From: Octadecabacter sp. B2R22
GTDB lineage: Bacteria > Pseudomonadota > Alphaproteobacteria > Rhodobacterales > Rhodobacteraceae
Length of the DNA: 64,000 nucleotides
Direction: 5' to 3'
Assembly (NCBI RefSeq): GCF_018861045.1
Contig: NZ_JAHKQJ010000007.1
Location: 1,023,511 to 1,087,510 of the forward strand
Shown: in pieces, positions 1-64,000 of the stretch
Layout: the number at the start of each line of letters is the position of its first letter
How positions within the stretch are numbered: position 1 is the first letter of the stretch
Translations under genes and position numbers: made by a program
The notes under the pieces: model-generated
What the model was told of the DNA's origin: nothing
Seen by the model: the letters and a program-made list of their open reading frames with translations, nothing else
The model's database searches: none

Positions 1-1
1 C

Positions 2-1414
2 GATGTTATCGCGCTCGCTGCGGGAATCGGTCTGTCCCACAACGTCTTTGATGCGGCCCTCTATTTGGGTGTCTGCGATAAGATCGTTCCGGGCCTTATC
101 ATGGCAGCAGCAACCTTTGGCTACATCCCGGGCATGTTTGTGCCTGCTGGCCCGATGACATCCGGCTTGCCCAACGACGAAAAAGCGAAAGTCCGTCAAG
201 AATTTGCCAAAGGCAACATTGATCGCGCTGAACTGATGAAGGCCGAAATGGCCAGCTACCACGGTCCAGGCACCTGCACATTCTACGGCACCGCCAACAC
301 CAACCAGATGCTGATGGAATTCATGGGTCTCCACTTGCCCGGTGCATCTTTCGTAAATCCTGACACGGACCTGCGCGAAGAACTGACCGTTCAGGCGACC
401 AAACGCGCACTGCAGATCACTGCGATGGGCAACGAGTATACCCCTGTTAGCGACATCCTCGACGAAAAGGCCTTTGTGAACGGCCTTGTCGGGCTGATGG
501 CAACGGGCGGCTCCACCAACCTTGTGTTACATTTGCCGGCCATGGCGCGTGCGGCTGGCGTAATCCTCGACCTAGAAGATTTCTCAGACATCTCGTCCGT
601 GACGCCGCTGATGGCCAAAGTCTATCCAAACGGGTTGGCGGACGTGAACCACTTCCACGCCGCAGGTGGCTTGCAGTTCATGATCTCCAGCCTGCTCGAA
701 AACGGGTTGATGCATGAAGATGTGAAAACCGTCGCTGGCGCTGGCATGTCGCATTACACTCAAGAACCCGAACTCACCAAAGAAGGGTTCGGCTACCGCC
801 CTGGCCCGACAGAAACCCACAACGACCGCATTTTGAAACCTGCCTCTGATCCTTTCGCGCCTCAGGGTGGTTTGGTCCAACTCAGCGGCAATATCGGGCG
901 CGGTGTGATCAAGGTGTCGGCCGTGGCCCCTGAACGCCACATCATCGAAGCCCCTGTTCGGATCTTCCATGAACAGCACGACTGTAAGGCAGCGTTCCAA
1001 GCCGGCGAGTTGACCGAGGACACAATCGTTGTCGTGCGCTTCCAAGGGCCTAAATCGAACGGCATGCCGGAATTGCATTCCCTGACACCGACATTGGCTG
1101 TTCTGCAAGATCGCGGACTTAAGGTCGCGTTGGTCACTGATGGCCGTATGTCTGGCGCATCCGGTAAGGTTCCCGCCGCGATCCACGTCGCACCGGAAGC
1201 CGCCGATGGCGGCCCGATCGCCCTATTGCGTGACGGCGACATCCTGCGTCTGGATGCCACCAACGGCACGCTGGAATGCCTAACGGACCTGACAGGCCGC
1301 ACCCCTGCGGTTGCTGACCTGACAGGCAACGGCACAGGCGTTGGTCGCGAATTGTTCGAAATGTTCCGCCAAACGGTTGGCCCTGCCACACACGGCGCGG
1401 GCGTGGTTCTTTAA
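2..1414 (+). CDS. edd: 6-phosphogluconate dehydratase, C-terminal part
   Basis: This is the C-terminal 470 or so residues of a protein normally near 600 residues; the reading frame is open to the window edge, so the start lies upstream. Edd dehydrates 6-phosphogluconate to 2-keto-3-deoxy-6-phosphogluconate in the Entner-Doudoroff pathway and belongs to the IlvD/Edd [4Fe-4S] dehydratase family. The family signatures GGSTNLVLHLPA, GPKSNGMPELHSLTP and LVTDGRMSGASGKVPAAIH are all present; the latter two separate Edd from dihydroxyacid dehydratase. Eda follows 86 bp downstream in the same direction, the usual edd-eda pairing. A TTG codon at 65 is only an internal codon, not the real start. Confidence 0.95.
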   Translation, partial: DVIALAAGIGLSHNVFDAALYLGVCDKIVPGLIMAAATFGYIPGMFVPAGPMTSGLPNDEKAKVRQEFAKGNIDRAELMKAEMASYHGPGTCTFYGTANTNQMLMEFMGLHLPGASFVNPDTDLREELTVQATKRALQITAMGNEYTPVSDILDEKAFVNGLVGLMATGGSTNLVLHLPAMARAAGVILDLEDFSDISSVTPLMAKVYPNGLADVNHFHAAGGLQFMISSLLENGLMHEDVKTVAGAGMSHYTQEPELTKEGFGYRPGPTETHNDRILKPASDPFAPQGGLVQLSGNIGRGVIKVSAVAPERHIIEAPVRIFHEQHDCKAAFQAGELTEDTIVVVRFQGPKSNGMPELHSLTPTLAVLQDRGLKVALVTDGRMSGASGKVPAAIHVAPEAADGGPIALLRDGDILRLDATNGTLECLTDLTGRTPAVADLTGNGTGVGRELFEMFRQTVGPATHGAGVVL

Positions 1415-1430
1415 CGACCATTTCAATTTC

Positions 1431-1459
1431 TGTCGCAACCCGCTAAACGGAATGCGACA
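1431..1459. other. inverted repeat in the edd-eda gap
   Basis: TGTCGCA and TGCGACA form perfect 7-bp arms separated by 15 bp in the gap between edd and eda. It could be a weak intercistronic hairpin or a protein site. There is no T-run, so I do not call it a terminator. Confidence 0.3.
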
Positions 1460-1500
1460 TCTATCTTGTATACTAGTCTGCCCTGCAAAAGGAAATTGCT

Positions 1501-2142
1501 ATGACACCCGAACACGCTTCTCAATTGGCCGCTGACATCTGCGCGCTTGCCCCTGTTGTCCCCGTTCTGGTGGTCAAAGACGCCAGCAAAGCAGGTGATC
1601 TGGCCCGTGCTTTGGTCGCTGGTGGCCTGCCTGCCCTTGAAGTCACATTGCGCACCGATGCCGCACTCGACGTAATCCGCGAAATGGCCAAGGTCGAAGG
1701 CGGCGTTGTTGGCGCTGGCACATTGCTGACAGAAGCAGACGTCATCGCAGCAAAAGACGCCGGTGCTACGTTTGGTGTGTCGCCAGGCGCGACGGATCGT
1801 TTGCTGGATGCATGCGAAGCCAACGATCTGCCATTGCTGCCGGGTGCTGCAAGCGCCACCGAAGCCATGCGTCTTTTGGAACGCGGCTACACAACACAAA
1901 AGTTCTTCCCTGCCGAAGCAGCGGGCGGCGCGCCCTTGCTTAAAGGGCTGTCCTCACCGCTGCCGCAGATCAAGTTCTGCCCAACGGGCGGCGTTAGCCT
2001 GTCCAACGCGCCGACATACCTTGCTCTGCCAAACACGGTTTGTGTTGGCGGCTCATGGGTTGCACCGTCTGACCTTGTTGAGGCTGGCGATTGGGACGCG
2101 ATCGAGAAACTGGCCCGCGAAGCCGCCGCTCTGTCCCGCTAA
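1501..2142 (+). CDS. eda: KDPG/KHG aldolase
   Basis: 2-Keto-3-deoxy-6-phosphogluconate aldolase (213 aa, usual length) cleaves KDPG to pyruvate and glyceraldehyde-3-phosphate, the second Entner-Doudoroff step. It is a class I, Schiff-base TIM barrel. The GAGTLLTEADV motif, the TTQKFFPAEAAGG motif with the expected catalytic lysine, and the KFCPTGGV phosphate-binding segment are all visible. The ATG at 1501 has AAAGGAAA just upstream. It probably shares a transcript with edd. Direction and spacing make a separate strong promoter unlikely, although the 86-bp gap contains a small inverted repeat. Confidence 0.95.
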   Translation: MTPEHASQLAADICALAPVVPVLVVKDASKAGDLARALVAGGLPALEVTLRTDAALDVIREMAKVEGGVVGAGTLLTEADVIAAKDAGATFGVSPGATDRLLDACEANDLPLLPGAASATEAMRLLERGYTTQKFFPAEAAGGAPLLKGLSSPLPQIKFCPTGGVSLSNAPTYLALPNTVCVGGSWVAPSDLVEAGDWDAIEKLAREAAALSR

Positions 2143-2155
2143 TTGATCATGCCGT

Positions 2156-2176
2156 GTGGCGGGCTTAGTCCGCCAC
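2156..2176. terminator. short hairpin between convergent genes
   Basis: GTGGCGG and CCGCCAC pair around a 7-nt loop, 14 bp after the eda stop and overlapping the stop codon of the convergent small gene. It could end transcription from either side, but there is no T-run. Confidence 0.35.
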
Positions 2177-2431
2177 GCGCGCCTGCCGACCACCGCGCCG
2201 TTTTGGCGTCGTTGGGGCGACCAAACCCTCATTCAGTGTCTTTGTCATCGGGTGATCCGCCGGTTCAGCCGCGTGGCGTTCCAGCAAGGCTTTGATCCCG
2301 TCATGAGGCGCCCCATGATAGCTGAGCGCCCAGTCGAGGAAAATTGACCGGCACTCAGGCGCAGAGATACCTTCAATCTTGAATGCCTCTTCCATAAGCC
2401 CTTTGGGGTCCAATGCGTCACCTTTTGCCAT
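2165..2431 (-). CDS. small conserved-looking protein after glnE
   Basis: This 88-residue protein is of a family I do not recognise. It overlaps the 3' end of glnE by 14 bp in another frame and has a good ribosome site (AGGGGA) before the ATG, so it is probably translated from the glnE message. The sequence is acidic to neutral, helical in character and soluble, with no signal peptide or membrane segment. A basic stretch near the C terminus reads PKRRGGRQAR. Its pairing with the nitrogen-control enzyme GlnE is positional only; no function is assigned. Confidence 0.75.
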   Translation of the reverse strand: MAKGDALDPKGLMEEAFKIEGISAPECRSIFLDWALSYHGAPHDGIKALLERHAAEPADHPMTKTLNEGLVAPTTPKRRGGRQARVAD

Positions 2432-5192
2432 GTTCGTCCCCTACCAGTGTTGAAATCACGTCGGCTGCGTGCGTGCATGTGCTGTCCATCAAAGCGGCCA
2501 GCGCGTCAAGGTCGTCCGCCCCCGTTTCCCGCGCAAGGAACCGACAGCCCCCCTCGCCCAGTTTGTCGCCGTCCAGCCCCGTTCCCAGCAACAGCTGCGA
2601 CGCGGCTTGGACCGTCCAACACAGCGTTGCAGCGTCACTCAGGGCTGCCGCTTGTCCTGCGTCCAACGCGCCGGACGCCACGCCATCCGCAATCTGATCC
2701 ATTGTTGCACGGCTGGTCGCAGCAGACTGCAACGCAACCAATTGCCCAGCAAGTTCAACGTCTTGCAAACGCCCTGCGCCGATTTTGGCATCCCACGGCC
2801 CTTGTTGGGGTTTGGCGCTTGCGATGCGGCGGCGCATATCACCGACATCCGCAGCGATCGTTTCACCGCTCGATTTGGCCTGTAAAACCCGCAAGCGCAC
2901 GGTATCCACGTCCGCGGCCAAGCTCTCATCCCCAGCGACAACCCGCGCGCGCGTCAACGCGAGGTGTTCCCACGTCCAAGCTTCGTTCAATTGATAGGAC
3001 TCGAATCCAGAAAACGCAGTCGCGACGGGGCCCTGCCCACCAGATGGGCGCAACCGCATGTCGACCTCATAAAGCCGCCCTTCGGCCATGGGCGCGGTCG
3101 CGGCAGTCACCAAAGCTTGCGTCAAACGCGCATAGTAGGGTCGCGTTGCCAAGGGGCGTTTGCCGTCGGAATTTTCAACATCCAGCCCATCATAGATCAT
3201 GATCAAATCCAGATCAGACGCCGCATGAAGCCGCCCCGCCCCAAGTGAGCCCATGCCAACAACCACAGCCCCCCGCCCCGGAGGATCGCCGTGCTTTGTC
3301 GCGAAGTGTTCAACCACGACGGGGTAAAGCTCACTTAGAACCGCGCTCGCTAGATCACAATATTGGCGTCCGGCCTGTTCCGCATCCACCAGCCCGCGCA
3401 GGTGATGCACCCCGATGCGAAAGTGCCATTCCTTTTGCCAGCGCCGCGCGGCGTCCAGTTTGGTCTCATAATCATCGGCGGAGGCCATCGCAGCCCGAAT
3501 CAAGTCTCGCAGCACGCCTTCTTTAGGCCAATCAGAAAAGAAATCGCCGCCGATCACCGCGTCAAACACCGCCGAATTCCGCCCAAGATACTGCGCCAAT
3601 GCAGGGGCCGTCGCTGCGATATCGACGATCAGTTTGGTCAGTTGGGGGTTGGCCTCGAACAGGGAAAACACCTGCACACCTGCGGGCAAGCCTTTCAGGA
3701 ACTCATCAAAGGACAGCAAAGCCTCTTGCGGTTTTGCCGCGGCCCCAAGGGCCTGCAATATCTGTGGTTTGAGGCGTTCAAAGATCGTCACAGCCCGATC
3801 AGATCGCAGCGCAGGGTATGTCAGCCAACGCTCGGTAATCTCCGTGCCGAACTCCTCACTGTCTTCAGTCTCGCTTGGGGCAAAAAACCCCTCGGTGAGC
3901 GCGTGAACCTCTTCCAAGCGGCAGTGCAGGTCCGCGCGCAGAGCTTTATCTTCAACACCCATAAAGGCCGCCAAACGTGCAAATTCCTCATCACTTTTAG
4001 GAAGATCATGGGTCTGCGCGTCCCGTAGCATTTGTAGACGGTGTTCGACTTCTCGGTGCTGTCGATAATGACGGGTCAGGACCTCTGCTTCGTCTTCGGG
4101 AACCCATCCCGCCTTTGCCAAGGCTGCCAAAGCGGGCACAGTTTGACGGCTGCGCAGCGACGCATCCCGCCCCCCCGCAATCAATTGCCGTGTCTGGGCG
4201 AAAAATTCGATTTCACGGATGCCGCCCCGCCCGAGTTTCATATTGTGCCCCTGCAGGCTGATCTTACCGCCCAGTCCCTTATGTTCGCGAATGCGCAACC
4301 GCATGTCATGGGCATCTTGGATGGCGACGAAATCCAGATGTTTGCGCCACACAAATGGCGTGAGCGTCTTCAGGAATTTCTCACCGGCTTCAATGTCCCC
4401 CGACGCTGCCCGCGCTTTGATAAACGCGGCCCGTTCCCATGTGCGCCCGACGCTTTCATAGTACCGTTCAGCCGCTTCCATGGACAGGCACACAGGCGTC
4501 ACGGACGGATCAGGCCGCAGGCGCAGGTCCGTGCGAAACACATAGCCGTCCCCAGTTAGATCACTCAGCATCGCGGACATTTTCCGCGTCACCCGCACAA
4601 AGGCAGACCGCGCGTCATAAAAATCATCGGGATCAAACCGCGTTTCATCAAACAGGCAGATAAGATCGATATCACTGGAATAGTTAAGTTCGAACGCGCC
4701 GCCCTTGCCCATGGCAATGCTCACCATTCCGGCGGCGGTATCTGCGTCATCCTCACCCTGTCCAGGCAACTTACCTCTTGCGATTTCCGCAGCCACCAAA
4801 CGTTTTAGGGACACATCAACAGCGGCGTCCGCCAAAAGCGACAGCGCGCGTGTCACGTCTTCCAATGACCAAACCCCGCCGAGATCCGCCAATCCAGTCA
4901 GCAACGCAATCCGCCGTTTCGCCAATCGCAAACCGGATGAGATATCCGCCAATGACAAAGCCGCAACGGCCTTTAGTTCGGCCTCTAACGCTGCTTCCGG
5001 ATCATCCAAAGCCTCGCGCAACCACCCGCCATCGCGTGACAACAAGCCGTTCAGATAGGGGCTGCACCCTGCCGCGCCACCAATCAGTTCGCGCACCTGT
5101 GGGCTGAAATCCCCAAAAGGTTCTAGCGCCTCAGCGGCTCGGTCAGTTTCAAACGGATGCGGGACCCGTGTAATTCGTTCTGCAAAATTCAT
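2418..5192 (-). CDS. glnE: bifunctional glutamine synthetase adenylyltransferase/deadenylase
   Basis: GlnE (924 aa; E. coli form about 946) attaches AMP to and removes it from glutamine synthetase in response to PII and glutamine. It has two nucleotidyltransferase domains. The N-terminal deadenylylase carries NYSSDIDLI near residues 170-178, and the C-terminal adenylylase carries AASDLDLIMIYD in the last third, each with the paired aspartates that bind metal. Helical domains (FLKGLPAGVQVFSLFEANPQL) separate them. The ATG at 5192 is 63 bp from the start of the divergent YbaK-like gene, so both promoters must lie in that short gap. The 3' end overlaps the small gene that follows. Confidence 0.96.
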   Translation of the reverse strand: MNFAERITRVPHPFETDRAAEALEPFGDFSPQVRELIGGAAGCSPYLNGLLSRDGGWLREALDDPEAALEAELKAVAALSLADISSGLRLAKRRIALLTGLADLGGVWSLEDVTRALSLLADAAVDVSLKRLVAAEIARGKLPGQGEDDADTAAGMVSIAMGKGGAFELNYSSDIDLICLFDETRFDPDDFYDARSAFVRVTRKMSAMLSDLTGDGYVFRTDLRLRPDPSVTPVCLSMEAAERYYESVGRTWERAAFIKARAASGDIEAGEKFLKTLTPFVWRKHLDFVAIQDAHDMRLRIREHKGLGGKISLQGHNMKLGRGGIREIEFFAQTRQLIAGGRDASLRSRQTVPALAALAKAGWVPEDEAEVLTRHYRQHREVEHRLQMLRDAQTHDLPKSDEEFARLAAFMGVEDKALRADLHCRLEEVHALTEGFFAPSETEDSEEFGTEITERWLTYPALRSDRAVTIFERLKPQILQALGAAAKPQEALLSFDEFLKGLPAGVQVFSLFEANPQLTKLIVDIAATAPALAQYLGRNSAVFDAVIGGDFFSDWPKEGVLRDLIRAAMASADDYETKLDAARRWQKEWHFRIGVHHLRGLVDAEQAGRQYCDLASAVLSELYPVVVEHFATKHGDPPGRGAVVVGMGSLGAGRLHAASDLDLIMIYDGLDVENSDGKRPLATRPYYARLTQALVTAATAPMAEGRLYEVDMRLRPSGGQGPVATAFSGFESYQLNEAWTWEHLALTRARVVAGDESLAADVDTVRLRVLQAKSSGETIAADVGDMRRRIASAKPQQGPWDAKIGAGRLQDVELAGQLVALQSAATSRATMDQIADGVASGALDAGQAAALSDAATLCWTVQAASQLLLGTGLDGDKLGEGGCRFLARETGADDLDALAALMDSTCTHAADVISTLVGDEHGKR

Positions 5193-5255
5193 TTTACGAC
5201 TTTGGGCCTGCGTTAAGGGCTGGTCAACGGTTCAATCCGTTGCCACCCTACCGAG

Positions 5256-5726
5256 ATGAGTAAAAGCCTGAAACGAGTCGCCCGCACCCTTACCGAAGCG
5301 GGCCTAGATATCACCCCGATGGAAATGTCCGATCAGACACGAACCGCCCAACAAGCGGCGGATGCTGCGGGCTGTCATATCGACCAAATCGCCAAATCCA
5401 TCATCTTTCGCGGTGAAGAAAGCGGCGCCGCGATCCTGTTTATCACCGCTGGCGGCAACCAAGTGGACGCGGCCAAAGCCAGCGAACTTGCGGGGCAACC
5501 TTTAGGCAAAGCCGACGCGGCCTTGATCCGCGCGCAAACGGGCTTCGCCATCGGTGGGGTCGCCCCGATCGGCCACCTCAACCCGATCCGCGCCTTCTGG
5601 GATCCGCGCCTGTCGGACTTCGATGTGGTCTTCGCCGCCGCCGGAACCCCGCGCCATATCTTCCCGATTGCACCGGACACCCTGAAAAACCTGAGCCGCG
5701 CAGCATTGGCACAGTTCACCGCATGA
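5256..5726 (+). CDS. YbaK/EbsC-family aminoacyl-tRNA deacylase
   Basis: This 156-residue protein has the YbaK/prolyl-tRNA synthetase-associated domain. Members hydrolyse mischarged tRNA in trans (for example Cys-tRNA-Pro or Ala-tRNA-Pro). Supporting motifs are a conserved lysine in QIAKSIIFRG, the AAILFITAGGNQVDAAK strand, and IGGVAPIGHLNP followed by a late aromatic/acidic strand. These match the stand-alone domain, not ProRS itself. The start at 5256 follows the family N terminus (MSKSLKRVARTL). Its stop overlaps the next gene's ATG by 4 nt, so it once headed a two-gene unit with the broken transglycosylase gene. Which tRNA it edits cannot be told. Confidence 0.85.
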   Translation: MSKSLKRVARTLTEAGLDITPMEMSDQTRTAQQAADAAGCHIDQIAKSIIFRGEESGAAILFITAGGNQVDAAKASELAGQPLGKADAALIRAQTGFAIGGVAPIGHLNPIRAFWDPRLSDFDVVFAAAGTPRHIFPIAPDTLKNLSRAALAQFTA

Positions 5727-6334
5727 TCCGCTCGTTTGCCCTGCTCTTTACTCTCGCAGCCCCCGCACAGGCACAAGAACACGACCTGCCGGATGTCACC
5801 CATCTTCGCAATTCAGTCCTGTTTGATTTGACTGCCGTGCCGCCCCTGATTGTTCAACAGGCCATCGCCGCGTCTGAAGATCGTGACTTTTTCGAAACCT
5901 TTCCAGCGTTTTCACCGATTTCGCAGGCGGTTGTGCGCAATTTTCTGGTCTCCCCGCAACGAACACTAACCGCCAAAACGATCGAAATCAGATTAGCAGC
6001 CGACCTTGCCAATGAATTCACCCAAGAAGAGATCATGACGATGTACGCGGGACATATCTATCTGGGTGCAGGCTGTTACGGGTTTGCCGACGCGCTTGAG
6101 CATCGAATGGGCGCGTCGTAGGAACAGGCAACGCTAGCGCAGGTCTTGACCCTTGCGACGCTCTTGCGCGCACCGATGATGTTTGAATCTCATCCAGATC
6201 GCCTGCCCCCCAGATACAACTCTCTTGTCGTTCAAGGCGCCTTGATGGACTTCTGGGATTCGAAAACATCGCGAGCGTTGACTGGGGCTGGTCCAGCGGA
6301 AATCTTGCCTGACGGGCACTGCTCGATCGAGTAA
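5723..6334 (+). pseudogene. transglycosylase-domain protein interrupted by an in-frame TAG
   Basis: Codons from 5723 encode a signal-peptide-like start (MIRSFALLFTLAAPAQAQ). A GT51 peptidoglycan glycosyltransferase-like segment follows (QAIAASEDRDFFE, SPISQAVVRNFL, LTAKTIEIRLAADL, EEIMTMYAGHIYLGAGCYG). A TAG at 6119-6121 then stops translation. The same frame continues without further stops to 6334, and the continuation (EQATLAQVLTLATLLRAP) is what the family has next, where full-length enzymes read roughly AEAATLAALLRAP. The gene is therefore one unit split by a nonsense mutation, with no frameshift. The intact form would be about 200 aa, shorter than a standard monofunctional transglycosylase. 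Whether the 132-residue upstream product is stable is unknown. A single base-call error is the alternative. Confidence 0.75.
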
Positions 6335-6380
6335 CCCCTTGCCGAGTTAAGTTTTTATGACTTAATAACAATAGCTTACC

Positions 6381-6405
6381 ATGTAAATGTAAAAAACATT
6401 TACAT
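6381..6405. promoter_or_regulatory. perfect palindrome upstream of the DUF2852 pair
   Basis: ATGTAAATGT and ACATTTACAT are perfect 10-bp arms around AAAAA, 90 bp before the first DUF2852 start and in an AT-rich patch. With the second palindrome at 6445-6463 it looks like a two-site operator. The 3' flank is not T-rich, so a terminator of the broken gene upstream is less likely. Confidence 0.5.
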
Positions 6406-6444
6406 TAAACCTTGCGGGAACCGTCCCGTAGCCCCATCTTGGTA

Positions 6445-6463
6445 ATGTGAAAGGCATTCACAT
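6445..6463. promoter_or_regulatory. second palindrome upstream of the DUF2852 pair
   Basis: ATGTGAA and TTCACAT are perfect 7-bp arms around AGGCA, 31 bp before the ATG at 6495. The core reads TGTGA-N7-TCACA, one base wider than the spacing of a Crp-type site. It echoes the palindrome 58 bp upstream. Confidence 0.5.
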
Positions 6464-6494
6464 AAACTCAAACACCAAGAACGGAGCACCCGAA

Positions 6495-6965
6495 ATGACC
6501 ACCTCGTCCACACATATTGATTATAACGCCCCTTATACGCGGCCAGTGCGCGAGGGTAACTGGTTCCAAAGATCCGAACGCTGGCTTGATGAACGCGGCA
6601 AAGGCGCATGGATTGCCGCCATGGTTCTCGGCTTTATCTTCGTCTGGCCCGTCGGCCTCGCCCTTCTTGCCTATATGATCTGGAGTAAACGCATGTTTTC
6701 TGGAAACTGCGCCGCAAAGCGCCATCACCGCCACCAACGTCACCACGCCATGAGGTCTGCTATGTCCTCGTCAGGTAACGCAGCTTTTGATGCTTATAAG
6801 GCTGACACGCTGAACCGCCTCGAAGAAGAGCAAGCCAACTTTGAAGAGTTCCTCAAGCGTTTGCGTGACGCAAAAGACAAAGCCGAGTTCGACCAATTTA
6901 TGGACGATCGTGCCACCCGCACCACGCAAGATGACGTCGAAGACGACGACGCCAAGCCTGCTTAA
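6495..6965 (+). CDS. DUF2852 membrane protein, first copy
   Basis: This 156-residue protein carries the DUF2852 signature: an aromatic N-terminal stretch (NWFQRSERWLDERGKGAW), one membrane segment at about residues 35-60 (IAAMVLGFIFVWPVGLALLAYMIW) and a charged C-terminal helix (FDAYKADTLNRLEEEQANFEEFLKRLRDAKDKAEFDQF) likely to form a coiled coil. I start it at 6495 because of GGAG 10 bp upstream; an earlier in-frame ATG at 6447 lies inside the second palindrome. Function is unknown. A related copy follows 57 bp downstream in the same orientation, so the two probably form an operon. A His-rich run just after the membrane segment (KRHHRHQRHH) is distinctive of this copy. Confidence 0.85.
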   Translation: MTTSSTHIDYNAPYTRPVREGNWFQRSERWLDERGKGAWIAAMVLGFIFVWPVGLALLAYMIWSKRMFSGNCAAKRHHRHQRHHAMRSAMSSSGNAAFDAYKADTLNRLEEEQANFEEFLKRLRDAKDKAEFDQFMDDRATRTTQDDVEDDDAKPA

Positions 6966-7022
6966 ACCAACACGGGCGCCCCGATCAGGGGCGTCCACCA
7001 CACATACAAAGGGACCGTTTAG

Positions 7023-7457
7023 ATGACCATTTCCACCGATTTCGATTTTAGCACTAACCACGCGCATTCCGATCCGATGCCCGTCGCTGTCCAAGTTCTT
7101 TCAACCATCTTGTTCGCCGCTTTTGCGATCCCGGTTACAATCATAGCACTTAACGTATTCTGGCCCGCCGGTATCCTGATCGCCGTGATCCTTGCGTGGC
7201 GCGGTGGCTTTGCCCCGACAGGCCGCCCATCTCCCGCCCCGCGCGACATGGACGAGGCAATGAAATCATTGATGCCAACCACTGCACAACGCAGTAGCGG
7301 CAACGCGAGCTTTGACGCCTACCGACATGATATGATTGAGCGTTTGGAGATCGAGCAAGAAAAATTCGAAGGGTTCCTATCCCGCCTGCGCCATGCCAAA
7401 GACCAGTCCGAATTTGACACGTTCTTGGATCAACGCGCCGCAGCTCTCGACGACTAG
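7023..7457 (+). CDS. DUF2852 membrane protein, second copy
   Basis: This 144-residue paralogue of the preceding gene has a membrane segment at about residues 22-60 (VLSTILFAAFAIPVTIIALNVFWPAGILIAVILAW). Its C-terminal helix (SSGNASFDAYRHDMIERLEIEQEKFEGFLSRLRHAKDQSEFDTFLDQRA) is clearly homologous to the first copy. The N-terminal part has diverged and lacks the His-rich run. The two copies probably arose by tandem duplication and might hetero-oligomerise through the helix; that is inference. AAAGGGA lies just before the ATG. A long nested hairpin starts 41 bp after the stop. Confidence 0.8.
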   Translation: MTISTDFDFSTNHAHSDPMPVAVQVLSTILFAAFAIPVTIIALNVFWPAGILIAVILAWRGGFAPTGRPSPAPRDMDEAMKSLMPTTAQRSSGNASFDAYRHDMIERLEIEQEKFEGFLSRLRHAKDQSEFDTFLDQRAAALDD

Positions 7458-7497
7458 CGCCCCTCTTCGATGCGCCCAATCCCCTGACGCATTGAAA

Positions 7498-7564
7498 GCA
7501 AAGGCTGGCGGTCCCTCAAACATGGACGTCCCATCCATGTTCCCCACGACCCGCCAGCCTTTGC
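7498..7564. terminator. nested 67-bp hairpin after the DUF2852 pair
   Basis: An outer perfect 14-bp stem (GCAAAGGCTGGCGG at 7498-7511 with CCGCCAGCCTTTGC at 7551-7564) encloses an inner perfect 8-bp hairpin (AACATGGA at 7519-7526 with TCCATGTT at 7534-7541). The size and position suggest the end of the DUF2852 transcript. There is no T-run on either side, so a structured RNA end, a processed small RNA or a mobile palindromic element are also possible. Confidence 0.5.
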
Positions 7565-7693
7565 CCCAATTCTGATCTATCCCAATTCACAAACCGGACC
7601 CATCAGGCTTTAGTCAATTGCCGCAAAATCGCAGCTTGCCGCCCCGCCGTCGGGTTTGTTAGGCTAAAGCATCCAATGTTGAATTGAGTGTGC

Positions 7694-8524
7694 ATGCGCC
7701 ATAGCCTTCCCTTAGCCCCGCAGTTTTACGTGACTGCGCCGCAACCCTGTCCCTATTTGGACGGCCGGATGGAACGCAAACTGTTTACAGCCCTGCAAGG
7801 CAGCGGCGCGGATGCCCTCAACAACAGCTTGTCCAAACAAGGGTTTCGCCGGTCGCAGAATGTGCTGTATCGCCCGTCCTGTTCGGAATGTAGCGCCTGT
7901 CTGTCCGCGCGCATCAGGATTTCCGACTTCGCCCCCTCCAAAAGCCAGAAACGCGTTTCAAAGCGCAATAGCGCGTTGGAGCGTTCAGCATCGTCCCCTT
8001 GGGCGACCGAAGCCCAGTATACGTTGTTCAGCTCCTATCTGGAAACCCGCCACGCCTCTGGTGGAATGGCAGATATGGACCTGTTTGAATTTGCGGCCAT
8101 GGTCGAAGAAACCCCGATCCGCACCCGCCTGATCGAATATAAAGACCCCGCCGCCCCCGCTGATGACCGCTATGAAAGCCTGCGTGCAGTATGTCTGACG
8201 GATATCTTGGATGACGGGTTATCGATGGTTTATTCCTTCTTTGCCCCCGAAATGATGAAGAACTCGCTGGGGACCTATCTGATCCTGGACCACATCAAGA
8301 TCGCGCAGGAACTTGGCCTGCCCTACATCTATCTTGGCTATTGGGTCCCAGGGTCGGAAAAGATGGGTTACAAGGCGAATTTCAAAGGCGTCGAAGTGTT
8401 CCGCCGCGGCGAATGGGAACCGCTTCAGGACCCCGACGACTACTCCAACGAATTGAACCCGATGTCTATCGAACCAATTGCCGAGCAAGTCTCGCGGATA
8501 GCTTTGCCTGACCAGCAAGGATAG
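7694..8524 (+). CDS. bpt: aspartate/glutamate leucyltransferase (arginyltransferase family)
   Basis: This 276-residue protein of the ATE family is the bacterial Bpt type, which transfers leucine from Leu-tRNA to N-terminal Asp or Glu and so marks proteins for ClpS/ClpAP degradation. The N terminus [19 protein letters not shown] and the [13 protein letters not shown] block are typical, as are [16 protein letters not shown] with its cysteine cluster and [21 protein letters not shown] prefer the ATG at 7694 over an in-frame GTG at 7688 because it gives the family N terminus exactly. Gene-specific regulation is not evident; the DUF2852 genes upstream are separated by the nested hairpin. Confidence 0.92.
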
Positions 8525-8554
8525 GCCGCTATAACTGGGCCAAAGCACATTAAT

Positions 8555-9103
8555 TTAGTGTCGAAATGGGCCCCGTGCCCGCCACATCCAGACGACCACT
8601 GAATAAAGCAAAAGCACCACGGCTGCGGTTGTAAGACCAGACTTCGCAATCGACGCAGCGCTGCTCACGTAGACAAGCGGAACCGAAACATTGGGGCCCT
8701 GCAAAATCATGGCAATGACACCTAGGTTTTCGAGGTAATCGAACAAAGCAGTGCCAATCGATAAGGTAACGCCCAAGCGAACCGTCCTTCCGTTCGGAAT
8801 GCGCCGCCCTAACCAACAAAACGTAGCGACCAATGTCACTGCCATTAAAGCTGGGTACAGGGTATCTAATGGAATTTGACGGTGCAGATAGAAACTGCGC
8901 CCCTCTTCCCCTAACGCATCCAGAAGCGCCACAGCATCAGCAACCCCATACCCCAAAGGGCGCATATCAAAGGCGATCTGCCCCGAAACCGCTTGGATAT
9001 GCGCCAGTGTGACACGGACCATAAGCAGATAAATCGCAGCCCCGATCAGCCCTGCGCCCGTCGCGATTACGCCAAGATGGCTTGACCAAATTTTGTTTGT
9101 CAT
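8555..9103 (-). CDS. four-helix membrane protein of unknown function
   Basis: This 182-residue integral membrane protein has about four transmembrane helices: near residues 8-30 (SHLGVIATGAGLIGAAIYLL), 82-100, 110-135 and 148-172. The soluble loop after the first helix is slightly acidic. I recognise no catalytic motif. It is divergent from a Crp/Fnr-type regulator gene 77 bp away, a layout often seen when the regulator controls its neighbour; that link is inference. Upstream of the ATG the minus strand reads AAGGAGCATCAAA, a strong ribosome site. It ends 30 bp from the convergent bpt gene, with no clear terminator between. Confidence 0.7.
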   Translation of the reverse strand: MTNKIWSSHLGVIATGAGLIGAAIYLLMVRVTLAHIQAVSGQIAFDMRPLGYGVADAVALLDALGEEGRSFYLHRQIPLDTLYPALMAVTLVATFCWLGRRIPNGRTVRLGVTLSIGTALFDYLENLGVIAMILQGPNVSVPLVYVSSAASIAKSGLTTAAVVLLLYSVVVWMWRARGPFRH

Positions 9104-9180
9104 TTTGATGCTCCTTAAACTGTGCCAGACATGACGGCATAAAAGGGCTTACGCATTATACTTTGATAAGGCGCTCCAGA

Positions 9181-9747
9181 ATGGATTTACGACGGTTTCT
9201 ATTGCAATCATCCGAGCTGCCCAACTGGGCCGGTGCCGATGACTTTGTGGCCGAGTGGGCCCAAACGTCTTTGGCGAAAGGTGCGCATCTTACACGACAA
9301 GACATGCCTGAAACCGAAGAGTTCATCGTCTTAGAAGGTCAGTTGGTCAGCAGCATATGTGATCCAGATGGCAAAGAAGTCTGCGTTGGGTTTCACCATG
9401 GCCCCTGCGTCATTACCCCCAATATTGCCCGCACGCGAAACGGCAACTCGCTTGTTTCGATTGAGGCGATGACTGATGCGAAGATTGCACGGATCGAAAG
9501 TGATCGGCTGACCGATCTGATGATTTCATCTGAACCTGTTCGCAATTGGGCGAATGCCATCCTGCAAGACGCGCTTAGCCGTAAAGCCGACCGCGAATGG
9601 TGTCTTGCGGCCCTTGGCGGGGCGGATCGGCTCGCTTGGTTTCGCGAAATTTATCCGGCTTATGAGGAAATCTTTACCCATTCCCTGATTGCATCCTATC
9701 TAGGGGTCACACCAGTCACCTTGAGCAGGCTGCGCAACGCAAAATAG
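9181..9747 (+). CDS. Crp/Fnr-type transcription regulator
   Basis: This 188-residue regulator has a cyclic-nucleotide-binding-like beta barrel (about residues 25-110, with FIVLEGQLVSSICDPDGKEVCVGF), a connecting helix and a C-terminal winged helix containing HSLIASYLGVTPVTLSRLR. There is no Fnr-type N-terminal cysteine cluster, and the cAMP-contact residues of Crp are not obvious, so the ligand is unknown. I start it at the ATG at 9181, since the in-frame TTG at 9163 adds only a short basic extension. The gene is divergent from the membrane protein at 8555-9103 and ends at a strong bidirectional terminator shared with the TRAP operon. Confidence 0.8.
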   Translation: MDLRRFLLQSSELPNWAGADDFVAEWAQTSLAKGAHLTRQDMPETEEFIVLEGQLVSSICDPDGKEVCVGFHHGPCVITPNIARTRNGNSLVSIEAMTDAKIARIESDRLTDLMISSEPVRNWANAILQDALSRKADREWCLAALGGADRLAWFREIYPAYEEIFTHSLIASYLGVTPVTLSRLRNAK

Positions 9748-9758
9748 ACCTGTTAACG

Positions 9759-9788
9759 AAAAAGGGCGCCCGATGAAGGCGCCCTTTT
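9759..9788. terminator. bidirectional intrinsic terminator
   Basis: AAAAGGGCGCC and GGCGCCCTTTT form an 11-bp stem around a 7-nt loop, with A- and T-rich ends on both strands. It lies between the regulator stop (9747) and the convergent TRAP large-permease stop (9809) and can serve both. Confidence 0.85.
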
Positions 9789-9808
9789 CTAAGTCTATGA
9801 TCCTGCGA

Positions 9809-12160
9809 TCAGTTCAACAGGTTTGGCACGATCGTCACGATGCTTGGCACCAGTGCGAGGATCAGCAAGCCGCCAACTTGGATCAGCACGAATGGCAAGA
9901 CCCCGCGATAGATGTGCCCTGTTGTGACCTCTTTCGGGGCGACCCCGCGCAGATAGAATAGTGCGAACCCGAACGGTGGTGTCAGGAACGACGTCTGCAA
10001 GTTCACCGCGATCATGATTGTTACCCATTTCGGATCGAACGTGCCGCCGTAGATGACAGGTCCGACGATCGGGATCACGATGTAGATGATCTCAAGAAAG
10101 TCGAGAACGAAGCCCAGCACGAAGAGCACCAGCATAACGATCAGGAACACAGTCCATTCTTCGTCAAAGCTGCGCAGGAACTGCTGGATGTAATGTTCCC
10201 CACCGAACGAGATCACGACCAAGTTCAACAGTTGCGAGCCGATAAGGATGGTGAATACCATGCTCGTCACTTTTGCTGTTTCGCGCACAACAGGCGTCAG
10301 GATGCCGCCAAGCCACAACACTGTGCAGGCATAAAGCAGACCGAACATCGCAAACAAGAACATCGAGAACGCGAAGAGGAAGGCAAGATAGTCTTCGAAT
10401 GCCACGTCCTCTTGGCCGATGCGCATGTCAAAATTCACCCCGACAATCAGCAACAGGGCAATCGCGCCTGTGGCCAACAAGATGATCTTGCCCGACTTTT
10501 CGTCATCCGCAAGCTTGCGGTAGGCCGCCAACATAATCGCCCCTGCCGCACCAAGTGCAGCCGCAGGTGTCGGGTTGGTAATCCCACCAAGGATCGACCC
10601 CAGCACAGCCACGATCAGAACCAGCGGTGGGAAGACCACGCGCAGCAGATCGTTTTTAGCAAGGCGCCCCATGGCTGGGATCAATGTCCAGCACACCAGC
10701 AACAACGGCAGGATGACAATCAAAGTCGTCACACCCGGCGTCGTCAGCGGGTTGATCAGCCCGACATCAGCCAGCAAGATCAGCAAGACTCCGACACCAC
10801 CAATCAGAAGTGGTGTGGGATCAGCGCTAGGGGCAACCCCACGTGCGGTTGTCAGGATCAACGCGAGAAGCAGTGCCATAATGGCGATGCCTGTGCCGAT
10901 CACTGGTGCGTCCTCGACCTTTTGTGCGATCAGCGTTGCGCGTTCTTCATCGCTCAGGGCGCGGGCTTCGGCGACGCCACCAGCGTCATCGATTGCAGCC
11001 TGTTCCGCCAAAGCAGCGTTCCATGCTTCATCGCCGTGCAGTACTTGCATCGCTGCCGCGCAGTCATCCGATACACCTGTCCGCAAGCTGGCCGTTTGGC
11101 CTGCATCGGTAAAGCTATCGACGATCACAGATTGGCTGCCGACAACGCCGAGGTTCATCAAGAACACCAACGCAATGATCAGACCACCTGGCACAGCAAG
11201 GAACCATGTCAGCCCTTCGTTGCGCGTGATGGGTTCACCCGTTGCGCCACCCATTTCAACCGCAGGTGCTTTGTGTGGGTTCAACATCGCAAACCCGAAT
11301 GCATAGGCTGCATAAAGGAAGGCCAGCAAAATACCCGGCAACAGCGCCGCTTGGAACAACGTCCCAACCGATACCACCGCAGGTTCACCGAGATAGGTCA
11401 AGGCATCCGAACACCCGACCAGCTGCGCGCGTTCTTCTTGCGCCGCTGAATAAAGGTCTCCCGCCAATGTGCCCAAAAGCACGATAACAATGGAGGGTGG
11501 AATGATCTGGCCCAAAGTCCCCGACGCGGCGATAACACCCGTCGCGAGTTCTTTTGAATAGCCCGCACGCAACATGGTTGGCAGGGACAAAAGGCCCATC
11601 GTCACAACCGTCGCGCCCACGATCCCTGTGGAGGCCGCCAAGAACGCGCCCACAACAACAACCGACACAGCCAGACCGCCCGGCAAAGGCCCGAACACCC
11701 GCGACATTGTTGTCAGAAGATCATCGGCGATTTTGGAACGTTCCAACGTAATGCCCATCAAGACGAACATCACCACCGCCAGCAGCGTTTCAATCGACTG
11801 CCCCGCAAGAACACGTTCGTTCATCCGGTTCACAACGAACGAAAGATTGCGATCCAAGGCCGTTTCCCAGCCACCAACAAACACGGCTTCGCCGATACGC
11901 GGAAGATCAGGGAACCTGAAGGTCGATATCGCGTCCGCCCTCACCCCGTCTGCGATCAGGGCAGCGTATTCAGCAGACCCCTTATCAATCGCTTGGTGGA
12001 TCAGGTAACCGCCTGAATCCAGCGCCGCGATAATCGCGAATGAAATAACCGCCGCGCCACCAATGGCAAACGCCACTGGAAAGCCTGACAAAATCCCGCC
12101 GAATAGGCACAGGAATACGATGATAAGGCCAATTTCGACCCCGTCCAAACCAAAGAGCAT
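9809..12160 (-). CDS. dctM: TRAP transporter large permease, long form
   Basis: This 783-residue large membrane subunit belongs to a tripartite ATP-independent periplasmic transporter, a sodium- or proton-coupled uptake system. The core DctM signatures are present: the GFPVAFAIGGAA start, ASTGIVGATVVTMGLLSLPTML, GTLGQIIPPSIVIVLLG and, near the end, LDFLEIIYIVIPIVGP and NLQTSFLTPPFGFALFYLRG. It is far longer than the usual 430 residues. The extra length comes from additional helices and an extracytoplasmic segment around residues 330-410, rich in acidic residues. Such long forms occur with extended DctQ partners, as here. Its start overlaps the DctQ stop by 1 nt, so the two are translationally coupled. 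Confidence 0.93.
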   Translation of the reverse strand: MLFGLDGVEIGLIIVFLCLFGGILSGFPVAFAIGGAAVISFAIIAALDSGGYLIHQAIDKGSAEYAALIADGVRADAISTFRFPDLPRIGEAVFVGGWETALDRNLSFVVNRMNERVLAGQSIETLLAVVMFVLMGITLERSKIADDLLTTMSRVFGPLPGGLAVSVVVVGAFLAASTGIVGATVVTMGLLSLPTMLRAGYSKELATGVIAASGTLGQIIPPSIVIVLLGTLAGDLYSAAQEERAQLVGCSDALTYLGEPAVVSVGTLFQAALLPGILLAFLYAAYAFGFAMLNPHKAPAVEMGGATGEPITRNEGLTWFLAVPGGLIIALVFLMNLGVVGSQSVIVDSFTDAGQTASLRTGVSDDCAAAMQVLHGDEAWNAALAEQAAIDDAGGVAEARALSDEERATLIAQKVEDAPVIGTGIAIMALLLALILTTARGVAPSADPTPLLIGGVGVLLILLADVGLINPLTTPGVTTLIVILPLLLVCWTLIPAMGRLAKNDLLRVVFPPLVLIVAVLGSILGGITNPTPAAALGAAGAIMLAAYRKLADDEKSGKIILLATGAIALLLIVGVNFDMRIGQEDVAFEDYLAFLFAFSMFLFAMFGLLYACTVLWLGGILTPVVRETAKVTSMVFTILIGSQLLNLVVISFGGEHYIQQFLRSFDEEWTVFLIVMLVLFVLGFVLDFLEIIYIVIPIVGPVIYGGTFDPKWVTIMIAVNLQTSFLTPPFGFALFYLRGVAPKEVTTGHIYRGVLPFVLIQVGGLLILALVPSIVTIVPNLLN

Positions 12161-13218
12161 TAGTGTGTCCCCTCAAATGCTTCTTGGCCTTCGCCAAGGC
12201 TATCACGGTCTAGGTGTTTACCTATGCTGTCTTCTCCTTCGACCAGCTCCAGATAGGATCGGTAGAAGAACGCGACCGCTTGCAGCAGAACCAGTGCGGT
12301 GAAGGTCACCAGCAGGATTTTGAACAAGAAATAAGCGTTGAACCCGTTCGGGCTAAAGCCGATTGTTTCGATGTTCCAACGCAGCGCCCGTGCCTTTGTG
12401 ATCAGACGATCAAGGCTGTCAGAAGCCGACGGGTTCGGCACCACCAGATGGCGCCACAAGAAATACCAGCCATACATCCACGTCAGGATCGCGGCAGGTA
12501 CCATAAAGATGATGGACCCGATCATATCGATCAGGCGTTTGGTGCGGTGACCAACAGCGGAATAGACCAAATCAACCCGCACATGGCTGCCCTGAACGAA
12601 GGTATAAGTCACACATAGGCAGACTATCATCGCGTTATAAAGCTTCAGGCTTTCGGCCCACCAGCTGACGTCGTGGGTGATGGCCATACCGAACCCGATG
12701 GAAATTTCGGACACCGCAAACACGCGCTGCATAAAGATGATCACCACTTGGATCAGCACCATGAGCAGGCCAGACCATGCAAAGAAACGCCCGACTTTAT
12801 TGGCAAACCCTTCCAGCACGCGCACACAGCCCCACATGAAAGGGCGGTACGAAAACGCTGCGATCGTCACGACCAAGAAGATGCTGAACGCCGCAAAGAA
12901 CAGTTCAACCGAACCGCCATAGTAAATGAACCGCATCAGCGATTCTTTCACGGCGGCATCTGGCATATTGCCATTCACAAACGGCACCCATGCCAACCAA
13001 TCGGCGGGGTGCGTTACAGCGTATGCGATGTTGTAAAATGCTTCGAGAATATTGGCGAACACCCAAACAAGGCTGTTCCAAATAGCGCCCAATACTGTCG
13101 CTGCGGGTTCTATGGGGTCCGCTCCTTCAGGGACATTCCCCTGAAGCCGTTCAACCCAAACCGTAAATCCGTTTTCGTAGGATGCCCAGAAGCCCTCTTG
13201 TGCGGCGTCTTCTTCCAT
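12160..13218 (-). CDS. dctQ: TRAP transporter small permease, extended
   Basis: This small membrane subunit of the TRAP transporter is 352 residues, while simple DctQ proteins are near 170-200. The DctQ core with four helices lies in the C-terminal two thirds (WSGLLMVLIQVVIIFMQRVF, LYNAMIVCLCVTYTF, HVRVDLVYSAVGHRTKRLIDMIG). It is preceded by an N-terminal extension with two further likely helices. VRVDLVYS corresponds to the conserved DctQ helix motif. It pairs with the long DctM downstream, and a periplasmic binding protein gene lies upstream. A hairpin sits in the 124-bp gap after the binding protein gene. Confidence 0.9.
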   Translation of the reverse strand: MEEDAAQEGFWASYENGFTVWVERLQGNVPEGADPIEPAATVLGAIWNSLVWVFANILEAFYNIAYAVTHPADWLAWVPFVNGNMPDAAVKESLMRFIYYGGSVELFFAAFSIFLVVTIAAFSYRPFMWGCVRVLEGFANKVGRFFAWSGLLMVLIQVVIIFMQRVFAVSEISIGFGMAITHDVSWWAESLKLYNAMIVCLCVTYTFVQGSHVRVDLVYSAVGHRTKRLIDMIGSIIFMVPAAILTWMYGWYFLWRHLVVPNPSASDSLDRLITKARALRWNIETIGFSPNGFNAYFLFKILLVTFTALVLLQAVAFFYRSYLELVEGEDSIGKHLDRDSLGEGQEAFEGTH

Positions 13219-13280
13219 GTCCCTGCCCCCATTCGTGGTCTTGAATATTGCTCACTGATCCCAAACCAGTGAGGAGAAAG

Positions 13281-13300
13281 CCCCGCCGTTTCCAGCGGGG
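13281..13300 (-). terminator. intercistronic hairpin after dctP
   Basis: CCCCGC and GCGGGG pair around an 8-nt loop in the gap between dctP and dctQ. On the minus strand the stem is followed by CTTTCTCC. It probably acts as a partial terminator or a 3'-end protector, letting the binding protein be made in excess over the membrane subunits, as is common in TRAP operons. Confidence 0.55.
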
Positions 13301-13342
13301 CCCCTATTTCTTACTGCCGGTCAAATTGACCAGCGAACGGGC

Positions 13343-14428
13343 TTAGCCGCCCATTACGCGGTCACGCTGTGTGCGGTACGCACCTTCGGACTTGGAGATC
13401 CAGGAAGAAGACGCAGCCATGGAAGAGTTGTAGGACGCGCGAACACGGTCATACAGTTCATCGCCAGCGTACTGGTCCATAGTCTCTTTCGCAGCAACGC
13501 CCATCGCGTCCCAAACAGAGTCAGGAAATTCCAGAACCTTAACACCACCGGCTTGCAGACGCTCAAGCGCTGCACCGTTGTTGTTCATGAACTGAGCAAG
13601 GTTCCACTGGTGTGCTTCGCCAGATGCGATCTCGACGATCTTCTGGTGCGCTGGAGACAGCTCGTTGAACACGTCAAGGTTTGTCGCGAGGGACAGGCCT
13701 GCGCCCGGCTCGTGCATACCCGCAGTGTAGTAGAACTTGGTGATTTCCTGGAAACCAGCCTTTTCATCAGCCCATGGGCCGATCCACTCGGTACCGTCGA
13801 TGGCGCCGGATGCGAGGGCTTGGTACACTTCAGCACCTGGAAGGTTCTGAATGGAAGCACCCATGTTACCAAGAGCTTGACCACCAAGACCAGGCATACG
13901 GAACTTCAGACCTTGGAAGTCTTCTGGGCCTGTGATCTCCTGAGAGAACCAACCACCAGCCTGTGGGCCAGTGTTACCCGCGAGGAAGGACTTCAGACCA
14001 AAGATTTCACCCAACTCGGAGTGCAGATCATGGCCTTCACCGTTGTAGTACCAGTTCATCAGTTCCTGTGGGGACATGCCGAATGGTACGGATGTGAAGA
14101 ACGCATATGCTGGGTGCTGACCTACGAAGTAATAGTCAGCGCCGTGATACATGTCTGCTTGGCCGGATGTGACCGCGTCAAACACTTCGAATGCGCCAAC
14201 GAGTTCGCCAGCAGCTTTAAGGTCGATGGTCAGAGTGCCATCAGACATTGCTGTGATCGTGTCAGCTGCGCGTTGCGCTGCATCGTGAACACCCGCAAGG
14301 CCACGGCCCCACGTTGTTACCATAGTCAAAGTGCGGTTGCCCTGAGCGTACGCAGGTGCAGCAAGAGTTGTCGCTGCGGCGGCTGTGCCACCAAGTGCGG
14401 AATTCTTTAGAAAAGAACGACGATCCAT
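13343..14428 (-). CDS. dctP: TRAP transporter substrate-binding protein, TakP-like
   Basis: This 361-residue periplasmic binding protein has a twin-arginine signal (MDRRSFLKNSALGG...YAQ) and a DctP fold. The segments GRGLAGVHDAAQRAADTI, PQAGGWFSQEI, GLKFRMPGLGGQALG and SGAIDGTEWIGPWAD resemble the TakP/alpha-keto-acid binding branch, where the Arg of KFRMPG and the late Trp/Glu contact the carboxylate ligand. The substrate is therefore likely a 2-oxo or related organic acid. GGGAGGAAA precedes the ATG. It heads the operon dctP-dctQ-dctM and is divergent from a two-component system. A CceR-like site lies 160 bp upstream. Confidence 0.92.
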   Translation of the reverse strand: MDRRSFLKNSALGGTAAAATTLAAPAYAQGNRTLTMVTTWGRGLAGVHDAAQRAADTITAMSDGTLTIDLKAAGELVGAFEVFDAVTSGQADMYHGADYYFVGQHPAYAFFTSVPFGMSPQELMNWYYNGEGHDLHSELGEIFGLKSFLAGNTGPQAGGWFSQEITGPEDFQGLKFRMPGLGGQALGNMGASIQNLPGAEVYQALASGAIDGTEWIGPWADEKAGFQEITKFYYTAGMHEPGAGLSLATNLDVFNELSPAHQKIVEIASGEAHQWNLAQFMNNNGAALERLQAGGVKVLEFPDSVWDAMGVAAKETMDQYAGDELYDRVRASYNSSMAASSSWISKSEGAYRTQRDRVMGG

Positions 14429-14588
14429 ATGATATTTCCTCCCATGGAATTAGGCGCCTTCCCTCTCCCAAGGGTCGGCAGATCGTTTCAAGTCCTCGAA
14501 CGTTACTCTTTCATTTTGATATGCGAAATACCCACTGACCCGTAGAACGGCTGAAATTGTAAGCAAATCTGACCAGTTACGGCCATTT

Positions 14589-14601
14589 GGTTGCGCTAAC
14601 A
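14589..14601. promoter_or_regulatory. CceR-like site between the TRAP operon and its two-component system
   Basis: GGTTGCGCTAACA is the exact reverse complement of TGTTAGCGCAACC found upstream of fba at 30773-30785. It resembles the GTTAnCGnTAAC palindrome that I recall for the LacI-type carbon regulator CceR of Rhodobacter. It lies 72 bp before the sensor-kinase start and could act on either divergent unit. Confidence 0.5.
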
Positions 14602-14673
14602 GGCCCAATAGAGGGGCCATGCGTGCCAACCAGCCCTACCAAGTGCCGCCAAAGCAAGTTAACGATTCGCGCC

Positions 14674-16107
14674 ATGCGATCCCTGTTTTCAAACCTGCGC
14701 CAACGCCTCTCGCCCAACTACGGCCAAAAGCTGTTCTTGCTGGCGACCGTGCCGCTGTTGCTTTGTGTGACCATCATCACATTGATCGTGGCGGGCCAAT
14801 CGCGCCAGTTGGCCGAACGCGAAATCCGCGCGCTTGAAACCCAACTGATCGACGCAAAACGCGCCGAACTTCAAAACTATATGTCACTGGCGCGCACGGC
14901 CTTCGTGAACATCTACGGGCGCGCCGCACCTGATGACGAACAAGCCAAGCTTGAAGTCACCCGCATCCTGTCCGCGATGATTTATGGCCAAGACGGATAT
15001 TTCTTTGTGTTCGACTACGAAGGCAACAACCTTGTGGCACCGCGCCAAACCGACCTGATCGGTGAAAACTGGTTGGGGCTTCAGGATCAAAACGGGGTTA
15101 TGATTACCGATGAAATCGTCCGCCTTGCGCGTTCGGGGGGCGGCTACCATGAAATCGATTGGCTCAAACCGTCCACGGGTGAAGCAGCCCCGATGATCGT
15201 AATCGTTAGTGGTCTGCAAGATTGGCGATGGGCCATCGGGACAGGTATTTTCATCGACGACGTCTTGGAAACCGTTGCCGCCGCCCGCGCTGACGTCGAG
15301 GCCCGCATCCAACAAACCACCTTTTACATTCTATTGGTGACGATTGCGGCGCTGATCATCGTCTTTGGCTCTGGCATGATGTTCAACATTCGTGAACGCC
15401 GCCTTGCGGATGCGAAACTCAAGCAGCTCACCGAACGTATTATCGATACCCAAGAAGAAGAACGCAGTCGCGTGGCCCGTGAACTTCACGACGGGATCAG
15501 CCAGATCCTTGTGTCTGTGCGGTATGCTCTTGAACTGGCCCGCCGTCGTTTGACCACAGGTGACGCCCGCGCCGGCGAGAGCCTTGATAAAGGGATCGAT
15601 AGCCTTGGGGGGGCGATCCAAGAGGTGCGCCGCATTTCGCGGGACTTGCGCCCCGGTGTGCTAGATGACCTCGGGCTTGGCCCAGCGCTTCAGTCCCTCA
15701 CCAGTGAATTCAGCACGCGCACTGGGATAAACGTTGATTTTGAAACGGTCGTGTTTCGCGGACGTCTAGATGAAGAAGGCCGCATCGCACTGTACCGTGT
15801 TGCCCAAGAAGCCCTAACCAATATCGAACGCCACGCCGGAGCCAGTGAAGTCGCCCTCTCTCTGACCGGAAGCCGCAAAGGGGCCGTCATGCGCATCTCT
15901 GACAATGGCCGTGGCATTCCTCAGGGACGCAGCAGCAATCCGGGACTGGGCCTGCGCAATATGGCGGAACGGATGGAACAACTGGACGGCTCCTTGGACA
16001 TCACATCTTCGCGCACTGGGACCACGATCCTTGCTATGATACCACTCAGCCACATGTTGCGCCCCACCACAGCAACCACGACAGACACAGGACAGACACC
16101 GACATGA
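14674..16107 (+). CDS. sensor histidine kinase with Cache domain
   Basis: This 477-residue membrane sensor kinase of the NarL/DegS type has a first transmembrane helix at about residues 18-42. A periplasmic single-Cache domain follows (YGQDGYFFVFDYEGNNLVAP, WRWAIGTGIFIDDV), then a second helix (FYILLVTIAALIIVFGSGMMF). The HisKA_3 helix contains the phospho-His in RVARELHDGISQ, and a HATPase domain carries RVAQEALTNIERHA and GLGLRNMAERM. I chose the ATG at 14674; a TTG at 14587 would add 29 residues unlike the family. Cache domains of this kind bind small organic acids. The gene is divergent from a TRAP operon, so it probably senses that transporter's substrate. Confidence 0.88.
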   Translation: MRSLFSNLRQRLSPNYGQKLFLLATVPLLLCVTIITLIVAGQSRQLAEREIRALETQLIDAKRAELQNYMSLARTAFVNIYGRAAPDDEQAKLEVTRILSAMIYGQDGYFFVFDYEGNNLVAPRQTDLIGENWLGLQDQNGVMITDEIVRLARSGGGYHEIDWLKPSTGEAAPMIVIVSGLQDWRWAIGTGIFIDDVLETVAAARADVEARIQQTTFYILLVTIAALIIVFGSGMMFNIRERRLADAKLKQLTERIIDTQEEERSRVARELHDGISQILVSVRYALELARRRLTTGDARAGESLDKGIDSLGGAIQEVRRISRDLRPGVLDDLGLGPALQSLTSEFSTRTGINVDFETVVFRGRLDEEGRIALYRVAQEALTNIERHAGASEVALSLTGSRKGAVMRISDNGRGIPQGRSSNPGLGLRNMAERMEQLDGSLDITSSRTGTTILAMIPLSHMLRPTTATTTDTGQTPT

Positions 16108-16772
16108 CCGCGCTATCTTCGCCCGACAGCACCACCCCGACCCGCGTTGTGATCGTTGATGATCACCCCATGGTCGCTGAGGGCATTCAAGCCATTCTTG
16201 AAACTTACGATGATCTTGAGATCGTTGGCGTCCTTAGCAACGGTCAAGACGCGATCGACCAAGTACAGGACCTGTCGCCCGACGTGATGTTGCTTGACCT
16301 GAACATGCCCGGCGTCAGTGGCCTGTCCGCGATTGAGATCATCCTTGAACGACGCCCCCAAACCCACATTCTAATTCTGTCCATGCACGACAGCCCCGAA
16401 TACATTTCGACTGCGTTGAACCACGGCGCAAAAGGCTACGTCCTAAAAGACGTCCCGACCGAGGAAATCAAGACCGCGATCGACACGGTCCTCGCGGGTG
16501 GCGAATACCTGTGCACGGGCGCGCGCGGATCACTTAAGCCACGCACCACCGATGGTCGCGAACCACTGACATCCCGCGAGCAGGAAATCCTGCTGGAACT
16601 GGCACAGGGCAAGTCCAACAAAGACGTCGCCGAGGGGCTCCATATCTCCGTGCGCACGGTGGAAACCCACCGCAAGAACATCAAACGCAAGCTGGGTATC
16701 AGCAGCACCGCCGGCCTGACCCGCTACGCCATGGAACATGGCGTTCTGCAAGGCACTGGTCGTTTGGGTTGA
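16104..16772 (+). CDS. NarL/FixJ-type response regulator
   Basis: This 222-residue response regulator has an N-terminal receiver domain (VIVDDHPMVAEGIQAIL, with phospho-acceptor Asp65 in VMLLDLNMPG and the KDVPTEEI switch lysine) and a C-terminal LuxR-type helix-turn-helix (LTSREQEILLELAQGKSNKDVAEGLHISVRTVETHRKNI). Its ATG overlaps the kinase stop (ATGA), so the pair is co-translated. By its position opposite the TRAP operon it probably activates dctPQM in response to substrate; this is inferred, not shown. It converges with an RTX gene whose stop is only 5 bp away, with no terminator between. Confidence 0.92.
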   Translation: MTALSSPDSTTPTRVVIVDDHPMVAEGIQAILETYDDLEIVGVLSNGQDAIDQVQDLSPDVMLLDLNMPGVSGLSAIEIILERRPQTHILILSMHDSPEYISTALNHGAKGYVLKDVPTEEIKTAIDTVLAGGEYLCTGARGSLKPRTTDGREPLTSREQEILLELAQGKSNKDVAEGLHISVRTVETHRKNIKRKLGISSTAGLTRYAMEHGVLQGTGRLG

Positions 16773-16776
16773 TGTA

Positions 16777-18003
16777 TTAGAAAAGGATGTTTTCGTCTGT
16801 CAGGTCCGACAGCAATACGTTTTGCAGTGTTAGCTCAGACGCACCATGCGAGGTGTTTCCATAGGAGATTACGACGTCACTACCGACCTGTGAAAAACTT
16901 GGTGCATAAGACGCTGCACCGTACACAGCTAGGTGCATCGTTTCGAGGTCAGCCTCAAAATCCTTAAGAACGTCAGTGCCGCCGCTGAAATAGAATTCGT
17001 CCACGCCTGAACCACCAATCACCACATCATCGCCGCCTGCGGTATAAAGAACGTCGTTTCCGTCACCGCCATACAGGACATTATCGCCTTGGTGCCCTTC
17101 TAAGGTGTCATGACCTGCTCCGCCGCTCAGTATGTCATTACCAAGCCCCCCCAAGAGCCTGTCGTTTCCATCGCCACCTTGAAGAATATCATCACCGGAT
17201 AGCCCGGTCAGAGTATCCCGACCTGCGTTGCCGCGTATCACATCGCTCCCCTCTCCGCCGGATAGATAATCCCAGCCCTGACCTCCGCGCAGCTCGTCGT
17301 CCCCCGAGCCGCCCCAGATTCGATCATTGGCATTCCCACCGAGAATTTGATCATGGCCGGAACCGCCGAATATTATATCGTTGTTGTTGCCGCCATGGAT
17401 GTAATCATCGCCATCGCCGCCTTCGATAGAGTCTGCACCGTTGTTACCGAAAACACGGTCATCACCGTCGCCGCCCTTCAGTGAGTCCGTGCCGTTCCCG
17501 CCGTAAATCAAATCATCGCCAGCGCCACCGTCGATGGTGTCCTTGCTGCCATTGCCGCGCATTACATCGTCAAGGTCGGTGCCAACCAGATTATCGCGGC
17601 CCCCGTCCCCGAAAATAGCCAGACCAGCGTCAGGGTTGACCTCTGAATAGTCTGCGACTTCGGTCGAATTGAAACTTGGATAGATCCCGCCAGAGGGCGA
17701 CAATACAGTCACTTGAAAAATGCCGCCGCGATAGAACTCGTATTCAACGGCTGGGCCTTGTGGAGTCAGCACGGCATTCAACAGCGACCCGTCCGCGACA
17801 CCGGGGCCAGCGCCTACGATGCGAACATCACCGTCAAAAATGATCGCGCGGTAGAGATAATCAACACCATTTGTGTTCCCGACGTACCCCGTCGGGTCAA
17901 CGAAGAACAAAACCTGTTCTCCGCTTGGTGCTGTCACAACAGCGGTCTGCGCCATTTTTCCCAGCGAAGTGCGTTCAGCAATATAGTCATCAAATGGTGT
18001 CAT
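16777..18003 (-). CDS. RTX calcium-binding repeat protein
   Basis: This 408-residue protein has a non-repeat N-terminal domain of about 130 residues. A block of glycine-aspartate nonapeptides then runs from about residue 130 to 350 (units like GGAGDDLIY, GGDGDDRVF, GGSGHDQIL). These fold into a calcium-binding beta roll. Such proteins leave the cell through type I secretion with an uncleaved C-terminal signal; no transporter genes are nearby. No protease, lipase or haemolysin domain is seen, so the function is unknown. I start at the ATG at 18003, which has GGGGGG upstream, not the in-frame TTG at 18015. Confidence 0.85.
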   Translation of the reverse strand: MTPFDDYIAERTSLGKMAQTAVVTAPSGEQVLFFVDPTGYVGNTNGVDYLYRAIIFDGDVRIVGAGPGVADGSLLNAVLTPQGPAVEYEFYRGGIFQVTVLSPSGGIYPSFNSTEVADYSEVNPDAGLAIFGDGGRDNLVGTDLDDVMRGNGSKDTIDGGAGDDLIYGGNGTDSLKGGDGDDRVFGNNGADSIEGGDGDDYIHGGNNNDIIFGGSGHDQILGGNANDRIWGGSGDDELRGGQGWDYLSGGEGSDVIRGNAGRDTLTGLSGDDILQGGDGNDRLLGGLGNDILSGGAGHDTLEGHQGDNVLYGGDGNDVLYTAGGDDVVIGGSGVDEFYFSGGTDVLKDFEADLETMHLAVYGAASYAPSFSQVGSDVVISYGNTSHGASELTLQNVLLSDLTDENILF

Positions 18004-18334
18004 GGTGCCCCCCAAGGCCGTTACACAAAATTTGAGTAAAAGGGATCAGGATATGGGCAATCACACAACGCTTAAGTTGAGTAAGAGGTGTTCTTCCTAC
18101 TGGGACTGGCAACACTCTACTGGTTTTACGCCGCATTGGTTCCATATTCGAAACGATCGAATTTCGCAGAACGCCCTAGACATCCACCGTCGCCGTTCGC
18201 CTCCAAAACTGTAATGCAACAGGCCCCGCGCCTGCACGGTAAAGCGATATGTTCTGCAAGATCACCGGCAGATCGCCATCTTTAACAAAATTACAAAAAC
18301 CCGCCCTCAAACGACATTTTTGCGATTCCGACTG
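18004..18334. other. intergenic region without recognisable gene
   Basis: About 330 bp between the RTX start and the ilv promoter. It must hold the RTX promoter on the minus strand. Short open frames here have no ribosome site or family resemblance, and I see no repeat or RNA gene. Confidence 0.5.
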
Positions 18335-18363
18335 TTGACGCCCCTGCGCCACAACGGCATAAA
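18335..18363 (+). promoter_or_regulatory. sigma70-type promoter of the ilv operon
   Basis: TTGACG (18335-18340) and CATAAA (18358-18363) are separated by 17 bp. The predicted start near 18370 would place the leader-peptide ribosome site (AAAGGAGA at 18376-18383) at the very 5' end of the message, as expected of an attenuator leader. Confidence 0.6.
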
Positions 18364-18388
18364 CCGATCAACGCAAAAGGAGACTCGA

Positions 18389-18436
18389 ATGCCTTGCATT
18401 CTTCTAGTGGTGATTGAGACGCGCATGGGCCTGTAA
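18389..18436 (+). CDS. ilv operon leader peptide
   Basis: A 15-codon open frame reads MPCILLVVIETRMGL then TAA, preceded by AAAGGAGA at ideal spacing. Seven of its residues are branched-chain (two Ile, three Leu, two Val), six of them in the run ILLVVI. It sits directly before a hairpin set and a U-run, upstream of the acetolactate synthase genes. This is the layout of a transcription attenuator in which ribosome stalling at Ile/Leu/Val codons on starved cells prevents termination. It is far too short to be found by ordinary gene calling. Confidence 0.85.
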   Translation: MPCILLVVIETRMGL

Positions 18437-18487
18437 AGGTAGACCATATTGGTTCCCATGCGCCTCCGAAACTTCGGGGGCTTTTTT
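18421..18487 (+). terminator. ilv attenuator with alternative hairpins
   Basis: GCGCATGGG (18421-18429), which overlaps the last leader codons, can pair with CCCATGCGC (18455-18463). The 3' side of that stem overlaps the start of the terminator stem GCCTCCG/CGGGGGC (18462-18481), which is followed by six or more T. Only one of the two can form fully. A ribosome stalled in the Ile/Leu/Val codons leaves the first stem free to form and would favour read-through into ilvI; a ribosome reaching the stop codon covers its 5' arm and would favour termination. Confidence 0.8.
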
Positions 18488-18532
18488 ATGCGATATGATA
18501 ACGAACGACGCTGAAATAAGGATACAAAGACA

Positions 18533-20290
18533 ATGTCAGCTAAGACGATGACCGGTGCGAAAATGTTGGTTCAAGCTTTGATTGATCAGGGCGTGGACAC
18601 AGTCTTTGGCTATCCCGGCGGCGCTGTCCTTCCGATCTATGATGAGATCTTCCAGCAGAATTCGATCAAGCACATTCTGGTGCGTCACGAACAAGGCGCG
18701 GTTCACGCCGCCGAAGGCTATGCACGTTCAACCGGTAAACCCGGTGTTGCTTTGGTCACCTCCGGCCCTGGTGCGACGAACGCGGTGACGGGCCTAACGG
18801 ATGCGCTGCTCGACTCTATTCCGATCGTCGTTCTGACGGGTCAGGTTCCGACGTTCATGATCGGCTCTGATGCATTTCAGGAAGCCGACACCGTTGGCAT
18901 CACCCGCCCCTGCACCAAGCACAACTGGCTGGTTAAAGAAACCGAAGCGCTTGCTGCTACGATCCACGAAGCGTTTCACGTTGCCACGTCCGGCCGCCCG
19001 GGCCCTGTCCTGATCGACATCCCGAAAGATGTTCAGTTCGCATCTGGCACGTATTCCAAACCGGCGCCGAAACAGTCCCACTACCAGCCACAGGTTAAGG
19101 GCGACATCGAAGGCATTACCGATCTGGTTGCCGCGTTGGAGAAAGCCAAGAAGCCACTGTTCTATACAGGTGGCGGCGTTATCAACTCTGGTCCGGCAGC
19201 GTCACAGCTGTTGCGCGAACTGGTTGGTGCGACGGGCTTTCCTATTACGTCTACACTGATGGGTCTGGGCGCCTACCCTGCCTCTGGCGACAACTGGTTG
19301 GGTATGCTGGGCATGCACGGTCTGTACGAAGCCAACATGGCGATGCATGACTGTGATCTGATGATCAACATCGGCGCGCGTTTTGATGACCGTATTACGG
19401 GCGTCATTGACAAGTTCAGCCCGAATTCGATTAAGGCACACATCGATATCGATCCAAGCTCGATCAACAAAGTGATCCGCACCGATATCCCCGTGATCGG
19501 CGACGTCGCCCATGTTCTTGAGGACATCCTGAAAGTCTGGAAATCCCGCGGTCGCAAGACCAACGCAGACGGCGTTGCAAAGTGGTGGGATCAGATCAAA
19601 ACGTGGAAGAAAATCAATTGCTTGGCCTACACGCAAGAGAAAGAAACCATCAAACCTCAGCACGCGCTGGCGCGTCTTGAAGCGCTGACAAAGGACCGTC
19701 AGGATCGCTACATCACAACCGAAGTTGGCCAGCACCAGATGTGGGCCGCGCAATATCTTGGCTTTGAAGAACCAAACCACTGGATGACGTCCGGCGGTCT
19801 GGGAACGATGGGCTATGGCCACCCTGCGTCTATCGGTGTGCAAATGGCGCACCCTGATGCGCTGGTTATCAACATCGCTGGTGAAGCTTCATGGCTGATG
19901 AACATGCAGGAAATGGGCACAGCCGTTCAGTACCGCCTGCCCGTCAAACAATTCATCCTGAACAACGAACGTTTGGGCATGGTGCGCCAGTGGCAAGAAC
20001 TGCTGCACGGTGAACGCTATAGCTCTAGCTGGTCCGAAAGCTTGCCTGACTTTGTAAAGCTGGCCGAAGCCTTTGGTGCCAAGGGTATTCTGTGTTCCGA
20101 TCCAGCCGATCTGGACGATGCGATTATGGAAATGCTGAACCACGACGGCCCTGTGCTGTTTGATTGCCTCGTCGAGAAGCACGAAAACTGCTTCCCGATG
20201 ATCCCGTCAGGCAAAGCCCACAACGACATGCTGCTGGGTGACGCCGAAACCCAAGGTGTGATCGACGCCAAGGGGAGTGTTCTGGTGTGA
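18533..20290 (+). CDS. ilvI: acetolactate synthase large subunit
   Basis: This 585-residue catalytic subunit condenses two pyruvates, or pyruvate and 2-oxobutyrate, in valine, leucine and isoleucine synthesis, using ThDP, Mg2+ and FAD. Motifs include GYPGGAVLPIYDE, the catalytic Glu of VRHEQGAVHAAEGYARSTGK, GPGATNAVTGLTDALLDSIPIVVLTGQV and the C-terminal ThDP segment GEASWLMNMQEMGTAVQ...LNNERLGMVRQWQ. That segment has GEAS where enterobacterial enzymes have GDGS, a change I recall as common in alphaproteobacteria. The gene lies 46 bp after an attenuator terminator and is followed by a small lipoprotein gene and ilvN. Confidence 0.96.
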   Translation: MSAKTMTGAKMLVQALIDQGVDTVFGYPGGAVLPIYDEIFQQNSIKHILVRHEQGAVHAAEGYARSTGKPGVALVTSGPGATNAVTGLTDALLDSIPIVVLTGQVPTFMIGSDAFQEADTVGITRPCTKHNWLVKETEALAATIHEAFHVATSGRPGPVLIDIPKDVQFASGTYSKPAPKQSHYQPQVKGDIEGITDLVAALEKAKKPLFYTGGGVINSGPAASQLLRELVGATGFPITSTLMGLGAYPASGDNWLGMLGMHGLYEANMAMHDCDLMINIGARFDDRITGVIDKFSPNSIKAHIDIDPSSINKVIRTDIPVIGDVAHVLEDILKVWKSRGRKTNADGVAKWWDQIKTWKKINCLAYTQEKETIKPQHALARLEALTKDRQDRYITTEVGQHQMWAAQYLGFEEPNHWMTSGGLGTMGYGHPASIGVQMAHPDALVINIAGEASWLMNMQEMGTAVQYRLPVKQFILNNERLGMVRQWQELLHGERYSSSWSESLPDFVKLAEAFGAKGILCSDPADLDDAIMEMLNHDGPVLFDCLVEKHENCFPMIPSGKAHNDMLLGDAETQGVIDAKGSVLV

Positions 20291-20580
20291 TACGCACCAC
20301 GGCCCTCCTCGCGCTGTGCACACTCTCGGCCTGCTCCGGTGAGATGGTCACAAACGTCATGCCCGGCGAAGCGATCACCGTGAACGGCAATGCCTTTACG
20401 GTGATCGAGACCAGTCGCGGCGTCACGGTCCAGAATTTCGAAACCGGCCGCACCAATCCAGCCGTCTTGATCGTCAATGCAGGTCTTGCAGCTGAACGTG
20501 TCACCGGTTGCACCGTCGAAGACATCGTCAAAGACGGCATCACAAACACCTATTATGCCTCCATGGCATGCCCCGAATAA
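20287..20580 (+). CDS. small lipoprotein within the ilv operon
   Basis: This 97-residue predicted lipoprotein has an N terminus MIRTTALLALCTLSAC containing a lipobox (LSAC) with the acylated Cys at residue 16. A mainly beta-strand mature domain of about 80 residues follows, with two further cysteines (GCTVED and MACPE) that could form a disulphide. It starts with GTG and overlaps the ilvI stop by 4 nt (GTGA), so it is translationally coupled to acetolactate synthase. The ilvN start lies 10 bp downstream. I do not recognise the family. A surface or periplasmic protein inside a biosynthetic operon is unexpected. Confidence 0.75.
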   Translation: MIRTTALLALCTLSACSGEMVTNVMPGEAITVNGNAFTVIETSRGVTVQNFETGRTNPAVLIVNAGLAAERVTGCTVEDIVKDGITNTYYASMACPE

Positions 20581-20590
20581 GGATCCCATC

Positions 20591-21154
20591 ATGTCCCCTC
20601 TAAACCTCGAAAAAGGTTCCACCTCTCATTCGGCATACAACCTACGTCCTAATTTTTCGGACGTAGAAGAACGTCACACGCTGGCTGTTCTGGTTGAAAA
20701 CGAACCAGGTGTTCTAGCACGCGTCATTGGCTTGTTCTCAGGCCGAGGCTACAACATCGAAAGCCTGACCGTCGCAGAAGTCGACCACACAGGACACTTG
20801 TCCCGCATCACGGTTGTGACCACAGGTACGCCGCAGACGATCAACCAGATCACGGCACAACTGGGCCGCATCATTTCCGTTCGTGAAGTTCATGATTTGA
20901 CTGTCGAAGGCAAAGCGGTTGAGCGCGAGCTGGCCCTGTTTAAGGTTACGGGTAAAGGCGACGACCGTGTCGAAGCCCTGCGTCTGGCGGATGTATTCCG
21001 TGCCAATGTCGTGGATTCCACGCTGGACAGCTTTGTGTTTGAAATCACAGGCGACGTTGGCAAGATCGATGCCTTCGCCGAGCTGATGCGCCCGATTGGT
21101 CTGGTTGAAATGGCCCGTACCGGCGTTGCAGCCTTGTCCCGCGGCGGCAAATAA
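20591..21154 (+). CDS. ilvN: acetolactate synthase small regulatory subunit
   Basis: This 187-residue regulatory subunit binds valine through its N-terminal ACT domain (HTLAVLVENEPGVLARVIGLFSGRGYNIESLTVAEVDHTGHLSRITVVT) and activates the large subunit. The C-terminal domain (DRVEALRLADVFRANVVDSTLDSFVFEITGDVGKIDAFAELMRPIGLVEMARTG) matches the IlvH/IlvN family. I start it at the ATG at 20591, where AAGGA lies 10 bp upstream; an earlier in-frame start would run back through the lipoprotein gene. It completes the operon that begins at the attenuator. A GC-rich hairpin follows 26 bp after the stop. Confidence 0.95.
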   Translation: MSPLNLEKGSTSHSAYNLRPNFSDVEERHTLAVLVENEPGVLARVIGLFSGRGYNIESLTVAEVDHTGHLSRITVVTTGTPQTINQITAQLGRIISVREVHDLTVEGKAVERELALFKVTGKGDDRVEALRLADVFRANVVDSTLDSFVFEITGDVGKIDAFAELMRPIGLVEMARTGVAALSRGGK

Positions 21155-21179
21155 CGGCACCTGCCCCGACAACAACGCT

Positions 21180-21198
21180 GCTGGCGGCCCCCGCCAGC
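21180..21198 (+). terminator. GC-rich hairpin after ilvN
   Basis: GCTGGCGG and CCGCCAGC pair perfectly around CCC. There is no immediate T-run. A second imperfect stem (AAAAAAGCCCC ... GGGGC) follows at about 21220-21252. One or both probably end the ilv transcript. Confidence 0.45.
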
Positions 21199-21346
21199 GC
21201 CTAGACCTCCCCCAGATCAAAAAAGCCCCCCGACCACGTATGGACGAGGGGCAAGTGCACGTCGCGTTTGGGGGACGCGACCTGCCGCATCATGACAAAA
21301 TAGCCTGATGCAATGGGATAAGGGAGGGTGAGTGGTGGGCGGTGCC

Positions 21347-21598
21347 CTATTCCATCACTGGCATCAGCCCCGCGTCTTGGGCCGCAGCAACTTCCGCCAT
21401 ATCCAAGAGGCCATCGCCCGTCGTATCGAGTTGAGTGAAGACGTCAGCCGTTACGTCGGGGTAAATCGTGCTCACTTCGGGGAAGCTGTAAAATCCGTCG
21501 CCGTTCACATCGATGTTTGCGTCAACGTCTTGTGCGAAGGCCGTGCCTGCGATGGTGACAAGTGCAATTACAGAACTCAATTTGGTCAGTTTTAGCAT
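21347..21598 (-). CDS. small secreted EF-hand protein
   Basis: This 83-residue protein has a signal peptide (MLKLTKLSSVIALVTIAGTAFAQ) and two EF-hand calcium loops: DVNGDGFYSFPEV near residues 29-41 and DTTGDGLLDMAEV near 56-68. The Asp/Asn/Gly spacing and the final Glu of canonical loops are kept. It is thus a periplasmic or exported calcium-binding protein; its partner is unknown. The ATG at 21598 has AAAGGAGA upstream, a strong ribosome site; an earlier in-frame start would add ten residues ahead of the signal. It lies downstream of a small hypothetical gene in the same direction. Confidence 0.8.
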   Translation of the reverse strand: MLKLTKLSSVIALVTIAGTAFAQDVDANIDVNGDGFYSFPEVSTIYPDVTADVFTQLDTTGDGLLDMAEVAAAQDAGLMPVME

Positions 21599-21629
21599 TT
21601 GGTGTCTCCTTTGGACATGTTGGAACACA

Positions 21630-21902
21630 TCAGGTCGTGTCCCGTACCATCGGTGTAATCAGGCGTTCGACGTGATGCGATCTCAGCGGTTGAAGTAGGA
21701 CCATTTGTGCGAACCCGCGCGTGTTTCCCTGTTTCGCCTCGGCGGTCCAACGCCGCATTGCAGCACTGCGCATGTCCCAGCCTATAAGGTCCGTGTTTTC
21801 GGGCAATTCGCCGCGCAAAAGCGCTTGATCTGTCGCGGTGAGAAACGTGGATGTCGCCAAATCACACGACTCCCCCCGAAATGGCGCCCAGAATAATTGC
21901 AT
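21630..21902 (-). CDS. possible small hypothetical protein
   Basis: This 90-residue open frame fills nearly the whole gap between the EF-hand gene and the Rieske gene, on the minus strand. The product (MQLFWAPFRGESCDLATSTF...) has no signal, membrane segment or domain that I know. Codon use is plausible for this genome, but the ATG at 21902 lacks a clear ribosome site. A TTG at 21926 would overlap the start of the Rieske gene. It may be a real small gene co-transcribed with the EF-hand gene, or chance. Confidence 0.4.
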   Translation of the reverse strand: MQLFWAPFRGESCDLATSTFLTATDQALLRGELPENTDLIGWDMRSAAMRRWTAEAKQGNTRGFAQMVLLQPLRSHHVERLITPMVRDTT

Positions 21903-21918
21903 CAGGAAAGGACATGTC

Positions 21919-23088
21919 ATGGCCAAGGATCACAACACAGACGATTTGAGCGCCGTACGCCGCAGCGTGGACACCGCAAACGGTCTTCCCAATGTCCACT
22001 ACACAGATCCAGCCACCTTTGACGCAGAAGCCAAGGCGGTCTTGCATAGCTCATGGGCGGGGCTGGCCGTCGGCGCGGATGTGCCAGATAACGGTGACGC
22101 CAAGCCGATGGAGTTTTTGGGCATTCCGCTGTTGTTGCTACGTGACAAGGACGGCGATGTTCGTGTGTTCCAAAACATCTGCCGCCATCGTGGCATGATC
22201 CTTGTTGATGCGCCGCGCAAAATCGAAGGCGCCATTCGCTGCCCCTATCATTCATGGTGCTATTCAACCAAAGGTGCGCTCGTTTCGACGCCCCACGTGG
22301 GCGGTGCCGGACACAATACACACGACGCAATCGTCAAAGAAGACCTCGGGTTGATCGAAGTGCGCAGCCACATCTGGCGCGATGTTGTGTTCATCAATCT
22401 GGACGGCCAAGCCGACCCCTTTGAGGTGGTCAACGCCGACCTGATCGCCAGATGGCACGAAAACACCGCCCCCCTTTATCACGGCGGTGGTGACAGCGCC
22501 TTTGCTTTGGACGTTGGGTGCAACTGGAAACTCGCCGTTGAGAACTACGCCGAGAGTTATCACCTGCCGTGGATTCACCCCGGCCTGAACAGCTATTCGC
22601 GGCTGGAGGATCATTACAATATCGAGCACCCGATCACGGAGGCGTCAAGCGGCGCGTTTAGCGGTCAGGGAACGCTCGTTTATCGTCAGCTAACTGGGGA
22701 AGATGGCGCGACCTTCCCTGACTTTGAGGGCCTGAGTGACAAGTGGAATGAGGGGGCGGAATACATCTGCCTTTATCCCAACGTTCTTTTGGCGGCGCAG
22801 CGCGAACATGCCTATGCGATCATTCTGGAACCGGTCGCACGGGATCGCACGGTTGAGCATGTACATCTTTACTATGCCTCCCCTCAGACGGATGACGACC
22901 TAAGGGTTCGCAACACCGCGCAATGGAAAGAGATTTTCGAGGAAGACATCGGTGTGGTCGAAGGAATGCAACGCGGCCGTGCAGCCCCCGGATTTGATGG
23001 TGGACGGTTTTCACCGGCAATGGACGGCCCAACCCATTGTTTTCATGATTGGGTCGCCGCGAAAATGGGCGCGATCGCGGGCGCATGA
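21919..23088 (+). CDS. Rieske non-haem iron oxygenase, alpha subunit
   Basis: This 389-residue ring-hydroxylating-type oxygenase has a Rieske [2Fe-2S] centre with ligands Cys88, His90, Cys108 and His111 (CRHRG...CPYHSW). Its catalytic domain has the mononuclear iron histidines His215 and His220 within NWKLAVENYAESYHLPWIHPG and a late carboxylate in DIGVVEGMQRG. Overall it resembles the glycine-betaine/carnitine oxygenase branch (GbcA/CntA) more than classical aromatic dioxygenases, so an N-demethylation or hydroxylation of a small substrate is likely. The reductase partner is not adjacent. AGGAAAGGA precedes the ATG at 21919, and the stop overlaps the next small gene by 4 nt. Confidence 0.88.
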   Translation: MAKDHNTDDLSAVRRSVDTANGLPNVHYTDPATFDAEAKAVLHSSWAGLAVGADVPDNGDAKPMEFLGIPLLLLRDKDGDVRVFQNICRHRGMILVDAPRKIEGAIRCPYHSWCYSTKGALVSTPHVGGAGHNTHDAIVKEDLGLIEVRSHIWRDVVFINLDGQADPFEVVNADLIARWHENTAPLYHGGGDSAFALDVGCNWKLAVENYAESYHLPWIHPGLNSYSRLEDHYNIEHPITEASSGAFSGQGTLVYRQLTGEDGATFPDFEGLSDKWNEGAEYICLYPNVLLAAQREHAYAIILEPVARDRTVEHVHLYYASPQTDDDLRVRNTAQWKEIFEEDIGVVEGMQRGRAAPGFDGGRFSPAMDGPTHCFHDWVAAKMGAIAGA

Positions 23089-23294
23089 AAGATCTAGACG
23101 CTCAGCTTCTCAAGGCGCATGCGCAAGATGACAAAGCCGCTTTGGTTGCGCTGTATGAACAAGCCGCCGATGCAGCCGCCAGCCTTGATGGTGCGTGTTT
23201 CTACCTGACCCACGCCTATATCTTTGCGCTTGAATTGGATCATTGGAATGCCAAGCATCTGCACGCACGACTCGCCATGCATGGGCGTATCTAG
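23085..23294 (+). CDS. small protein coupled to the Rieske oxygenase
   Basis: This 69-residue soluble, helical protein (MKDLDAQLLKAHAQDDKAALVALYEQAADAAAS...) starts in the ATGA overlap with the Rieske gene, so it is translated with it. The pattern of paired helices resembles a short TPR- or Sel1-like unit, but there is no named domain. Histidine-rich segments occur near the C terminus (LDHWNAKHLHARLAMHG). It could be an accessory or stability factor of the oxygenase. That is inference from position only. Confidence 0.65.
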   Translation: MKDLDAQLLKAHAQDDKAALVALYEQAADAAASLDGACFYLTHAYIFALELDHWNAKHLHARLAMHGRI

Positions 23295-23307
23295 GATCAA
23301 GGCGCGA

Positions 23308-23350
23308 GGGGGCCAGCCCCCGTCCTGCGGACTCCCCCGAGGTATTTTTG
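23308..23350 (+). repeat. roseobacter-type intergenic GC-rich element
   Basis: GGGGGC (23308-23313) faces GCCCCC (23316-23321). A second C-run (23334-23338) can compete for the same G-run and is followed by CGAGGTATTTTTG. I recall similar units (CCCCCGAGGTATTTTTG and variants) as frequent intergenic, terminator-like repeats in roseobacter genomes. Here it ends the Rieske unit. Confidence 0.5.
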
Positions 23351-23431
23351 AAACAAAGGCAAGGGATGGCGGGTTTTCCTTTTCGCAATCGCCGCTTAGG
23401 TATGGGGCACAACAATGGATCAGGACCCAGT

Positions 23432-24370
23432 ATGCCCCGCAATATTATAATCGACACGGACCCCGGCCAAGATGATGCGGTCGCGATCCTGCTGGCGTTT
23501 GCCTCACCGGAAGTGAACGTGTTGGGTATTACGGCCGTGGCAGGCAATGTCCCGTTGCCCTTGACCCAAAAGAACGCGCGTATTGTTTGTGAACTCGCGG
23601 GCAAACCGGAAACACTGGTCTTTGCGGGCTGTGATGCCCCCATGGGTCGGGAACTGGTCACGGCAGAACATGTGCACGGAAAAACCGGCCTTGATGGGCC
23701 GCAATTAAGCGATCCAGTCATGCCGCTTCAGGACCAGCATGCCGTGGACTGGATCATCGAGACGTTGCGCGCTGCCCCTGCCAATTCGGTAACGCTCTGC
23801 CCTCTTGGGCCGTTGACGAATATTGCGACAGCGTTACAGCGGGCCCCTGACATCACGGATGCGATTGAGGAAATCGTTCTTATGGGCGGTGGTTACTTCC
23901 AAGGCGGTAACATCACCCCTGCCGCCGAGTTCAATATCTATGTTGATCCTCAGGCGGCGGACATTGTGTTCCGCGCGGGTGTGCCGCTGACTGTCATGCC
24001 GCTGGATGTGACCCACAAAGCGCTGACGACGGCAGATCACATCATTGGATTTCGATCTATGGGCACTCATGTTGGCGATATGGTCGCCGCTTGGACGGAT
24101 TTCTTTGAGCGGTTCGACAAAGAAAAATACGGCTCCGAGGGTGCGCCCCTGCATGACCCGACAGTCATCGCATATCTAATCAAACCCGATCTGTTCACAG
24201 GCCGTCATATCAACGTTGAAATCGAAACAACGTCTGAACTGACAATGGGCGCTACGGTTGCCGATTGGTGGCGTGTCAGCGACCGCGCCCCGAATTGCAC
24301 CTTTATGGGCGATCTGGACGCGGACGGCTTTTTCGATCTTCTGACCGAGCGATTGGCGCGGTTCGGTTAA
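23432..24370 (+). CDS. inosine/uridine-type nucleoside hydrolase
   Basis: This 312-residue enzyme of the IunH family hydrolyses the N-glycosidic bond of ribonucleosides for base salvage. The calcium-binding N-terminal motif IIIDTDPGQDDAVAIL, the TLCPLGPLTNIATAL block, MGGGYFQGGNITPAAEFNIYVDPQAA and the late HDPTVIAYLIKPDLF histidine are all present, so it should be active. The purine or pyrimidine preference cannot be read. I start at the ATG at 23432, which gives the family N terminus. Its TAA overlaps the stop of the convergent purU within a TTAA. Confidence 0.9.
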   Translation: MPRNIIIDTDPGQDDAVAILLAFASPEVNVLGITAVAGNVPLPLTQKNARIVCELAGKPETLVFAGCDAPMGRELVTAEHVHGKTGLDGPQLSDPVMPLQDQHAVDWIIETLRAAPANSVTLCPLGPLTNIATALQRAPDITDAIEEIVLMGGGYFQGGNITPAAEFNIYVDPQAADIVFRAGVPLTVMPLDVTHKALTTADHIIGFRSMGTHVGDMVAAWTDFFERFDKEKYGSEGAPLHDPTVIAYLIKPDLFTGRHINVEIETTSELTMGATVADWWRVSDRAPNCTFMGDLDADGFFDLLTERLARFG

Positions 24371-25251
24371 CCCATCCGCTCCGATGCAAAGGACCCTGGT
24401 GAGGCGGGGAACACGACCGTTTTACTGCCGTTGATAAACACCCGGCGGTGGATGTGGGCGTGAATGGCACGCGCCAGAACAGAGCTTTCAACATCGCGGC
24501 CCAGTGACACGTAGTCATTTGGCGATTGTGCATGGGTCACGCGCACGATGTCTTGTTCGATGATCGGCCCCTCATCCAAGTCAGCCGTCACATAGTGTGA
24601 CGTCGCCCCGATCAGCTTCACGCCACGCTCGTAAGCCTGCTTATAAGGGTTTGCCCCCTTGAAGCTTGGCAAGAACGAGTGGTGGATATTGATGATTTTG
24701 CCGGACATTTTCTGGCACATGTCATCAGACAAGATCTGCATGTAACGCGCCAGCACGATCAGGTCGGCCTCGGTGTCTTCAACCACAGACATAATCCGCG
24801 CTTCGGCATCGGGTTTGTTTTCTTTGGTGACCTTGATGCAGTGGAACGGGATGTCGTTGTTCACGACGACCTTTTGGTAATCCATGTGGTTTGAGATCAC
24901 AGCAACGATATCAATCGGCAACGCACCGATGCGCCAGCGATACAACAAATCGTTCAGACAGTGACCAAAGCGCGAGACCATGATGACCACTTTCATCTTC
25001 ACGGCTTCATCGTGGAATTCATAGGTCATATCAAACGGCGTCGCGGTGCTTTCAAAATCCGCTGCCATTTTGGCCAGATCGGCGCCCTCGCCCGTTTCAA
25101 AGCTCACGCGCATAAAGAAATTGCCGGTCTCTTGGTCATCAAACTGCGCTGAGTCCGTAATATTGCAGCCTTGATCGGCAAGATAATTGGCGATGGCAGC
25201 GACAATCCCACGGGTGGATTGGCAAGTGACAGTGAGGGCGTAGTTGCTCAT
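24367..25251 (-). CDS. purU: formyltetrahydrofolate deformylase
   Basis: PurU (294 aa) hydrolyses 10-formyl-THF to formate and THF and so balances one-carbon pools. It has an N-terminal ACT domain (YALTVTCQSTRGIVAAIANYLADQGCNI) and a C-terminal formyl-transferase-like domain. That domain carries the catalytic set: Asn/His in NIHHSFLPSFKGANPYKQAYERGVKLIGATSHYVTADLDEGPIIEQDI, with the key late Asp. Roseobacters often use it in demethylation pathways of methylated compounds; the Rieske oxygenase 1.3 kb away would fit but is not in its operon. It is single and convergent with the nucleoside hydrolase gene. Confidence 0.95.
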   Translation of the reverse strand: MSNYALTVTCQSTRGIVAAIANYLADQGCNITDSAQFDDQETGNFFMRVSFETGEGADLAKMAADFESTATPFDMTYEFHDEAVKMKVVIMVSRFGHCLNDLLYRWRIGALPIDIVAVISNHMDYQKVVVNNDIPFHCIKVTKENKPDAEARIMSVVEDTEADLIVLARYMQILSDDMCQKMSGKIINIHHSFLPSFKGANPYKQAYERGVKLIGATSHYVTADLDEGPIIEQDIVRVTHAQSPNDYVSLGRDVESSVLARAIHAHIHRRVFINGSKTVVFPASPGSFASERMG

Positions 25252-25484
25252 GAACGTATCCAGTCAATGAAAGGGGCATGGTATCTATATTGGCTTGTTT
25301 CCGACGTCTTTGACCGCGTCAAGCCAGATTGGCGCAACCCTGCTATGAAACCACAGATGTCGGCCCGAAATCGCGCTGTTGTGATACAAAAATAAGCGCC
25401 GCTTATCGTCCACAAACGGCGTGTGGCCCTACCCATTTGCCCCGTGAGGCACTAGATACGTTTCGAACAGACAAAGGCGCCGAA

Positions 25485-25934
25485 ATGACCACTGCGATCC
25501 ACCTTGCTGCGCCCGATGATGCGCCCCGCCTTCTCAAGCTGATCGGGGATTTTCACTCCGAGGTCAGGATTGACCGCACGGATGAACAGCGCGAAGCGGC
25601 ATTGATGCCGCTGCTACAAGGGTCGCCCTTGGGCGCAGCGTGGCTTTTTGGCCTCGCTAAGGCACCCACGGGCTACATCATCATCACATTTGGTTGGTCC
25701 ATGGAGATGGGCGGCATGGATGCCTTTGTGGATGAGCTCTACATCCGGCCCAACGTGCGAAAACGCGGGATCGCCTCCGAGGTTCTGTCCGAAATCGCCA
25801 AAAGCCTAAGCGACGTCGGCGTTACAGCTCTTCATCTAGAAGTTGACCGCGATGACGAAGCCACCCAGCGGCTGTATAGCCGCGCCCATTTCAAAATGCG
25901 CGATCGCTATTCCCTAATGACCCGCGTCCTCTGA
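25485..25934 (+). CDS. GNAT-family N-acetyltransferase
   Basis: This 149-residue acetyltransferase has the acetyl-CoA motif as VDELYIRPNVRKRGIASEVLSEI, with the R-x-x-G-I-A pyrophosphate loop, followed by ALHLEVDRDDEATQRLYSRAHF. The substrate is unknown. The ATG at 25485 gives a normal GNAT start; earlier in-frame starts have no support. It is followed after 14 bp by the SelO gene in the same direction, so the two may be an operon. Confidence 0.8.
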   Translation: MTTAIHLAAPDDAPRLLKLIGDFHSEVRIDRTDEQREAALMPLLQGSPLGAAWLFGLAKAPTGYIIITFGWSMEMGGMDAFVDELYIRPNVRKRGIASEVLSEIAKSLSDVGVTALHLEVDRDDEATQRLYSRAHFKMRDRYSLMTRVL

Positions 25935-25948
25935 TCAAAGGTGCTGAC

Positions 25949-27325
25949 ATGTCCCTGACCCTGCCGTTTGAAACCACTTACCTGACATTGCCGGACCGTT
26001 TTTATTCTAAACATGCCGCAACACCTGTCAGCGCGCCCTCCCTTATCGTGTTCAACCATGACCTTGCCGCTGAGTTAGGGATAGATACGTCCGACATGAG
26101 TGATGAAGACGCCGCGTATATCTTTTCGGGCAACGAAGTCCTTGCGGGATCTACCCCGTTTGCGCAGGTCTATGCAGGCCATCAATTCGGGGGCTTCTCG
26201 CCGCAACTCGGGGACGGTCGCGCGCTGCATCTCGGGGAAATCGATAGCCCGTTGGGACGCGTTGATATCCAACTAAAAGGATCAGGCCCCACGCCCTATT
26301 CGCGCAACGGTGACGGACGCGCATGGGTTGGCCCAGTGCTGCGCGAATACTTGATGAGCTGCGCCATGCAGGCCCTTGATATACCGACAACAAAGGCACT
26401 CGCGGCTGTGTTGACAGGCGATCCTGTTTTGCGGGAACAAGGTCCACTGCCTGGGGCTGTTTTGACCCGTGTTGCATCGTCTCACATCCGTGTTGGAACA
26501 TTCCAGTACTTCGCCGCACGCAGTGATGTCGACGGGTTGCGTGAACTGATGACCTATACGATCGAGCGCCACTACCCTAGTGCAAGCGGCCCGACTGACC
26601 TGATCAAGCAGGTCATGCAGCGTCAGATCCAGCTGGTCGCTAAATGGATGTCTGTCGGCTTTATCCACGGGGTCATGAACACCGACAATGTTTCGGTTGC
26701 AGGGGAAACCATCGACTTTGGCCCCTGTGCCTTTATGGACACCTACCACCCCGATACGGTGTTCAGTTCCATCGACCGTCGCGGGCGGTATGCCTATAGC
26801 AACCAAGGCCCCCTAACCCATTGGAACCTTGCGCAATTTGCAACGTCTTTGGTCGCACTTATGCCCGACACTGATTTGGCAATCGAAGAATTCACCGCCC
26901 TTTTGAACACCTTCCCCGATTTGTTTGAGGCCGAATGGGCCAGGGTTTTCGCACCCAAATTGGGACTGTCGCAAAGCGATGAAACGACGGCACTGATCAA
27001 AGAGTTACTGTCCCTCATGTCTGAGGCGAACGCGGATTTTACCAATACATTCAACGCGCTGAATCAAACGGAACAGACATTCCCCGAGTGGTACGCAAAA
27101 TGGCGCGCGGCGGGCCCGAATGATGATCTGTGGCGCGAAACCAACCCGCAGGTGATCCCGCGCACCCATAAGATCGAACAGGCAATCACGGCAGCCACGA
27201 CAGGTGATTTTGCGCCGTTTCACACCATGCTTGCAGCGGTCAAATCGCCGTTCACGCCGAGCCCCGACTTTGCGACTCCGCCCGAGGAAGACGAAAAGGT
27301 GCGCCAGACATTCTGCGGAACCTGA
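25949..27325 (+). CDS. selO: protein adenylyltransferase SelO (YdiU family)
   Basis: This 458-residue pseudokinase-fold enzyme transfers AMP from ATP to Ser, Thr or Tyr of redox proteins. The conserved blocks are present: VYAGHQFGGFSPQLGDGRALHLGE, LKGSGPTPYSRNGDGRAWVGPVLREYLMSCAM, SHIRVGTFQYFAAR and the metal-binding GVMNTDNVSVAGETIDFGPCAFMD. The length is a little below the E. coli protein (478), mainly at the C terminus. There it ends ...VRQTFCGT, keeping the Cys near the C terminus typical of SelO (Sec in eukaryotes). It lies downstream of the GNAT gene. Confidence 0.93.
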   Translation: MSLTLPFETTYLTLPDRFYSKHAATPVSAPSLIVFNHDLAAELGIDTSDMSDEDAAYIFSGNEVLAGSTPFAQVYAGHQFGGFSPQLGDGRALHLGEIDSPLGRVDIQLKGSGPTPYSRNGDGRAWVGPVLREYLMSCAMQALDIPTTKALAAVLTGDPVLREQGPLPGAVLTRVASSHIRVGTFQYFAARSDVDGLRELMTYTIERHYPSASGPTDLIKQVMQRQIQLVAKWMSVGFIHGVMNTDNVSVAGETIDFGPCAFMDTYHPDTVFSSIDRRGRYAYSNQGPLTHWNLAQFATSLVALMPDTDLAIEEFTALLNTFPDLFEAEWARVFAPKLGLSQSDETTALIKELLSLMSEANADFTNTFNALNQTEQTFPEWYAKWRAAGPNDDLWRETNPQVIPRTHKIEQAITAATTGDFAPFHTMLAAVKSPFTPSPDFATPPEEDEKVRQTFCGT

Positions 27326-27340
27326 ACCGTTGGGCGAGGA

Positions 27341-28300
27341 CTATTCGCCCAATTTCCAATCGCCATCCGGCCAAAATGCGTGAAAGGCAAAGGCGAACAT
27401 CACGTCATGTGCCAGATCGTTGCCCGCAGTGTCACGCACCCGAACAGTCCCAACGTCGCGCCCGTTTCCAATCGCAGCGGAATCCAGCGCCGAAGCTTGG
27501 CCAGCAGCCCAGCTTAGGACAACGCCGTCCTCCTCAACCTCCCCCGCCTGCGCGATCCGTGTCATTGGCCATGCAGCATCGCCAACGCGCACAACGCGGG
27601 CAAGTGCCGGAATGTCATGGGGCGGCAATTCACCAGAAAACAAAAACGGCCGATGCGAACTGTCATACTGCACATAAGGGTTGGCACCGTAATTGCGCCG
27701 CTGGTTGGGTTCATCCATCACGAGCCCATCACGGTTGCGCTCTTTGAACTCTCCCCAACTTTCCATCCACGATGGCAGAGTTTGAAGTTCTGTCCCGGTT
27801 AGATCCCCGACAATCGCCTCGCCGATGGCTTGCTGCCACCAGCTTTCGGTTTCGCGATCAAACATGATCATATCCGAGTTGCGCAACTTGCCCGAGACGC
27901 CGAATGTCAACACTTGCCCGTTGACCCGCCGATCAAAGGTGATGCCCGAATTGCACAGCGGGCAGAACGTCACCGCAATCGGCAATCCGCGCACGTCATC
28001 GTTCACGATCTCATGCCACATCAGATATCGGATCGGGTATGCGCGTGGGGTTTCGCCCTGCAATTCCAATGTGATAACTGGTTCGCGATCCGTCAGTCGG
28101 TCCTCATCAAAGACATCAATAAAGGACGGATCATCCAACGCAGGAATGCCGTCGCGCGGCGGCCCACCAGACAAGACTTCAACCCAACTCTCAACGCTGG
28201 TGACGTCAAAATTGGTGTTGGGCCACTCGTGGCGCCAAAACTCGGGGCTGGCGGTGGCGAGGTTGGCGATCAACGTAAAGACAAGTGTAAGGCGGAACAT
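27341..28300 (-). CDS. DUF3179 domain-containing exported protein
   Basis: This 319-residue protein has a cleavable signal peptide (MFRLTLVFTLIANLATA). The DUF3179 domain shows IPALDDPSFIDVFDEDRL, the VTFCPLCNSGITFDR cysteine motif, FGVSGKLRNSDMIMFDRETESWW and YDSSHRPFLF. The CPLC-N motif suggests metal or redox chemistry, but no reaction is established for the family as far as I know. I start at 28300, where AAGGAAAG lies upstream and the signal peptide begins; an in-frame start at 28348 would bury the signal. It is followed by a convergent SelO stop 16 bp away. Confidence 0.85.
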   Translation of the reverse strand: MFRLTLVFTLIANLATASPEFWRHEWPNTNFDVTSVESWVEVLSGGPPRDGIPALDDPSFIDVFDEDRLTDREPVITLELQGETPRAYPIRYLMWHEIVNDDVRGLPIAVTFCPLCNSGITFDRRVNGQVLTFGVSGKLRNSDMIMFDRETESWWQQAIGEAIVGDLTGTELQTLPSWMESWGEFKERNRDGLVMDEPNQRRNYGANPYVQYDSSHRPFLFSGELPPHDIPALARVVRVGDAAWPMTRIAQAGEVEEDGVVLSWAAGQASALDSAAIGNGRDVGTVRVRDTAGNDLAHDVMFAFAFHAFWPDGDWKLGE

Positions 28301-28385
28301 GGCGGCTTTCCTTATGAGGGTGCCCCCAAAGTAAAAGGGGCCACGCATCGCTGCATAGCCCCTCTACAAGAATGTGATGCTGAGG

Positions 28386-28943
28386 TTACTCGGTAACGCG
28401 CACAGCAACCATATAGTCAGGTTCGCCGACCACAGCACCGTTGGACCCACGGCCCAATTTGATCTGATCAACAATATCCATACCAGACGTCACTTCGCCA
28501 ACGATGGTATACTGGCCGTCCAGAAACGCGCCCTCTTCGAACATGATGAAGAACTGGCTGTTGGCACTGTCAGGGTTCTGGGACCGCGCCATGCCGACCA
28601 TGCCACGGGTGAACGACTTTTCAGTCGTTGCCTCAAGAGCGATATCGCCAAGGTCAGACCCGCCTGTTCCAGCGCGCTGCATGTTAAAATCATCCGCTGT
28701 GCTGTCGCCAAACTGAACATCGCCTGTTTGCGCCATGAAGCCTTCGATCACGCGGTGAAACACCACGCCGTCGTATTGGCCATCAGCCGCCAGCGCAGTG
28801 ATTTGCGCAGCGTGCAACGGTGCAATGTCTTCGAACAGATCGATAACGATTGTACCGTTGGCGTCGCCTGCGACATCAATCTCGATCCCGCCTGCATGTG
28901 CAGCACCAGCCAACAAAGTCGCGATAACTGCGCCCTTAAACAT
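28386..28943 (-). CDS. exported cyclophilin-type peptidyl-prolyl isomerase
   Basis: This 185-residue cyclophilin has a signal peptide (MFKGAVIATLLAGAAHA), so it acts in the periplasm. The active-site segments VVFHRVIEGFMAQTGDVQFGD and NSQFFIMFEEGAFLDGQYTIVGEVTSGMDIVDQI are intact, with the catalytic Arg and Phe/Gln residues. It overlaps the 3' end of the cytoplasmic cyclophilin gene by 8 bp. An ATG 9 bp earlier (28952) would add three residues and overlap more. The tandem pair are clear paralogues. Confidence 0.92.
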   Translation of the reverse strand: MFKGAVIATLLAGAAHAGGIEIDVAGDANGTIVIDLFEDIAPLHAAQITALAADGQYDGVVFHRVIEGFMAQTGDVQFGDSTADDFNMQRAGTGGSDLGDIALEATTEKSFTRGMVGMARSQNPDSANSQFFIMFEEGAFLDGQYTIVGEVTSGMDIVDQIKLGRGSNGAVVGEPDYMVAVRVTE

Positions 28944-29442
28944 CGGCAGCAACTTTCATAGAGATCATGCGATCAGGGTACATCGGGGGCTCGCCCTTAA
29001 CGATCGCGTCGACGTGTTCCATGCCGGAAGAAACCATGCCGTAAACGGTGTACTGGCCGTTCAGGAAGTCATTGTCTTTGAAGTTAATAAAGAACTGGCT
29101 GTTCGCAGAATTCGGGTTCGCGGAACGCGCAGCGCCAAGGGATCCACGTGCATGCGGGATCTTGGAGAATTCAGCCGGAAGATCAGGCTTGTCGGACCCA
29201 CCTGTACCAGCACGACCGATGTTAAAATCGTTTTCCATGTTGCCGTGGGCAACGTCGCCCGTCTGCGCCATGAAACCATCAATCACACGGTGGAATGCAA
29301 CGTTGTCGTATGCACCTTCGCGCACGAGCTCTTTCATGCGTTCAACGTGCTTTGGCGCAACGTCTGGCAATAGATCAATCTGTACTGTGCCACCGGTCAG
29401 TTCCATCAGGATTGTGTTTTCTGGGTCTTTGATATCAGCCAT
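28936..29442 (-). CDS. ppiB: cytoplasmic cyclophilin-type peptidyl-prolyl isomerase
   Basis: This 168-residue cyclophilin without a signal peptide catalyses proline isomerisation in the cytoplasm. Active-site blocks include VAFHRVIDGFMAQTGDVAHGN, GSLGAARSANPNSANSQFFINF and LNGQYTVYGMVSSGMEHVDAI. It lies upstream of the exported copy and overlaps it by 8 bp. AAGGAGCC sits before the ATG. The shared arrangement suggests duplication followed by gain or loss of the export signal; pairs like this are usual in the family Rhodobacteraceae, as far as I recall. It is divergent from pgk with a 124-bp gap. Confidence 0.93.
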   Translation of the reverse strand: MADIKDPENTILMELTGGTVQIDLLPDVAPKHVERMKELVREGAYDNVAFHRVIDGFMAQTGDVAHGNMENDFNIGRAGTGGSDKPDLPAEFSKIPHARGSLGAARSANPNSANSQFFINFKDNDFLNGQYTVYGMVSSGMEHVDAIVKGEPPMYPDRMISMKVAADV

Positions 29443-29566
29443 CTTTCGGCTCCTTAACGAATTGCGTTGCGCCGTTATCTAGTGCGACTTTTGGCGGATT
29501 CCAAGACACGGTTGACCCCTCGCCGCTGATTGCGCATGAACAAGCCAACAAAGCTAGGAGAGCATC

Positions 29567-30745
29567 ATGGGCTGGAACACACTCGACGACATGGAATTGG
29601 CAGGCAAAACTGTGCTGACGCGGGTGGACATCAACGTCCCCGTTGAAGATGGCAAAGTCACGGATGCAACCCGCATTGAGCGGATCAAACCGACAATCGA
29701 CACCATTCTGGCCGCTGGCGGTAAACCTGTCATGCTTGCTCACTTTGGTCGCCCCAAGGGCCAGTATGTTCCTGAGATGTCTTTGCGCGTGACAGTGCCA
29801 ACCTTGGAAAAGGTTCTGGGGCGTCCTGTGACGTTTATCGAAAAGCCAGATCGCGCTGCCATTGACGCGGCCCCTGCGGACGCTGTGATCCTGATTGAAA
29901 ACACACGGTTCACGTCGATGGAAACCGACAATGATCCGAAGATGGCGGGCTTCCTTGCCTCATTGGGCGATATCTATTGCAACGATGCATTTTCTGCCGC
30001 GCACCGCGCCCACGCAAGTACCGAAGGCGTTGCTAAATTGTTGCCCAATTGCGCGGGCCGCTTGATGGCAGAAGAACTCGGCGCGCTCGAAAAAGCGCTC
30101 GGAAACCCAGAGCGCCCCGTGGTGGCCGTGGTTGGTGGGGCCAAAGTGTCCACCAAGCTCGATCTGCTTGGTAACCTGATTTCAAAAGTCGAAGCCATCA
30201 TCATCGGCGGCGGCATGGCCAACACATTCTTGGCCGCGCAGGGCGTAGACGTCGGCAAGTCCCTTTGCGAACACGACCTCGCAGACACGGCCCGCGATAT
30301 TATGGCCAAGGCCGAAGCCGCGGGCTGTCAGATTATCCTGCCCGTCGATATTGTTGTGGCTGCTGAATTCAAAGCAAACGCCGCCAACGAAGTCCTGCCT
30401 GTAGACGCCTGCCCTGCCGACAAGATGATTTTTGATGTCGGACCACAATCCAGCAAGAACATCGCTGCGGTCATCCAATCCGCCAAAACGCTGATCATGA
30501 ACGGCCCCTTGGGCGTGTTCGAGCTTGAGCCGTTCCAAAAAGGCACGTTCGAGCTGTTGGACGAAATCGCGCGCCAAACAAACGCTGGCGATTTGATTTC
30601 CGTTGGCGGTGGCGGCGATACCGTCGCAGCGATCAACATGTCCGGCCACGGTGACGACTTCACTTATATCTCGACGGCGGGTGGCGCATTCCTAGAATGG
30701 ATGGAGGGCAAAACCCTTCCTGGTGTTGCGGCTTTGGGAGGATAA
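29567..30745 (+). CDS. pgk: phosphoglycerate kinase
   Basis: Pgk (392 aa, normal length) makes ATP from 1,3-bisphosphoglycerate, or runs in reverse in gluconeogenesis. Signatures are [39 protein letters not shown], the [15 protein letters not shown] stretch, [16 protein letters not shown] and the final [12 protein letters not shown] nucleotide-binding loop. AGGAGAG precedes the ATG. It sits 116 bp before fba, and both encode lower-glycolysis steps; the gap contains two CceR-like sites, so fba probably has its own regulated promoter. Confidence 0.96.
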
Positions 30746-30772
30746 TCGGCGCAAGGGGCTGAAATACTAGTA

Positions 30773-30796
30773 TGTTAGCGCAACCGTTAGCGTAAC
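30773..30796 (+). promoter_or_regulatory. two adjacent CceR-like operator sites before fba
   Basis: TGTTAGCGCAAC (30773-30784) and GTTAGCGTAAC (30786-30796) are two near-palindromic copies of one motif set about one helical turn apart, 66 bp before the fba start. They resemble the GTTAnCGnTAAC operator that I recall for the LacI-type regulator CceR, which controls glycolysis and gluconeogenesis genes in Rhodobacter. The first copy recurs inverted at 14589-14601. Confidence 0.6.
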
Positions 30797-30861
30797 CATA
30801 ATTGAAGGCCCTTAAGACGTCCCTTATGGCAGTTGTAACGCAGCCAAAAGGGACAACCCAA

Positions 30862-31761
30862 ATGACCGACGCGACACACCAAGCCATGACAGACCAAATC
30901 CGCAAGGGCCAAGGCTTTATTGCGGCGCTCGATCAATCGGGGGGCTCAACGCCCAAAGCGCTAAAAGCTTACGGTGTGTCCGAGGATGCCTATGCCAACG
31001 ACGACCAGATGTTTGATCTGATCCACGCTATGCGCGCGCGCATCGTAAACGCCCCTGTGTTCAGCGGCGACAAAGTCATCGGCGCGATCCTGTTTGAAAT
31101 GACCATGGACCGCGAGATTTCCGGCAAACCCTCCGCCGCCGCCCTTTGGGAAGACAACGGCGTTGTGCCATTCCTCAAGATCGACAAAGGCTTGGAAGCC
31201 GAAGACAACGGCGTGCAGATGCTGAAAGACATTCCAAACCTTGATCACTTGCTGGAACGCGCAAAAGCTCAAGGCATATTTGGCACCAAGGAACGTTCTG
31301 TCATTCATGCTGCCAATCAGGCAGGTATCGACGCCATCGTGGCGCAGCAGTTTGAACTGGGTGCGCAGGTGTCCGGCCACGGCCTCATGCCGATCCTAGA
31401 ACCAGAGATCAACATTACCATTGCAGACAAGGCAGACGCCGAAGACATGTTGCGCGACGCGATCCTGCTCCACCTTGATGCCCTGCCCGACGGCCAGCAG
31501 ATCATGCTGAAACTCAGCCTGCCCGAAACACCAGGTCAGTATCAGGTCCTCGTGGATCACCCAGCCTGCCTCAAAGTCGTGGCGCTGTCCGGTGGATATT
31601 CCCGCGAGGAAGCCAACAATCGACTGGCCAAAAACAGCGGCGTCGTGGCCAGCTTTAGCCGCGCGCTGACCGAAGGTCTGTTTGCCCATCAAGACGATGG
31701 CGAGTTCAACGCCACGCTGGGCCGCACCATCGACAGCATTCACGCCGCATCCATCGCGTAA
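30862..31761 (+). CDS. fba: class I fructose-bisphosphate aldolase
   Basis: This 299-residue class I (Schiff-base) aldolase cleaves fructose-1,6-bisphosphate or works in gluconeogenesis. The bacterial class I signature FIAALDQSGGSTPKALKAYG lies near the N terminus. Further blocks are FLKIDKGLEAEDNGVQMLK, the Schiff-base lysine region QIMLKLSLPE and VVALSGGYSREEANNRL. I start at the ATG at 30862, with AAAAGGGA upstream. An in-frame start at 30802 would overlap the operator region. It follows pgk and precedes ftsB; a hairpin closes the gene. Confidence 0.94.
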   Translation: MTDATHQAMTDQIRKGQGFIAALDQSGGSTPKALKAYGVSEDAYANDDQMFDLIHAMRARIVNAPVFSGDKVIGAILFEMTMDREISGKPSAAALWEDNGVVPFLKIDKGLEAEDNGVQMLKDIPNLDHLLERAKAQGIFGTKERSVIHAANQAGIDAIVAQQFELGAQVSGHGLMPILEPEINITIADKADAEDMLRDAILLHLDALPDGQQIMLKLSLPETPGQYQVLVDHPACLKVVALSGGYSREEANNRLAKNSGVVASFSRALTEGLFAHQDDGEFNATLGRTIDSIHAASIA

Positions 31762-31786
31762 TAGCCGATAAAGCACCGAAAATAAT

Positions 31787-31812
31787 GGAATCCCCTACAT
31801 AAAGGGGATTCC
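31787..31812 (+). terminator. 10-bp hairpin after fba
   Basis: GGAATCCCCT and AGGGGATTCC pair perfectly around ACATAA, 25 bp after the fba stop. The 3' side reads CAAAACG, not a T-run, so it may be a factor-assisted terminator or an RNA 3' end. Confidence 0.5.
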
Positions 31813-31883
31813 CAAAACGAATCAGATGTGCGATTCTCTGGCATACGCGGTTCATCAAGAAACCGGTGCAATGAGGCAGAGAC

Positions 31884-32183
31884 ATGTTACGAGCGAAACG
31901 CGCGCCAATGGGCGTCCTTCTCTATTTTGCAGGTACTTTGATGCTCGGCTTGTATTTCACCTTTGCCGCCGTGCAAGGCGACTACGGTATTTTCAAACGT
32001 GCCGAGATCAATGCAGAAAACCGCGCGTTGACGGCTGAACTGGCTGTGCTTCAGGCGGATGTTGCGCGGATGGAAAATCTGACGCGTCGCCTAAGCGATA
32101 CATATCTTGATCTCGACCTTCTTGATGAACAAGCCCGCGACATGCTTGGAATGGTGCGCGCCGACGAGATTGTTATTCGTTAA
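31884..32183 (+). CDS. ftsB: FtsB/DivIC-type septum formation initiator
   Basis: This 99-residue bitopic division protein has a short cytoplasmic tail, one membrane helix at about residues 10-30 (VLLYFAGTLMLGLYFTFAAV), a coiled coil (ENRALTAELAVLQADVARMENLTRRLSD) and a C-terminal segment (DLDLLDEQARDMLGMVRADEIVI) typical of alphaproteobacterial FtsB. It would bridge FtsL/FtsQ to the divisome. In R. sphaeroides, as I recall, this gene lies between fba and pdhA; here pdhA is 15.9 kb away. Confidence 0.88.
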   Translation: MLRAKRAPMGVLLYFAGTLMLGLYFTFAAVQGDYGIFKRAEINAENRALTAELAVLQADVARMENLTRRLSDTYLDLDLLDEQARDMLGMVRADEIVIR

Positions 32184-32319
32184 ACGGCGCTGGATGCTCG
32201 CACACCTGTGCGCTGATACCGTCTGCCCGCTCCGCCAGAAGCGGTCGTTCAACACAGCTTGCCTCTAGGTCAGTTGTGCACAGTTTGGGTTATTTCTTTA
32301 GGTGTTGGTTGGCGTCTTC

Positions 32320-34665
32320 TTAAACGATCCTTTTCTTCAGGTTGATGACCGACATTTGTGATACAAATTGATCTGTTGCTTCGACAGACATTGGTCGGCC
32401 AAAAAGAAAACCTTGGCCGTCATCACACCCCATGGCGGCTAACGCTTGAACTTCGATTTGGCTTTCGATGCCTTCGGCAATGACAGACAAATTAAGATTG
32501 TGCCCCAATTGAACGATGGCGCTTACAATCGGACTTTTTGAGTTGTGTTGAAGATCCGTAACGAAAGAACGATCAACTTTAAGCCTATTGAGTGGAAGGC
32601 GCTTCAGGTAGCTGAGGGATGAATAACCGGTTCCGAAATCGTCTAACGCAATTGATACACCTAATGCGGAAATTTCGTTTAAAGTGACCGCCACTTTTTC
32701 TTGCGACGTGATGAAAACACCCTCGGTCACTTCGACCTCCAATAGCCTTGCCGGTAATCCAGTCTCAGCCAGTACTTTTTTGATAAGAGCCACGACATCA
32801 ATTCTGGAAAACTGAACCGGCGAAAAGTTGACTGAAACAACAGGTGCCAAGTCCCCCAGTTGATTGGCCCATCGCACCGCATCGTGGCAGGCCGTCCGCA
32901 ATATTTGCTCACCTAATTCAACAATGAGTCCGGTTTGTTCTGCAATCGGAATGAAGACATCGGGACCAATCACTCCAAGTTGGTCATCTGTCCATCGCGC
33001 AAGTGCCTCAAACCCAATGAGGCGACCATCACTCAAAGCATGTTGAGATTGATAATGAGGCTGGATGTCACCGTTCTGAATTGCGGTTTTCATGCGCTCA
33101 ATGATGGCAACGCGCCTGTTGAGCTGATCTTGCATGTTGATGTCAAAAAACGCGTACAGATCGCCGCCATTATGCTTTGCATCATAAAGCGCCAGATCTG
33201 AAAACGACAACAATTCTAACCCCTCGGACGTATCTCTGGGAAACTGCGCGACGCCCACAGAGGCGGATATCTGCAGTTTGAATTCTCCTATCTGAAAGGG
33301 GTCTGACAGCAGTTTACAGATTTCTGTCGCGATCCGTTCGGAAGCACTCCTCTTAATAGGGTGTTGCCCTCGACAAAGGATAAAGAATTCATCGCCACCA
33401 ATACGGGCTGCCCAAGTTTCAACCGTCCCTACCCTTCGCAACCGCTTTGCCACTTCAATTAGGAGAAGATCGCCAATGTCATGACCATAGCTGTCATTGA
33501 TCTGTTTGAAGCCGTCAAGATCGACCGCAAAAGCCGTTGCGAAATGATCGCCAGTCCGAAGGCCCAATAGGCACTCTTGAAGCGCATCGCGGTTCAAGAG
33601 TTTGGTGAGGCTGTCGTGAGTTGCCAGAAATTTTAGTTTCTGATCGGCCTCAATTGACGCGGTCGCATCAGCAAAGATCCCTCGAAACCCTCTAAATTCA
33701 TCAAGATCAAACTGCGGCATTCCCTTGATAAGAATCCAGCGCAACCGCCCATCTTTCGGATCGGTCACTGACAATCGCACATCATGAAATTCTGTTTTGT
33801 ACTTCAATGCCATGCGCAGCCTCTCAATGTCTGGCTGACACGCTTCAGTACATTCCGCTCCTAGCGCCGCAAATGATGGAACCCGACCAATGTCCCGCTC
33901 AGTAAGGCCAAACAACTCTAGGACTTGTGCCGGTGCTCTGATGATTTTGCCAGATTGATCGGTCTGCCAAAGCCACTCTGTGGCCTGTCGTTCATAGTCC
34001 CTCAAAAGGAGTTCAACGACCTCTTTCTTTTCGTTTAGTTTCTCTTGATCTTTGAATGCCGTGATCGCTGATTTCCCTCTCTCTACGGTCGCGCTATACA
34101 AACTGACACCAGCAGCAATCGTTAGAAAGAAAATCAAAAAATCAGACGACGATCCTGTCTGTAGGCCGCAGAAAAGCGCGACGAGGCTGTTTCCAACGAT
34201 TTGAACACCCAAGTAGGCAAAAGCTGCTGCCGGCGCACGCGAGAAACCCATGGTTCCCAGTGCGAGCGCCCCCGCTATCACAGTGGTGATGATTGCCTTC
34301 TCATCGCCACTGACCAGCGGATAGAACAACGCCATACCGGTTGTCCAAAAAAGCGAATTTACAAAGGTTTCGACGGTAAAGCGTCGCATGTCCTTCGATG
34401 ACCCAGTGGTTTTATAAGTGATGCGCCATTTGAGAAAGAGCCACCAAGAATACAGGATGATCGCGGCTGTCCAGATGACAACCAAATGGTTGCTTCCATG
34501 GTTCCAAGCCTGAAATGACAGAACAGGGGCAAAGAACGTGTTTCCGAGCAACATGACCCGCATCTGCTCGATGGTTCCGCGAAGCTGTTCGCGGCGCAAA
34601 CGATTGCCAACATCATCTGAAAACTGTCCCGAGCTGAGCTCATTCAAACCCAACTTGTTGAACAT
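32320..34665 (-). CDS. membrane GGDEF-EAL cyclic-di-GMP protein with PAS
   Basis: This 781-residue signalling protein has several membrane helices in the first 200 residues, then a coiled stretch and a PAS domain (ERQATEWLWQTDQSGKIIRAPAQVLELFGLTERD). A GGDEF domain follows with an intact GGDEF motif (ARIGGDEFFIL). The EAL domain has FEALARW, NFSPVQFS, DDFGTGYSSLSYLKRLP and the EGIES glutamate. Both catalytic signatures are complete, so it could make or break c-di-GMP. I start at the ATG at 34665; a TTG at 34695 is possible. Neither start has a strong ribosome site. It stands alone in the accessory block, downstream of the RTX-Hint gene. Confidence 0.9.
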   Translation of the reverse strand: MFNKLGLNELSSGQFSDDVGNRLRREQLRGTIEQMRVMLLGNTFFAPVLSFQAWNHGSNHLVVIWTAAIILYSWWLFLKWRITYKTTGSSKDMRRFTVETFVNSLFWTTGMALFYPLVSGDEKAIITTVIAGALALGTMGFSRAPAAAFAYLGVQIVGNSLVALFCGLQTGSSSDFLIFFLTIAAGVSLYSATVERGKSAITAFKDQEKLNEKKEVVELLLRDYERQATEWLWQTDQSGKIIRAPAQVLELFGLTERDIGRVPSFAALGAECTEACQPDIERLRMALKYKTEFHDVRLSVTDPKDGRLRWILIKGMPQFDLDEFRGFRGIFADATASIEADQKLKFLATHDSLTKLLNRDALQECLLGLRTGDHFATAFAVDLDGFKQINDSYGHDIGDLLLIEVAKRLRRVGTVETWAARIGGDEFFILCRGQHPIKRSASERIATEICKLLSDPFQIGEFKLQISASVGVAQFPRDTSEGLELLSFSDLALYDAKHNGGDLYAFFDINMQDQLNRRVAIIERMKTAIQNGDIQPHYQSQHALSDGRLIGFEALARWTDDQLGVIGPDVFIPIAEQTGLIVELGEQILRTACHDAVRWANQLGDLAPVVSVNFSPVQFSRIDVVALIKKVLAETGLPARLLEVEVTEGVFITSQEKVAVTLNEISALGVSIALDDFGTGYSSLSYLKRLPLNRLKVDRSFVTDLQHNSKSPIVSAIVQLGHNLNLSVIAEGIESQIEVQALAAMGCDDGQGFLFGRPMSVEATDQFVSQMSVINLKKRIV

Positions 34666-34933
34666 GATTGGAAGTGGGCTTGTTGCTGAAATCAATCTGC
34701 TGGTCCGATGGGATTAAGGTTTGACTGTCAATCCCACATTGAGGACCACTGGTTAAATGTTTGCAAATGTAGATGCAGAACTGCGTCAATTGCCTTTGAT
34801 GATAAGGACTAGATAACAACTCTCGGCGAGACTTAACCGCGCCGATGAACTTACTGCGGAACAAACCCGACTTTGGCACCTTTCAACCAAGTCAAAGCTC
34901 GGCAAGGATAATACGCGTTATGCTAGGCCAGAA

Positions 34934-37261
34934 CTAGAAGACCAATTCAGTTGTATTCGTTGGCATTACAGACATCCTCGAAAGCCGTTTGGCCTCTATG
35001 AAAGGCCGAGCGGACGGACCGTAAGCCGCCAAGCCCACAGGGCCAAGTTTCAGCAATGGGAAAAGGTGAAGAATTTCGGCCTGATGCGCAGGGGCTAATG
35101 CCGCGAGGCCCATCGGACCAGGATAGAAGCTTTCACTTGGGCAATTCTCTGCAAACAGGATTTGATGTTGCGCGAACATCAGGTGGACATAGGTCACCTT
35201 ACGCACGCCATTGGCGACCCTAAAACCATCGCCCCCATGTCGAGCCAAATGAATTGCCCGCGCGAGATATGATTGGCCCTCCAAACTCACGAAAATGCCG
35301 TGTTGTCGTGAGACAAGAAGGTCCCGTGTGTTGCCCAATGCACCTTTCGCAATTCGTACGGGCCGTGCCTTGGGGTTCGCCGCGAGCTCATCTTTGTTTA
35401 GTGTCGTTTGACCGGCCCAAGAAATCGGCTGCGCCCCGTGATCCGCCGTCTGAACCAAATCCCCGTGCCGTAAGGTTTCGACCAATCGGTCTCCGCTTGG
35501 CGTTCTGATCAGGGTCCCACTGGTGAAACAGGGGACGCCCATGCTCACGAGGGCGGAGGGCGTGGCGCTTCCTGGTGATACCCCGTTCAAGGTGATGCTT
35601 TCACCGATCGGGAACGTCAAAACCGCATTGCCCGACCCGTCGTCGGACACAACGACGTCTGCTGTGTTCACCGGGTTGCCACCGGAATCGGTCAGAAGCG
35701 ACAGGTCTAGCTGATCGTTCGTTGAACCGTCACCGTCGCTATCGGAGGTATCGAAATCGGTAATGACATCGTGGCCGGACCCATCTTCGAAGACATAGAC
35801 ATCGTCGCCCGCGCCGCCAGATAGCGTGTCATCGCCCGCGCCGCCAGATAGCGTGTCATCGCCCGCCCCGCCGGACAGGGTATCGCTGCCATCTCCGCCA
35901 TAGAGCGCGTCATTGCCCGCGCCTCCCACCGCACTGTCGTCACCATCCTCCAGATAGACGCGATCGGCGCCACTGCCGCCAATGAACGAGTCGTCGCCAC
36001 CAAAAGTGTAGACCTTCGTGCCAAGGCTGTCGGCGCTGGCATCGATCGTGTCGCCGTAGTCGACCGTGCCGAATATCTCTTCGATGTCGTCAAATGTGCC
36101 GGTGCCTGCGGTTCCGTTGAAATCGTACGTGCCGACCTCGTCACCTGTGAAGGTGACGGTTACGCCTTGCGTCGATACGACATTCGAGAATTCGATCGTG
36201 TCCCACCAACCGCCACCCGAAATTGTTGACGTTCCATCATCATCCTCGATCGTGAAACGATCGTTACCGTCACCACCAAACAAGGTGTCGGACCCCGCGC
36301 CACCGGAAAATGTATCGCCACCATCGCCGCCATACAATGTGTCGTCGCCGGTTCCGCCTGTCAGGCTATCGTCGCCCCCCTCCGTACTAACGAGCAGGTC
36401 TTGGGACGTCGCGGAGGCGTCGATAACGTCGGCATACTCGGTCGAAATAAACTCTTCGATTTCGCGAAAGCTGCCGCTGGTCGAGGTGCCCGAAAAGTCA
36501 AAGGTGCCGCTTTCCGACCCCGTGAATGTAACCGTGACGCCTTGCGTCGATGAATAATTGCTGAACCCGATGATGTCCCAATCAACGCCGCCTTCGCCCC
36601 CCTCGACGATGGCGAACTGATGGTTGTCGGTAACCCAGATTTCGTCGGACCCATCGCCGCCATAGATTGTGTCGTTGCCAACCGCACCAGACAACCAATC
36701 ATCGCCTGTACCACCGTAGATCGTGTCATCGCCTGCGCCGCCGATAATACTGTCGTCGCCAGCGTCACCGTAAATCCGGTTACTCCCTTGGCCGGTGGAC
36801 CAACTCCCGATTTGATCAGCACCGTCGCCGCCATAAATGACGTCGTTGCCATCACCAAAGGAGACCGTGTCGTCCCCCCCGCCCCCATAGACTGTGTCGT
36901 GACTCGTCCAGTTGTAAATATTCTGATCGGTGTCTTGAATATACTCACCATCAGAGGTGCCCGTCAGCGTATCGGTGCCCGTGGTGCCGTAGATCGCTTC
37001 GGCAAAGTCGGTAAGGTCGCCTGTTTCGCCCGGCGGGAACCCCGAGGAGTCGGACGGCACGAAATAGTAGTTGCCGCCAACCTGATAAAAGTACCCGAAC
37101 ACATCGCCAACGGTGTTCGGATAGTTCACGATGCCAGTGCCGAGGGTATCGTAAGAGGAATCGTCAAACGACGCCGTCGTAGAGCCCGAATACTCATCCC
37201 CAACGGTCGGGCCAACTGCACCCGTATCAAGATTGATTAGATATCCATTAACAGTAGCCAT
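34934..37261 (-). CDS. RTX repeat protein with C-terminal Hint domain
   Basis: This 775-residue protein has an N-terminal ordinary domain, then long tracts of GGxGxD nonapeptides (about residues 95-530). These are interrupted by two similar non-RTX modules containing STQGVTVTFTG and IDASA. From Cys578 (CFTSGTLIRTPSGDRLVETLRHGDLV) it has a Hint domain as in Hedgehog/intein autoprocessing; its HGIFVS and HQILFAENC blocks are present. Roseobacters often carry such Hint-RTX proteins, secreted by type I systems. Whether it self-cleaves is unknown. There is no secretion gene nearby. The gene is divergent from the 37.5-40.4 kb operon. Confidence 0.9.
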   Translation of the reverse strand: MATVNGYLINLDTGAVGPTVGDEYSGSTTASFDDSSYDTLGTGIVNYPNTVGDVFGYFYQVGGNYYFVPSDSSGFPPGETGDLTDFAEAIYGTTGTDTLTGTSDGEYIQDTDQNIYNWTSHDTVYGGGGDDTVSFGDGNDVIYGGDGADQIGSWSTGQGSNRIYGDAGDDSIIGGAGDDTIYGGTGDDWLSGAVGNDTIYGGDGSDEIWVTDNHQFAIVEGGEGGVDWDIIGFSNYSSTQGVTVTFTGSESGTFDFSGTSTSGSFREIEEFISTEYADVIDASATSQDLLVSTEGGDDSLTGGTGDDTLYGGDGGDTFSGGAGSDTLFGGDGNDRFTIEDDDGTSTISGGGWWDTIEFSNVVSTQGVTVTFTGDEVGTYDFNGTAGTGTFDDIEEIFGTVDYGDTIDASADSLGTKVYTFGGDDSFIGGSGADRVYLEDGDDSAVGGAGNDALYGGDGSDTLSGGAGDDTLSGGAGDDTLSGGAGDDVYVFEDGSGHDVITDFDTSDSDGDGSTNDQLDLSLLTDSGGNPVNTADVVVSDDGSGNAVLTFPIGESITLNGVSPGSATPSALVSMGVPCFTSGTLIRTPSGDRLVETLRHGDLVQTADHGAQPISWAGQTTLNKDELAANPKARPVRIAKGALGNTRDLLVSRQHGIFVSLEGQSYLARAIHLARHGGDGFRVANGVRKVTYVHLMFAQHQILFAENCPSESFYPGPMGLAALAPAHQAEILHLFPLLKLGPVGLAAYGPSARPFIEAKRLSRMSVMPTNTTELVF
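35807..35887 (-). repeat. 27-bp tandem repeat within the RTX-Hint gene
   Basis: Two identical 27-bp units (35807-35833 and 35834-35860) and a third diverged unit (35861-35887) encode SGGAGDDTL nonapeptides. The exact identity of neighbouring units points to recent slippage or unequal recombination. Confidence 0.85.
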
Positions 37262-37568
37262 GACAGACCTTTGGTTTGACGATCAGCGGCTCACTACAGG
37301 ACTAAGGTTAACGGATTGCCTAACCTCCAGATGAGGGGTCGCGCAAGAAAGGTCGGAGTTCGGGACCCGACCGCTCCTAACCTTATCGCTCAGGCTGATT
37401 TCTATCGTTCTTGCGCCGGCTTCGCATCCCAAGGTTGCGCTCCTCTTTTGGGTGATCGCTACCCTTAAATAAAACAAGCCCAAAGCCCTTGAATTAGTTG
37501 CTTTATACCAAACCACTCATGGCTAAAAATTAAACGAAACGAAGCAGCGGTTGAGAGATTGAATTAAT
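37262..37568. other. divergent intergenic region
   Basis: About 300 bp between the RTX-Hint start and the dehydrogenase start. It must hold promoters in both directions. GGTTA and TAACC (37301-37325) form a small dyad near the RTX-Hint start, and GGTCGG/CCGACC form another around 37353-37371. No gene is supported here. Confidence 0.4.
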
Positions 37569-38537
37569 ATGAAAATGGGTTTTGTCGGGCTTGGGAATGT
37601 TGGCAGTAAATTGGCGGGCAGTTTGTTGCGCAACGGGTTTGATCTGACTGTTTGTGATCTCAACCCCGAACTGGTGGCCGGATTTGTCGCCAAGGGCGCA
37701 AAGGCTGCGGACAGCCCTGCGGCCCTGATGCAAGCCTGCGATGCTGTCATCACCTGCCTGCCATCCCCACAGGCCTGCGCGGCCGTGGTCGAGGCGATGT
37801 TGCCCCATGTCGACGACACGAAAATCTGGATGGAAATGTCCACGACTGAAGTTTCTGAGGTGAAACGCCTTGCCGCGCTTGTGACAGAAAAGGGCGGCTC
37901 TGCGATTGAATGCCCAGTGTCGGGCGGTTGTCATCGCGCGGATACGGGCAACATCTCGATCTTTGCGGGCTGTGATCGCGCCACGTTCGAGAGGATGCTG
38001 CCAACGCTGACGACGCTGGGTCGGCGGGTTTTGCACACCGGTGAGATCGGGTCGGCCTCAACGCTGAAGGTGATGACGAATTATCTAGCGACGGCCAATT
38101 TGCTGACCTGCTGCGAAGCGCTGGTCACGATGAAGGCCGCGGGCATTGATCTGAACACGACCTATGAGGCGATGAAAATCAGCTCAGGGACATCCTTCGT
38201 CCATGAAACCGAAAGCCAACTGATCCTGAACGGGTCGCGCGACGTGTCCTTTACGATGGACCTCGTGAAAAAGGATATCGGCCTGTTTCAATCCTTGGCC
38301 GAAGCTGCGGATGTACCGCTTGAGATCAGCCCGCTGCTGGTCGAAATTTTTGATGACGGTATTGCCAAGTATGGCGAACGAGAGCTGTCCCCCAACATCA
38401 TCCGCCGCCTTGAAGACGCCACAGGCCTGCAGATCACGGCCCCCGGTTTCCCGACGGAACTGGTAGACGACGAACCCGAGGAGGACGGCTACGAGGTTAT
38501 CCCGACTGGCTTGTCGAAACCTGTGCTGGCCAGCTGA
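37569..38537 (+). CDS. beta-hydroxyacid-dehydrogenase-family oxidoreductase
   Basis: This 322-residue NAD(P)-dependent enzyme of the 3-hydroxyisobutyrate dehydrogenase/tartronate semialdehyde reductase superfamily has a Rossmann GxGxxG as MGFVGLGNVGSKLAGSLLRNGF. Substrate-binding CPVSGGCHRADTGNISIFAG and the catalytic-lysine helix TLKVMTNYLATANLL are present. The C terminus runs about 25 residues beyond the normal end. It starts an operon with a class II aldolase 2 bp on, and with a butyrobetaine-hydroxylase-like dioxygenase. Dehydrogenase plus class II aldolase pairs are known in four-carbon sugar acid pathways, but no kinase is present here. The substrate is unknown. Confidence 0.85.
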   Translation: MKMGFVGLGNVGSKLAGSLLRNGFDLTVCDLNPELVAGFVAKGAKAADSPAALMQACDAVITCLPSPQACAAVVEAMLPHVDDTKIWMEMSTTEVSEVKRLAALVTEKGGSAIECPVSGGCHRADTGNISIFAGCDRATFERMLPTLTTLGRRVLHTGEIGSASTLKVMTNYLATANLLTCCEALVTMKAAGIDLNTTYEAMKISSGTSFVHETESQLILNGSRDVSFTMDLVKKDIGLFQSLAEAADVPLEISPLLVEIFDDGIAKYGERELSPNIIRRLEDATGLQITAPGFPTELVDDEPEEDGYEVIPTGLSKPVLAS

Positions 38538-38539
38538 TC

Positions 38540-39283
38540 ATGGGTGGCGCGAACATGCAGCACTGGGCCGAACGGACCGACCTTGCGGCGACCTTTCAAT
38601 GGGCCGCCCGCCTGAACCTGCACGAAGGGGTCGCCAATCATTTCAGTCTGGCGGTGAACGAGGATGGCACTCAGTTTCTGATCAACCCCAATCAGGTGCA
38701 TTTCTCTAACATTCGCGCGTCTGATTTGCTGTTGTTGGATGCCAATGATCCGGACGTTTTGACCGGCCCAAATGCGCCGGATCCCACGGCATGGGGTCTG
38801 CATGCCTCGATCCATCGGCAATGCCCGCATGCGCGGTGTGTGATGCACACCCATTCAATCTGGTCGACCGTTCTGGCCTGTCTGGCCGACAGTACGCTGC
38901 TGCCGATCGATCAGAATACTGCGACGTTTTATAACCGCTATGTTGTTGACGATGCCTTTGGCGGCCTCGCGTTTGAGGACGAAGGCATTCGCTGTGCCCA
39001 GATGCTCTCTGATCCGGCCAAGAAGGTCATGGTGATGGGCAATCACGGCGTTCTCGTCGTGGGGGCTTCGGTCGCGGATACATTCAACCGGCTCTATTAT
39101 TTTGAACGTGCGGCTGAAACATATGTCCGTGCGCTGCAGACGGGGCAAAAACTGCGTGTCCTATCCGATGACATCGCTGAAAAAACGGCCCGTGAGCTTG
39201 ATGATTATCCCGGTCAGGCCGAGGCGCACTTGCGCGAAATTCGCACCCGTCTTGATGCGGAAAACAACATCTACGCCAACTAA
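38540..39283 (+). CDS. class II aldolase/adducin-family protein
   Basis: This 247-residue zinc-dependent enzyme of the class II aldolase/adducin fold has the zinc histidines in MHTHSIWSTVLACL and NHGVLVVG, and the base near TATFYNRYVVDD. Family members cleave or decarboxylate sugar-phosphate or hydroxyacid substrates. The ATG at 38540 lies 2 bp after the previous stop; a second ATG at 38555 is an equally plausible start. The HEGVANHFSLAV N-terminal block is typical. It shares the operon with the dehydrogenase before it and the dioxygenase after it. Confidence 0.85.
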   Translation: MGGANMQHWAERTDLAATFQWAARLNLHEGVANHFSLAVNEDGTQFLINPNQVHFSNIRASDLLLLDANDPDVLTGPNAPDPTAWGLHASIHRQCPHARCVMHTHSIWSTVLACLADSTLLPIDQNTATFYNRYVVDDAFGGLAFEDEGIRCAQMLSDPAKKVMVMGNHGVLVVGASVADTFNRLYYFERAAETYVRALQTGQKLRVLSDDIAEKTARELDDYPGQAEAHLREIRTRLDAENNIYAN

Positions 39284-39312
39284 CCTCCATCCCTTCAGAA
39301 AAGACAGTGACC

Positions 39313-40422
39313 ATGACACAGATAGAGTTTGATCTTCAGGAAAGCGGCGCGGTGATCCAGCTTTCTAACGGCCCAAAGTATTTCAACTATTACTGGCTGC
39401 GCGATGCGAGCAACTCGAACATCGATCCGCAAACCCGCGAACGGATTTTTGATGTTTCGCAATTGGCCCAAGCCCCCAAAGCGAAATCGCTTGTCCTGCA
39501 AGAGGGCGCTGTGATCATTGAGTGGGAAGCGGAAGACACCTCAAGCGAGATCTCCCTCGAGCTTCTTGAAGACATTGCCACCAAGGGCCGCCCCACTGAC
39601 ATCGCGGACCTGCCCCGTCGCGTTTGGTACAGTGACCACCTCGCTCACATCCAGCGTGTGCCGCAGGCTGATGTTATCGATACAGCGGCGGGTCGTGTTG
39701 CACTCACACGGGCATTAATCGAAGACGGTATTGCCATTGTCACGGACATGGACCCGTCAGAAGAAAGCCTGCCCAATCTGGTAAAGGCCATCGGCCCTGT
39801 CACCCCGTCTGGCGAAGGCCTGTTTTTCAATGTGCGTGTTGAGATCAACCCAACCAATCTGGCGTTCACCGCAGGTCCGTTAGAAATGCACACGGACCTT
39901 CCTGGTGAAGAAGCGGCACCCGGCGTTCAGTTTTTGCACTGCATTGAGAACACCGTGGATGGCGGCGCGTCGTTGTTTTTGGATGGGATCGCCGTCGCCA
40001 TGGCGCTGAAGGACGAAGACCCTGATGCGTTTGACCTGCTCGCGACCCACAAAATTCCGTTCTTTTACCGACATGACACGATTGATTACCAATCCCATCA
40101 ACAGGTCATCGAAACAGATCAGAACGGCAACGTCACGGGGGTCACGATTTCGCAGCACCTGCAGGATACGATGGACCTCCCGCAAGAGCTGCTGGACACC
40201 TATTACCCTGCTTTCATCAAGTTCATCCGCATGATGCAAGACGACCGCTTTGTCATGAAGTTCCGCTCTGAGGCCGGTAATTGCATTGTCTTTGACAATC
40301 ACCGCATCGTGCATGGCCGCGAAGGCTATGTTGCCGACAGCGGAAGCCGCCATTTGCGCGGCTGTTATACCGACCGCGCCGCGATGCGCAGCACCTACCG
40401 GATTGCGTCCAAGTCGATTTAA
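39313..40422 (+). CDS. gamma-butyrobetaine-hydroxylase-like 2-oxoglutarate dioxygenase
   Basis: This 369-residue Fe(II)/2-oxoglutarate oxygenase has an N-terminal DUF971-like domain of about 90 residues and a TauD-type catalytic domain. The HxD pair is His193/Asp195 in EMHTDLPGE and the distal His is His334 in NHRIVHGREGY, followed by the 2-oxoglutarate Arg region SRHLRGCYTDR. This is the butyrobetaine/trimethyllysine hydroxylase fold. Oddly, the N-terminal domain keeps the WLRD motif but has lost the zinc cysteines that usually follow. It closes the operon; a bidirectional terminator follows. A quaternary amine or related acid is a reasonable substrate guess, not a finding. Confidence 0.85.
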   Translation: MTQIEFDLQESGAVIQLSNGPKYFNYYWLRDASNSNIDPQTRERIFDVSQLAQAPKAKSLVLQEGAVIIEWEAEDTSSEISLELLEDIATKGRPTDIADLPRRVWYSDHLAHIQRVPQADVIDTAAGRVALTRALIEDGIAIVTDMDPSEESLPNLVKAIGPVTPSGEGLFFNVRVEINPTNLAFTAGPLEMHTDLPGEEAAPGVQFLHCIENTVDGGASLFLDGIAVAMALKDEDPDAFDLLATHKIPFFYRHDTIDYQSHQQVIETDQNGNVTGVTISQHLQDTMDLPQELLDTYYPAFIKFIRMMQDDRFVMKFRSEAGNCIVFDNHRIVHGREGYVADSGSRHLRGCYTDRAAMRSTYRIASKSI

Positions 40423-40442
40423 GAGGTAATATTGTATGTGTG

Positions 40443-40473
40443 AAAACGGCGCGGTTGATCCCGCGCCGTTTTT
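40443..40473. terminator. bidirectional terminator of the catabolic cluster
   Basis: AAAACGGCGCGG and CCGCGCCGTTTTT form a 12-bp stem with a 6-nt loop, with A/T runs on both sides, between the convergent dioxygenase and aldehyde dehydrogenase genes. Confidence 0.88.
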
Positions 40474-40490
40474 GTTTTCGGCTCTGTGAT

Positions 40491-41921
40491 TTACTGTGCG
40501 AAGGGTGGGCGCACTTTCACTTCGAGGTAATCCTCAAGACCAAACAAGCCACCTTCGCGCCCGTTGCCAGACTGTTTATACCCCCCAAACGGCGATCCGT
40601 AATCCGGCCCACGCCCGTTAATCTGGATCGTCCCCGCACGCAGACGCCGCACAACGCGCGACACGCGCGCTTCGTCGCTGGACTGAACATAGGCCGCCAG
40701 ACCGTATTCCGTGTCATTGGCCATGGTGATCGCGTCCTCTTCGGTATTAAAAGGCGTAATCACGAGAACGGGGCCAAAGATTTCCTCGCGCGAGATCCGC
40801 ATGTCGTGGTCAACATCGTAAAAGATCGTGGGCTTTACGTACCAACCGTCTTCAAGACCTTCAGGCTTGCCCAGACCGCCGACCAGCAGCTTGGCCCCTT
40901 CATCGATCCCCAGTTGGATCATTGCTTGAACGCGGTCGTATTGGATCTTGTCAAACAGCGGGCCGATATGGTCGCCTGATTGCGCAGGGTCCCCGACCTT
41001 TTGTGCCTCACCAGCGGTTTTGGCCAAACCCAGAACCTCGTCGTAACAGCTGCGTTCCACCAAAAGCCGCGTTGGCGCATTGCAGGATTGGCCCGTGTTG
41101 TAAAAACAGCCCTCAACGCTTTCGGTGACCCGTTTTGCAAGGTTGGCATCGGCAAACACAAGGTTGGGTGATTTGCCGCCAAGCTCAAGCGTGACACGCT
41201 TGATATCGCTCGCCGCGTCGCGTGACACAGCCGTGCCCGCGCGGGTGGATCCGGTGAACGACATCATGTCGATATCAGGGTGCTGCGACATAGCAGAGCC
41301 CACCGATAGACCATCGCCCTGCACAAGGTTGAACACACCAGCAGGATATCCGGCAGCATCCACAATTTCAGCATAGATTTGCGCGGAAATTGGGGTGTGC
41401 TCTGACGGTTTCAGAACGCAGGTCGCACCCGTAGCAAGTGCAGGAACCACCTTTAGGGCGATCTGGTTGATCGGCCAGTTCCATGGCGTAATGAGGCCGC
41501 ACACCCCGATAGGTTCGCGGGTGATGATGTCGCCGTTTGGCAAAACCTCTTCCTCTTCCATCGCCTCAAGGGCTCTGATGAAATCCTCAAGGTGACCAAG
41601 TCCTGCATCAGCTTGCACCTCAAGCGACATCGTCGCGGGCGCGCCCATCTCGGATGTCATCGCTGCGGCAAGGTCACCCAGACGGGCCTTGGTTTCCACG
41701 CGCAGCTTTTCCAACAGCGCGAGGCGCTCTTCTTTGGAAGTCATCGAAAACGTCTCGAACGCTCGTTTGGCGGCAGCCACCGCGCGATCAACGTCTGCGG
41801 CGTTGCCCATGCTCAAGGTGCCGATTTGCGACGCGGTTGCGGGGCTCATGATTGGCATTGTTGCATCAGACGCGGGATCAACCCACGCGCCGTCAATGTA
41901 GAACTTATTGAGTATCAGCAT
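40491..41921 (-). CDS. NAD(P)-dependent aldehyde dehydrogenase
   Basis: This 476-residue member of the aldehyde dehydrogenase superfamily oxidises an aldehyde to its acid. It has the cofactor loop FTGSTRAGTAVSRDAASDIK, the active-site Glu in VTLELGGKSPNLVF and the catalytic Cys in CFYNTGQSCNAPTRLLV. The C-terminal EEIFGPVL and the final INGRGPDYGSPFGGYKQSGNG blocks are also seen. I start at 41921, with AAAGGA upstream; an in-frame start at 41978 would overlap the previous gene. It is the last gene of a minus-strand operon GMC oxidoreductase - enolase-superfamily enzyme - aldehyde dehydrogenase. Confidence 0.93.
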   Translation of the reverse strand: MLILNKFYIDGAWVDPASDATMPIMSPATASQIGTLSMGNAADVDRAVAAAKRAFETFSMTSKEERLALLEKLRVETKARLGDLAAAMTSEMGAPATMSLEVQADAGLGHLEDFIRALEAMEEEEVLPNGDIITREPIGVCGLITPWNWPINQIALKVVPALATGATCVLKPSEHTPISAQIYAEIVDAAGYPAGVFNLVQGDGLSVGSAMSQHPDIDMMSFTGSTRAGTAVSRDAASDIKRVTLELGGKSPNLVFADANLAKRVTESVEGCFYNTGQSCNAPTRLLVERSCYDEVLGLAKTAGEAQKVGDPAQSGDHIGPLFDKIQYDRVQAMIQLGIDEGAKLLVGGLGKPEGLEDGWYVKPTIFYDVDHDMRISREEIFGPVLVITPFNTEEDAITMANDTEYGLAAYVQSSDEARVSRVVRRLRAGTIQINGRGPDYGSPFGGYKQSGNGREGGLFGLEDYLEVKVRPPFAQ

Positions 41922-41934
41922 GAAAAATCCTTTG

Positions 41935-43143
41935 TCATGTTGTGATAGGAGTTTGCGCCATTTCAAGGTGAAGCGCATCCCCCTCGTATGGCAGTTTTGC
42001 GATTGCGTCGTCGTCTAGCTCTAGCCCCAAACCGGGCGCTGTTGACGGTATGATATACCCGTCTTCCCATGTGATCGCGCCTTTGACGGCGGACATATAT
42101 GGCCCGTCAAATGTGCCGATGCTTTCAAGGATCAGGAAGTTCGGGGTGCAGGTCGCGATTTGAATATTCGCAGCCGCAACAATGGGCCCACAATACAGGT
42201 GTGGCGCGATCTGGGCTGACCGTGTTTCCGCTGTTGAGGCGATTTTCTTCGCCTCGAGCAGGCCACCGACACGCCCCAGATTGATTTGCAGGATCGACGC
42301 GGCGCTGACCTCAAGCATACGGGCGAATTCGTGCTTGGTGCACAGACGTTCGCCTGCGGCGACGGGGATGGATGTATAGGCCGCCACTTGTGCCATATCG
42401 GACGGGTTTTCCGGCGGGATCGGTTCCTCGAACCAAAGTGGATCGAACGGTTCCAACGCGCGCGCCATGCGTTTTGCGCCCGAAACGGTGAATTGGCCGT
42501 GGGTTCCAAACAACAGGTCTGCGCGTGTCCCGACGGCCTCACGGATTTCACGACAGAACGCGACGCTAAGCGCAATGTCATCCAACCCGGGCTGGCGACC
42601 ATCATAGATGGAGAACGGCCCCGCGGGGTCGAATTTCAGTGCGGTGAACCCCTGATCGACCATCCCAAGCGCTACTTCGGCGGCGATGGTGGGATCGTTG
42701 TAGGCGTTCGGCGTGTCTGGGTCTGGATAGACATCGCCGCTGGCTGGGTAAATGTAGGAATAACTGCGCAGGCGGTCATGCACACGCCCGCCAAGCAATT
42801 CATAAACCGGTTTTTCGGCAGCCTTTCCGACAATATCCCAACAGGCCATTTCCAGACCACTGAACACGCCCATAACGCTGACGTCTGGCCGTTGGGTGAA
42901 CCCCGCGCCGTAGGATTTTCGAAACAGGGCCTCGATGTGGTGGGGATCGGCCCCCTCAAAATGGCGGGCGAACATATCGCGGGCCATAGCGCAGCAGATA
43001 TCGGGCCCAAAGGTGGCGTTGTAAATCTCGCCGACGCCAGTGATGCCGCAGGTGGTCGTCACGCGGACAAAGATGAAATACCGTCCACCATGGCGCGGCG
43101 GCGGGTTGCCAACCACAAAGGTTTCTAGGCTTGCAAGTTTCAC
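41935..43143 (-). CDS. mandelate racemase/muconate lactonizing enzyme family member
   Basis: This 402-residue enolase-superfamily enzyme has a capping domain and TIM barrel. Metal-binding residues at the second and third barrel strands are visible (FEEP at 238-241 and GERL at 264-267), and the general-acid-base His315 (APHLYCGP) is kept. The position of the first metal ligand, usually Asp (DFHG or DYN), reads GTHG (213-216), and the Asp that partners the His reads Asn288 (QINLGRVGG). The overall pattern is closest to the galactonate dehydratase-like branch but forms its own subgroup. It starts with GTG in a GTGA overlap with the GMC gene. The substrate is unknown. Confidence 0.88.
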   Translation of the reverse strand: MKLASLETFVVGNPPPRHGGRYFIFVRVTTTCGITGVGEIYNATFGPDICCAMARDMFARHFEGADPHHIEALFRKSYGAGFTQRPDVSVMGVFSGLEMACWDIVGKAAEKPVYELLGGRVHDRLRSYSYIYPASGDVYPDPDTPNAYNDPTIAAEVALGMVDQGFTALKFDPAGPFSIYDGRQPGLDDIALSVAFCREIREAVGTRADLLFGTHGQFTVSGAKRMARALEPFDPLWFEEPIPPENPSDMAQVAAYTSIPVAAGERLCTKHEFARMLEVSAASILQINLGRVGGLLEAKKIASTAETRSAQIAPHLYCGPIVAAANIQIATCTPNFLILESIGTFDGPYMSAVKGAITWEDGYIIPSTAPGLGLELDDDAIAKLPYEGDALHLEMAQTPITT

Positions 43144-44759
43144 GAGGCATCCTCCAGGATCAGATCAGCGGCACGCATGGCCAGCATCATTGTCGGTGCG
43201 TTGGTGTTTCCAGAGGTGATATTCGGAAACGCAGAGGCATCCACGACACGCACACCTGCCACTCCATGGACCCGCAAACGTGCATCCAAGACAGACGTTT
43301 GGTCATCACGCCCCATCCGGCAGGTGCATGTCGGATGATAAACGGTCGAGGCACGCTGTTGGAAATCAGCAAGCAAGTCATCGTCGTCCAGCGCCATCAG
43401 GTCAGGTGCTTTGGCCTGTGATGTCACAGCCTTAAGGCTATCTGCCGCTGCAAACCGCTGAAGAACCTTGCCCGCCTGAATAGCCGCGCTTTGATCTTCC
43501 TCGGTCGAGAGGGAATTGGGCTGGATGCTGGGCGCAACCTGCGGGTCGGACGACGTGATTTCAATACGCCCCCTACTGGTCGGGCGGCAGGGCTGCGCTG
43601 AAATCTGGAAACCGGGGGTGCGATCAAGGGCTGCCTTACCCGACGGCGTCACCTCATAGGACGCTGGATTAAAATACACCTGCATGTCCGGTAGGCGATT
43701 GTCAGGGTCTGAGCGGACAAACCCGCCCACCTGATTGACCGGCACAGACAGGGGCCCTTTGCGCGTCAGCAGATATTTCGCCCCCATCAACAGCTTGCCC
43801 AATGTCCCACCCAACTGCGAATTCAGAGTCGGTTTGGTTGATCCGAATTGATAAGCGATCGCCAAATGGTCCTGCAAACCTTGCCCAACCTGCGCCAAGT
43901 CGCGCACCACTGGAATACCGTGAGATTTCAGCAGCGCGGCTGGACCAATGCCAGACAGTTGCAACAGCTTGGGCGAATTGATCGCGCCAGCGCACAAGAT
44001 GACTTCTTTGCGGGCGGTGATGTGACTGGGTTTTTTCCCTTGAGCGAAGGTCGCGCCCGTGACTTTACCACCCTCAACCGTCAGACGGGTAACATCCGCA
44101 TTGCGGATGATCCGCAGGTTCGCCCGTCGTTTTGCAGGCCGCAGAAACGCATCCGCCGAAGACCACCTAAAGCCCCTTCTCACTGTGCTGCGGTAATATC
44201 CGATGCCGTCGACCCCGTCCGCATTCAAGTCGGGAATAACAGTATGCCCTGCGTCGCGGCTTGCGTCCAAAAAGGTACGTGAGAAAGGCATCATCCGGTC
44301 GGACAGATCCGACACCCAGACGGGCCCATTGCCGCGCGTGGTGCGGCCCATCGGGCTAAGCTCGCTATGGGTTTCCAAACGGTCAAACACCGCACGCACG
44401 TTGTCCCAGTGCCAGCCCGTGGCCCCCGCCTGCGACCAATCATTAAAATCCTGCGCAAGGCCCCTGATGTAGGTCATCGCGTTTATCGAACTCGACCCAC
44501 CGATGAGCCGCCCTCTGGGCCAGCTGATCGAACGGGCATTCAACCCTTCGTCTGGTTCGGTGCGATACCCCCAATTCACATCAGGATTGGAGACGTTAAC
44601 GCCGTAGCCCAAAGGCACCTTGACCCAAAACCGCGCATCACTCCCCCCGCTTTCGAGAAGAGCGACTGTGAACTTACCTCCCTCGGACAGGCGGTTTGCC
44701 ACAACGCAACCGGCGGATCCCGCACCAACAATGATGTAATCAAATTCGCAGGTATCCAA
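43140..44759 (-). CDS. GMC-family FAD oxidoreductase (choline-dehydrogenase-like)
   Basis: This 539-residue flavoprotein of the glucose-methanol-choline family oxidises an alcohol, probably to the aldehyde used by the downstream aldehyde dehydrogenase. The FAD motif FDYIIVGAGSAGCVVANRLSE, PRGRLIGGSSSINAMTYIRG, GAINSPKLLQLSGIGP and the C-terminal active site VYHPTCTCRMG...NITSGNTNAPTMMLA (His/Asn) are intact. No ATG precedes the FAD motif in frame. I place the start at the TTG at 44759, where GGCGGA lies upstream and the FAD motif begins a few residues in, as in relatives; a TTG at 44825 is the far alternative. It is divergent from the LysR gene. Confidence 0.9.
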   Translation of the reverse strand: MDTCEFDYIIVGAGSAGCVVANRLSEGGKFTVALLESGGSDARFWVKVPLGYGVNVSNPDVNWGYRTEPDEGLNARSISWPRGRLIGGSSSINAMTYIRGLAQDFNDWSQAGATGWHWDNVRAVFDRLETHSELSPMGRTTRGNGPVWVSDLSDRMMPFSRTFLDASRDAGHTVIPDLNADGVDGIGYYRSTVRRGFRWSSADAFLRPAKRRANLRIIRNADVTRLTVEGGKVTGATFAQGKKPSHITARKEVILCAGAINSPKLLQLSGIGPAALLKSHGIPVVRDLAQVGQGLQDHLAIAYQFGSTKPTLNSQLGGTLGKLLMGAKYLLTRKGPLSVPVNQVGGFVRSDPDNRLPDMQVYFNPASYEVTPSGKAALDRTPGFQISAQPCRPTSRGRIEITSSDPQVAPSIQPNSLSTEEDQSAAIQAGKVLQRFAAADSLKAVTSQAKAPDLMALDDDDLLADFQQRASTVYHPTCTCRMGRDDQTSVLDARLRVHGVAGVRVVDASAFPNITSGNTNAPTMMLAMRAADLILEDAS

Positions 44760-44920
44760 GGTGTTCGTCCGCCATTCCAAGAGCCACCAAAAGAACCGAG
44801 CAGACGCGCCTGCGCAAACAAACAAACTTGCGGCTTAGGCCTAAATTTGATTGCGCATGGGTGATTGATTGGCAATAAAAATGCAGGCAACTGTGCCGCG
44901 AGAACGATTGGGACACCGCC

Positions 44921-45796
44921 ATGAGACGCCTTCCGCATGTGACTTGGCTCAGCACCTTTGAGGCCGCTGCGCGCCACGGATCTTTTGCCGCTGCCGCAGA
45001 TGAACTAAGCCTCACCCCCGCGGCCGTAAGCCAGCATATCAAACTGCTCGAACAAACTCTTGAAATGAAGCTGTTCAAAAGGTTGCCCAAAGGCGTCGAA
45101 TTAACGGACATCGGGCAAGCCTACGCCCAACCTGTTCGGCAATCATTTGTCGATCTTCAGACCGCAACAGACGGGCTTTTCCAAACTCAGAAACAAACGA
45201 CGTTGCATGTGCGTGCGTCGATCTCGTTTGGTGTGATCGTGCTTGTTCCCAGATTGCACGAATTCCGCGCCTTGCACCCCGAAATCAACATCGTGGTATC
45301 GACCACTGTGTGGTCGAACCGGCTGAATGATGCGACCATCGACGTGGATCTTCGCTATGGCAACGGCGACTGGCCAGAACGCGATATTTGGCAGTTAAGG
45401 CGGGGTCACGCGTCTCTGATTTGCAGTCCGCACGTTGCCAGCACTCTGCAAGGGGATCCGAACCAACTTGAGACTGCAGACATTGTTAATATTGTTGGTT
45501 CCGAAAACGACTGGCCGCGCATGTTTAGCGAATTGGGGGTGAATAGTGCGGTTCCGTCCGCTTGGATGTCAGTGGAATCCTCGTTGCTCGCGCTCGAAAG
45601 TATTGCGGCGGGTCGCGGTATCGCAATTGTGGATACGCTGTTCACTGACAGCTACGTCAAGCGAGGCGATTTGGTTGTTCCCTTTGAACAGGCCGTCCCC
45701 ACCACCCAGAACTTTTATTTGGTCGCCGATCCAGACCGCAAAACCCGTTCTGCAGTTGCATGCTTTCGCGATTGGATTGACGCGATTGTAAAGTGA
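44921..45796 (+). CDS. LysR-family regulator, GcvA-like
   Basis: This 291-residue LysR-type regulator has an N-terminal winged helix (LSTFEAAARHGSFAAAADELSLTPAAVSQHIKLLEQTLEMKLFKRL) followed by a periplasmic-binding-like sensor domain. The start MRRLPHVTWLSTFEAAAR is typical of the GcvA/AmpR branch. It is divergent from the GMC-enolase-aldehyde dehydrogenase operon, the arrangement expected of its regulator. The 160-bp gap must contain its operator. It could sense the pathway's substrate or an intermediate; the ligand cannot be predicted. A hairpin follows the stop. Confidence 0.88.
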   Translation: MRRLPHVTWLSTFEAAARHGSFAAAADELSLTPAAVSQHIKLLEQTLEMKLFKRLPKGVELTDIGQAYAQPVRQSFVDLQTATDGLFQTQKQTTLHVRASISFGVIVLVPRLHEFRALHPEINIVVSTTVWSNRLNDATIDVDLRYGNGDWPERDIWQLRRGHASLICSPHVASTLQGDPNQLETADIVNIVGSENDWPRMFSELGVNSAVPSAWMSVESSLLALESIAAGRGIAIVDTLFTDSYVKRGDLVVPFEQAVPTTQNFYLVADPDRKTRSAVACFRDWIDAIVK

Positions 45797-45831
45797 AACG
45801 GCGAAAAGCGAACATAGGACATGCCGCAGAA

Positions 45832-45851
45832 AAACAGCGAAACCGCTGTTT
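45832..45851 (+). terminator. hairpin after the LysR gene
   Basis: AAACAGCG and CGCTGTTT pair perfectly around AAAC, 36 bp after the stop. The A-rich 5' flank and short T-run suit a terminator for the LysR gene and, in reverse, the DUF1272 gene. Confidence 0.5.
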
Positions 45852-45890
45852 ATGCTCCGGCGCTTGCTCCGCACTCCAAAGGGGCTCTGA

Positions 45891-46205
45891 TTACCTTTTC
45901 TCGGGTGGAACGTTTTTAAGTCGCGAAACGACGGCATCAATCTGCTCACGGCTCCACTTTGTATGATACCTCTGAGTGCCCGCAGGGCGGTTAGACAATC
46001 CAAGGTTCGCCTGTCCGCCTTCGGCCCTGACGGGGCGAATAGGGCGCATCGTGAACCCGCCGCCGCATGTCGGGCAGACATTGTGCAGTGTCGTCTCGAC
46101 ACAATCTGAACAATAGGTGCATTCATAACTGCAGATCATGGCTTCTTTTGAGGCCGGTGGTAGATCGCGGTCACACAGCTCGCAATTCGGTTTAACTTCC
46201 AACAT
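45891..46205 (-). CDS. DUF1272 zinc-ribbon-like protein
   Basis: This 104-residue protein begins MLEVKPNCELCDRDLPPAS and contains the DUF1272 pattern CELC...CSYECTYCSDCVE...NVCPTCGGGF, with at least nine cysteines that probably bind zinc ions. The C-terminal 35 residues (basic, WSREQIDAVVSRLKNV) are an extension past the usual domain. The function is unknown. I start at the ATG at 46205, with GGAG upstream; an in-frame start at 46382 would run over the divergent regulator gene. That regulator gene starts 61 bp away. Confidence 0.85.
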   Translation of the reverse strand: MLEVKPNCELCDRDLPPASKEAMICSYECTYCSDCVETTLHNVCPTCGGGFTMRPIRPVRAEGGQANLGLSNRPAGTQRYHTKWSREQIDAVVSRLKNVPPEKR

Positions 46206-46266
46206 TTTATATCTCCGTTCCGTTGATACCTTGTTAGCGCGTGCGCTGTTTGGCATAAATGACAAC

Positions 46267-47277
46267 ATGCCCACCGATTCAGCCAAATCCCTCAAAACCC
46301 CTTTGCCCATGGCGTTCCTTCTTTTCAAAGGCACTAAGCTCTTGGATTTCGCGGGGCCTTTGCAGGTCTTCAATGACGCCAAACTCCCAGATGGAACGCC
46401 AGCTTATGATGTACATCTCTTGTCTGATATGGGTGGCTTGTTGAGCACCGATACTGTTTGCCGGATCGAAACCAAAGCGGTCGCGGAATGTCAGGTTGCG
46501 AATTGGGATACGGTATTGGTGTCTGGAGGAAACAGCGCCTATGAGGCCATGCAGTCAGACATCTTATGCAGCTACATCAATACGTCAGCCGCCAGTTGCC
46601 GCAGGCTTGGATCAATTTGCTTGGGCGCATTCGTCCTTGCCGCTTGTGGCCGTCTATCGGGACGCCGTGCCACAACGCATTGGGACGGCGTCGCCAAACT
46701 CAGCGCTGATTATTCTGATATATGCGTCCAAGATGATGCAATCTTTGTTGAAGACAACGGGATTTGGACATCCGCGGGCGTCACAGCCGGGATCGACATG
46801 GCGATCGAAATGGTACGACGCGACCTTGGTACCGCCGAGGCTGTTCGTATCGCTAAATCGCTCTTGCTGCCAATGCTTCGTAGCGGCGGTCAACGTCAGT
46901 TCAGCAGAGTTTTGGCCGCTCAGACGGCAAGCAGCAGTCACCGTTTCAGTGAACTCGTCGAATTCATCGCCTCAAACTTGAAAGACCACATATCGGTAGC
47001 GAAAATGGCAGCCAAAGCTGGCATGAGCGAACGGAACTTCTCGCGCAAATTTGTGGTTGAGATAGGCGTCTCTCCTGCACAGTTCGTCGAAAAACTTCGC
47101 GTTGAACACGCAGCAGCTATGTTGCACCAAAATGAAATTTCCCTCGCCACAGTACGGGCTGAAGCAGGCTTTACAAATGATGAAAACATGCGCCGTGCGT
47201 TTCAAAGACAACTTAGCGTGTCGCCTTCCGCCTACGCATCACAGTTTGCAGCGCTAGACCTTGAAAGCGCACTCTAA
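46267..47277 (+). CDS. GlxA-type transcription regulator (DJ-1/PfpI + AraC)
   Basis: This 336-residue regulator has an N-terminal DJ-1/PfpI-like sensor domain (PMAFLLFKGTKLLDFAGPLQVFNDA, DTVLVSGG, GSICLGAFVLAACGRLSGRRATTHW). The nucleophile-elbow Cys lies in ICLGAF. A C-terminal AraC DNA-binding domain has two helix-turn-helix motifs (ISVAKMAAKAGMSERNFSRKFVVEIGVSPAQFVEKLRVEHAA and LATVRAEAGFTNDENMRRAFQRQLSVSPSAY). Family members govern use of arginine, choline or carnitine-type compounds. I start at the ATG at 46267; an earlier in-frame start at 46138 overlaps the DUF1272 gene. Its target may be the divergent DUF1272 gene. Confidence 0.88.
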   Translation: MPTDSAKSLKTPLPMAFLLFKGTKLLDFAGPLQVFNDAKLPDGTPAYDVHLLSDMGGLLSTDTVCRIETKAVAECQVANWDTVLVSGGNSAYEAMQSDILCSYINTSAASCRRLGSICLGAFVLAACGRLSGRRATTHWDGVAKLSADYSDICVQDDAIFVEDNGIWTSAGVTAGIDMAIEMVRRDLGTAEAVRIAKSLLLPMLRSGGQRQFSRVLAAQTASSSHRFSELVEFIASNLKDHISVAKMAAKAGMSERNFSRKFVVEIGVSPAQFVEKLRVEHAAAMLHQNEISLATVRAEAGFTNDENMRRAFQRQLSVSPSAYASQFAALDLESAL

Positions 47278-47401
47278 TCCGAGCCGTAGCATCGCAGCCT
47301 CTGGGCTCAAAGCTGCCGTTCGCTGCGTCGTTCAGGAACGTCAGGCTTTTATTAACGGTCATTCTCTCACCGGATGGTCAAAGCCGTCCGACGTTCGATA
47401 T

Positions 47402-47893
47402 CTACTCAAAGAACTTCGGGTGAAACGCCACGTCGCCCGTTGGGACGTCGTCAAACCCAATGATTTGCAGATGCTTTGACGTCTTACCTTTTACGGTTGG
47501 CCCCTGTTCCGCGACAAACCCAAGGCGCCCGTAAAACCCCGGGTCCCCCATCAGAACGACGCCGCTGCGCCCATAGGCCGAACCAATCGCGACCGCATGA
47601 TTAACCAAAGCAGATCCAATGCCCCGCCCCTGCCGATCCGGCCGCACAGAAACAGGGCCAAGGCCAAGGCACTTCTCGTCGCCGATTTTGGCCGGGGACA
47701 AGGCCACATGGCCAATCACGGTCTTGCCCTCAACGGCAACCAAGGACAGCACCAGCGCGCCAGCGTCTCGCAGTTTACCCGGAAGCTCAGCTTCGTCGCC
47801 ATCGGCGTAGGCTTTGCCGTCAAAGGCGGCGCGGGTGACATCCGCAATCGCGGCAACGTCTGCGTCTTTTTCTTGTCTGATATTCCATTTCAT
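47402..47893 (-). CDS. YhbS-like GNAT N-acetyltransferase
   Basis: This 163-residue GNAT enzyme has the acetyl-CoA loop LGPVSVRPDRQGRGIGSALVNHAV and the following strand VVLMGDPGFYGRLGF. These are characteristic of the YhbS branch of predicted acetyltransferases. The substrate is unknown. It is the last gene of the accessory block on the right and is divergent from pdhA, whose palindrome-bearing promoter lies 110 bp beyond its start. Confidence 0.85.
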   Translation of the reverse strand: MKWNIRQEKDADVAAIADVTRAAFDGKAYADGDEAELPGKLRDAGALVLSLVAVEGKTVIGHVALSPAKIGDEKCLGLGPVSVRPDRQGRGIGSALVNHAVAIGSAYGRSGVVLMGDPGFYGRLGFVAEQGPTVKGKTSKHLQIIGFDDVPTGDVAFHPKFFE

Positions 47894-48000
47894 CTCTCGA
47901 TCCTGTCGCTCCTATGCACTGGGCGCAAGGCAGGAAATCACCTGAACCCTGCCCCAAGGTCATTTTGGCGGTCGATTTTTGCGTTCTGGTCCTGTAGGAA

Positions 48001-48020
48001 ATAGTTTAACACTAAACTAT
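48001..48020. promoter_or_regulatory. palindrome in the pdhA promoter region
   Basis: ATAGTTTA and TAAACTAT are perfect 8-bp arms around ACAC, 26 bp before the pdhA ATG. The site is AT-rich in a GC-rich setting and likely overlaps the -10 or the start of transcription, so it is a candidate repressor operator for pdhABC. Confidence 0.55.
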
Positions 48021-48046
48021 ATTTTCCACCGCCCGAGGGAGGACCC

Positions 48047-49063
48047 ATGGCCGCTAAGAAAAGTGCAAAGAAACCAAACGTTTCTGCTGAAGAACTGCTC
48101 GGATACTACCGAGAGATGCTTCTCATCCGTCGATTCGAAGAAAAAGCCGGCCAACTGTATGGCATGGGTCTCATCGGCGGGTTCTGTCACCTTTATATCG
48201 GCCAAGAAGCCGTTGTTGTCGGTCTAGAGGCCGCAACCAAGGAAGGCGACAAACGCATCACATCGTATCGCGACCACGGCCACATGTTGGCATGCGGCAT
48301 GGATCCCAAAGGGGTTATGGCCGAACTGACGGGCCGCGAAGGTGGGTATTCTGCTGGTAAAGGCGGATCGATGCACATGTTCTCAGCTGAAAAGCACTTT
48401 TATGGCGGCCACGGTATTGTTGGCGCTCAGGTCCCTCTCGGTGCGGGCCTCGCGTTCTCGGACAAATACAAAGGCAACGATAACGTCACTTTTGCGTACT
48501 TTGGGGATGGCGCTGCCAACCAAGGCCAGATTTACGAAACGTTCAACATGGCCGCCCTTTGGGACTTGCCTGTGATTTTCGTGATCGAAAACAACCAATA
48601 CGCCATGGGCACAAGTCAAGAACGGTCCACATCCACACCTGATCTTTACACACGCGGCGAAGCCTTCGGCATCAAGGGTGAGCTGGTTGACGGCATGAAC
48701 GTTCTTGCCGTCAAGGAAGCGTCCGAAAAAGCAGTCGCACATTGCCGCGCTGGCAAAGGTCCTTATGTTTTGGAAGTCAAAACATACCGGTACCGTGGCC
48801 ACTCAATGTCTGACCCTGCCAAATACCGGACACGGGACGAAGTGCAGAAAATGCGCGAAGAACGTGATCCAATCGAACAGGTCCGCGCCATGTTGCTTAC
48901 CGGCAAACACGCAAGCGAAGACGATCTCAAGGCGATTGATAAAGACATCAAAGCCGTCGTGAACGAGAGCGCCGAGTTCGCCAAAGAAAGCCCGGAACCC
49001 GCCCTGTCTGAACTTTGGACAGACATTTATGCTGACGATACACTGCCGCAGGAGGCATCATAA
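48047..49063 (+). CDS. pdhA: pyruvate dehydrogenase E1 alpha subunit
   Basis: This 338-residue ThDP-dependent alpha subunit decarboxylates pyruvate and passes the acetyl group to lipoate on E2. Motifs include [47 protein letters not shown] and the ThDP motif [38 protein letters not shown]. The phosphorylation-loop region [20 protein letters not shown] is typical. GAGGGAGGA lies before the ATG. Its stop overlaps pdhB by 1 nt (TAATG), so the three pdh genes form a coupled operon. It is the first gene right of the 32-48 kb block. Confidence 0.96.
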
Positions 49064-50430
49064 TGGCTACTGAACTTTTGATGCCCGCCCTCTCCCCGAC
49101 GATGGAAGAAGGCACGCTCGCCAAATGGCTCGTCAAAGAAGGCGACGAAGTGAAATCCGGCGATATCATCGCCGAGATCGAAACAGACAAAGCGACCATG
49201 GAATTTGAAGCTGTCGACGAAGGTATCGTTGGCAAGCTTCTGGTTGCCGAAGGCACCGAAGGCGTAAAGGTGAACACACCCATCGCGATTATCGGTGAAG
49301 AAGGCGAAGATATGAGCGCGGCCCCAGCGCCAGCGGCTGCCGAAGCCCCTGCTGCGACGGATCAAGTCGCCGCCCCTGCTGTTTCCACGGCAGCCGCTGT
49401 CGAATACGCGCCATCCGACACCTCCCCTGACTGGCCTGCCGGTACGGAAATGAAATCGATGACCGTCCGTGAGGCGCTTAACGAAGCCATGACCGAAGAG
49501 ATGGAGCGCGACGAAAACGTGTTCTTGATGGGTGAAGAAGTCGCCGAATACCAAGGTGCCTATAAGATTTCCCAAGGCATGTTGGACAAGTTCGGCTCCA
49601 AGCGCGTGATCGACACGCCAATCACCGAGCACGGCTTTACCGGTATCGCTGTTGGTGCGGCCTTTGGAGGGTTGCGTCCGATTGTCGAGTTCATGACGTT
49701 TAACTTTGCCATGCAGGCGATTGACCACATCATCAACTCTGCGGCCAAGACATTGTATATGTCCGGTGGTCAGATGGGCGCACCAATGGTGTTCCGTGGG
49801 GCCAACGGCGCTGCGGCTCGTGTTGGGGCTCAGCACTCCCAGTGTTACGCCGCTTGGTATGCACAGGTGCCTGGCCTTAAGGTCGTGATGCCTTACTCTG
49901 CAGCCGACGCGAAAGGTCTGATGAAGACCGCCATTCGTGACAACAACCCTGTGATCTTCCTTGAAAACGAAATCCTATATGGTCGCTCGTTCGAAGTGCC
50001 TGTGATCGAAGATTTCACCATTCCGTTCGGCAAAGCCCGTGTGGAAGTGGAAGGCAGTGATGTGACGCTCGTATCCTTCGGGATCGGCATGCAATACGCC
50101 TTTGAAGCTGCTGAAAAGTTGGCCGAAGAAGGTATCTCTGCGGAAGTGATCAACCTGCGCACATTACGCCCGATTGATTACGCGACGGTCATCGAAAGCG
50201 TAAAGAAAACAAACCGTTGCGTGACAATCGAAGAAGGTTGGCCCGTCGGTGCAATCGGCAACCACCTGTCCGCGACCATCATGCAGCAGGCGTTTGACTA
50301 CCTTGATGCACCGGTCATCAACTGCACAGGCAAAGACGTACCGATGCCTTATGCCGCAAACCTTGAAAAACACGCGCTGATCACGACGCAAGAAGTGATC
50401 GATGCTGTGAAACAAGTCACCTACCGTTAA
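49063..50430 (+). CDS. pdhB: pyruvate dehydrogenase E1 beta subunit with lipoyl domain
   Basis: This 455-residue beta subunit carries an N-terminal lipoyl domain (lipoyl Lys43 in [13 protein letters not shown]) and an Ala/Pro linker, followed by the usual E1 beta. The transketolase-like part starts near residue 130 ([39 protein letters not shown]). The lipoyl domain on E1 beta is a known alphaproteobacterial feature. It is almost identical to the one on the downstream E2. It lies between pdhA and pdhC. Confidence 0.96.
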
Positions 50431-50442
50431 GGAGAACAGACA

Positions 50443-51741
50443 ATGGCTACCGAAATCCTAATGCCCGCGCTGTCCCCCACAATGGAGGAAGGCACGCTGG
50501 CGAAATGGCTGGTTAAGGAAGGCGACACCGTTCAGTCGGGCGACCTTTTGGCTGAAATCGAAACCGACAAGGCGACGATGGAATTTGAAGCGGTCGACGA
50601 AGGCGTCATGGGCAAAATTCTGGTCCCTGAGGGCACAGAAGGCGTCAAAGTGAACACTGCCATCGCCATCATCGGCGAAGAAGGTGAAGACATGAGCGCT
50701 GCTGCACCTGCGGCGGCACCTGCTGCTGCCGCTGCTCCGGCAGTTGAGGCCGCACCAGCGCCTACTGCGGCTGCGGCCCCTGCCCCAGCGGCTCCCGCAG
50801 CCAAAGACGGCTCACGCTTGTTTGCAACACCGCTTGCACGTCGTATCGCGGCTGACAAAGGCCTCGACCTTGCGGCGATCAAGGGCTCCGGCCCGCACGG
50901 ACGCATTATCAAAGCCGACGTCGAAAATGCGACAGCACAACCTGCTGCTGCGGCGGCTCCTGCTGCATCCGCCGCTCCCACTACCGCCAAAGGTGGTGCG
51001 TTGGCATCTGGTCCATCCACGGATCAGGTTCTCAAGATGTATGACGGTCGCGACTTCGAAGAGGTTTCTCTCAACGGGATGCGCAAGACTGTTGCTGCCC
51101 GCCTGACAGAAGCCAAACAAAGCGTGCCGCACTTCTATCTGCGCAAAGACATCCAACTGGATGCACTGCTGAAGTTCCGCAGCCAGCTGAACAAGACGTT
51201 GGAGCCAAAGGGCGTGAAACTGTCGGTCAACGACTTCATCATCAAGGCCTGTGCTTTGGCGTTGCAAGAAGTGCCAGAAGCCAACGCTGTCTGGGCCGGT
51301 GATCGTACGCTCAAGTTCTCTGCGTCCGATGTCGCTGTCGCAGTCGCCGTTGAAGGCGGCTTGTTCACCCCAGTCTTGCAAGACGCTGAAATGAAGTCCC
51401 TTTCTGCGCTATCCGCACAGATGAAAGACCTCGCTGGGCGTGCGCGTGATGGCAAATTGGCCCCGCATGAATATGTCGGTGGATCCTTCGCGATCTCTAA
51501 CCTCGGTATGTTCGGAATCGACAACTTCGATGCGATCATTAATCCGCCACATGGCGCGATCTTGGCCGTAGGTGCTGGTGTCAAAAAGCCGGTCGTCGGA
51601 GCGGATGGTGAATTGGCGGTCGCAACTGTCATGTCCACTACGCTGTCCGTAGATCACCGTGTGATTGACGGCGCTTTGGGTGCGAACTTGCTCAACGCGA
51701 TCAAGGCCAACCTTGAAAACCCGATGGGCATGCTGGCCTAA
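50443..51741 (+). CDS. pdhC: pyruvate dehydrogenase E2, dihydrolipoamide acetyltransferase
   Basis: This 432-residue E2 core has one lipoyl domain (Lys43), an Ala/Pro-rich linker, a peripheral-subunit-binding domain ([31 protein letters not shown] near residues 125-157) and a catalytic domain. The domain has the active-site motif [14 protein letters not shown] (His and Asp) near residue 400. It moves acetyl groups from lipoate to CoA. It lies 12 bp after pdhB, with AAGGAGA before the ATG. A terminator follows. The E3 gene (lpd) is not in this window. Confidence 0.96.
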
Positions 51742-51765
51742 GTCACGTCTGACATTTTAGAAATC

Positions 51766-51802
51766 AAAAACGCCGAGGGGATCAAACCCTTCGGCGTTTT
51801 TT
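51766..51802. terminator. terminator of the pdh operon
   Basis: AAAAACGCCGAGGG and CCCTTCGGCGTTTTTT form a long stem with a single bulged T, ending in a T-run. It lies 25 bp after the pdhC stop and faces the convergent crotonase gene, so it can serve both. Confidence 0.85.
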
Positions 51803-51807
51803 GTAGC

Positions 51808-52608
51808 TCAGGAATAGTTTGGCGCGCGCTTTTGCATTTGCGCCATAACGGTTTCGATCTGGTTCGGACTGCCCATCAGATCGGCCTGCAACTGAGCCTC
51901 AAGCGCGAGCCCTTTGGCCGTGTCCTCCGCCCAAATCGCATCCGCCAAGGTTTTGGCCGAACGAATGGCGTCAGGGCTTTTCTGCGCAAGCTCATCAGCG
52001 AAAGCATGAGCCGCAGCAATCGGGTCATCCTCAATACGTGTCACAAGCCCTTCGGCCAAGGCATCGGTCCCTGATAGCACCTGCCCCGTCATGATCAGCG
52101 CCTTGGCGCGATCCACCGGCATTAACTTGGGCAGCGACAGTGAAATCCCCATGTCCGGCACTAAGCCCCATTTCGCTTCGAGGATCGACAGGGAGGCATC
52201 CGGCGCAGCGATCCTGAAATCCGCCGCCAGCGCAATCTGAAGCCCCGCGCCAAAACAGACACCTTCGATTGCGGCAATGACCGGAACCTCCAAATCCTGC
52301 CAGACCTGCGCCGGACGTTGGAAATCATTGGCGGTCTGGCCTTCTGGCAGGTTCAGCATCTGGTCTTTGATCTGATCTAACTGGCCCGCCATTTTCATAA
52401 AGACAGACGTGTCCATCCCAGAGCTGAAATTCCCCTCAGCACCAGACAAAACAACGGCCCGCAGCCCCGATTGATGGGCCAGCGATTCACCAGCAGCAAC
52501 CAAATCGGCTAGCAATTCCAGTGTGACCGCATTCTTTTTGTCTGGTCTATTGATCCGCACCTCAGCCACTGGGCCTTCGGCGTTAGTCACAGTTACAAGG
52601 TCGGTCAT
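51808..52608 (-). CDS. crotonase/enoyl-CoA hydratase family protein
   Basis: This 266-residue crotonase-fold enzyme has the oxyanion-hole blocks AVVLSGAEGNFSSGMD and IAAIEGVCFGAGLQIALAADFRIAAPDASLSILEAKWGLVPDMG. The catalytic glutamates of a hydratase are not clearly at the usual positions: the second oxyanion block reads EGVCFGAG, and ILEAKWGLVPD carries one acidic residue. The exact reaction (hydratase, isomerase or other) is thus uncertain. I start at 52608, with AAGGGGA upstream; an in-frame start at 52827 would overlap the divergent gene. It is monocistronic. Confidence 0.85.
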   Translation of the reverse strand: MTDLVTVTNAEGPVAEVRINRPDKKNAVTLELLADLVAAGESLAHQSGLRAVVLSGAEGNFSSGMDTSVFMKMAGQLDQIKDQMLNLPEGQTANDFQRPAQVWQDLEVPVIAAIEGVCFGAGLQIALAADFRIAAPDASLSILEAKWGLVPDMGISLSLPKLMPVDRAKALIMTGQVLSGTDALAEGLVTRIEDDPIAAAHAFADELAQKSPDAIRSAKTLADAIWAEDTAKGLALEAQLQADLMGSPNQIETVMAQMQKRAPNYS

Positions 52609-52750
52609 GTCAGTCCCCTTTGTTGCCGCCATTCCAAAGATGCGAGACGTCAACGTCAACACTGACCTAGCGTCTATTTGATCTATGGCAAAGTGCAGGC
52701 CTGTGCGCAGCGTTATGCCGTTGAAAAGATAACTCAAAAGGACATGAGAA

Positions 52751-53083
52751 ATGGACTGGAAAAAGACACTCGCCCACACAGGTAGCATTCTGGGGCCAAT
52801 GCGTGCCGAGCAAGAAGGCACCGCCAAAGGGTTTCACGCCCTGCACAACGCTGCCCTTGCTGAAGGGGCCGTTTCCACCAAGCACAAAGAACTCATCGCG
52901 TTGGCGATCGGTATTTCCAAACAGTGCAACGATTGCATCGGCTTCCACGTCAAAGCAGCGATCCGTGCAGGCGCAAGCCGCGACGAAATCGCCGAGACCG
53001 TCAACGTTGTGGTCATGATGAATGGTGGACCAGGCTACATGTATGGGGCGAAAGCCATGGAGGCCTTTGACCAGCTTAGCTAA
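52751..53083 (+). CDS. carboxymuconolactone-decarboxylase/AhpD-like protein
   Basis: This 110-residue small protein of the CMD/AhpD superfamily has the redox CxxC (SKQCNDCIGFHVKAAIRAGAS) with a following His, the arrangement of AhpD-type peroxidase or disulphide partners, so it is probably not a lactone decarboxylase. It is a single gene, divergent from the crotonase gene and convergent with cysE. The stop is 20 bp from the end of cysE, with no clear hairpin between. Confidence 0.88.
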   Translation: MDWKKTLAHTGSILGPMRAEQEGTAKGFHALHNAALAEGAVSTKHKELIALAIGISKQCNDCIGFHVKAAIRAGASRDEIAETVNVVVMMNGGPGYMYGAKAMEAFDQLS

Positions 53084-53103
53084 GCTGGTCTTCTGGTGCG
53101 CGC

Positions 53104-53922
53104 CTAGTTGTTTGCGCCGCAGCCAACCAAAAGCTGATCCATAGACACGGATGGCTGTGCACAACCCGCTTCGCCGACGATTTTGGCAGGGACGCCAGCA
53201 ACGGTTTTATTGGGTTCAACATCCGCAAGAACAACAGAACCCGCCGCAATCCGGCTGCAGTGGCCGATCTTGATGTTGCCCAAGACGTGGGCCCCAGCAC
53301 CAATAAGAACGCCGTCGCCAATCTTGGGGTGACGGTCTTCTTCTTCTTTGCCTGTGCCGCCCAGTGTGACTGAGTGCAGCATAGACACATTGTCCCCAAC
53401 CACAGCGGTTTCCCCGATCACGATCGAATGGGCGTGGTCAATCATCAGACCCTTGCCGATGGTCGCTCCTGGGTGAATATCCACGCCGAAAATCTCGGAC
53501 ACGCGCATCTGCACAAAATAGGCCAGATCCTTGCGGCCTTCTTTCCAAAGGAAGTTCCCCAAGCGAAACGCCTGAACAGCTTGGAAGCCTTTGAAAAACA
53601 ACAAAGGTTGCAAGAAACGCAGGCACGCAGGATCACGGTCAAAGATCGCCACAATATCCGCACGCGCACTGTCCACGATTTCAGGTTCCGCCGCATAGGC
53701 GCGGTCTGCAATCTCGCGTAGCATCTGATCGGACATATCAGGCGAAGACAGTTTCATCGAAATCCGGTACGCAAGCGCGTTTTCCAAAGATGTGTGGTGC
53801 AAAACCGATGCGTGAACGAAACCGCCGATCAGCGGTTCATCATGAATCGCTGCTTGTGCTTCGTCGCAAATGCGCTGCCAAACTGGATCGACAGTTGTCA
53901 ATTTTGGGTTGGTCTGGGCCAT
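53104..53922 (-). CDS. cysE: serine O-acetyltransferase
   Basis: This 272-residue enzyme transfers acetyl to serine in cysteine synthesis. It has the N-terminal helical domain and a C-terminal left-handed beta helix of hexapeptides (VDIHPGATIGKGLMIDHAHSIVIGETAVVGDNVSMLHSVTLGGTG...HPKIGDGVLIGAGAHVLGNIKIG) with the catalytic His/Asp set. Its position directly after the GTA cluster matches R. capsulatus, where a cysE copy adjoins the GTA genes, as I recall. The gap to the small GTA-linked gene is 75 bp. Confidence 0.93.
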   Translation of the reverse strand: MAQTNPKLTTVDPVWQRICDEAQAAIHDEPLIGGFVHASVLHHTSLENALAYRISMKLSSPDMSDQMLREIADRAYAAEPEIVDSARADIVAIFDRDPACLRFLQPLLFFKGFQAVQAFRLGNFLWKEGRKDLAYFVQMRVSEIFGVDIHPGATIGKGLMIDHAHSIVIGETAVVGDNVSMLHSVTLGGTGKEEEDRHPKIGDGVLIGAGAHVLGNIKIGHCSRIAAGSVVLADVEPNKTVAGVPAKIVGEAGCAQPSVSMDQLLVGCGANN

Positions 53923-53997
53923 AGCGCACCTCTCTTTCAGGTTCGTCCTACCGCATATGGTGCCTGAACTCCAAGAATAATCCCGTGAAGAGATGGA

Positions 53998-54306
53998 TCA
54001 CTTTTCGTGATTTGATCTTTTGGATACACGGTTTCGCCATGTCTGCAGCGCCTCCAAAACCGAGGCCATAGCCATGCAGTACAGCCTAGAGCACCCCCCT
54101 TTGCGCGACCGAGGATACAACGCCGCTTGCGCGAATAATGACCCCGTTCCACCGTTCGGATGCGCCGTTGCGTAGCGTTTCCGCCACAAATCCGCGACAT
54201 GCGCATCTTCTACAAGTGTTGAGGCAAGATCAGGCCATGCCTCCCGCGGTGCGGCCAAAAGCACGCGGGCTGCAAGGTCTAGATCAGTTAGGCCGACCTG
54301 TCGCAT
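53998..54306 (-). CDS. small gene coupled to GTA g15
   Basis: This 102-residue protein of a family I cannot name has an N-terminal helical part of about 70 residues (LTDLDLAARVLLAAPREAWPDLASTLVEDAHVADLWRKRY) and a basic C terminus. Its ATG lies in an ATGA overlap with the stop of the GTA megatron gene, so it is translated with it. It may be a host gene exploiting the GTA transcript or a GTA accessory. Its length and helix content do not match the standard RcGTA proteins. Confidence 0.7.
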   Translation of the reverse strand: MRQVGLTDLDLAARVLLAAPREAWPDLASTLVEDAHVADLWRKRYATAHPNGGTGSLFAQAALYPRSRKGGCSRLYCMAMASVLEALQTWRNRVSKRSNHEK

Positions 54307-57300
54307 CAGGTCGAAAACGTCGTTGTTGCTACGGGACCTTCACCATAGACGTCAGACACCTGAGCGACATCAATGCGAATTTCGCCCGACCCGTCAGATA
54401 TTTGCATCGCCGAAGTATAGGTCCAGCTTGGATCCGAGACAGAGGCTGCGCGCATCTGAACCCCATCCTTGAACACCCGCACCGCGTAGCGTTCAAATGC
54501 TTCGGACAAGGGGACATCTTCACTTTCCCAACTGTCGCCATCTTTTCGCGCGCGACGCACCCACGCCACGTCAACGTCTGCGCCGTTTTCTGCCGTGCGC
54601 AGATGCGCCACACGGTATGGCCGCAACCCGTTGCCCGCAAATGTTTCCGTGCGGTATTTATAGCTCGGATCACTCAGCGGCCGCGTCCCCGGACCATACC
54701 GGAAGTGCTGCTCCACCCCGCGTGCGGAAGACGCCAGAGAAATCTGTTCGGGCACACTGTTAAGCAAAACGAAAATCGACCCGGCCGGCCATTCATCCGG
54801 CGCAATCCCGTCACTGCCCGCTTGCCCGCGCAAACGCATCGTAATCTCATAGGTGTTCTCATCGATGATATTGGCCTCAGCGAATTGGAACACCTCCCAA
54901 TTATCAGCGGACCCATCACCAATCACTGCAACATTGGCCCCCCCAAGGATTTGATCCGTCGAAACCGACTGCAGATCTCCGCGAATGAGCTGCACCTGCA
55001 ACGCGGCCCCCCGATCATAAAGACCCGCAGGCGCTTGGCTCATCACTGTTTGCGTGACGCCCATGACCGAAGCCGACGTCACCAGACGATTCAGATCATA
55101 ACCCGCATCCTGCGTCGCCGAATACAATGCCACCGATCCAGGCCACGGCACACCAGAGGTCGCCACATAAGGCGCAACGGGGTCTTCATCACCGCTCAAC
55201 AGTGGCAGATCCATCAACATTAGTTCCACCGGAACCGACGGCACAAACGTGCGCAGATTAAACGTACGTTCCGGCACGTCCTGCGGCTCATAAACCGCCG
55301 GTTCGATGCGGACGACGTCCAGTGCTTGGCGGTCCGTTTGCTCAGACTGATCTACACGAAACAACCCATCCCCGTGCCCATCCGGCAGGCGGATGACATC
55401 CCCCGCTCCGACATGCATCAAGGACGGAGGTAAGGTCAGTCTCGCTGTATCACGGGCAACGCGGGCTTCTGACAACCAACGTTCCGCAATGCGTTGCCCC
55501 TCAGCACTAGTCAACACCAGTGACAGCTCCGACGCGCTCGTGGTCAGTCCGCGATCATCGGGGAACACCGCCTCAGAGGTGCGGACTTCGTAATCCGCAT
55601 CCGATTCAATGAAACCGACGCGAACACGTCCCGCGATTTCGGGCTCCTGCGCGCGGGTCAGTTCAATCGCACCTTCAGCGTCATATTCATAAACCAGCTG
55701 GTCTTGGTTGACCTCGGCATCCAAACGCGCACCCCGCGTGCGGAACACCAAGACTCCGTCTCTCTCGATCGCGTCAAACCCATAGGCCGTCATCAACGGC
55801 TGCAACGCGGATCGCGCCGTCGTCACATCATCCACACCGTAACCGCGCACAAGCCCATGCAGCGCTGAGACATCAATGTCCGTCACGCCAGCCCGTTCGC
55901 AGATTTCTGCAACAACAGAGGACAAAGGACGCGCTGACGATCTGCCATTGATCCAATGCCCACGCGAATAGTTCACATTGTCAGACCACAGGTCACCATT
56001 GCCCGGAAAAGCCGGAAATGGGCGCGCATCCCACGCCCAAACGTGTATGCGGTCTGTGTCCACCATGCGCACGCCCGTCACGTCCGACACGGGATTCAAA
56101 TCAGGATCGTTATAATGCCCGTAAATCGCACGCAGGTATTGCAGCTGGATGTAGTCATCTCGGATACCATTGGAAGCCCGCGGCAACGCAGATTCAGACG
56201 ATTTTAGGTCAACGAACTTGTTGGGCTCATTGGTCGCTTTATCCACCGCAGCACAGCCCACTTCTGTGAACCAGATCGGTTTACTGCCGGGGACCCACTG
56301 CGTTGGAAGGGCTGCACGCACCCCATCAACACGATCATGGTGCGCGTTAAGCCACCAATTGCGCAAATCTTTGTAGCGCCAAATCCAAGGCTCGCCCTCG
56401 CCGTCTGTGATCGGCGTGCGAATTTGCGCGGCCATCGCCTCAGGAGAATGGTAATACCAGTCATAGCCCTCACCGCCTTCCACGTTCCCGCTCAGGTAGT
56501 CGAGGTTGTAGATCGAACCGTTATCGGCATCCAGATGATCGTCGCCCTCGCGCCAGTCAGACAACGGCATATAGTTATCAATCCCAATGAAATCGATATC
56601 GGCACTCGCCCACAGAGGGTCAAGGTGGAACAATTTGTCCGCCGTGCCACTGGGTTGGTAGCCATGGTATTCAGACCAGTCAGACGCATAACCGATCTTC
56701 ACATCCGGCCCCAGAATGTCGCGCACGTCCCCCGCGAGATCAATCATCGCCTGCACCGCCGGAAACCCGTTCGCACCGCGAATTTGGGTCAGAGAACGCA
56801 TTTCAGACCCGATGCAGAACCCATCCACATCGCCCGCCAACGCACACAGATGCGCATAGTGGAGGATGAAACGTCGGTAAGACCACTCCGCCGGTCCTGA
56901 GTACGCAATGGTCGTCCCTGAGACCGTAAAATCCGTCGCGAGGGCCTGACCAAAGAACGCCGCAACCTCTGCATCCGCTGTTGCAGTCTGATCTGGCGTG
57001 CCGTCAACCGTCGGTGCCAACGACGTGGTAATCCGTCCGCGCCACGGCAAAGCAGGCTGACCCTCGCCGCCGGACCAAGGGTTCACCAACGTGTTCCCGT
57101 CTTGCTGATCCATCAAGATAAACGGATAGAAGACGGCTCTCTGGCCCCGTTCAGCCATATCAGTAAGTGCCTCAAGCACCGCAGCATCCGCAGGGGTGCC
57201 GCCATAAATGGGCCGTCCGTCCTCGCTTTGCACGGTTTCAGCTGCCGCTCGAGCGACACCAGACACGGCCCATGACATTTCTACACCATCTGTTTCAGTC

Positions 57301-58208
57301 TGTTCGACCTTTGGCTTAATCTCACAATCACCACACCGCAGGTCATCCCCGAACCAAGACACAACCAGTGTCACCGATCCGCAGTTGGGCAACTCTTCTT
57401 CCAAAGCCTCCATAGAGACCAAATAGTCCGTCTTGCCCGACGGCGTATTCACGTTGGCAGACTCGCGCACGCCAAACCCTTTGGACAAGGTGACAGCCGT
57501 GGTCGCCAAAGAATACTCCCCCGTTCCGGGCACCAAAGCGACGCCCGTAACAAGCTCGTTCATATCATCATGAATTTCGGCGTCCCCAGGCCCGGGGCGC
57601 ATCACCTCAAAGGAAAACTGAGGAACACGATTGCTAAACTGCCCAAGTTCCAGATCCTCCAGAACCACATAGGCTGTGCCGCGATAGGCAGGCACCAGCC
57701 CAGCGCCTTCAACGGCTTCCATCTTTGGGTCCGGCATCTGATCGTTGGAACCCGAATAAACACGCATATTCAGATCATCGCGGGCAATTTCCTCGCCATC
57801 CGCCCAGACACGGCCGACGCGTGAAATCTCACCTTCGCACAGCGCGATCGCCAGTGAGATACTGTAACTATAGGTCGTGGTTTTCGGCTTGCTTGCACTG
57901 CCCTTGCCACCGCCGGTTGTGACACTCGATTCGACAAATTCAGTCGCCCAGATGACCTGTCCGGCGATACGCATCCGCCCATAGACGTGGTTCATCGCCG
58001 TGCCTTCGCTTGCGCCCGTCAGCCGGAAACGGTCCACCCGTCCGGTCTCAACGGCATCTGCACCACCGCCCAAAATCCGCTGGTCTATCGCGCTGCCCAA
58101 AGTTGCCCCGGCCGCACGCCCAATCGCGCCCATACCAAGGCCCAAAACCGTGCCGCCTACAGACCCGCCAAGCGCCATTCCTGCCGCCGAAAGTACAATC
58201 GTTGCCAT
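54306..58208 (-). CDS. GTA baseplate/tail-fibre multidomain protein (g15)
   Basis: This 1300-residue protein matches RcGTA g15 (rcc01698, the megatron), the host-contact and baseplate protein. It has a hydrophobic glycine-rich start (AAGMALGGSVGGTVLGLGMGAIGRAAGATLG). A tail-hub region and the GTA TIM-barrel-like glycoside-hydrolase-type domain follow (about residues 440-740, with GYASDWSEYHGYQ and IDFIGIDNYMPLSDWR). Phage-tail-like and C-terminal Rcc01698-like domains complete it. It is the last structural gene of the cluster and overlaps the small gene that follows by 4 nt. Confidence 0.93.
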   Translation of the reverse strand: MATIVLSAAGMALGGSVGGTVLGLGMGAIGRAAGATLGSAIDQRILGGGADAVETGRVDRFRLTGASEGTAMNHVYGRMRIAGQVIWATEFVESSVTTGGGKGSASKPKTTTYSYSISLAIALCEGEISRVGRVWADGEEIARDDLNMRVYSGSNDQMPDPKMEAVEGAGLVPAYRGTAYVVLEDLELGQFSNRVPQFSFEVMRPGPGDAEIHDDMNELVTGVALVPGTGEYSLATTAVTLSKGFGVRESANVNTPSGKTDYLVSMEALEEELPNCGSVTLVVSWFGDDLRCGDCEIKPKVEQTETDGVEMSWAVSGVARAAAETVQSEDGRPIYGGTPADAAVLEALTDMAERGQRAVFYPFILMDQQDGNTLVNPWSGGEGQPALPWRGRITTSLAPTVDGTPDQTATADAEVAAFFGQALATDFTVSGTTIAYSGPAEWSYRRFILHYAHLCALAGDVDGFCIGSEMRSLTQIRGANGFPAVQAMIDLAGDVRDILGPDVKIGYASDWSEYHGYQPSGTADKLFHLDPLWASADIDFIGIDNYMPLSDWREGDDHLDADNGSIYNLDYLSGNVEGGEGYDWYYHSPEAMAAQIRTPITDGEGEPWIWRYKDLRNWWLNAHHDRVDGVRAALPTQWVPGSKPIWFTEVGCAAVDKATNEPNKFVDLKSSESALPRASNGIRDDYIQLQYLRAIYGHYNDPDLNPVSDVTGVRMVDTDRIHVWAWDARPFPAFPGNGDLWSDNVNYSRGHWINGRSSARPLSSVVAEICERAGVTDIDVSALHGLVRGYGVDDVTTARSALQPLMTAYGFDAIERDGVLVFRTRGARLDAEVNQDQLVYEYDAEGAIELTRAQEPEIAGRVRVGFIESDADYEVRTSEAVFPDDRGLTTSASELSLVLTSAEGQRIAERWLSEARVARDTARLTLPPSLMHVGAGDVIRLPDGHGDGLFRVDQSEQTDRQALDVVRIEPAVYEPQDVPERTFNLRTFVPSVPVELMLMDLPLLSGDEDPVAPYVATSGVPWPGSVALYSATQDAGYDLNRLVTSASVMGVTQTVMSQAPAGLYDRGAALQVQLIRGDLQSVSTDQILGGANVAVIGDGSADNWEVFQFAEANIIDENTYEITMRLRGQAGSDGIAPDEWPAGSIFVLLNSVPEQISLASSARGVEQHFRYGPGTRPLSDPSYKYRTETFAGNGLRPYRVAHLRTAENGADVDVAWVRRARKDGDSWESEDVPLSEAFERYAVRVFKDGVQMRAASVSDPSWTYTSAMQISDGSGEIRIDVAQVSDVYGEGPVATTTFST

Positions 58209-58225
58209 GAAAACCAGACCTTATG

Positions 58226-58657
58226 TTATGGGCGCTCAGGGAATGCGAACCGCGCCACAAGGCGTCGTTCCCAAGGAGAAGTCAGCGCACTTTCACGCAC
58301 GCCATGCCCCTGATACGCATGAATAAAAGTTGGACACGGGCCGACCTCGGCCTGCATCCCGACATGTTTGGCGACCGATCCCTGCCGCATCCGGAACAAC
58401 AAAACATCACCAACCGCAGCGTCTGTTTTTGCCTTACGATGCAGGTGTTTCGCAGCGCCGCGCCACAGGACTTCGTCACCTTGCGGTTCAGACCAGTCAG
58501 GCGTGTACGGCGGCACAGCCAAAACAGGCGCACCGCTCACCTCGGCCCAGACACCGCGCAACAGACCAAGGCAGTCACACCCCGCCCCGCGTCGCGCCGC
58601 TTGATGTACATATGGCGTGCCAATCCAGCCCCGCGCAGCAGAAACAAGATCGCTCAT
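58226..58657 (-). CDS. GTA cell-wall peptidase, NlpC/P60 type (g14)
   Basis: This 143-residue NlpC/P60-type peptidase matches RcGTA g14. The catalytic Cys lies in GCDCLGLLRGVWAEV, and His in KHVGMQAEV. It would open the peptidoglycan during DNA entry. Its ATG overlaps the g13 stop (ATGA), and g15 starts 17 bp after its stop. The length is normal for the family. Confidence 0.92.
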   Translation of the reverse strand: MSDLVSAARGWIGTPYVHQAARRGAGCDCLGLLRGVWAEVSGAPVLAVPPYTPDWSEPQGDEVLWRGAAKHLHRKAKTDAAVGDVLLFRMRQGSVAKHVGMQAEVGPCPTFIHAYQGHGVRESALTSPWERRLVARFAFPERP

Positions 58658-59544
58658 ACCAGATCATCACGGCGCAAACTGCCGCCACCATTTTGGCCAC
58701 TACTGGCGGGTGTGCTTACCAGCCAATCATCACCTGGAATATCGATGAAGCCCTGAAAATTCAGAAGATTGTCGAACTTGGCTCGACAGGTCGCAGCGCG
58801 TTTATCACACCCCGCCTCAAGCCGGACCACGTCCCCCACTTCAATCAAAGCCCGAAAGGCTTCCCAAATCTCGATTTCCCGAACAGTGCCAACAAATCGA
58901 TCGCGTTTGATCACCCCAACAAGACCCTCAGCCGCTCCGCTCAGAACCCGAATACGCCCACGCTCGAACCACGCAGGTTCAAACCCGATCATGTCCTCGA
59001 ATTTAAACCGCCGATCGTCCTCAAAGGTTTCGACAACGACCTCTGTGAAAAAGCCGTCCGCCTCCAGATCAAACTGGCAGGTCTCATCCCCAAGGATCGC
59101 GGAACACGGCGTTTGATACACCCGCCCCTGCGACTGGTTCAGGTTCTCCGTTAGCCCGCGCAATTCAGCATGAAACGCGCCGCCCATACGGCGCAGCTCG
59201 CCAATGGTACCGGCAAACCGCAACACGCGCATATCCACATCGGCCCAATTGACCAACCACGCCTTGACCTCGGCGCCGTCAAATCGGCCCGCCTGGATGT
59301 CGGCTTCCGTGATCGCAGCATCACTCAGCGCCCCCAAGGCCTCGGAGTTATCAACCGACAGCCCGGTCGCCGCTATGATCGCGCTTGCCGTCATCCCGGC
59401 ATCGGCTTTGAACTCCATACCTTCGAAACTCAAAGCACAGTCGTGGTCCGTAAATCCGTAGGTCGTGCCATCACGCCGGACCACCACCCAGCACCGCGCA
59501 ACCGTAGTGACGCCCGTTTCCAAATGCTCCTGAAGCGTACTCAT
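58654..59544 (-). CDS. GTA tail hub protein, DUF2163 (g13)
   Basis: This 296-residue protein matches RcGTA g13 (DUF2163 and a C-terminal phage BR0599-type domain), a tail hub component. Motifs include TVARCWVVVRRDGTTYGFTDHDCALSFEGMEF and the cysteine-bearing C-terminal part (VRLEAGCDKRAATCRAKFDNLLNFQGF). That part also holds the pair PCSAILGDETCQFD, which may ligate a metal cluster, as reported for hub proteins of this type. It overlaps g12 and g14 through ATGA junctions. Confidence 0.93.
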   Translation of the reverse strand: MSTLQEHLETGVTTVARCWVVVRRDGTTYGFTDHDCALSFEGMEFKADAGMTASAIIAATGLSVDNSEALGALSDAAITEADIQAGRFDGAEVKAWLVNWADVDMRVLRFAGTIGELRRMGGAFHAELRGLTENLNQSQGRVYQTPCSAILGDETCQFDLEADGFFTEVVVETFEDDRRFKFEDMIGFEPAWFERGRIRVLSGAAEGLVGVIKRDRFVGTVREIEIWEAFRALIEVGDVVRLEAGCDKRAATCRAKFDNLLNFQGFIDIPGDDWLVSTPASSGQNGGGSLRRDDLV

Positions 59545-60173
59545 ACCCGCACCTCAATGACAGGCACATCAGGGACCTCACCGGCCTGAAACGTCGCCAT
59601 CGACGTGATGATCGCATCCGCATCAAACCGCGCAGGCACATCAAATTCATAGCCGGCGGTAATCTCGGCCTGCACATCAGGCGGATGATCAAACGTCACA
59701 ATGCCCGTGTTCAAATCAACACTGTAATCCACACCTTCGGTTTGCGGATCGCCACTGACAGACACTTGCACAGTGCCCGCCACAAGTTTGGTAATCGGGC
59801 GCGCATAACTCGCTGTTCCAGACGCGTAATTCTTAACAATCTGGAATTCGGAGATTACCTCGTCGCCCATGCCGATCAACTGATCATCCCCCGTGATCTC
59901 ACGGCTTGGCTTGGCGGATCGATAATCCGACCAGTCCTTCCAGCGAAACCCGTACATTTGGCCTTGGCGTGCTTCAAAAAACGCCACCAACACCTCGACA
60001 TCATCCAATGACCGTAACCCCATGCCCGCATCAAAACGACGGCGTGAATGGGCCCACGGCGTGTTGCGTTCCTCAAACCCGTTGGCCAGCGTCACGATCT
60101 CTGTGCGCCGCTCCGGCCCACCAAGCGCCCCAAAGCTCAGATCAGTCGGAAACCTTACCTCATGAAAACTCAT
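59541..60173 (-). CDS. GTA distal tail protein, DUF2460 (g12)
   Basis: This 210-residue protein matches RcGTA g12 (DUF2460, TIGR02217), the distal tail protein joining the tail tube to the baseplate. Typical blocks are FHEVRFPTDLSFGALGGPERRTEIVTLANGFEERN, YGFRWKDWSDY and VDLNTGIVTFDHPP. It lies between the tape-measure gene and g13. Its stop overlaps the g13 start by 4 nt, and the gap to g11 is 15 bp. Confidence 0.93.
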   Translation of the reverse strand: MSFHEVRFPTDLSFGALGGPERRTEIVTLANGFEERNTPWAHSRRRFDAGMGLRSLDDVEVLVAFFEARQGQMYGFRWKDWSDYRSAKPSREITGDDQLIGMGDEVISEFQIVKNYASGTASYARPITKLVAGTVQVSVSGDPQTEGVDYSVDLNTGIVTFDHPPDVQAEITAGYEFDVPARFDADAIITSMATFQAGEVPDVPVIEVRV

Positions 60174-60188
60174 GTTCTTACTCCCGTC

Positions 60189-60848
60189 CTAGCGATTACG
60201 TTGACCACGGCCCAACGCACGGCCAAGCGAAGCCGCGATTTGGCTCTGGCTGCGTTGAAACCCTGCCGCGTCTGGCGTTGAAATATTCATAGTGACATTC
60301 ACGGCCTGCCCGCCCTGCGCTTTCACGCCAAGGCTGCCATCAGCACCACGGGTCAAAGGCATGATCGCCTCAGGCCCCGCTTCACCCATCAGCCCCGTGC
60401 CGCCACGCATCGGGAAAGTCGTCGCCCCCGACACCACGCCGCCCTTGGCAAAGGGCGTCACGCGGCCCTGACTGATCGCACCACCCTTTTCAAACGGCAT
60501 CAGGCTCGAGACCAATGAATTGACGCCCCCCGCAAGGATGCCACCAAAATGATCCGTCACCGGAGAGATCGCATTGTTGTAAACCGTACGCGACATTGCC
60601 TGACCAACAGTCGCCAAAGCGTCCGACAATGAATTGCCATCAAAGACCAGGCCATCAAAGGCTTTGCGCAAACCACCCGAAAATCCGCGCTCCAAATTGC
60701 CCAGATCCCGCGTGGTGTCGCCCAGCGTGGCCTTCATCCGGCTCAGTTGTCCCTCAAAGGCATCCGTCATCACAGTGACCGATCCCAATGTGGTCTCCAG
60801 CGCCTTGGCTTCGCTTTCCAGGGCATCCAACCCGTCGATATCATCCAT
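60189..60848 (-). CDS. GTA tail tape measure protein (g11)
   Basis: This 219-residue protein is the short tape measure of RcGTA-type particles (g11), matching the short GTA tail. It is mostly helical in the N-terminal half (LESEAKALETTLGSVTVMTDAFEGQLSRMKATLGDTTRDL). Glycine-rich segments follow (FEKGGAISQGRVTPFAKGGVVSGATTFPMRGGTGLMGEAGPEAIMPL), the common tape-measure C-terminal motif. I start at the ATG at 60848, because AAGGAG, part of the codons after an in-frame GTG at 60866, is its ribosome site. It overlaps the g10.1 stop by 8 bp. Confidence 0.9.
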   Translation of the reverse strand: MDDIDGLDALESEAKALETTLGSVTVMTDAFEGQLSRMKATLGDTTRDLGNLERGFSGGLRKAFDGLVFDGNSLSDALATVGQAMSRTVYNNAISPVTDHFGGILAGGVNSLVSSLMPFEKGGAISQGRVTPFAKGGVVSGATTFPMRGGTGLMGEAGPEAIMPLTRGADGSLGVKAQGGQAVNVTMNISTPDAAGFQRSQSQIAASLGRALGRGQRNR

Positions 60849-61062
60849 CGTCTTCTCCTTTGCCACTTACCCGGTCAGGGTAGCTTCGGCTCAACTCATC
60901 CAAACGACTGCGCCCCATAGGCATCGCCCCAACTTCGTCTCCCAGCAGCAGCCAGAACTCGGCAGGCGTCAGCGCCCAAAACTCATCCGGCTTCAGCTCC
61001 AGCCCCTTCAGCGCAACCCGCATCATCGCTGGCCAGTCAAACCCGCCGTCAGACCCTTTCAT
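60841..61062 (-). CDS. GTA small tail assembly protein (g10.1)
   Basis: This 73-residue protein matches the rcc01693-type family (TIGR02216), the small product between g10 and the tape measure. It may be the second part of the tail assembly chaperone pair, as in phages. The recognisable core is FDWPAMMRVALKGLELKPDEFWALTPAEFWLLLGDE. It overlaps g10 by 4 nt and g11 by 8 bp. No frameshift site linking g10 and g10.1 is evident; they are separately started. Confidence 0.88.
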   Translation of the reverse strand: MKGSDGGFDWPAMMRVALKGLELKPDEFWALTPAEFWLLLGDEVGAMPMGRSRLDELSRSYPDRVSGKGEDDG

Positions 61063-61382
61063 GGGGTTGCAAACGCGCGGGCCAGAAGCTCTGCCGCCGC
61101 CTCTGCTGCCCGCACGATCCCGCCTTCAATTTGTGCACTCACCAAATCAGCTGCCGACCCACGCCAGCCACCGCCCCGCAACCCCGCGACGATCAACGCC
61201 AAAACATCACGCGTAGAAAACCCGCCGCTCTCGAACCGCTTCACCAAGCCCACCAGCGTATCCGTGCCAAGGCTTGCTTCCAGCTCTGCCAACGAGCCAA
61301 GCGTCAGCTTGCAGGTGTAGGTCACCCCATCAATCGACAGGGACACCTCACCGCGCCACGGGTTCGCCAGACCGTCCTGCAT
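61059..61382 (-). CDS. GTA tail assembly chaperone (g10)
   Basis: This 107-residue protein matches RcGTA g10, the gene-transfer-agent family protein with a tail tube chaperone role. Typical blocks are NPWRGEVSLSIDGVTYTCKLTLGSLAELEASLG and GGFSTRDVLALIVAGLRGGGWRG. Its ATG overlaps the g9 stop by 1 nt, and its stop overlaps g10.1 by 4 nt. It keeps the usual length of the family. Confidence 0.92.
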   Translation of the reverse strand: MQDGLANPWRGEVSLSIDGVTYTCKLTLGSLAELEASLGTDTLVGLVKRFESGGFSTRDVLALIVAGLRGGGWRGSAADLVSAQIEGGIVRAAEAAAELLARAFATP

Positions 61383-61798
61383 TATGGGAACGCCGTGAAC
61401 GTAACTTGGCCTGCCGACGTCAACGACATCTCATATGTCGCCTCACCATCATGAGAACCGGAATACTCAATCGAGCTGACCAAAAACGGCCCCTCCATCG
61501 TACCAAAATCCGGCACAATCACCTGAAAGTTCGGCGTATCCCCCGCAAAGAACATCTCACGCACGCGTTCGTCCGTTGCGTCATCCTTGAACACACCTGA
61601 CCCGCTAATGGACGCGGACTTCACACCCGCAGTCCCAAGCACTTCGCGCCACCCGCCTGTGCTGTCCAAAGACGTCACATCAACCGTTTCTGCATTAAAA
61701 TTGATCCGCGTGGCCCGCAGACCTGCAGCCGTTTCAAACTGGCCTCCGCCAGTCATGTCGATCTTGATCAACAGATCCTTACCGTTCTGAGCTACCAT
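61382..61798 (-). CDS. GTA major tail tube protein (g9)
   Basis: This 138-residue tail tube subunit matches RcGTA g9 (phage major tail protein, TP901-1 family). Typical blocks are NGKDLLIKIDMTGGGQFETAAGLRATRINFNAETVDVTSLDSTGGWREVL and the IEYSGSHDGEATYEMSLTSAGQVTF strand run. It rings the tail lumen. A gap of 49 bp separates it from g8, and its stop overlaps g10. Confidence 0.93.
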   Translation of the reverse strand: MVAQNGKDLLIKIDMTGGGQFETAAGLRATRINFNAETVDVTSLDSTGGWREVLGTAGVKSASISGSGVFKDDATDERVREMFFAGDTPNFQVIVPDFGTMEGPFLVSSIEYSGSHDGEATYEMSLTSAGQVTFTAFP

Positions 61799-61847
61799 AT
61801 CGAATACTCCATAAGTGTTTGAAAATTATACGCCTTACGTCAGGCGA

Positions 61848-62258
61848 TCAGTCATCCTGAACCCGCGCCCGAAACGTCAGATCAATCCGTCGTTCGTCCG
61901 CCGTGCCCACACGCACCGCCTTTGCGCGATAAAAATTGAGCGACACCAAAGACCCGCGTGACAGTGTAAGGTCGGCATTCGTCAGAACATCCGACACCGC
62001 CGCCGCCGCAGTTTTTGCCACCGCAAAACCGGAACTGTCAGTCACCACGGACACGGTGAACTCATGCTCCGCTCCGGCCCCCGTCTTGTCCGATCGATCC
62101 TTGGCAAGCTCCGGCCCCAACGCCACATAAAGGGACGGTGCAACGCCGGATGGCAAAGCATCATAAATGTCCGTTCCGACCAATCCCGACAGCGTCGCAT
62201 CCGCGACAAGGGCTTGGTAAATGGCCGTCTGCAACGCCGCTGAAACGCCATAACTCAT
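61848..62258 (-). CDS. GTA tail terminator protein, DUF3168 (g8)
   Basis: This 136-residue protein of the DUF3168 family matches RcGTA g8, which completes the tail at the head-tail junction. Typical blocks are ALQTAIYQALVADATLSGLVGTDIYDALPSG and FTVSVVTDSSGFAVAKTAAAAVSDVL. I start at 62258, in an ATGA overlap with the g7 stop; an in-frame start at 62285 lies inside g7. It is followed by g9 after 49 bp. Confidence 0.9.
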   Translation of the reverse strand: MSYGVSAALQTAIYQALVADATLSGLVGTDIYDALPSGVAPSLYVALGPELAKDRSDKTGAGAEHEFTVSVVTDSSGFAVAKTAAAAVSDVLTNADLTLSRGSLVSLNFYRAKAVRVGTADERRIDLTFRARVQDD

Positions 62259-62590
62259 GCCACTGTCTCCTCTTGTGAGGTGCAAATCAGATAGCGCCCA
62301 TCGGCGTCATCTTCGGTCACACTCAAAATCCGGTAATACCGTTCGCCTTCACGGAACCGCTGTTCGGCCTGAGGGCGCGCATCGGACCCAACAGGAGCCG
62401 CACGCACAACGATCTGGTAGGAAACCAGACTCAACGGAGCCGCAACCCCAGCCTTTTCACGTCCTGAACGGGCCTTCACATTGGCCCAAACGATGCCAAG
62501 CGCGGCCCAACTCTCGTTGAAGCCCCCTGCGCCATCGGCCACGCGTTGCGGGGCCTCCAGCACCAGTTGGCGGTTCAAACGATACGCCAT
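62255..62590 (-). CDS. GTA head closure/stopper protein (g7)
   Basis: This 111-residue protein of the phage head-tail joining family matches RcGTA g7. Typical blocks are LNRQLVLEAPQRVADGAGGFNESWAALGIVWANVKARSGRE and YYRILSVTEDDADGRYLICTSQEE. It closes the head once DNA is packaged. It overlaps g6 by 1 nt (TGATG) and g8 by 4 nt. Confidence 0.92.
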   Translation of the reverse strand: MAYRLNRQLVLEAPQRVADGAGGFNESWAALGIVWANVKARSGREKAGVAAPLSLVSYQIVVRAAPVGSDARPQAEQRFREGERYYRILSVTEDDADGRYLICTSQEETVA

Positions 62591-63189
62591 CAGGACGCAC
62601 CCCCGCCCAAAATGCGCAACGTCCGGTAGCGTTCAATCAACGCGCTGACGCCGAACGGCATGCACCCGCCATCATATTGAACTTCATGGCGATATTCGTA
62701 GTAATGCGCCGCCAGCAGAAACACTGCTTGTGCCAAATCAGCTGGCAAATCCGCCCACTCCGGGCCAAAGCCTGCCAACATCGTGATCTTGACAGATCCG
62801 CCGTTTCCAATTGTAGGCAAAGCCCCTGAAACAGCCTCAAGCGACGGGCGCTGCATGTCGGGGCGCAGCTGATAAGCACCGGCATCAATTGCCGTCTCCG
62901 TGCCCGCCCGATCCGTTATAACAACATCAACAATCGCCGAAACCGGCGCAATTGGCAGGGCCTGCGCGCAGGCGTCACGCCAACGCGTCAACGTCCAACT
63001 AAAGTCGCGCTCGATCAGCGCCTTACCGGTGCGCGCTTCAATCGCGGCCAGTGCAGATCGCAGGAACCCTTCCAGCAATCCGTCTTGCACGCCATCATCG
63101 GAAAACCCCGATCCAAGGCGCAGGTGGTCTTTGAACTGTGCAACCGGCAACGCCGCTGTCGGCACGCTGGTTTCTTCGATCAACATCAT
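62590..63189 (-). CDS. GTA head-tail adaptor (g6)
   Basis: This 199-residue head-tail connector matches RcGTA g6 (phiE125 gp8-like family). Typical blocks are VAQFKDHLRLGSGFSDDGVQDGLLEGFLRSALAAIEARTGKALIERDFSWTLTRWR and AVFLLAAHYYEYRHEVQ. The portal-contacting helices are in the C-terminal half. A 166-bp gap lies between it and g5, the only long gap in the cluster here. It overlaps g7 by 1 nt. Confidence 0.92.
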   Translation of the reverse strand: MMLIEETSVPTAALPVAQFKDHLRLGSGFSDDGVQDGLLEGFLRSALAAIEARTGKALIERDFSWTLTRWRDACAQALPIAPVSAIVDVVITDRAGTETAIDAGAYQLRPDMQRPSLEAVSGALPTIGNGGSVKITMLAGFGPEWADLPADLAQAVFLLAAHYYEYRHEVQYDGGCMPFGVSALIERYRTLRILGGGAS

Positions 63190-63355
63190 GGGTTTACTCC
63201 GAAAAGTGCCAAATCAAATACCGTCCTGAATCCGGGCGCGTGCCCCCCACATTGCTCGGACGGAAGGAAGCAACTGGACAACGCGAGGGTCGCTCGCGCA
63301 CTGCACACGCCCGGACCGAACGCGAAGGCTTGCCCCCGCGCCCGTTCCGTAGGCC

Positions 63356-64000
63356 TTAGGACAGGCCGAACTTAAGAAGCTTGATCGCAGCGTAATCGCT
63401 GATCGCACCACCAACGCGCTTGGTCGCATAGAACAAGACATGTGGCTTGGCGCTGAACGGGTCACGCAAAACGCGCAGATCAGGACGTTCCGCAACGGTG
63501 TAGCCATTGCCAAAGTCGCCAAACGCAATGGATGTGCTGTCAGACGCCACATCAGGCATGTCTTCAGCAATCAGCACCGGATACCCCAGCAGACGTGCAG
63601 GCTCGCCCGCAACCAGACCATCAGACCACAAGAAACGGCCATCATTGTCTTTCAGCTTACGCACAAGGCCAGCCGTCTTGGAGTTCATCACAAATGACGC
63701 ACCCGCGCGGTACTCCGCGCCCAAAGAATAGACGAGATCAACCAGCGCATCCGCACCATTGAAATCACCATCCGTCCCCGTAACCACGTAGCCAAGGTTG
63801 CCCCAGACCCAAACGTCATTATCGACCTGTGGCGCCGTCAAGAAACCAGTCGGCTTGTCGATGCCATCGCCAGACACAAACGCCGCCGCCTCGGAACGTG
63901 CGAACTTGTCGGCAATACGACCCGCAAGCCATTCATCAATGTTGAATGCTGTGTCATCCAGCAGACGCTGGGATGCCTTTGGCAGAGCGGAAAGCTCGTG
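63356..64000 (-). CDS. GTA major capsid protein, C-terminal part (g5)
   Basis: This is the C-terminal 214 residues of an HK97-fold major capsid protein, matching RcGTA g5; the frame is open to the window edge. It includes FNIDEWLAGRIADKFARSEAAAFVSGDGIDKPTGFL, the loop YRAGASFVMNSKTAGLVRKLKDNDGRFLW, GYPVLIAEDMPDV and the end VLFYATKRVGGAISDYAAIKLLKFGLS. The full-length protein is about 400 residues, so roughly half is present. Earlier GTA genes (g1-g4) lie beyond the window. Confidence 0.93.
   Translation of the reverse strand, partial: HELSALPKASQRLLDDTAFNIDEWLAGRIADKFARSEAAAFVSGDGIDKPTGFLTAPQVDNDVWVWGNLGYVVTGTDGDFNGADALVDLVYSLGAEYRAGASFVMNSKTAGLVRKLKDNDGRFLWSDGLVAGEPARLLGYPVLIAEDMPDVASDSTSIAFGDFGNGYTVAERPDLRVLRDPFSAKPHVLFYATKRVGGAISDYAAIKLLKFGLS

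Follow-up and report, generated by a model that had tools for sequence, protein, structure and literature searches.

We found that seven neighbouring genes in Octadecabacter sp. B2R22, encoding six enzymes and a LysR-type regulator, are one conserved unit, which we tentatively read as a single LysR-controlled set that may oxidatively degrade a small cationic compound of the betaine or carnitine type. The window analysed is a stretch of 64,000 nucleotides, and all coordinates given here are positions within it. The plus-strand arm encodes a beta-hydroxyacid dehydrogenase (bHAD; 37569..38537, 322 aa, PF03446 and PF14833), a metal enzyme of the PF00596 'class II aldolase' fold (ALD2; 38540..39283, 247 aa, PRK07490 family) and a TauD/BBOX-type Fe(II)/2-oxoglutarate dioxygenase (DIOX; 39307..40422, 371 aa, PF02668), for which an alternative ATG start is possible at 39313. 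On the minus strand lie an aldehyde dehydrogenase (ALDH; 40491..41921, 476 aa, PF00171), an enolase-superfamily enzyme that is an optional member (ENOL; 41935..43143, 402 aa, PF13378/PF02746) and a GMC oxidoreductase (GMC; about 43140..44780, ~540 aa, PF00732/PF05199), whose start is uncertain, with TTG candidates at 44780 and 44759. The GcvA-like LysR gene (44921..45796, plus strand, 291 aa, PF00126/PF03466) is divergent from this second arm. Open reading frames and family matches thus bear out the preliminary description, which had proposed seven genes in two convergent arms with a divergent LysR and neither a transporter nor a kinase inside the cluster.

The same description had treated the two arms as one unit, and a neighbourhood comparison of the seven genes showed that they do co-occur elsewhere. 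Among the best 80 of 197 DIOX relatives, with gene presence called by tblastn, the same six genes stood in the same order and orientation in 22 loci. ENOL was also present in 15 of these complete loci and absent from the other seven, so its step cannot be essential in every locus. Several loci stop at short contigs, where absences are no evidence, and L163, L168, L189, L195 and L225 very likely are the same records as G052, G134, G015, G092 and G138; the GMC gene of L157 was recovered as two pieces. The cluster occurs on chromosomes and on plasmids (6 of 13 plasmid matches examined: H1, H2, H7, H8, H11 and H12). No conserved transporter was found in the 80 loci, the commonest being one ABC ATPase family in 5 of 80, and the flanks carry varied transport systems (2-aminoethylphosphonate-, phosphonate-, ribose- and UgpC-type). 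An AraC gene (GlxA/GbdR-like, 46258-47277) was rejected as a member, having no relative of at least 40% identity in the 80 fetched stretches. Among the papers listed by our literature searches, none was on this cluster.

The two arms also share an operator-like motif. The LysR protein scored 238 of 288 bits against the GcvA profile, below its cut-off, and the window clade has a LysR of the same type in 32 of its 44 loci. Within the gap between the divergent LysR and GMC genes (44816..44851, plus strand), a 36-base block is conserved across 27 intergenic regions with 34 bits of information. The motif was searched for before the other arm in 33 loci, namely the window plus those 32 of the 80 in which bHAD lies on the plus strand with enough upstream sequence, using controls that excluded overlap with true sites and a leave-one-out matrix that dropped the tested locus alone and kept its close relatives. 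It recurred at the expected place in 26 of these 33 related, non-independent loci, in the same orientation and some 55-70 bases from where the bHAD match begins, above threshold and beyond the 99.5th percentile of controls. The window copy (37468..37503, minus strand, 66 bp from the bHAD start) scored 19.1 bits, and none of its 60 controls was as high. In each of these loci, none of the 60 controls of that locus exceeded its accepted site, although the top of all 1,980 controls (14.7) was higher than 4 of the 26 across loci. Among the remaining loci, L162, L166, L205, L206 and L207 fell below threshold, L167 had the motif in place slightly under it (4.5 vs 4.6), and L160 was above it but at another place. 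Because the gap motif recurs before the other arm, LysR very probably controls both arms, which agrees with the dedicated regulator proposed earlier.

A shared bidirectional terminator between the converging arms had also been proposed, and the gap at 40442..40473 does contain a strong hairpin of 12-13 bp that is terminator-like both ways; its folding beat 200 of 200 shuffles on each strand (z of -3.75 and -5.88 for the two strands). After the GC stem the plus strand reads UUUUUGUUUU and the minus strand UUUUCAC, which makes the hairpin a stronger candidate terminator for the plus-strand arm. It is absent from the list of a generic terminator scan, and the number of sites in the generic promoter/terminator scan did not exceed expectation (10 vs 10.9 expected).

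Only one of the six enzymes, ALD2, passes any of the NCBIfam cut-offs listed. DIOX scored 252.1 bits against TmpA, the 2-trimethylaminoethylphosphonate dioxygenase (NF049936; cut-off 400), and 237.0 bits against gamma-butyrobetaine dioxygenase (TIGR02409; cut-off 414.75). Its alignment places it in the BBOX/TmpA superfamily with an altered cation cage. The His-X-Asp...His triad of the TauD superfamily and the 2-oxoglutarate Arg are present (His195, Asp197, His336 and Arg348). According to excerpts of PMC4497603, BBOX has an aromatic cage of Tyr177, Trp181, Tyr194 and Tyr205 and a carboxylate-binding pair, Asn191 and Asn292; the residues of DIOX at these six positions are Glu170, Phe174, Phe187, Leu198, Asn184 and Ser282, of which one (Asn184) is identical. 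An excerpt of PMC9296572 gives the second carboxylate Asn as N293, where DIOX has Gln283. DIOX thus shares with BBOX and TmpA the superfamily, the iron and 2-oxoglutarate ligands and Asn184, but differs from them in the cage and the second carboxylate residues. The 81 aligned sequences, including that of the window, have a common pocket set (His256, Asp260, Ser282, Gln283, His284 and His332).

The preliminary description had proposed aldol cleavage, and this step was not supported as stated. ALD2 scored 399 bits against NF005689 (cut-off 260), a family named 'hypothetical protein', and its His88, His103, His105, Glu148 and His169 recur in at least 97% of 108 sequences, including the metal-binding His triad of PF00596 (His103, His105 and His169). 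At the place of the catalytic Glu73 of FucA, however, stands Ala84, invariant in 30 sequences. According to excerpts of PMC11841055, FucA Phe76 corresponds to Phe103 of pyruvic oxime dioxygenase (POD), which precedes the first metal His by 16 residues; ALD2 has Leu87 at that place and Ala84 three residues earlier. By analogy with Glu164 in POD, Glu148 may be a spatial stand-in for FucA Glu73. In a fold search, ALD2 was nearest to iron oxygenases after one uncharacterised structure, ranking with NovR, TqaM and POD and grouping with iron oxygenases and decarboxylases, which argues against true aldol cleavage as the default. POD, NovR and TqaM are iron oxygenases that share the class II aldolase fold, and ALD2, at 20-23% identity, resembles them in fold and residues. 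Its aldolase label is probably wrong, a non-haem iron oxygenase or decarboxylase being the likelier identity.

The other oxidoreductases are conserved in their key residues and score below the curated cut-offs. bHAD lies below all 11 NCBIfam cut-offs listed and keeps Lys167 in at least 97% of 52 sequences; Cys280 and Glu246 of ALDH recur in at least 97% of 49 sequences, as do His478 and Asn521 of GMC in at least 97% of 44. The GMC and ALDH pair is shared with the choline to glycine-betaine pathway (BetA/BetB). However, ALDH scored 421.3 bits against betaine-aldehyde dehydrogenase (TIGR01804; cut-off 668.6), and GMC scored 439 bits against choline dehydrogenase betA (TIGR01810; cut-off 732.1) and 528 of 605 bits against PRK02106. 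A true BetA is encoded separately in the genome (774 bits, cut-off 732.1) and is 39.5% identical to GMC. The choline/glycine-betaine route proper was therefore rejected for this cluster.

Distal relatives of the DIOX-ALD2 pair occur among carnitine-type genes. Those on Sulfitobacter, Palleronia and Thioclava plasmids adjoin carnitine-degradation genes (carnitine 3-dehydrogenase, BKACE, carnitinyl-CoA dehydratase, acyl-CoA dehydrogenase and CoA ligase). The same gene set stands beside distal pairs in L116/L225 and L211; L119 has carnitine dehydrogenase and BKACE, and L121 has all genes of the set in its stretch except carnitine dehydrogenase. In the sister clade, ALD2-DIOX heads a run of acyl-CoA dehydrogenase, ligase and hydratase genes in 3 of 9 loci, and an ALD2 paralogue (72%) heads such a run in the window genome itself. 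Distal relatives are thus embedded in the CoA-dependent carnitine degradation of alphaproteobacteria, whereas the window cluster has none of its genes, carnitine 3-dehydrogenase and BKACE included, and has GMC, ALDH, bHAD and ENOL instead. Within the fetched stretches, no carnitine-degradation cluster surrounds any of the 44 loci in the window's own subgroup. Carnitine degradation proper was rejected as well, since the genome's carnitine dehydrogenase and BKACE are encoded elsewhere on the contig. In Paracoccus seriniphilus, the complete seven-gene cluster adjoins a glycine-betaine ABC transporter and an aminomethyltransferase, and Pseudooceanicola algae combines window-type ENOL, ALDH and bHAD (73-83% identity) with a distal-type DIOX-ALD2.

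A comparable gene content is described in excerpts of PMC12421898 for an Arctic SAR11 genomic island, which holds a choline dehydrogenase, an aldehyde dehydrogenase, two gamma-butyrobetaine dioxygenases, a class II aldolase and a 3-hydroxyisobutyrate dehydrogenase. By gene name, these match five of the six enzymes of the cluster in kind. Unlike the window cluster, the island comprises 17-20 genes, among them carnitine dehydrogenase, BKACE, a thioesterase and a glycine-betaine ABC transporter, and those excerpts name neither an enolase-family gene nor a LysR; its use of glycine betaine was deduced there from genes and latitude (PMC12421898).

We favour the betaine-type reading, tentatively, because the gene order is fixed and the motif precedes both arms, because DIOX belongs to the BBOX/TmpA superfamily with one common pocket set, because distal and sister-clade DIOX-ALD2 pairs adjoin carnitine-type runs, and because of the P. 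seriniphilus and P. algae loci, the rank of ALD2 with NovR, TqaM and POD, and the separate carnitine dehydrogenase, BKACE and BetA of the genome. In an order that we infer, GMC and ALDH would convert a terminal alcohol to a carboxylate, DIOX would hydroxylate the resulting acid, bHAD would oxidize the new hydroxyl to a ketone, and ALD2, as an iron-dependent oxygenase or decarboxylase, would remove one or two carbons. The shortened betaine could then enter the genome's separate carnitine and glycine-betaine routes, with ENOL as an accessory enzyme that would dehydrate or isomerize one form of the substrate. The more specific proposal that this is a CoA-independent, O2-driven betaine route, with the hydroxyl from DIOX, the ketone from bHAD and the chain cut by an Fe(II)/O2 'class II aldolase', we consider unlikely as it stands.

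The substrate had been guessed to be derived from a sugar acid or a quaternary amine. The quaternary amine fits the neighbourhoods of relatives; the sugar acid fared poorly, with some support. A sugar-acid or polyol route, in which GMC and ALDH oxidize a polyol or aldose, ENOL dehydrates, bHAD and ALD2 finish and DIOX modifies an unusual acid, is less likely than betaine-type breakdown, and we judge it improbable. bHAD and PF00596 pairs act in threonate catabolism, and the best NCBIfam matches of ENOL are acid-sugar dehydratases (GalD, gluconate/galactonate), at 225 of 750 and 224 of 311 bits, both below cut-off. Sugar-related genes also flank some clusters: altronate dehydratase and a sugar ABC transporter in Rhodobacteraceae bacterium SC52, a dihydroxyacetone-kinase-like gene and UgpC-type ABC ATPases in Natronohydrobacter (L176), a ribose-type permease in L183, and glycerol-3-phosphate dehydrogenase ~5 kb from DIOX in Novosphingobium (L206). 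Yet ENOL, whose nearest solved structure is 4e5t (681 bits), is absent from seven of the 22 otherwise complete loci and has Gly213 in place of the usual first Asp metal ligand, a residue that is Asp in L003 (ManD-like by eye) and L004 of the same genome; the cluster lacks a kinase; and the solved relatives found for DIOX act on N-trimethyl acids (excerpt of PMC9296572).

The altered cage raises the thought of an N-H cation (a guanidino or a primary or secondary amino acid, such as 4-guanidinobutyrate), rather than a quaternary ammonium, paired by an acidic residue, since this position holds Glu170 in 45 of 45 window-clade sequences and Asp in all 9 sister-clade sequences, whereas all 27 distal relatives have Phe. 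Next to the distal locus L118 are an enzyme of the 5-guanidino-2-oxopentanoate decarboxylase family (696 bits, cut-off 500) and an aminotransferase, and three Granulosicoccus loci and P. algae lie beside another TPP enzyme. However, TPP enzymes of either kind occur in 5 of 93 loci and an aminotransferase in 2 of 93, with none of the seven sightings in the window clade; the cage switch is uncoupled from the enzyme set, Novosphingobium L206 having all six enzymes with Phe; and acidic residues also occur in quaternary-ammonium sites, for example that of choline oxidase. We therefore regard an N-H cation as quite improbable. The reading of DIOX as a plain gamma-butyrobetaine hydroxylase that makes L-carnitine amid loosely associated housekeeping oxidations is very doubtful, for although DIOX matches only itself in the genome (E 0.001), carnitine dehydrogenase and BKACE are present elsewhere and the deposited SC52 annotation reads gamma-butyrobetaine dioxygenase, its low TIGR02409 score (237 bits vs 415), the replacement of four cage residues and one carboxylate-binding Asn, the gene order kept across 22 loci and the motif common to both arms all argue against it.

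Quaternary amines are major marine carbon and nitrogen currencies, and to our knowledge the bacterial chain opening of betaines beyond choline and carnitine is poorly mapped. With five enzymes that pass no listed NCBIfam cut-off and an 'aldolase' whose reaction probably differs from its label, this compact, recurrent and jointly controlled gene set with its shared motif makes the substrate question testable in one strain. If the CoA-independent, O2-driven route is true, unlikely as we consider it, two different iron oxygenases in tandem would replace the acetyl-CoA-dependent BKACE step; alternatively, a 5-trimethylammoniopentanoate-like betaine would lose one carbon and feed the carnitine route.

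The seven genes named in the preliminary description were all found in place by ORF calls and family profiles. A plus-strand arm, encoding a beta-hydroxyacid dehydrogenase (bHAD, 37569-38537; PF03446/PF14833), an aldolase-fold protein (ALD2, 38540-39283; PF00596) and an Fe(II)/2-oxoglutarate dioxygenase of the BBOX/TmpA superfamily (DIOX, 39307-40422; PF02668), converges on a minus-strand arm encoding an aldehyde dehydrogenase (ALDH, 40491-41921; PF00171), an enolase-superfamily enzyme (ENOL, 41935-43143; PF13378/PF02746) and a GMC oxidoreductase (GMC, approximately 43140-44780; PF00732/PF05199), with a divergent LysR gene at 44921-45796. In the NCBIfam comparison, ALD2 passed the cut-off of PRK07490, a "hypothetical protein" family (399 bits, cut-off 260), and no other cluster protein reached a cut-off among the families listed (the best 25 each for ALDH and LysR). 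One cluster enzyme is probably mis-named. On both strands the convergent gap folds into a 12-13 bp hairpin, with energies of -22.7 and -22.8 kcal/mol, and on neither strand did any of 200 shuffles do as well; the U tract that follows is longer on the plus strand. Nearby, a minus-strand gene (34934-37261) encodes 775 residues that include RTX calcium-binding repeats and a Hint_2 domain.

The cluster is real and conserved. DIOX relatives with at least 48% identity over most of their length were present in 12 of 149 family genomes, the window's own included, and a PF00596 gene was the DIOX neighbour in all 12. Comparison of 20-kb stretches revealed all seven genes in G134, all except ENOL in G015, and all except ENOL and ALDH in G052. 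Beyond the 12 genomes, G006 gave an additional DIOX match of 166 residues; its locus (L122, G006:C36:1-19900) is a decayed copy, in which LysR, GMC, ENOL, ALDH and bHAD are full length and ALD2 and DIOX are fragments (76- and 165-residue matches). Because the family has many other relatives of bHAD, ENOL and ALDH (in 92, 109 and 122 of the 149 genomes, respectively, at the cut-offs used), these gene families also have other lives. A species-genome scan with DIOX yielded 197 relatives, the nearest from Octadecabacter algicola (95%), and the best 80 became the named loci. Among these best 80 of 197, ALD2 lies near DIOX in 74, and the same converging layout with divergent LysR occurs in 22 (ENOL present in 15, missing from 7), counting L157, whose GMC match is in two pieces. 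The window's DIOX clade (44 loci) contains ALD2 in 40, bHAD in 32, LysR in 32, ALDH in 28, GMC in 27 and ENOL in 15. All six enzymes are also found in Novosphingobium fuchskuhlense (L206; 48-65% identity) in a different layout, and the complete cluster is on a 600-kb plasmid of Paracoccus seriniphilus.

Since ENOL is dispensable among clusters, it would be an accessory enzyme. Its group includes solved structures (4e5t, 4e4u, 3t4w, 3rcy and 4j3z) for which the depositors name no function. Gly213 of ENOL occupies the first-Asp-ligand position, which is also Gly in its own paralogue L001 and Asp in two further superfamily members of the genome (L003 and L004). A 54% identical enolase-family paralogue in the same genome (L130, G000:C3:434108-435286) stands beside a gene labelled by eye as Zn-alcohol-dehydrogenase-like; its relatives in five other genomes (L096-L100) lie close to two genes, one for a TmpA-like dioxygenase (29-34% to DIOX), the other for a small protein resembling, by eye, a PhnZ/TmpB-type HD enzyme. 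In the window's genome, an ALD2 paralogue (72%; L129, G000:C1:139215-139940) heads a run of acyl-CoA dehydrogenase, NDP-forming CoA ligase and crotonobetainyl-CoA-hydratase-like genes that adjoins an AMP nucleosidase gene.

Regulation was examined through the LysR/GMC gaps; an alignment of 27 gaps contains a conserved block of 36 columns (34 bits). The matrix of this block, with the tested locus left out, was applied to the 266-bp stretch preceding bHAD in each of 33 sequences, using as threshold the 99.5th percentile (4.6 bits) of 1,980 control stretches (60 per sequence, same sources). The best score exceeded it in 27 of 33 sequences; 26 of these sites share the minus strand and a distance of about 55-70 bases to the bHAD match start, and that of L160 is positioned differently. 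The threshold was not exceeded upstream of bHAD in L162, L166, L167, L205, L206 and L207, with the L167 motif narrowly below it in the expected place. The top control scored 14.7, and four accepted sites scored lower, yet none below its own-locus controls. The window's copies of the motif are oriented against the transcription of both arms; the distance is 66 bp to the bHAD start and 36 or 57 bp to the GMC start, depending on the start candidate. This recurrence before bHAD is the strongest new evidence for control of both arms by one LysR, the putative binding protein, and the cluster is very probably jointly controlled. An AraC-family regulator gene (46258-47277; GlxA/FtrA/GbdR-like, a type linked to betaine metabolism) adjoins the LysR gene and has no relative of at least 40% identity in the 80 fetched loci.

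The nearest solved relatives of DIOX are TmpA and BBOX. By alignment with the BBOX cage residues given in excerpts of PMC4497603 and PMC13257696, the cage positions in DIOX are Glu170, Phe174, Phe187 and Leu198; BBOX Asn191 is kept and Asn292 is replaced by Ser282. On the DIOX tree, the Glu170 position is Glu in 45/45 of the window clade (44 loci plus the window), Asp in 9/9 of the next clade, Phe in 27/27 distal relatives, and Phe (5) or Tyr (4) in outgroups. His256, Asp260, Ser282, Gln283, His284 and His332 are invariant across all 81 ingroup sequences; the nearer outgroup also has His284 and Asp260. The group looks like its own subfamily with one shared pocket.

Distal DIOX-ALD2 pairs, annotated examples among them, have as neighbours a carnitine 3-dehydrogenase gene (647 bits against a cut-off of 592), BKACE and a run of acyl-CoA dehydrogenase, ligase and carnitinyl-CoA dehydratase genes. 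Among 93 surveyed loci (80 named, the best 80 of 197; 6 plasmid; 7 family; L116 and L225 from the same genome), this run occurs in 10, BKACE in 8 and carnitine dehydrogenase in 7. The run is present in 3/9 loci of the sister (Asp) clade and, within the fetched stretch, in 0/44 of the window's own clade; the latter is the chief weakness of a betaine-type reading. Neighbours at some loci point instead to sugars or polyols, as a sugar-acid or polyol route would have it. Three bridging loci bear on the betaine-type reading: in G117 (L119), 15 kb hold carnitine dehydrogenase, BKACE, an ABC transporter, DIOX-ALD2, ENOL and bHAD; Pseudooceanicola algae has a distal-type DIOX-ALD2 pair and an ABC transporter beside window-type ENOL, ALDH and bHAD; and in P. 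seriniphilus a glycine-betaine transporter and an aminomethyltransferase adjoin the whole cluster. At four loci (L196, L199, L200 and L239), three of them from Granulosicoccus and one from P. algae, a TPP-dependent decarboxylase-type gene is convergent with DIOX-ALD2, an arrangement that would suit the decarboxylation of a 2-oxo acid bearing an amine.

The nearest published parallel found is an Arctic SAR11 island, likened by its listed enzyme kinds rather than by sequence: the excerpted text of PMC12421898 lists choline dehydrogenase, aldehyde dehydrogenase, two BBOX, class II aldolase, 3-hydroxyisobutyrate dehydrogenase, carnitine dehydrogenase and BKACE, and there reads the island as glycine-betaine uptake and production. 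By analogy, this supports the substrate class. The carnitine dehydrogenase (790 bits), BKACE and BetA (774 bits) of the window's genome sit elsewhere in it. Given these separate enzymes, and no second DIOX match in that genome at E 0.001, the cluster is an extra route rather than choline or carnitine degradation itself, most likely one that degrades a small molecule of the betaine type oxidatively, with its steps and substrate putative.
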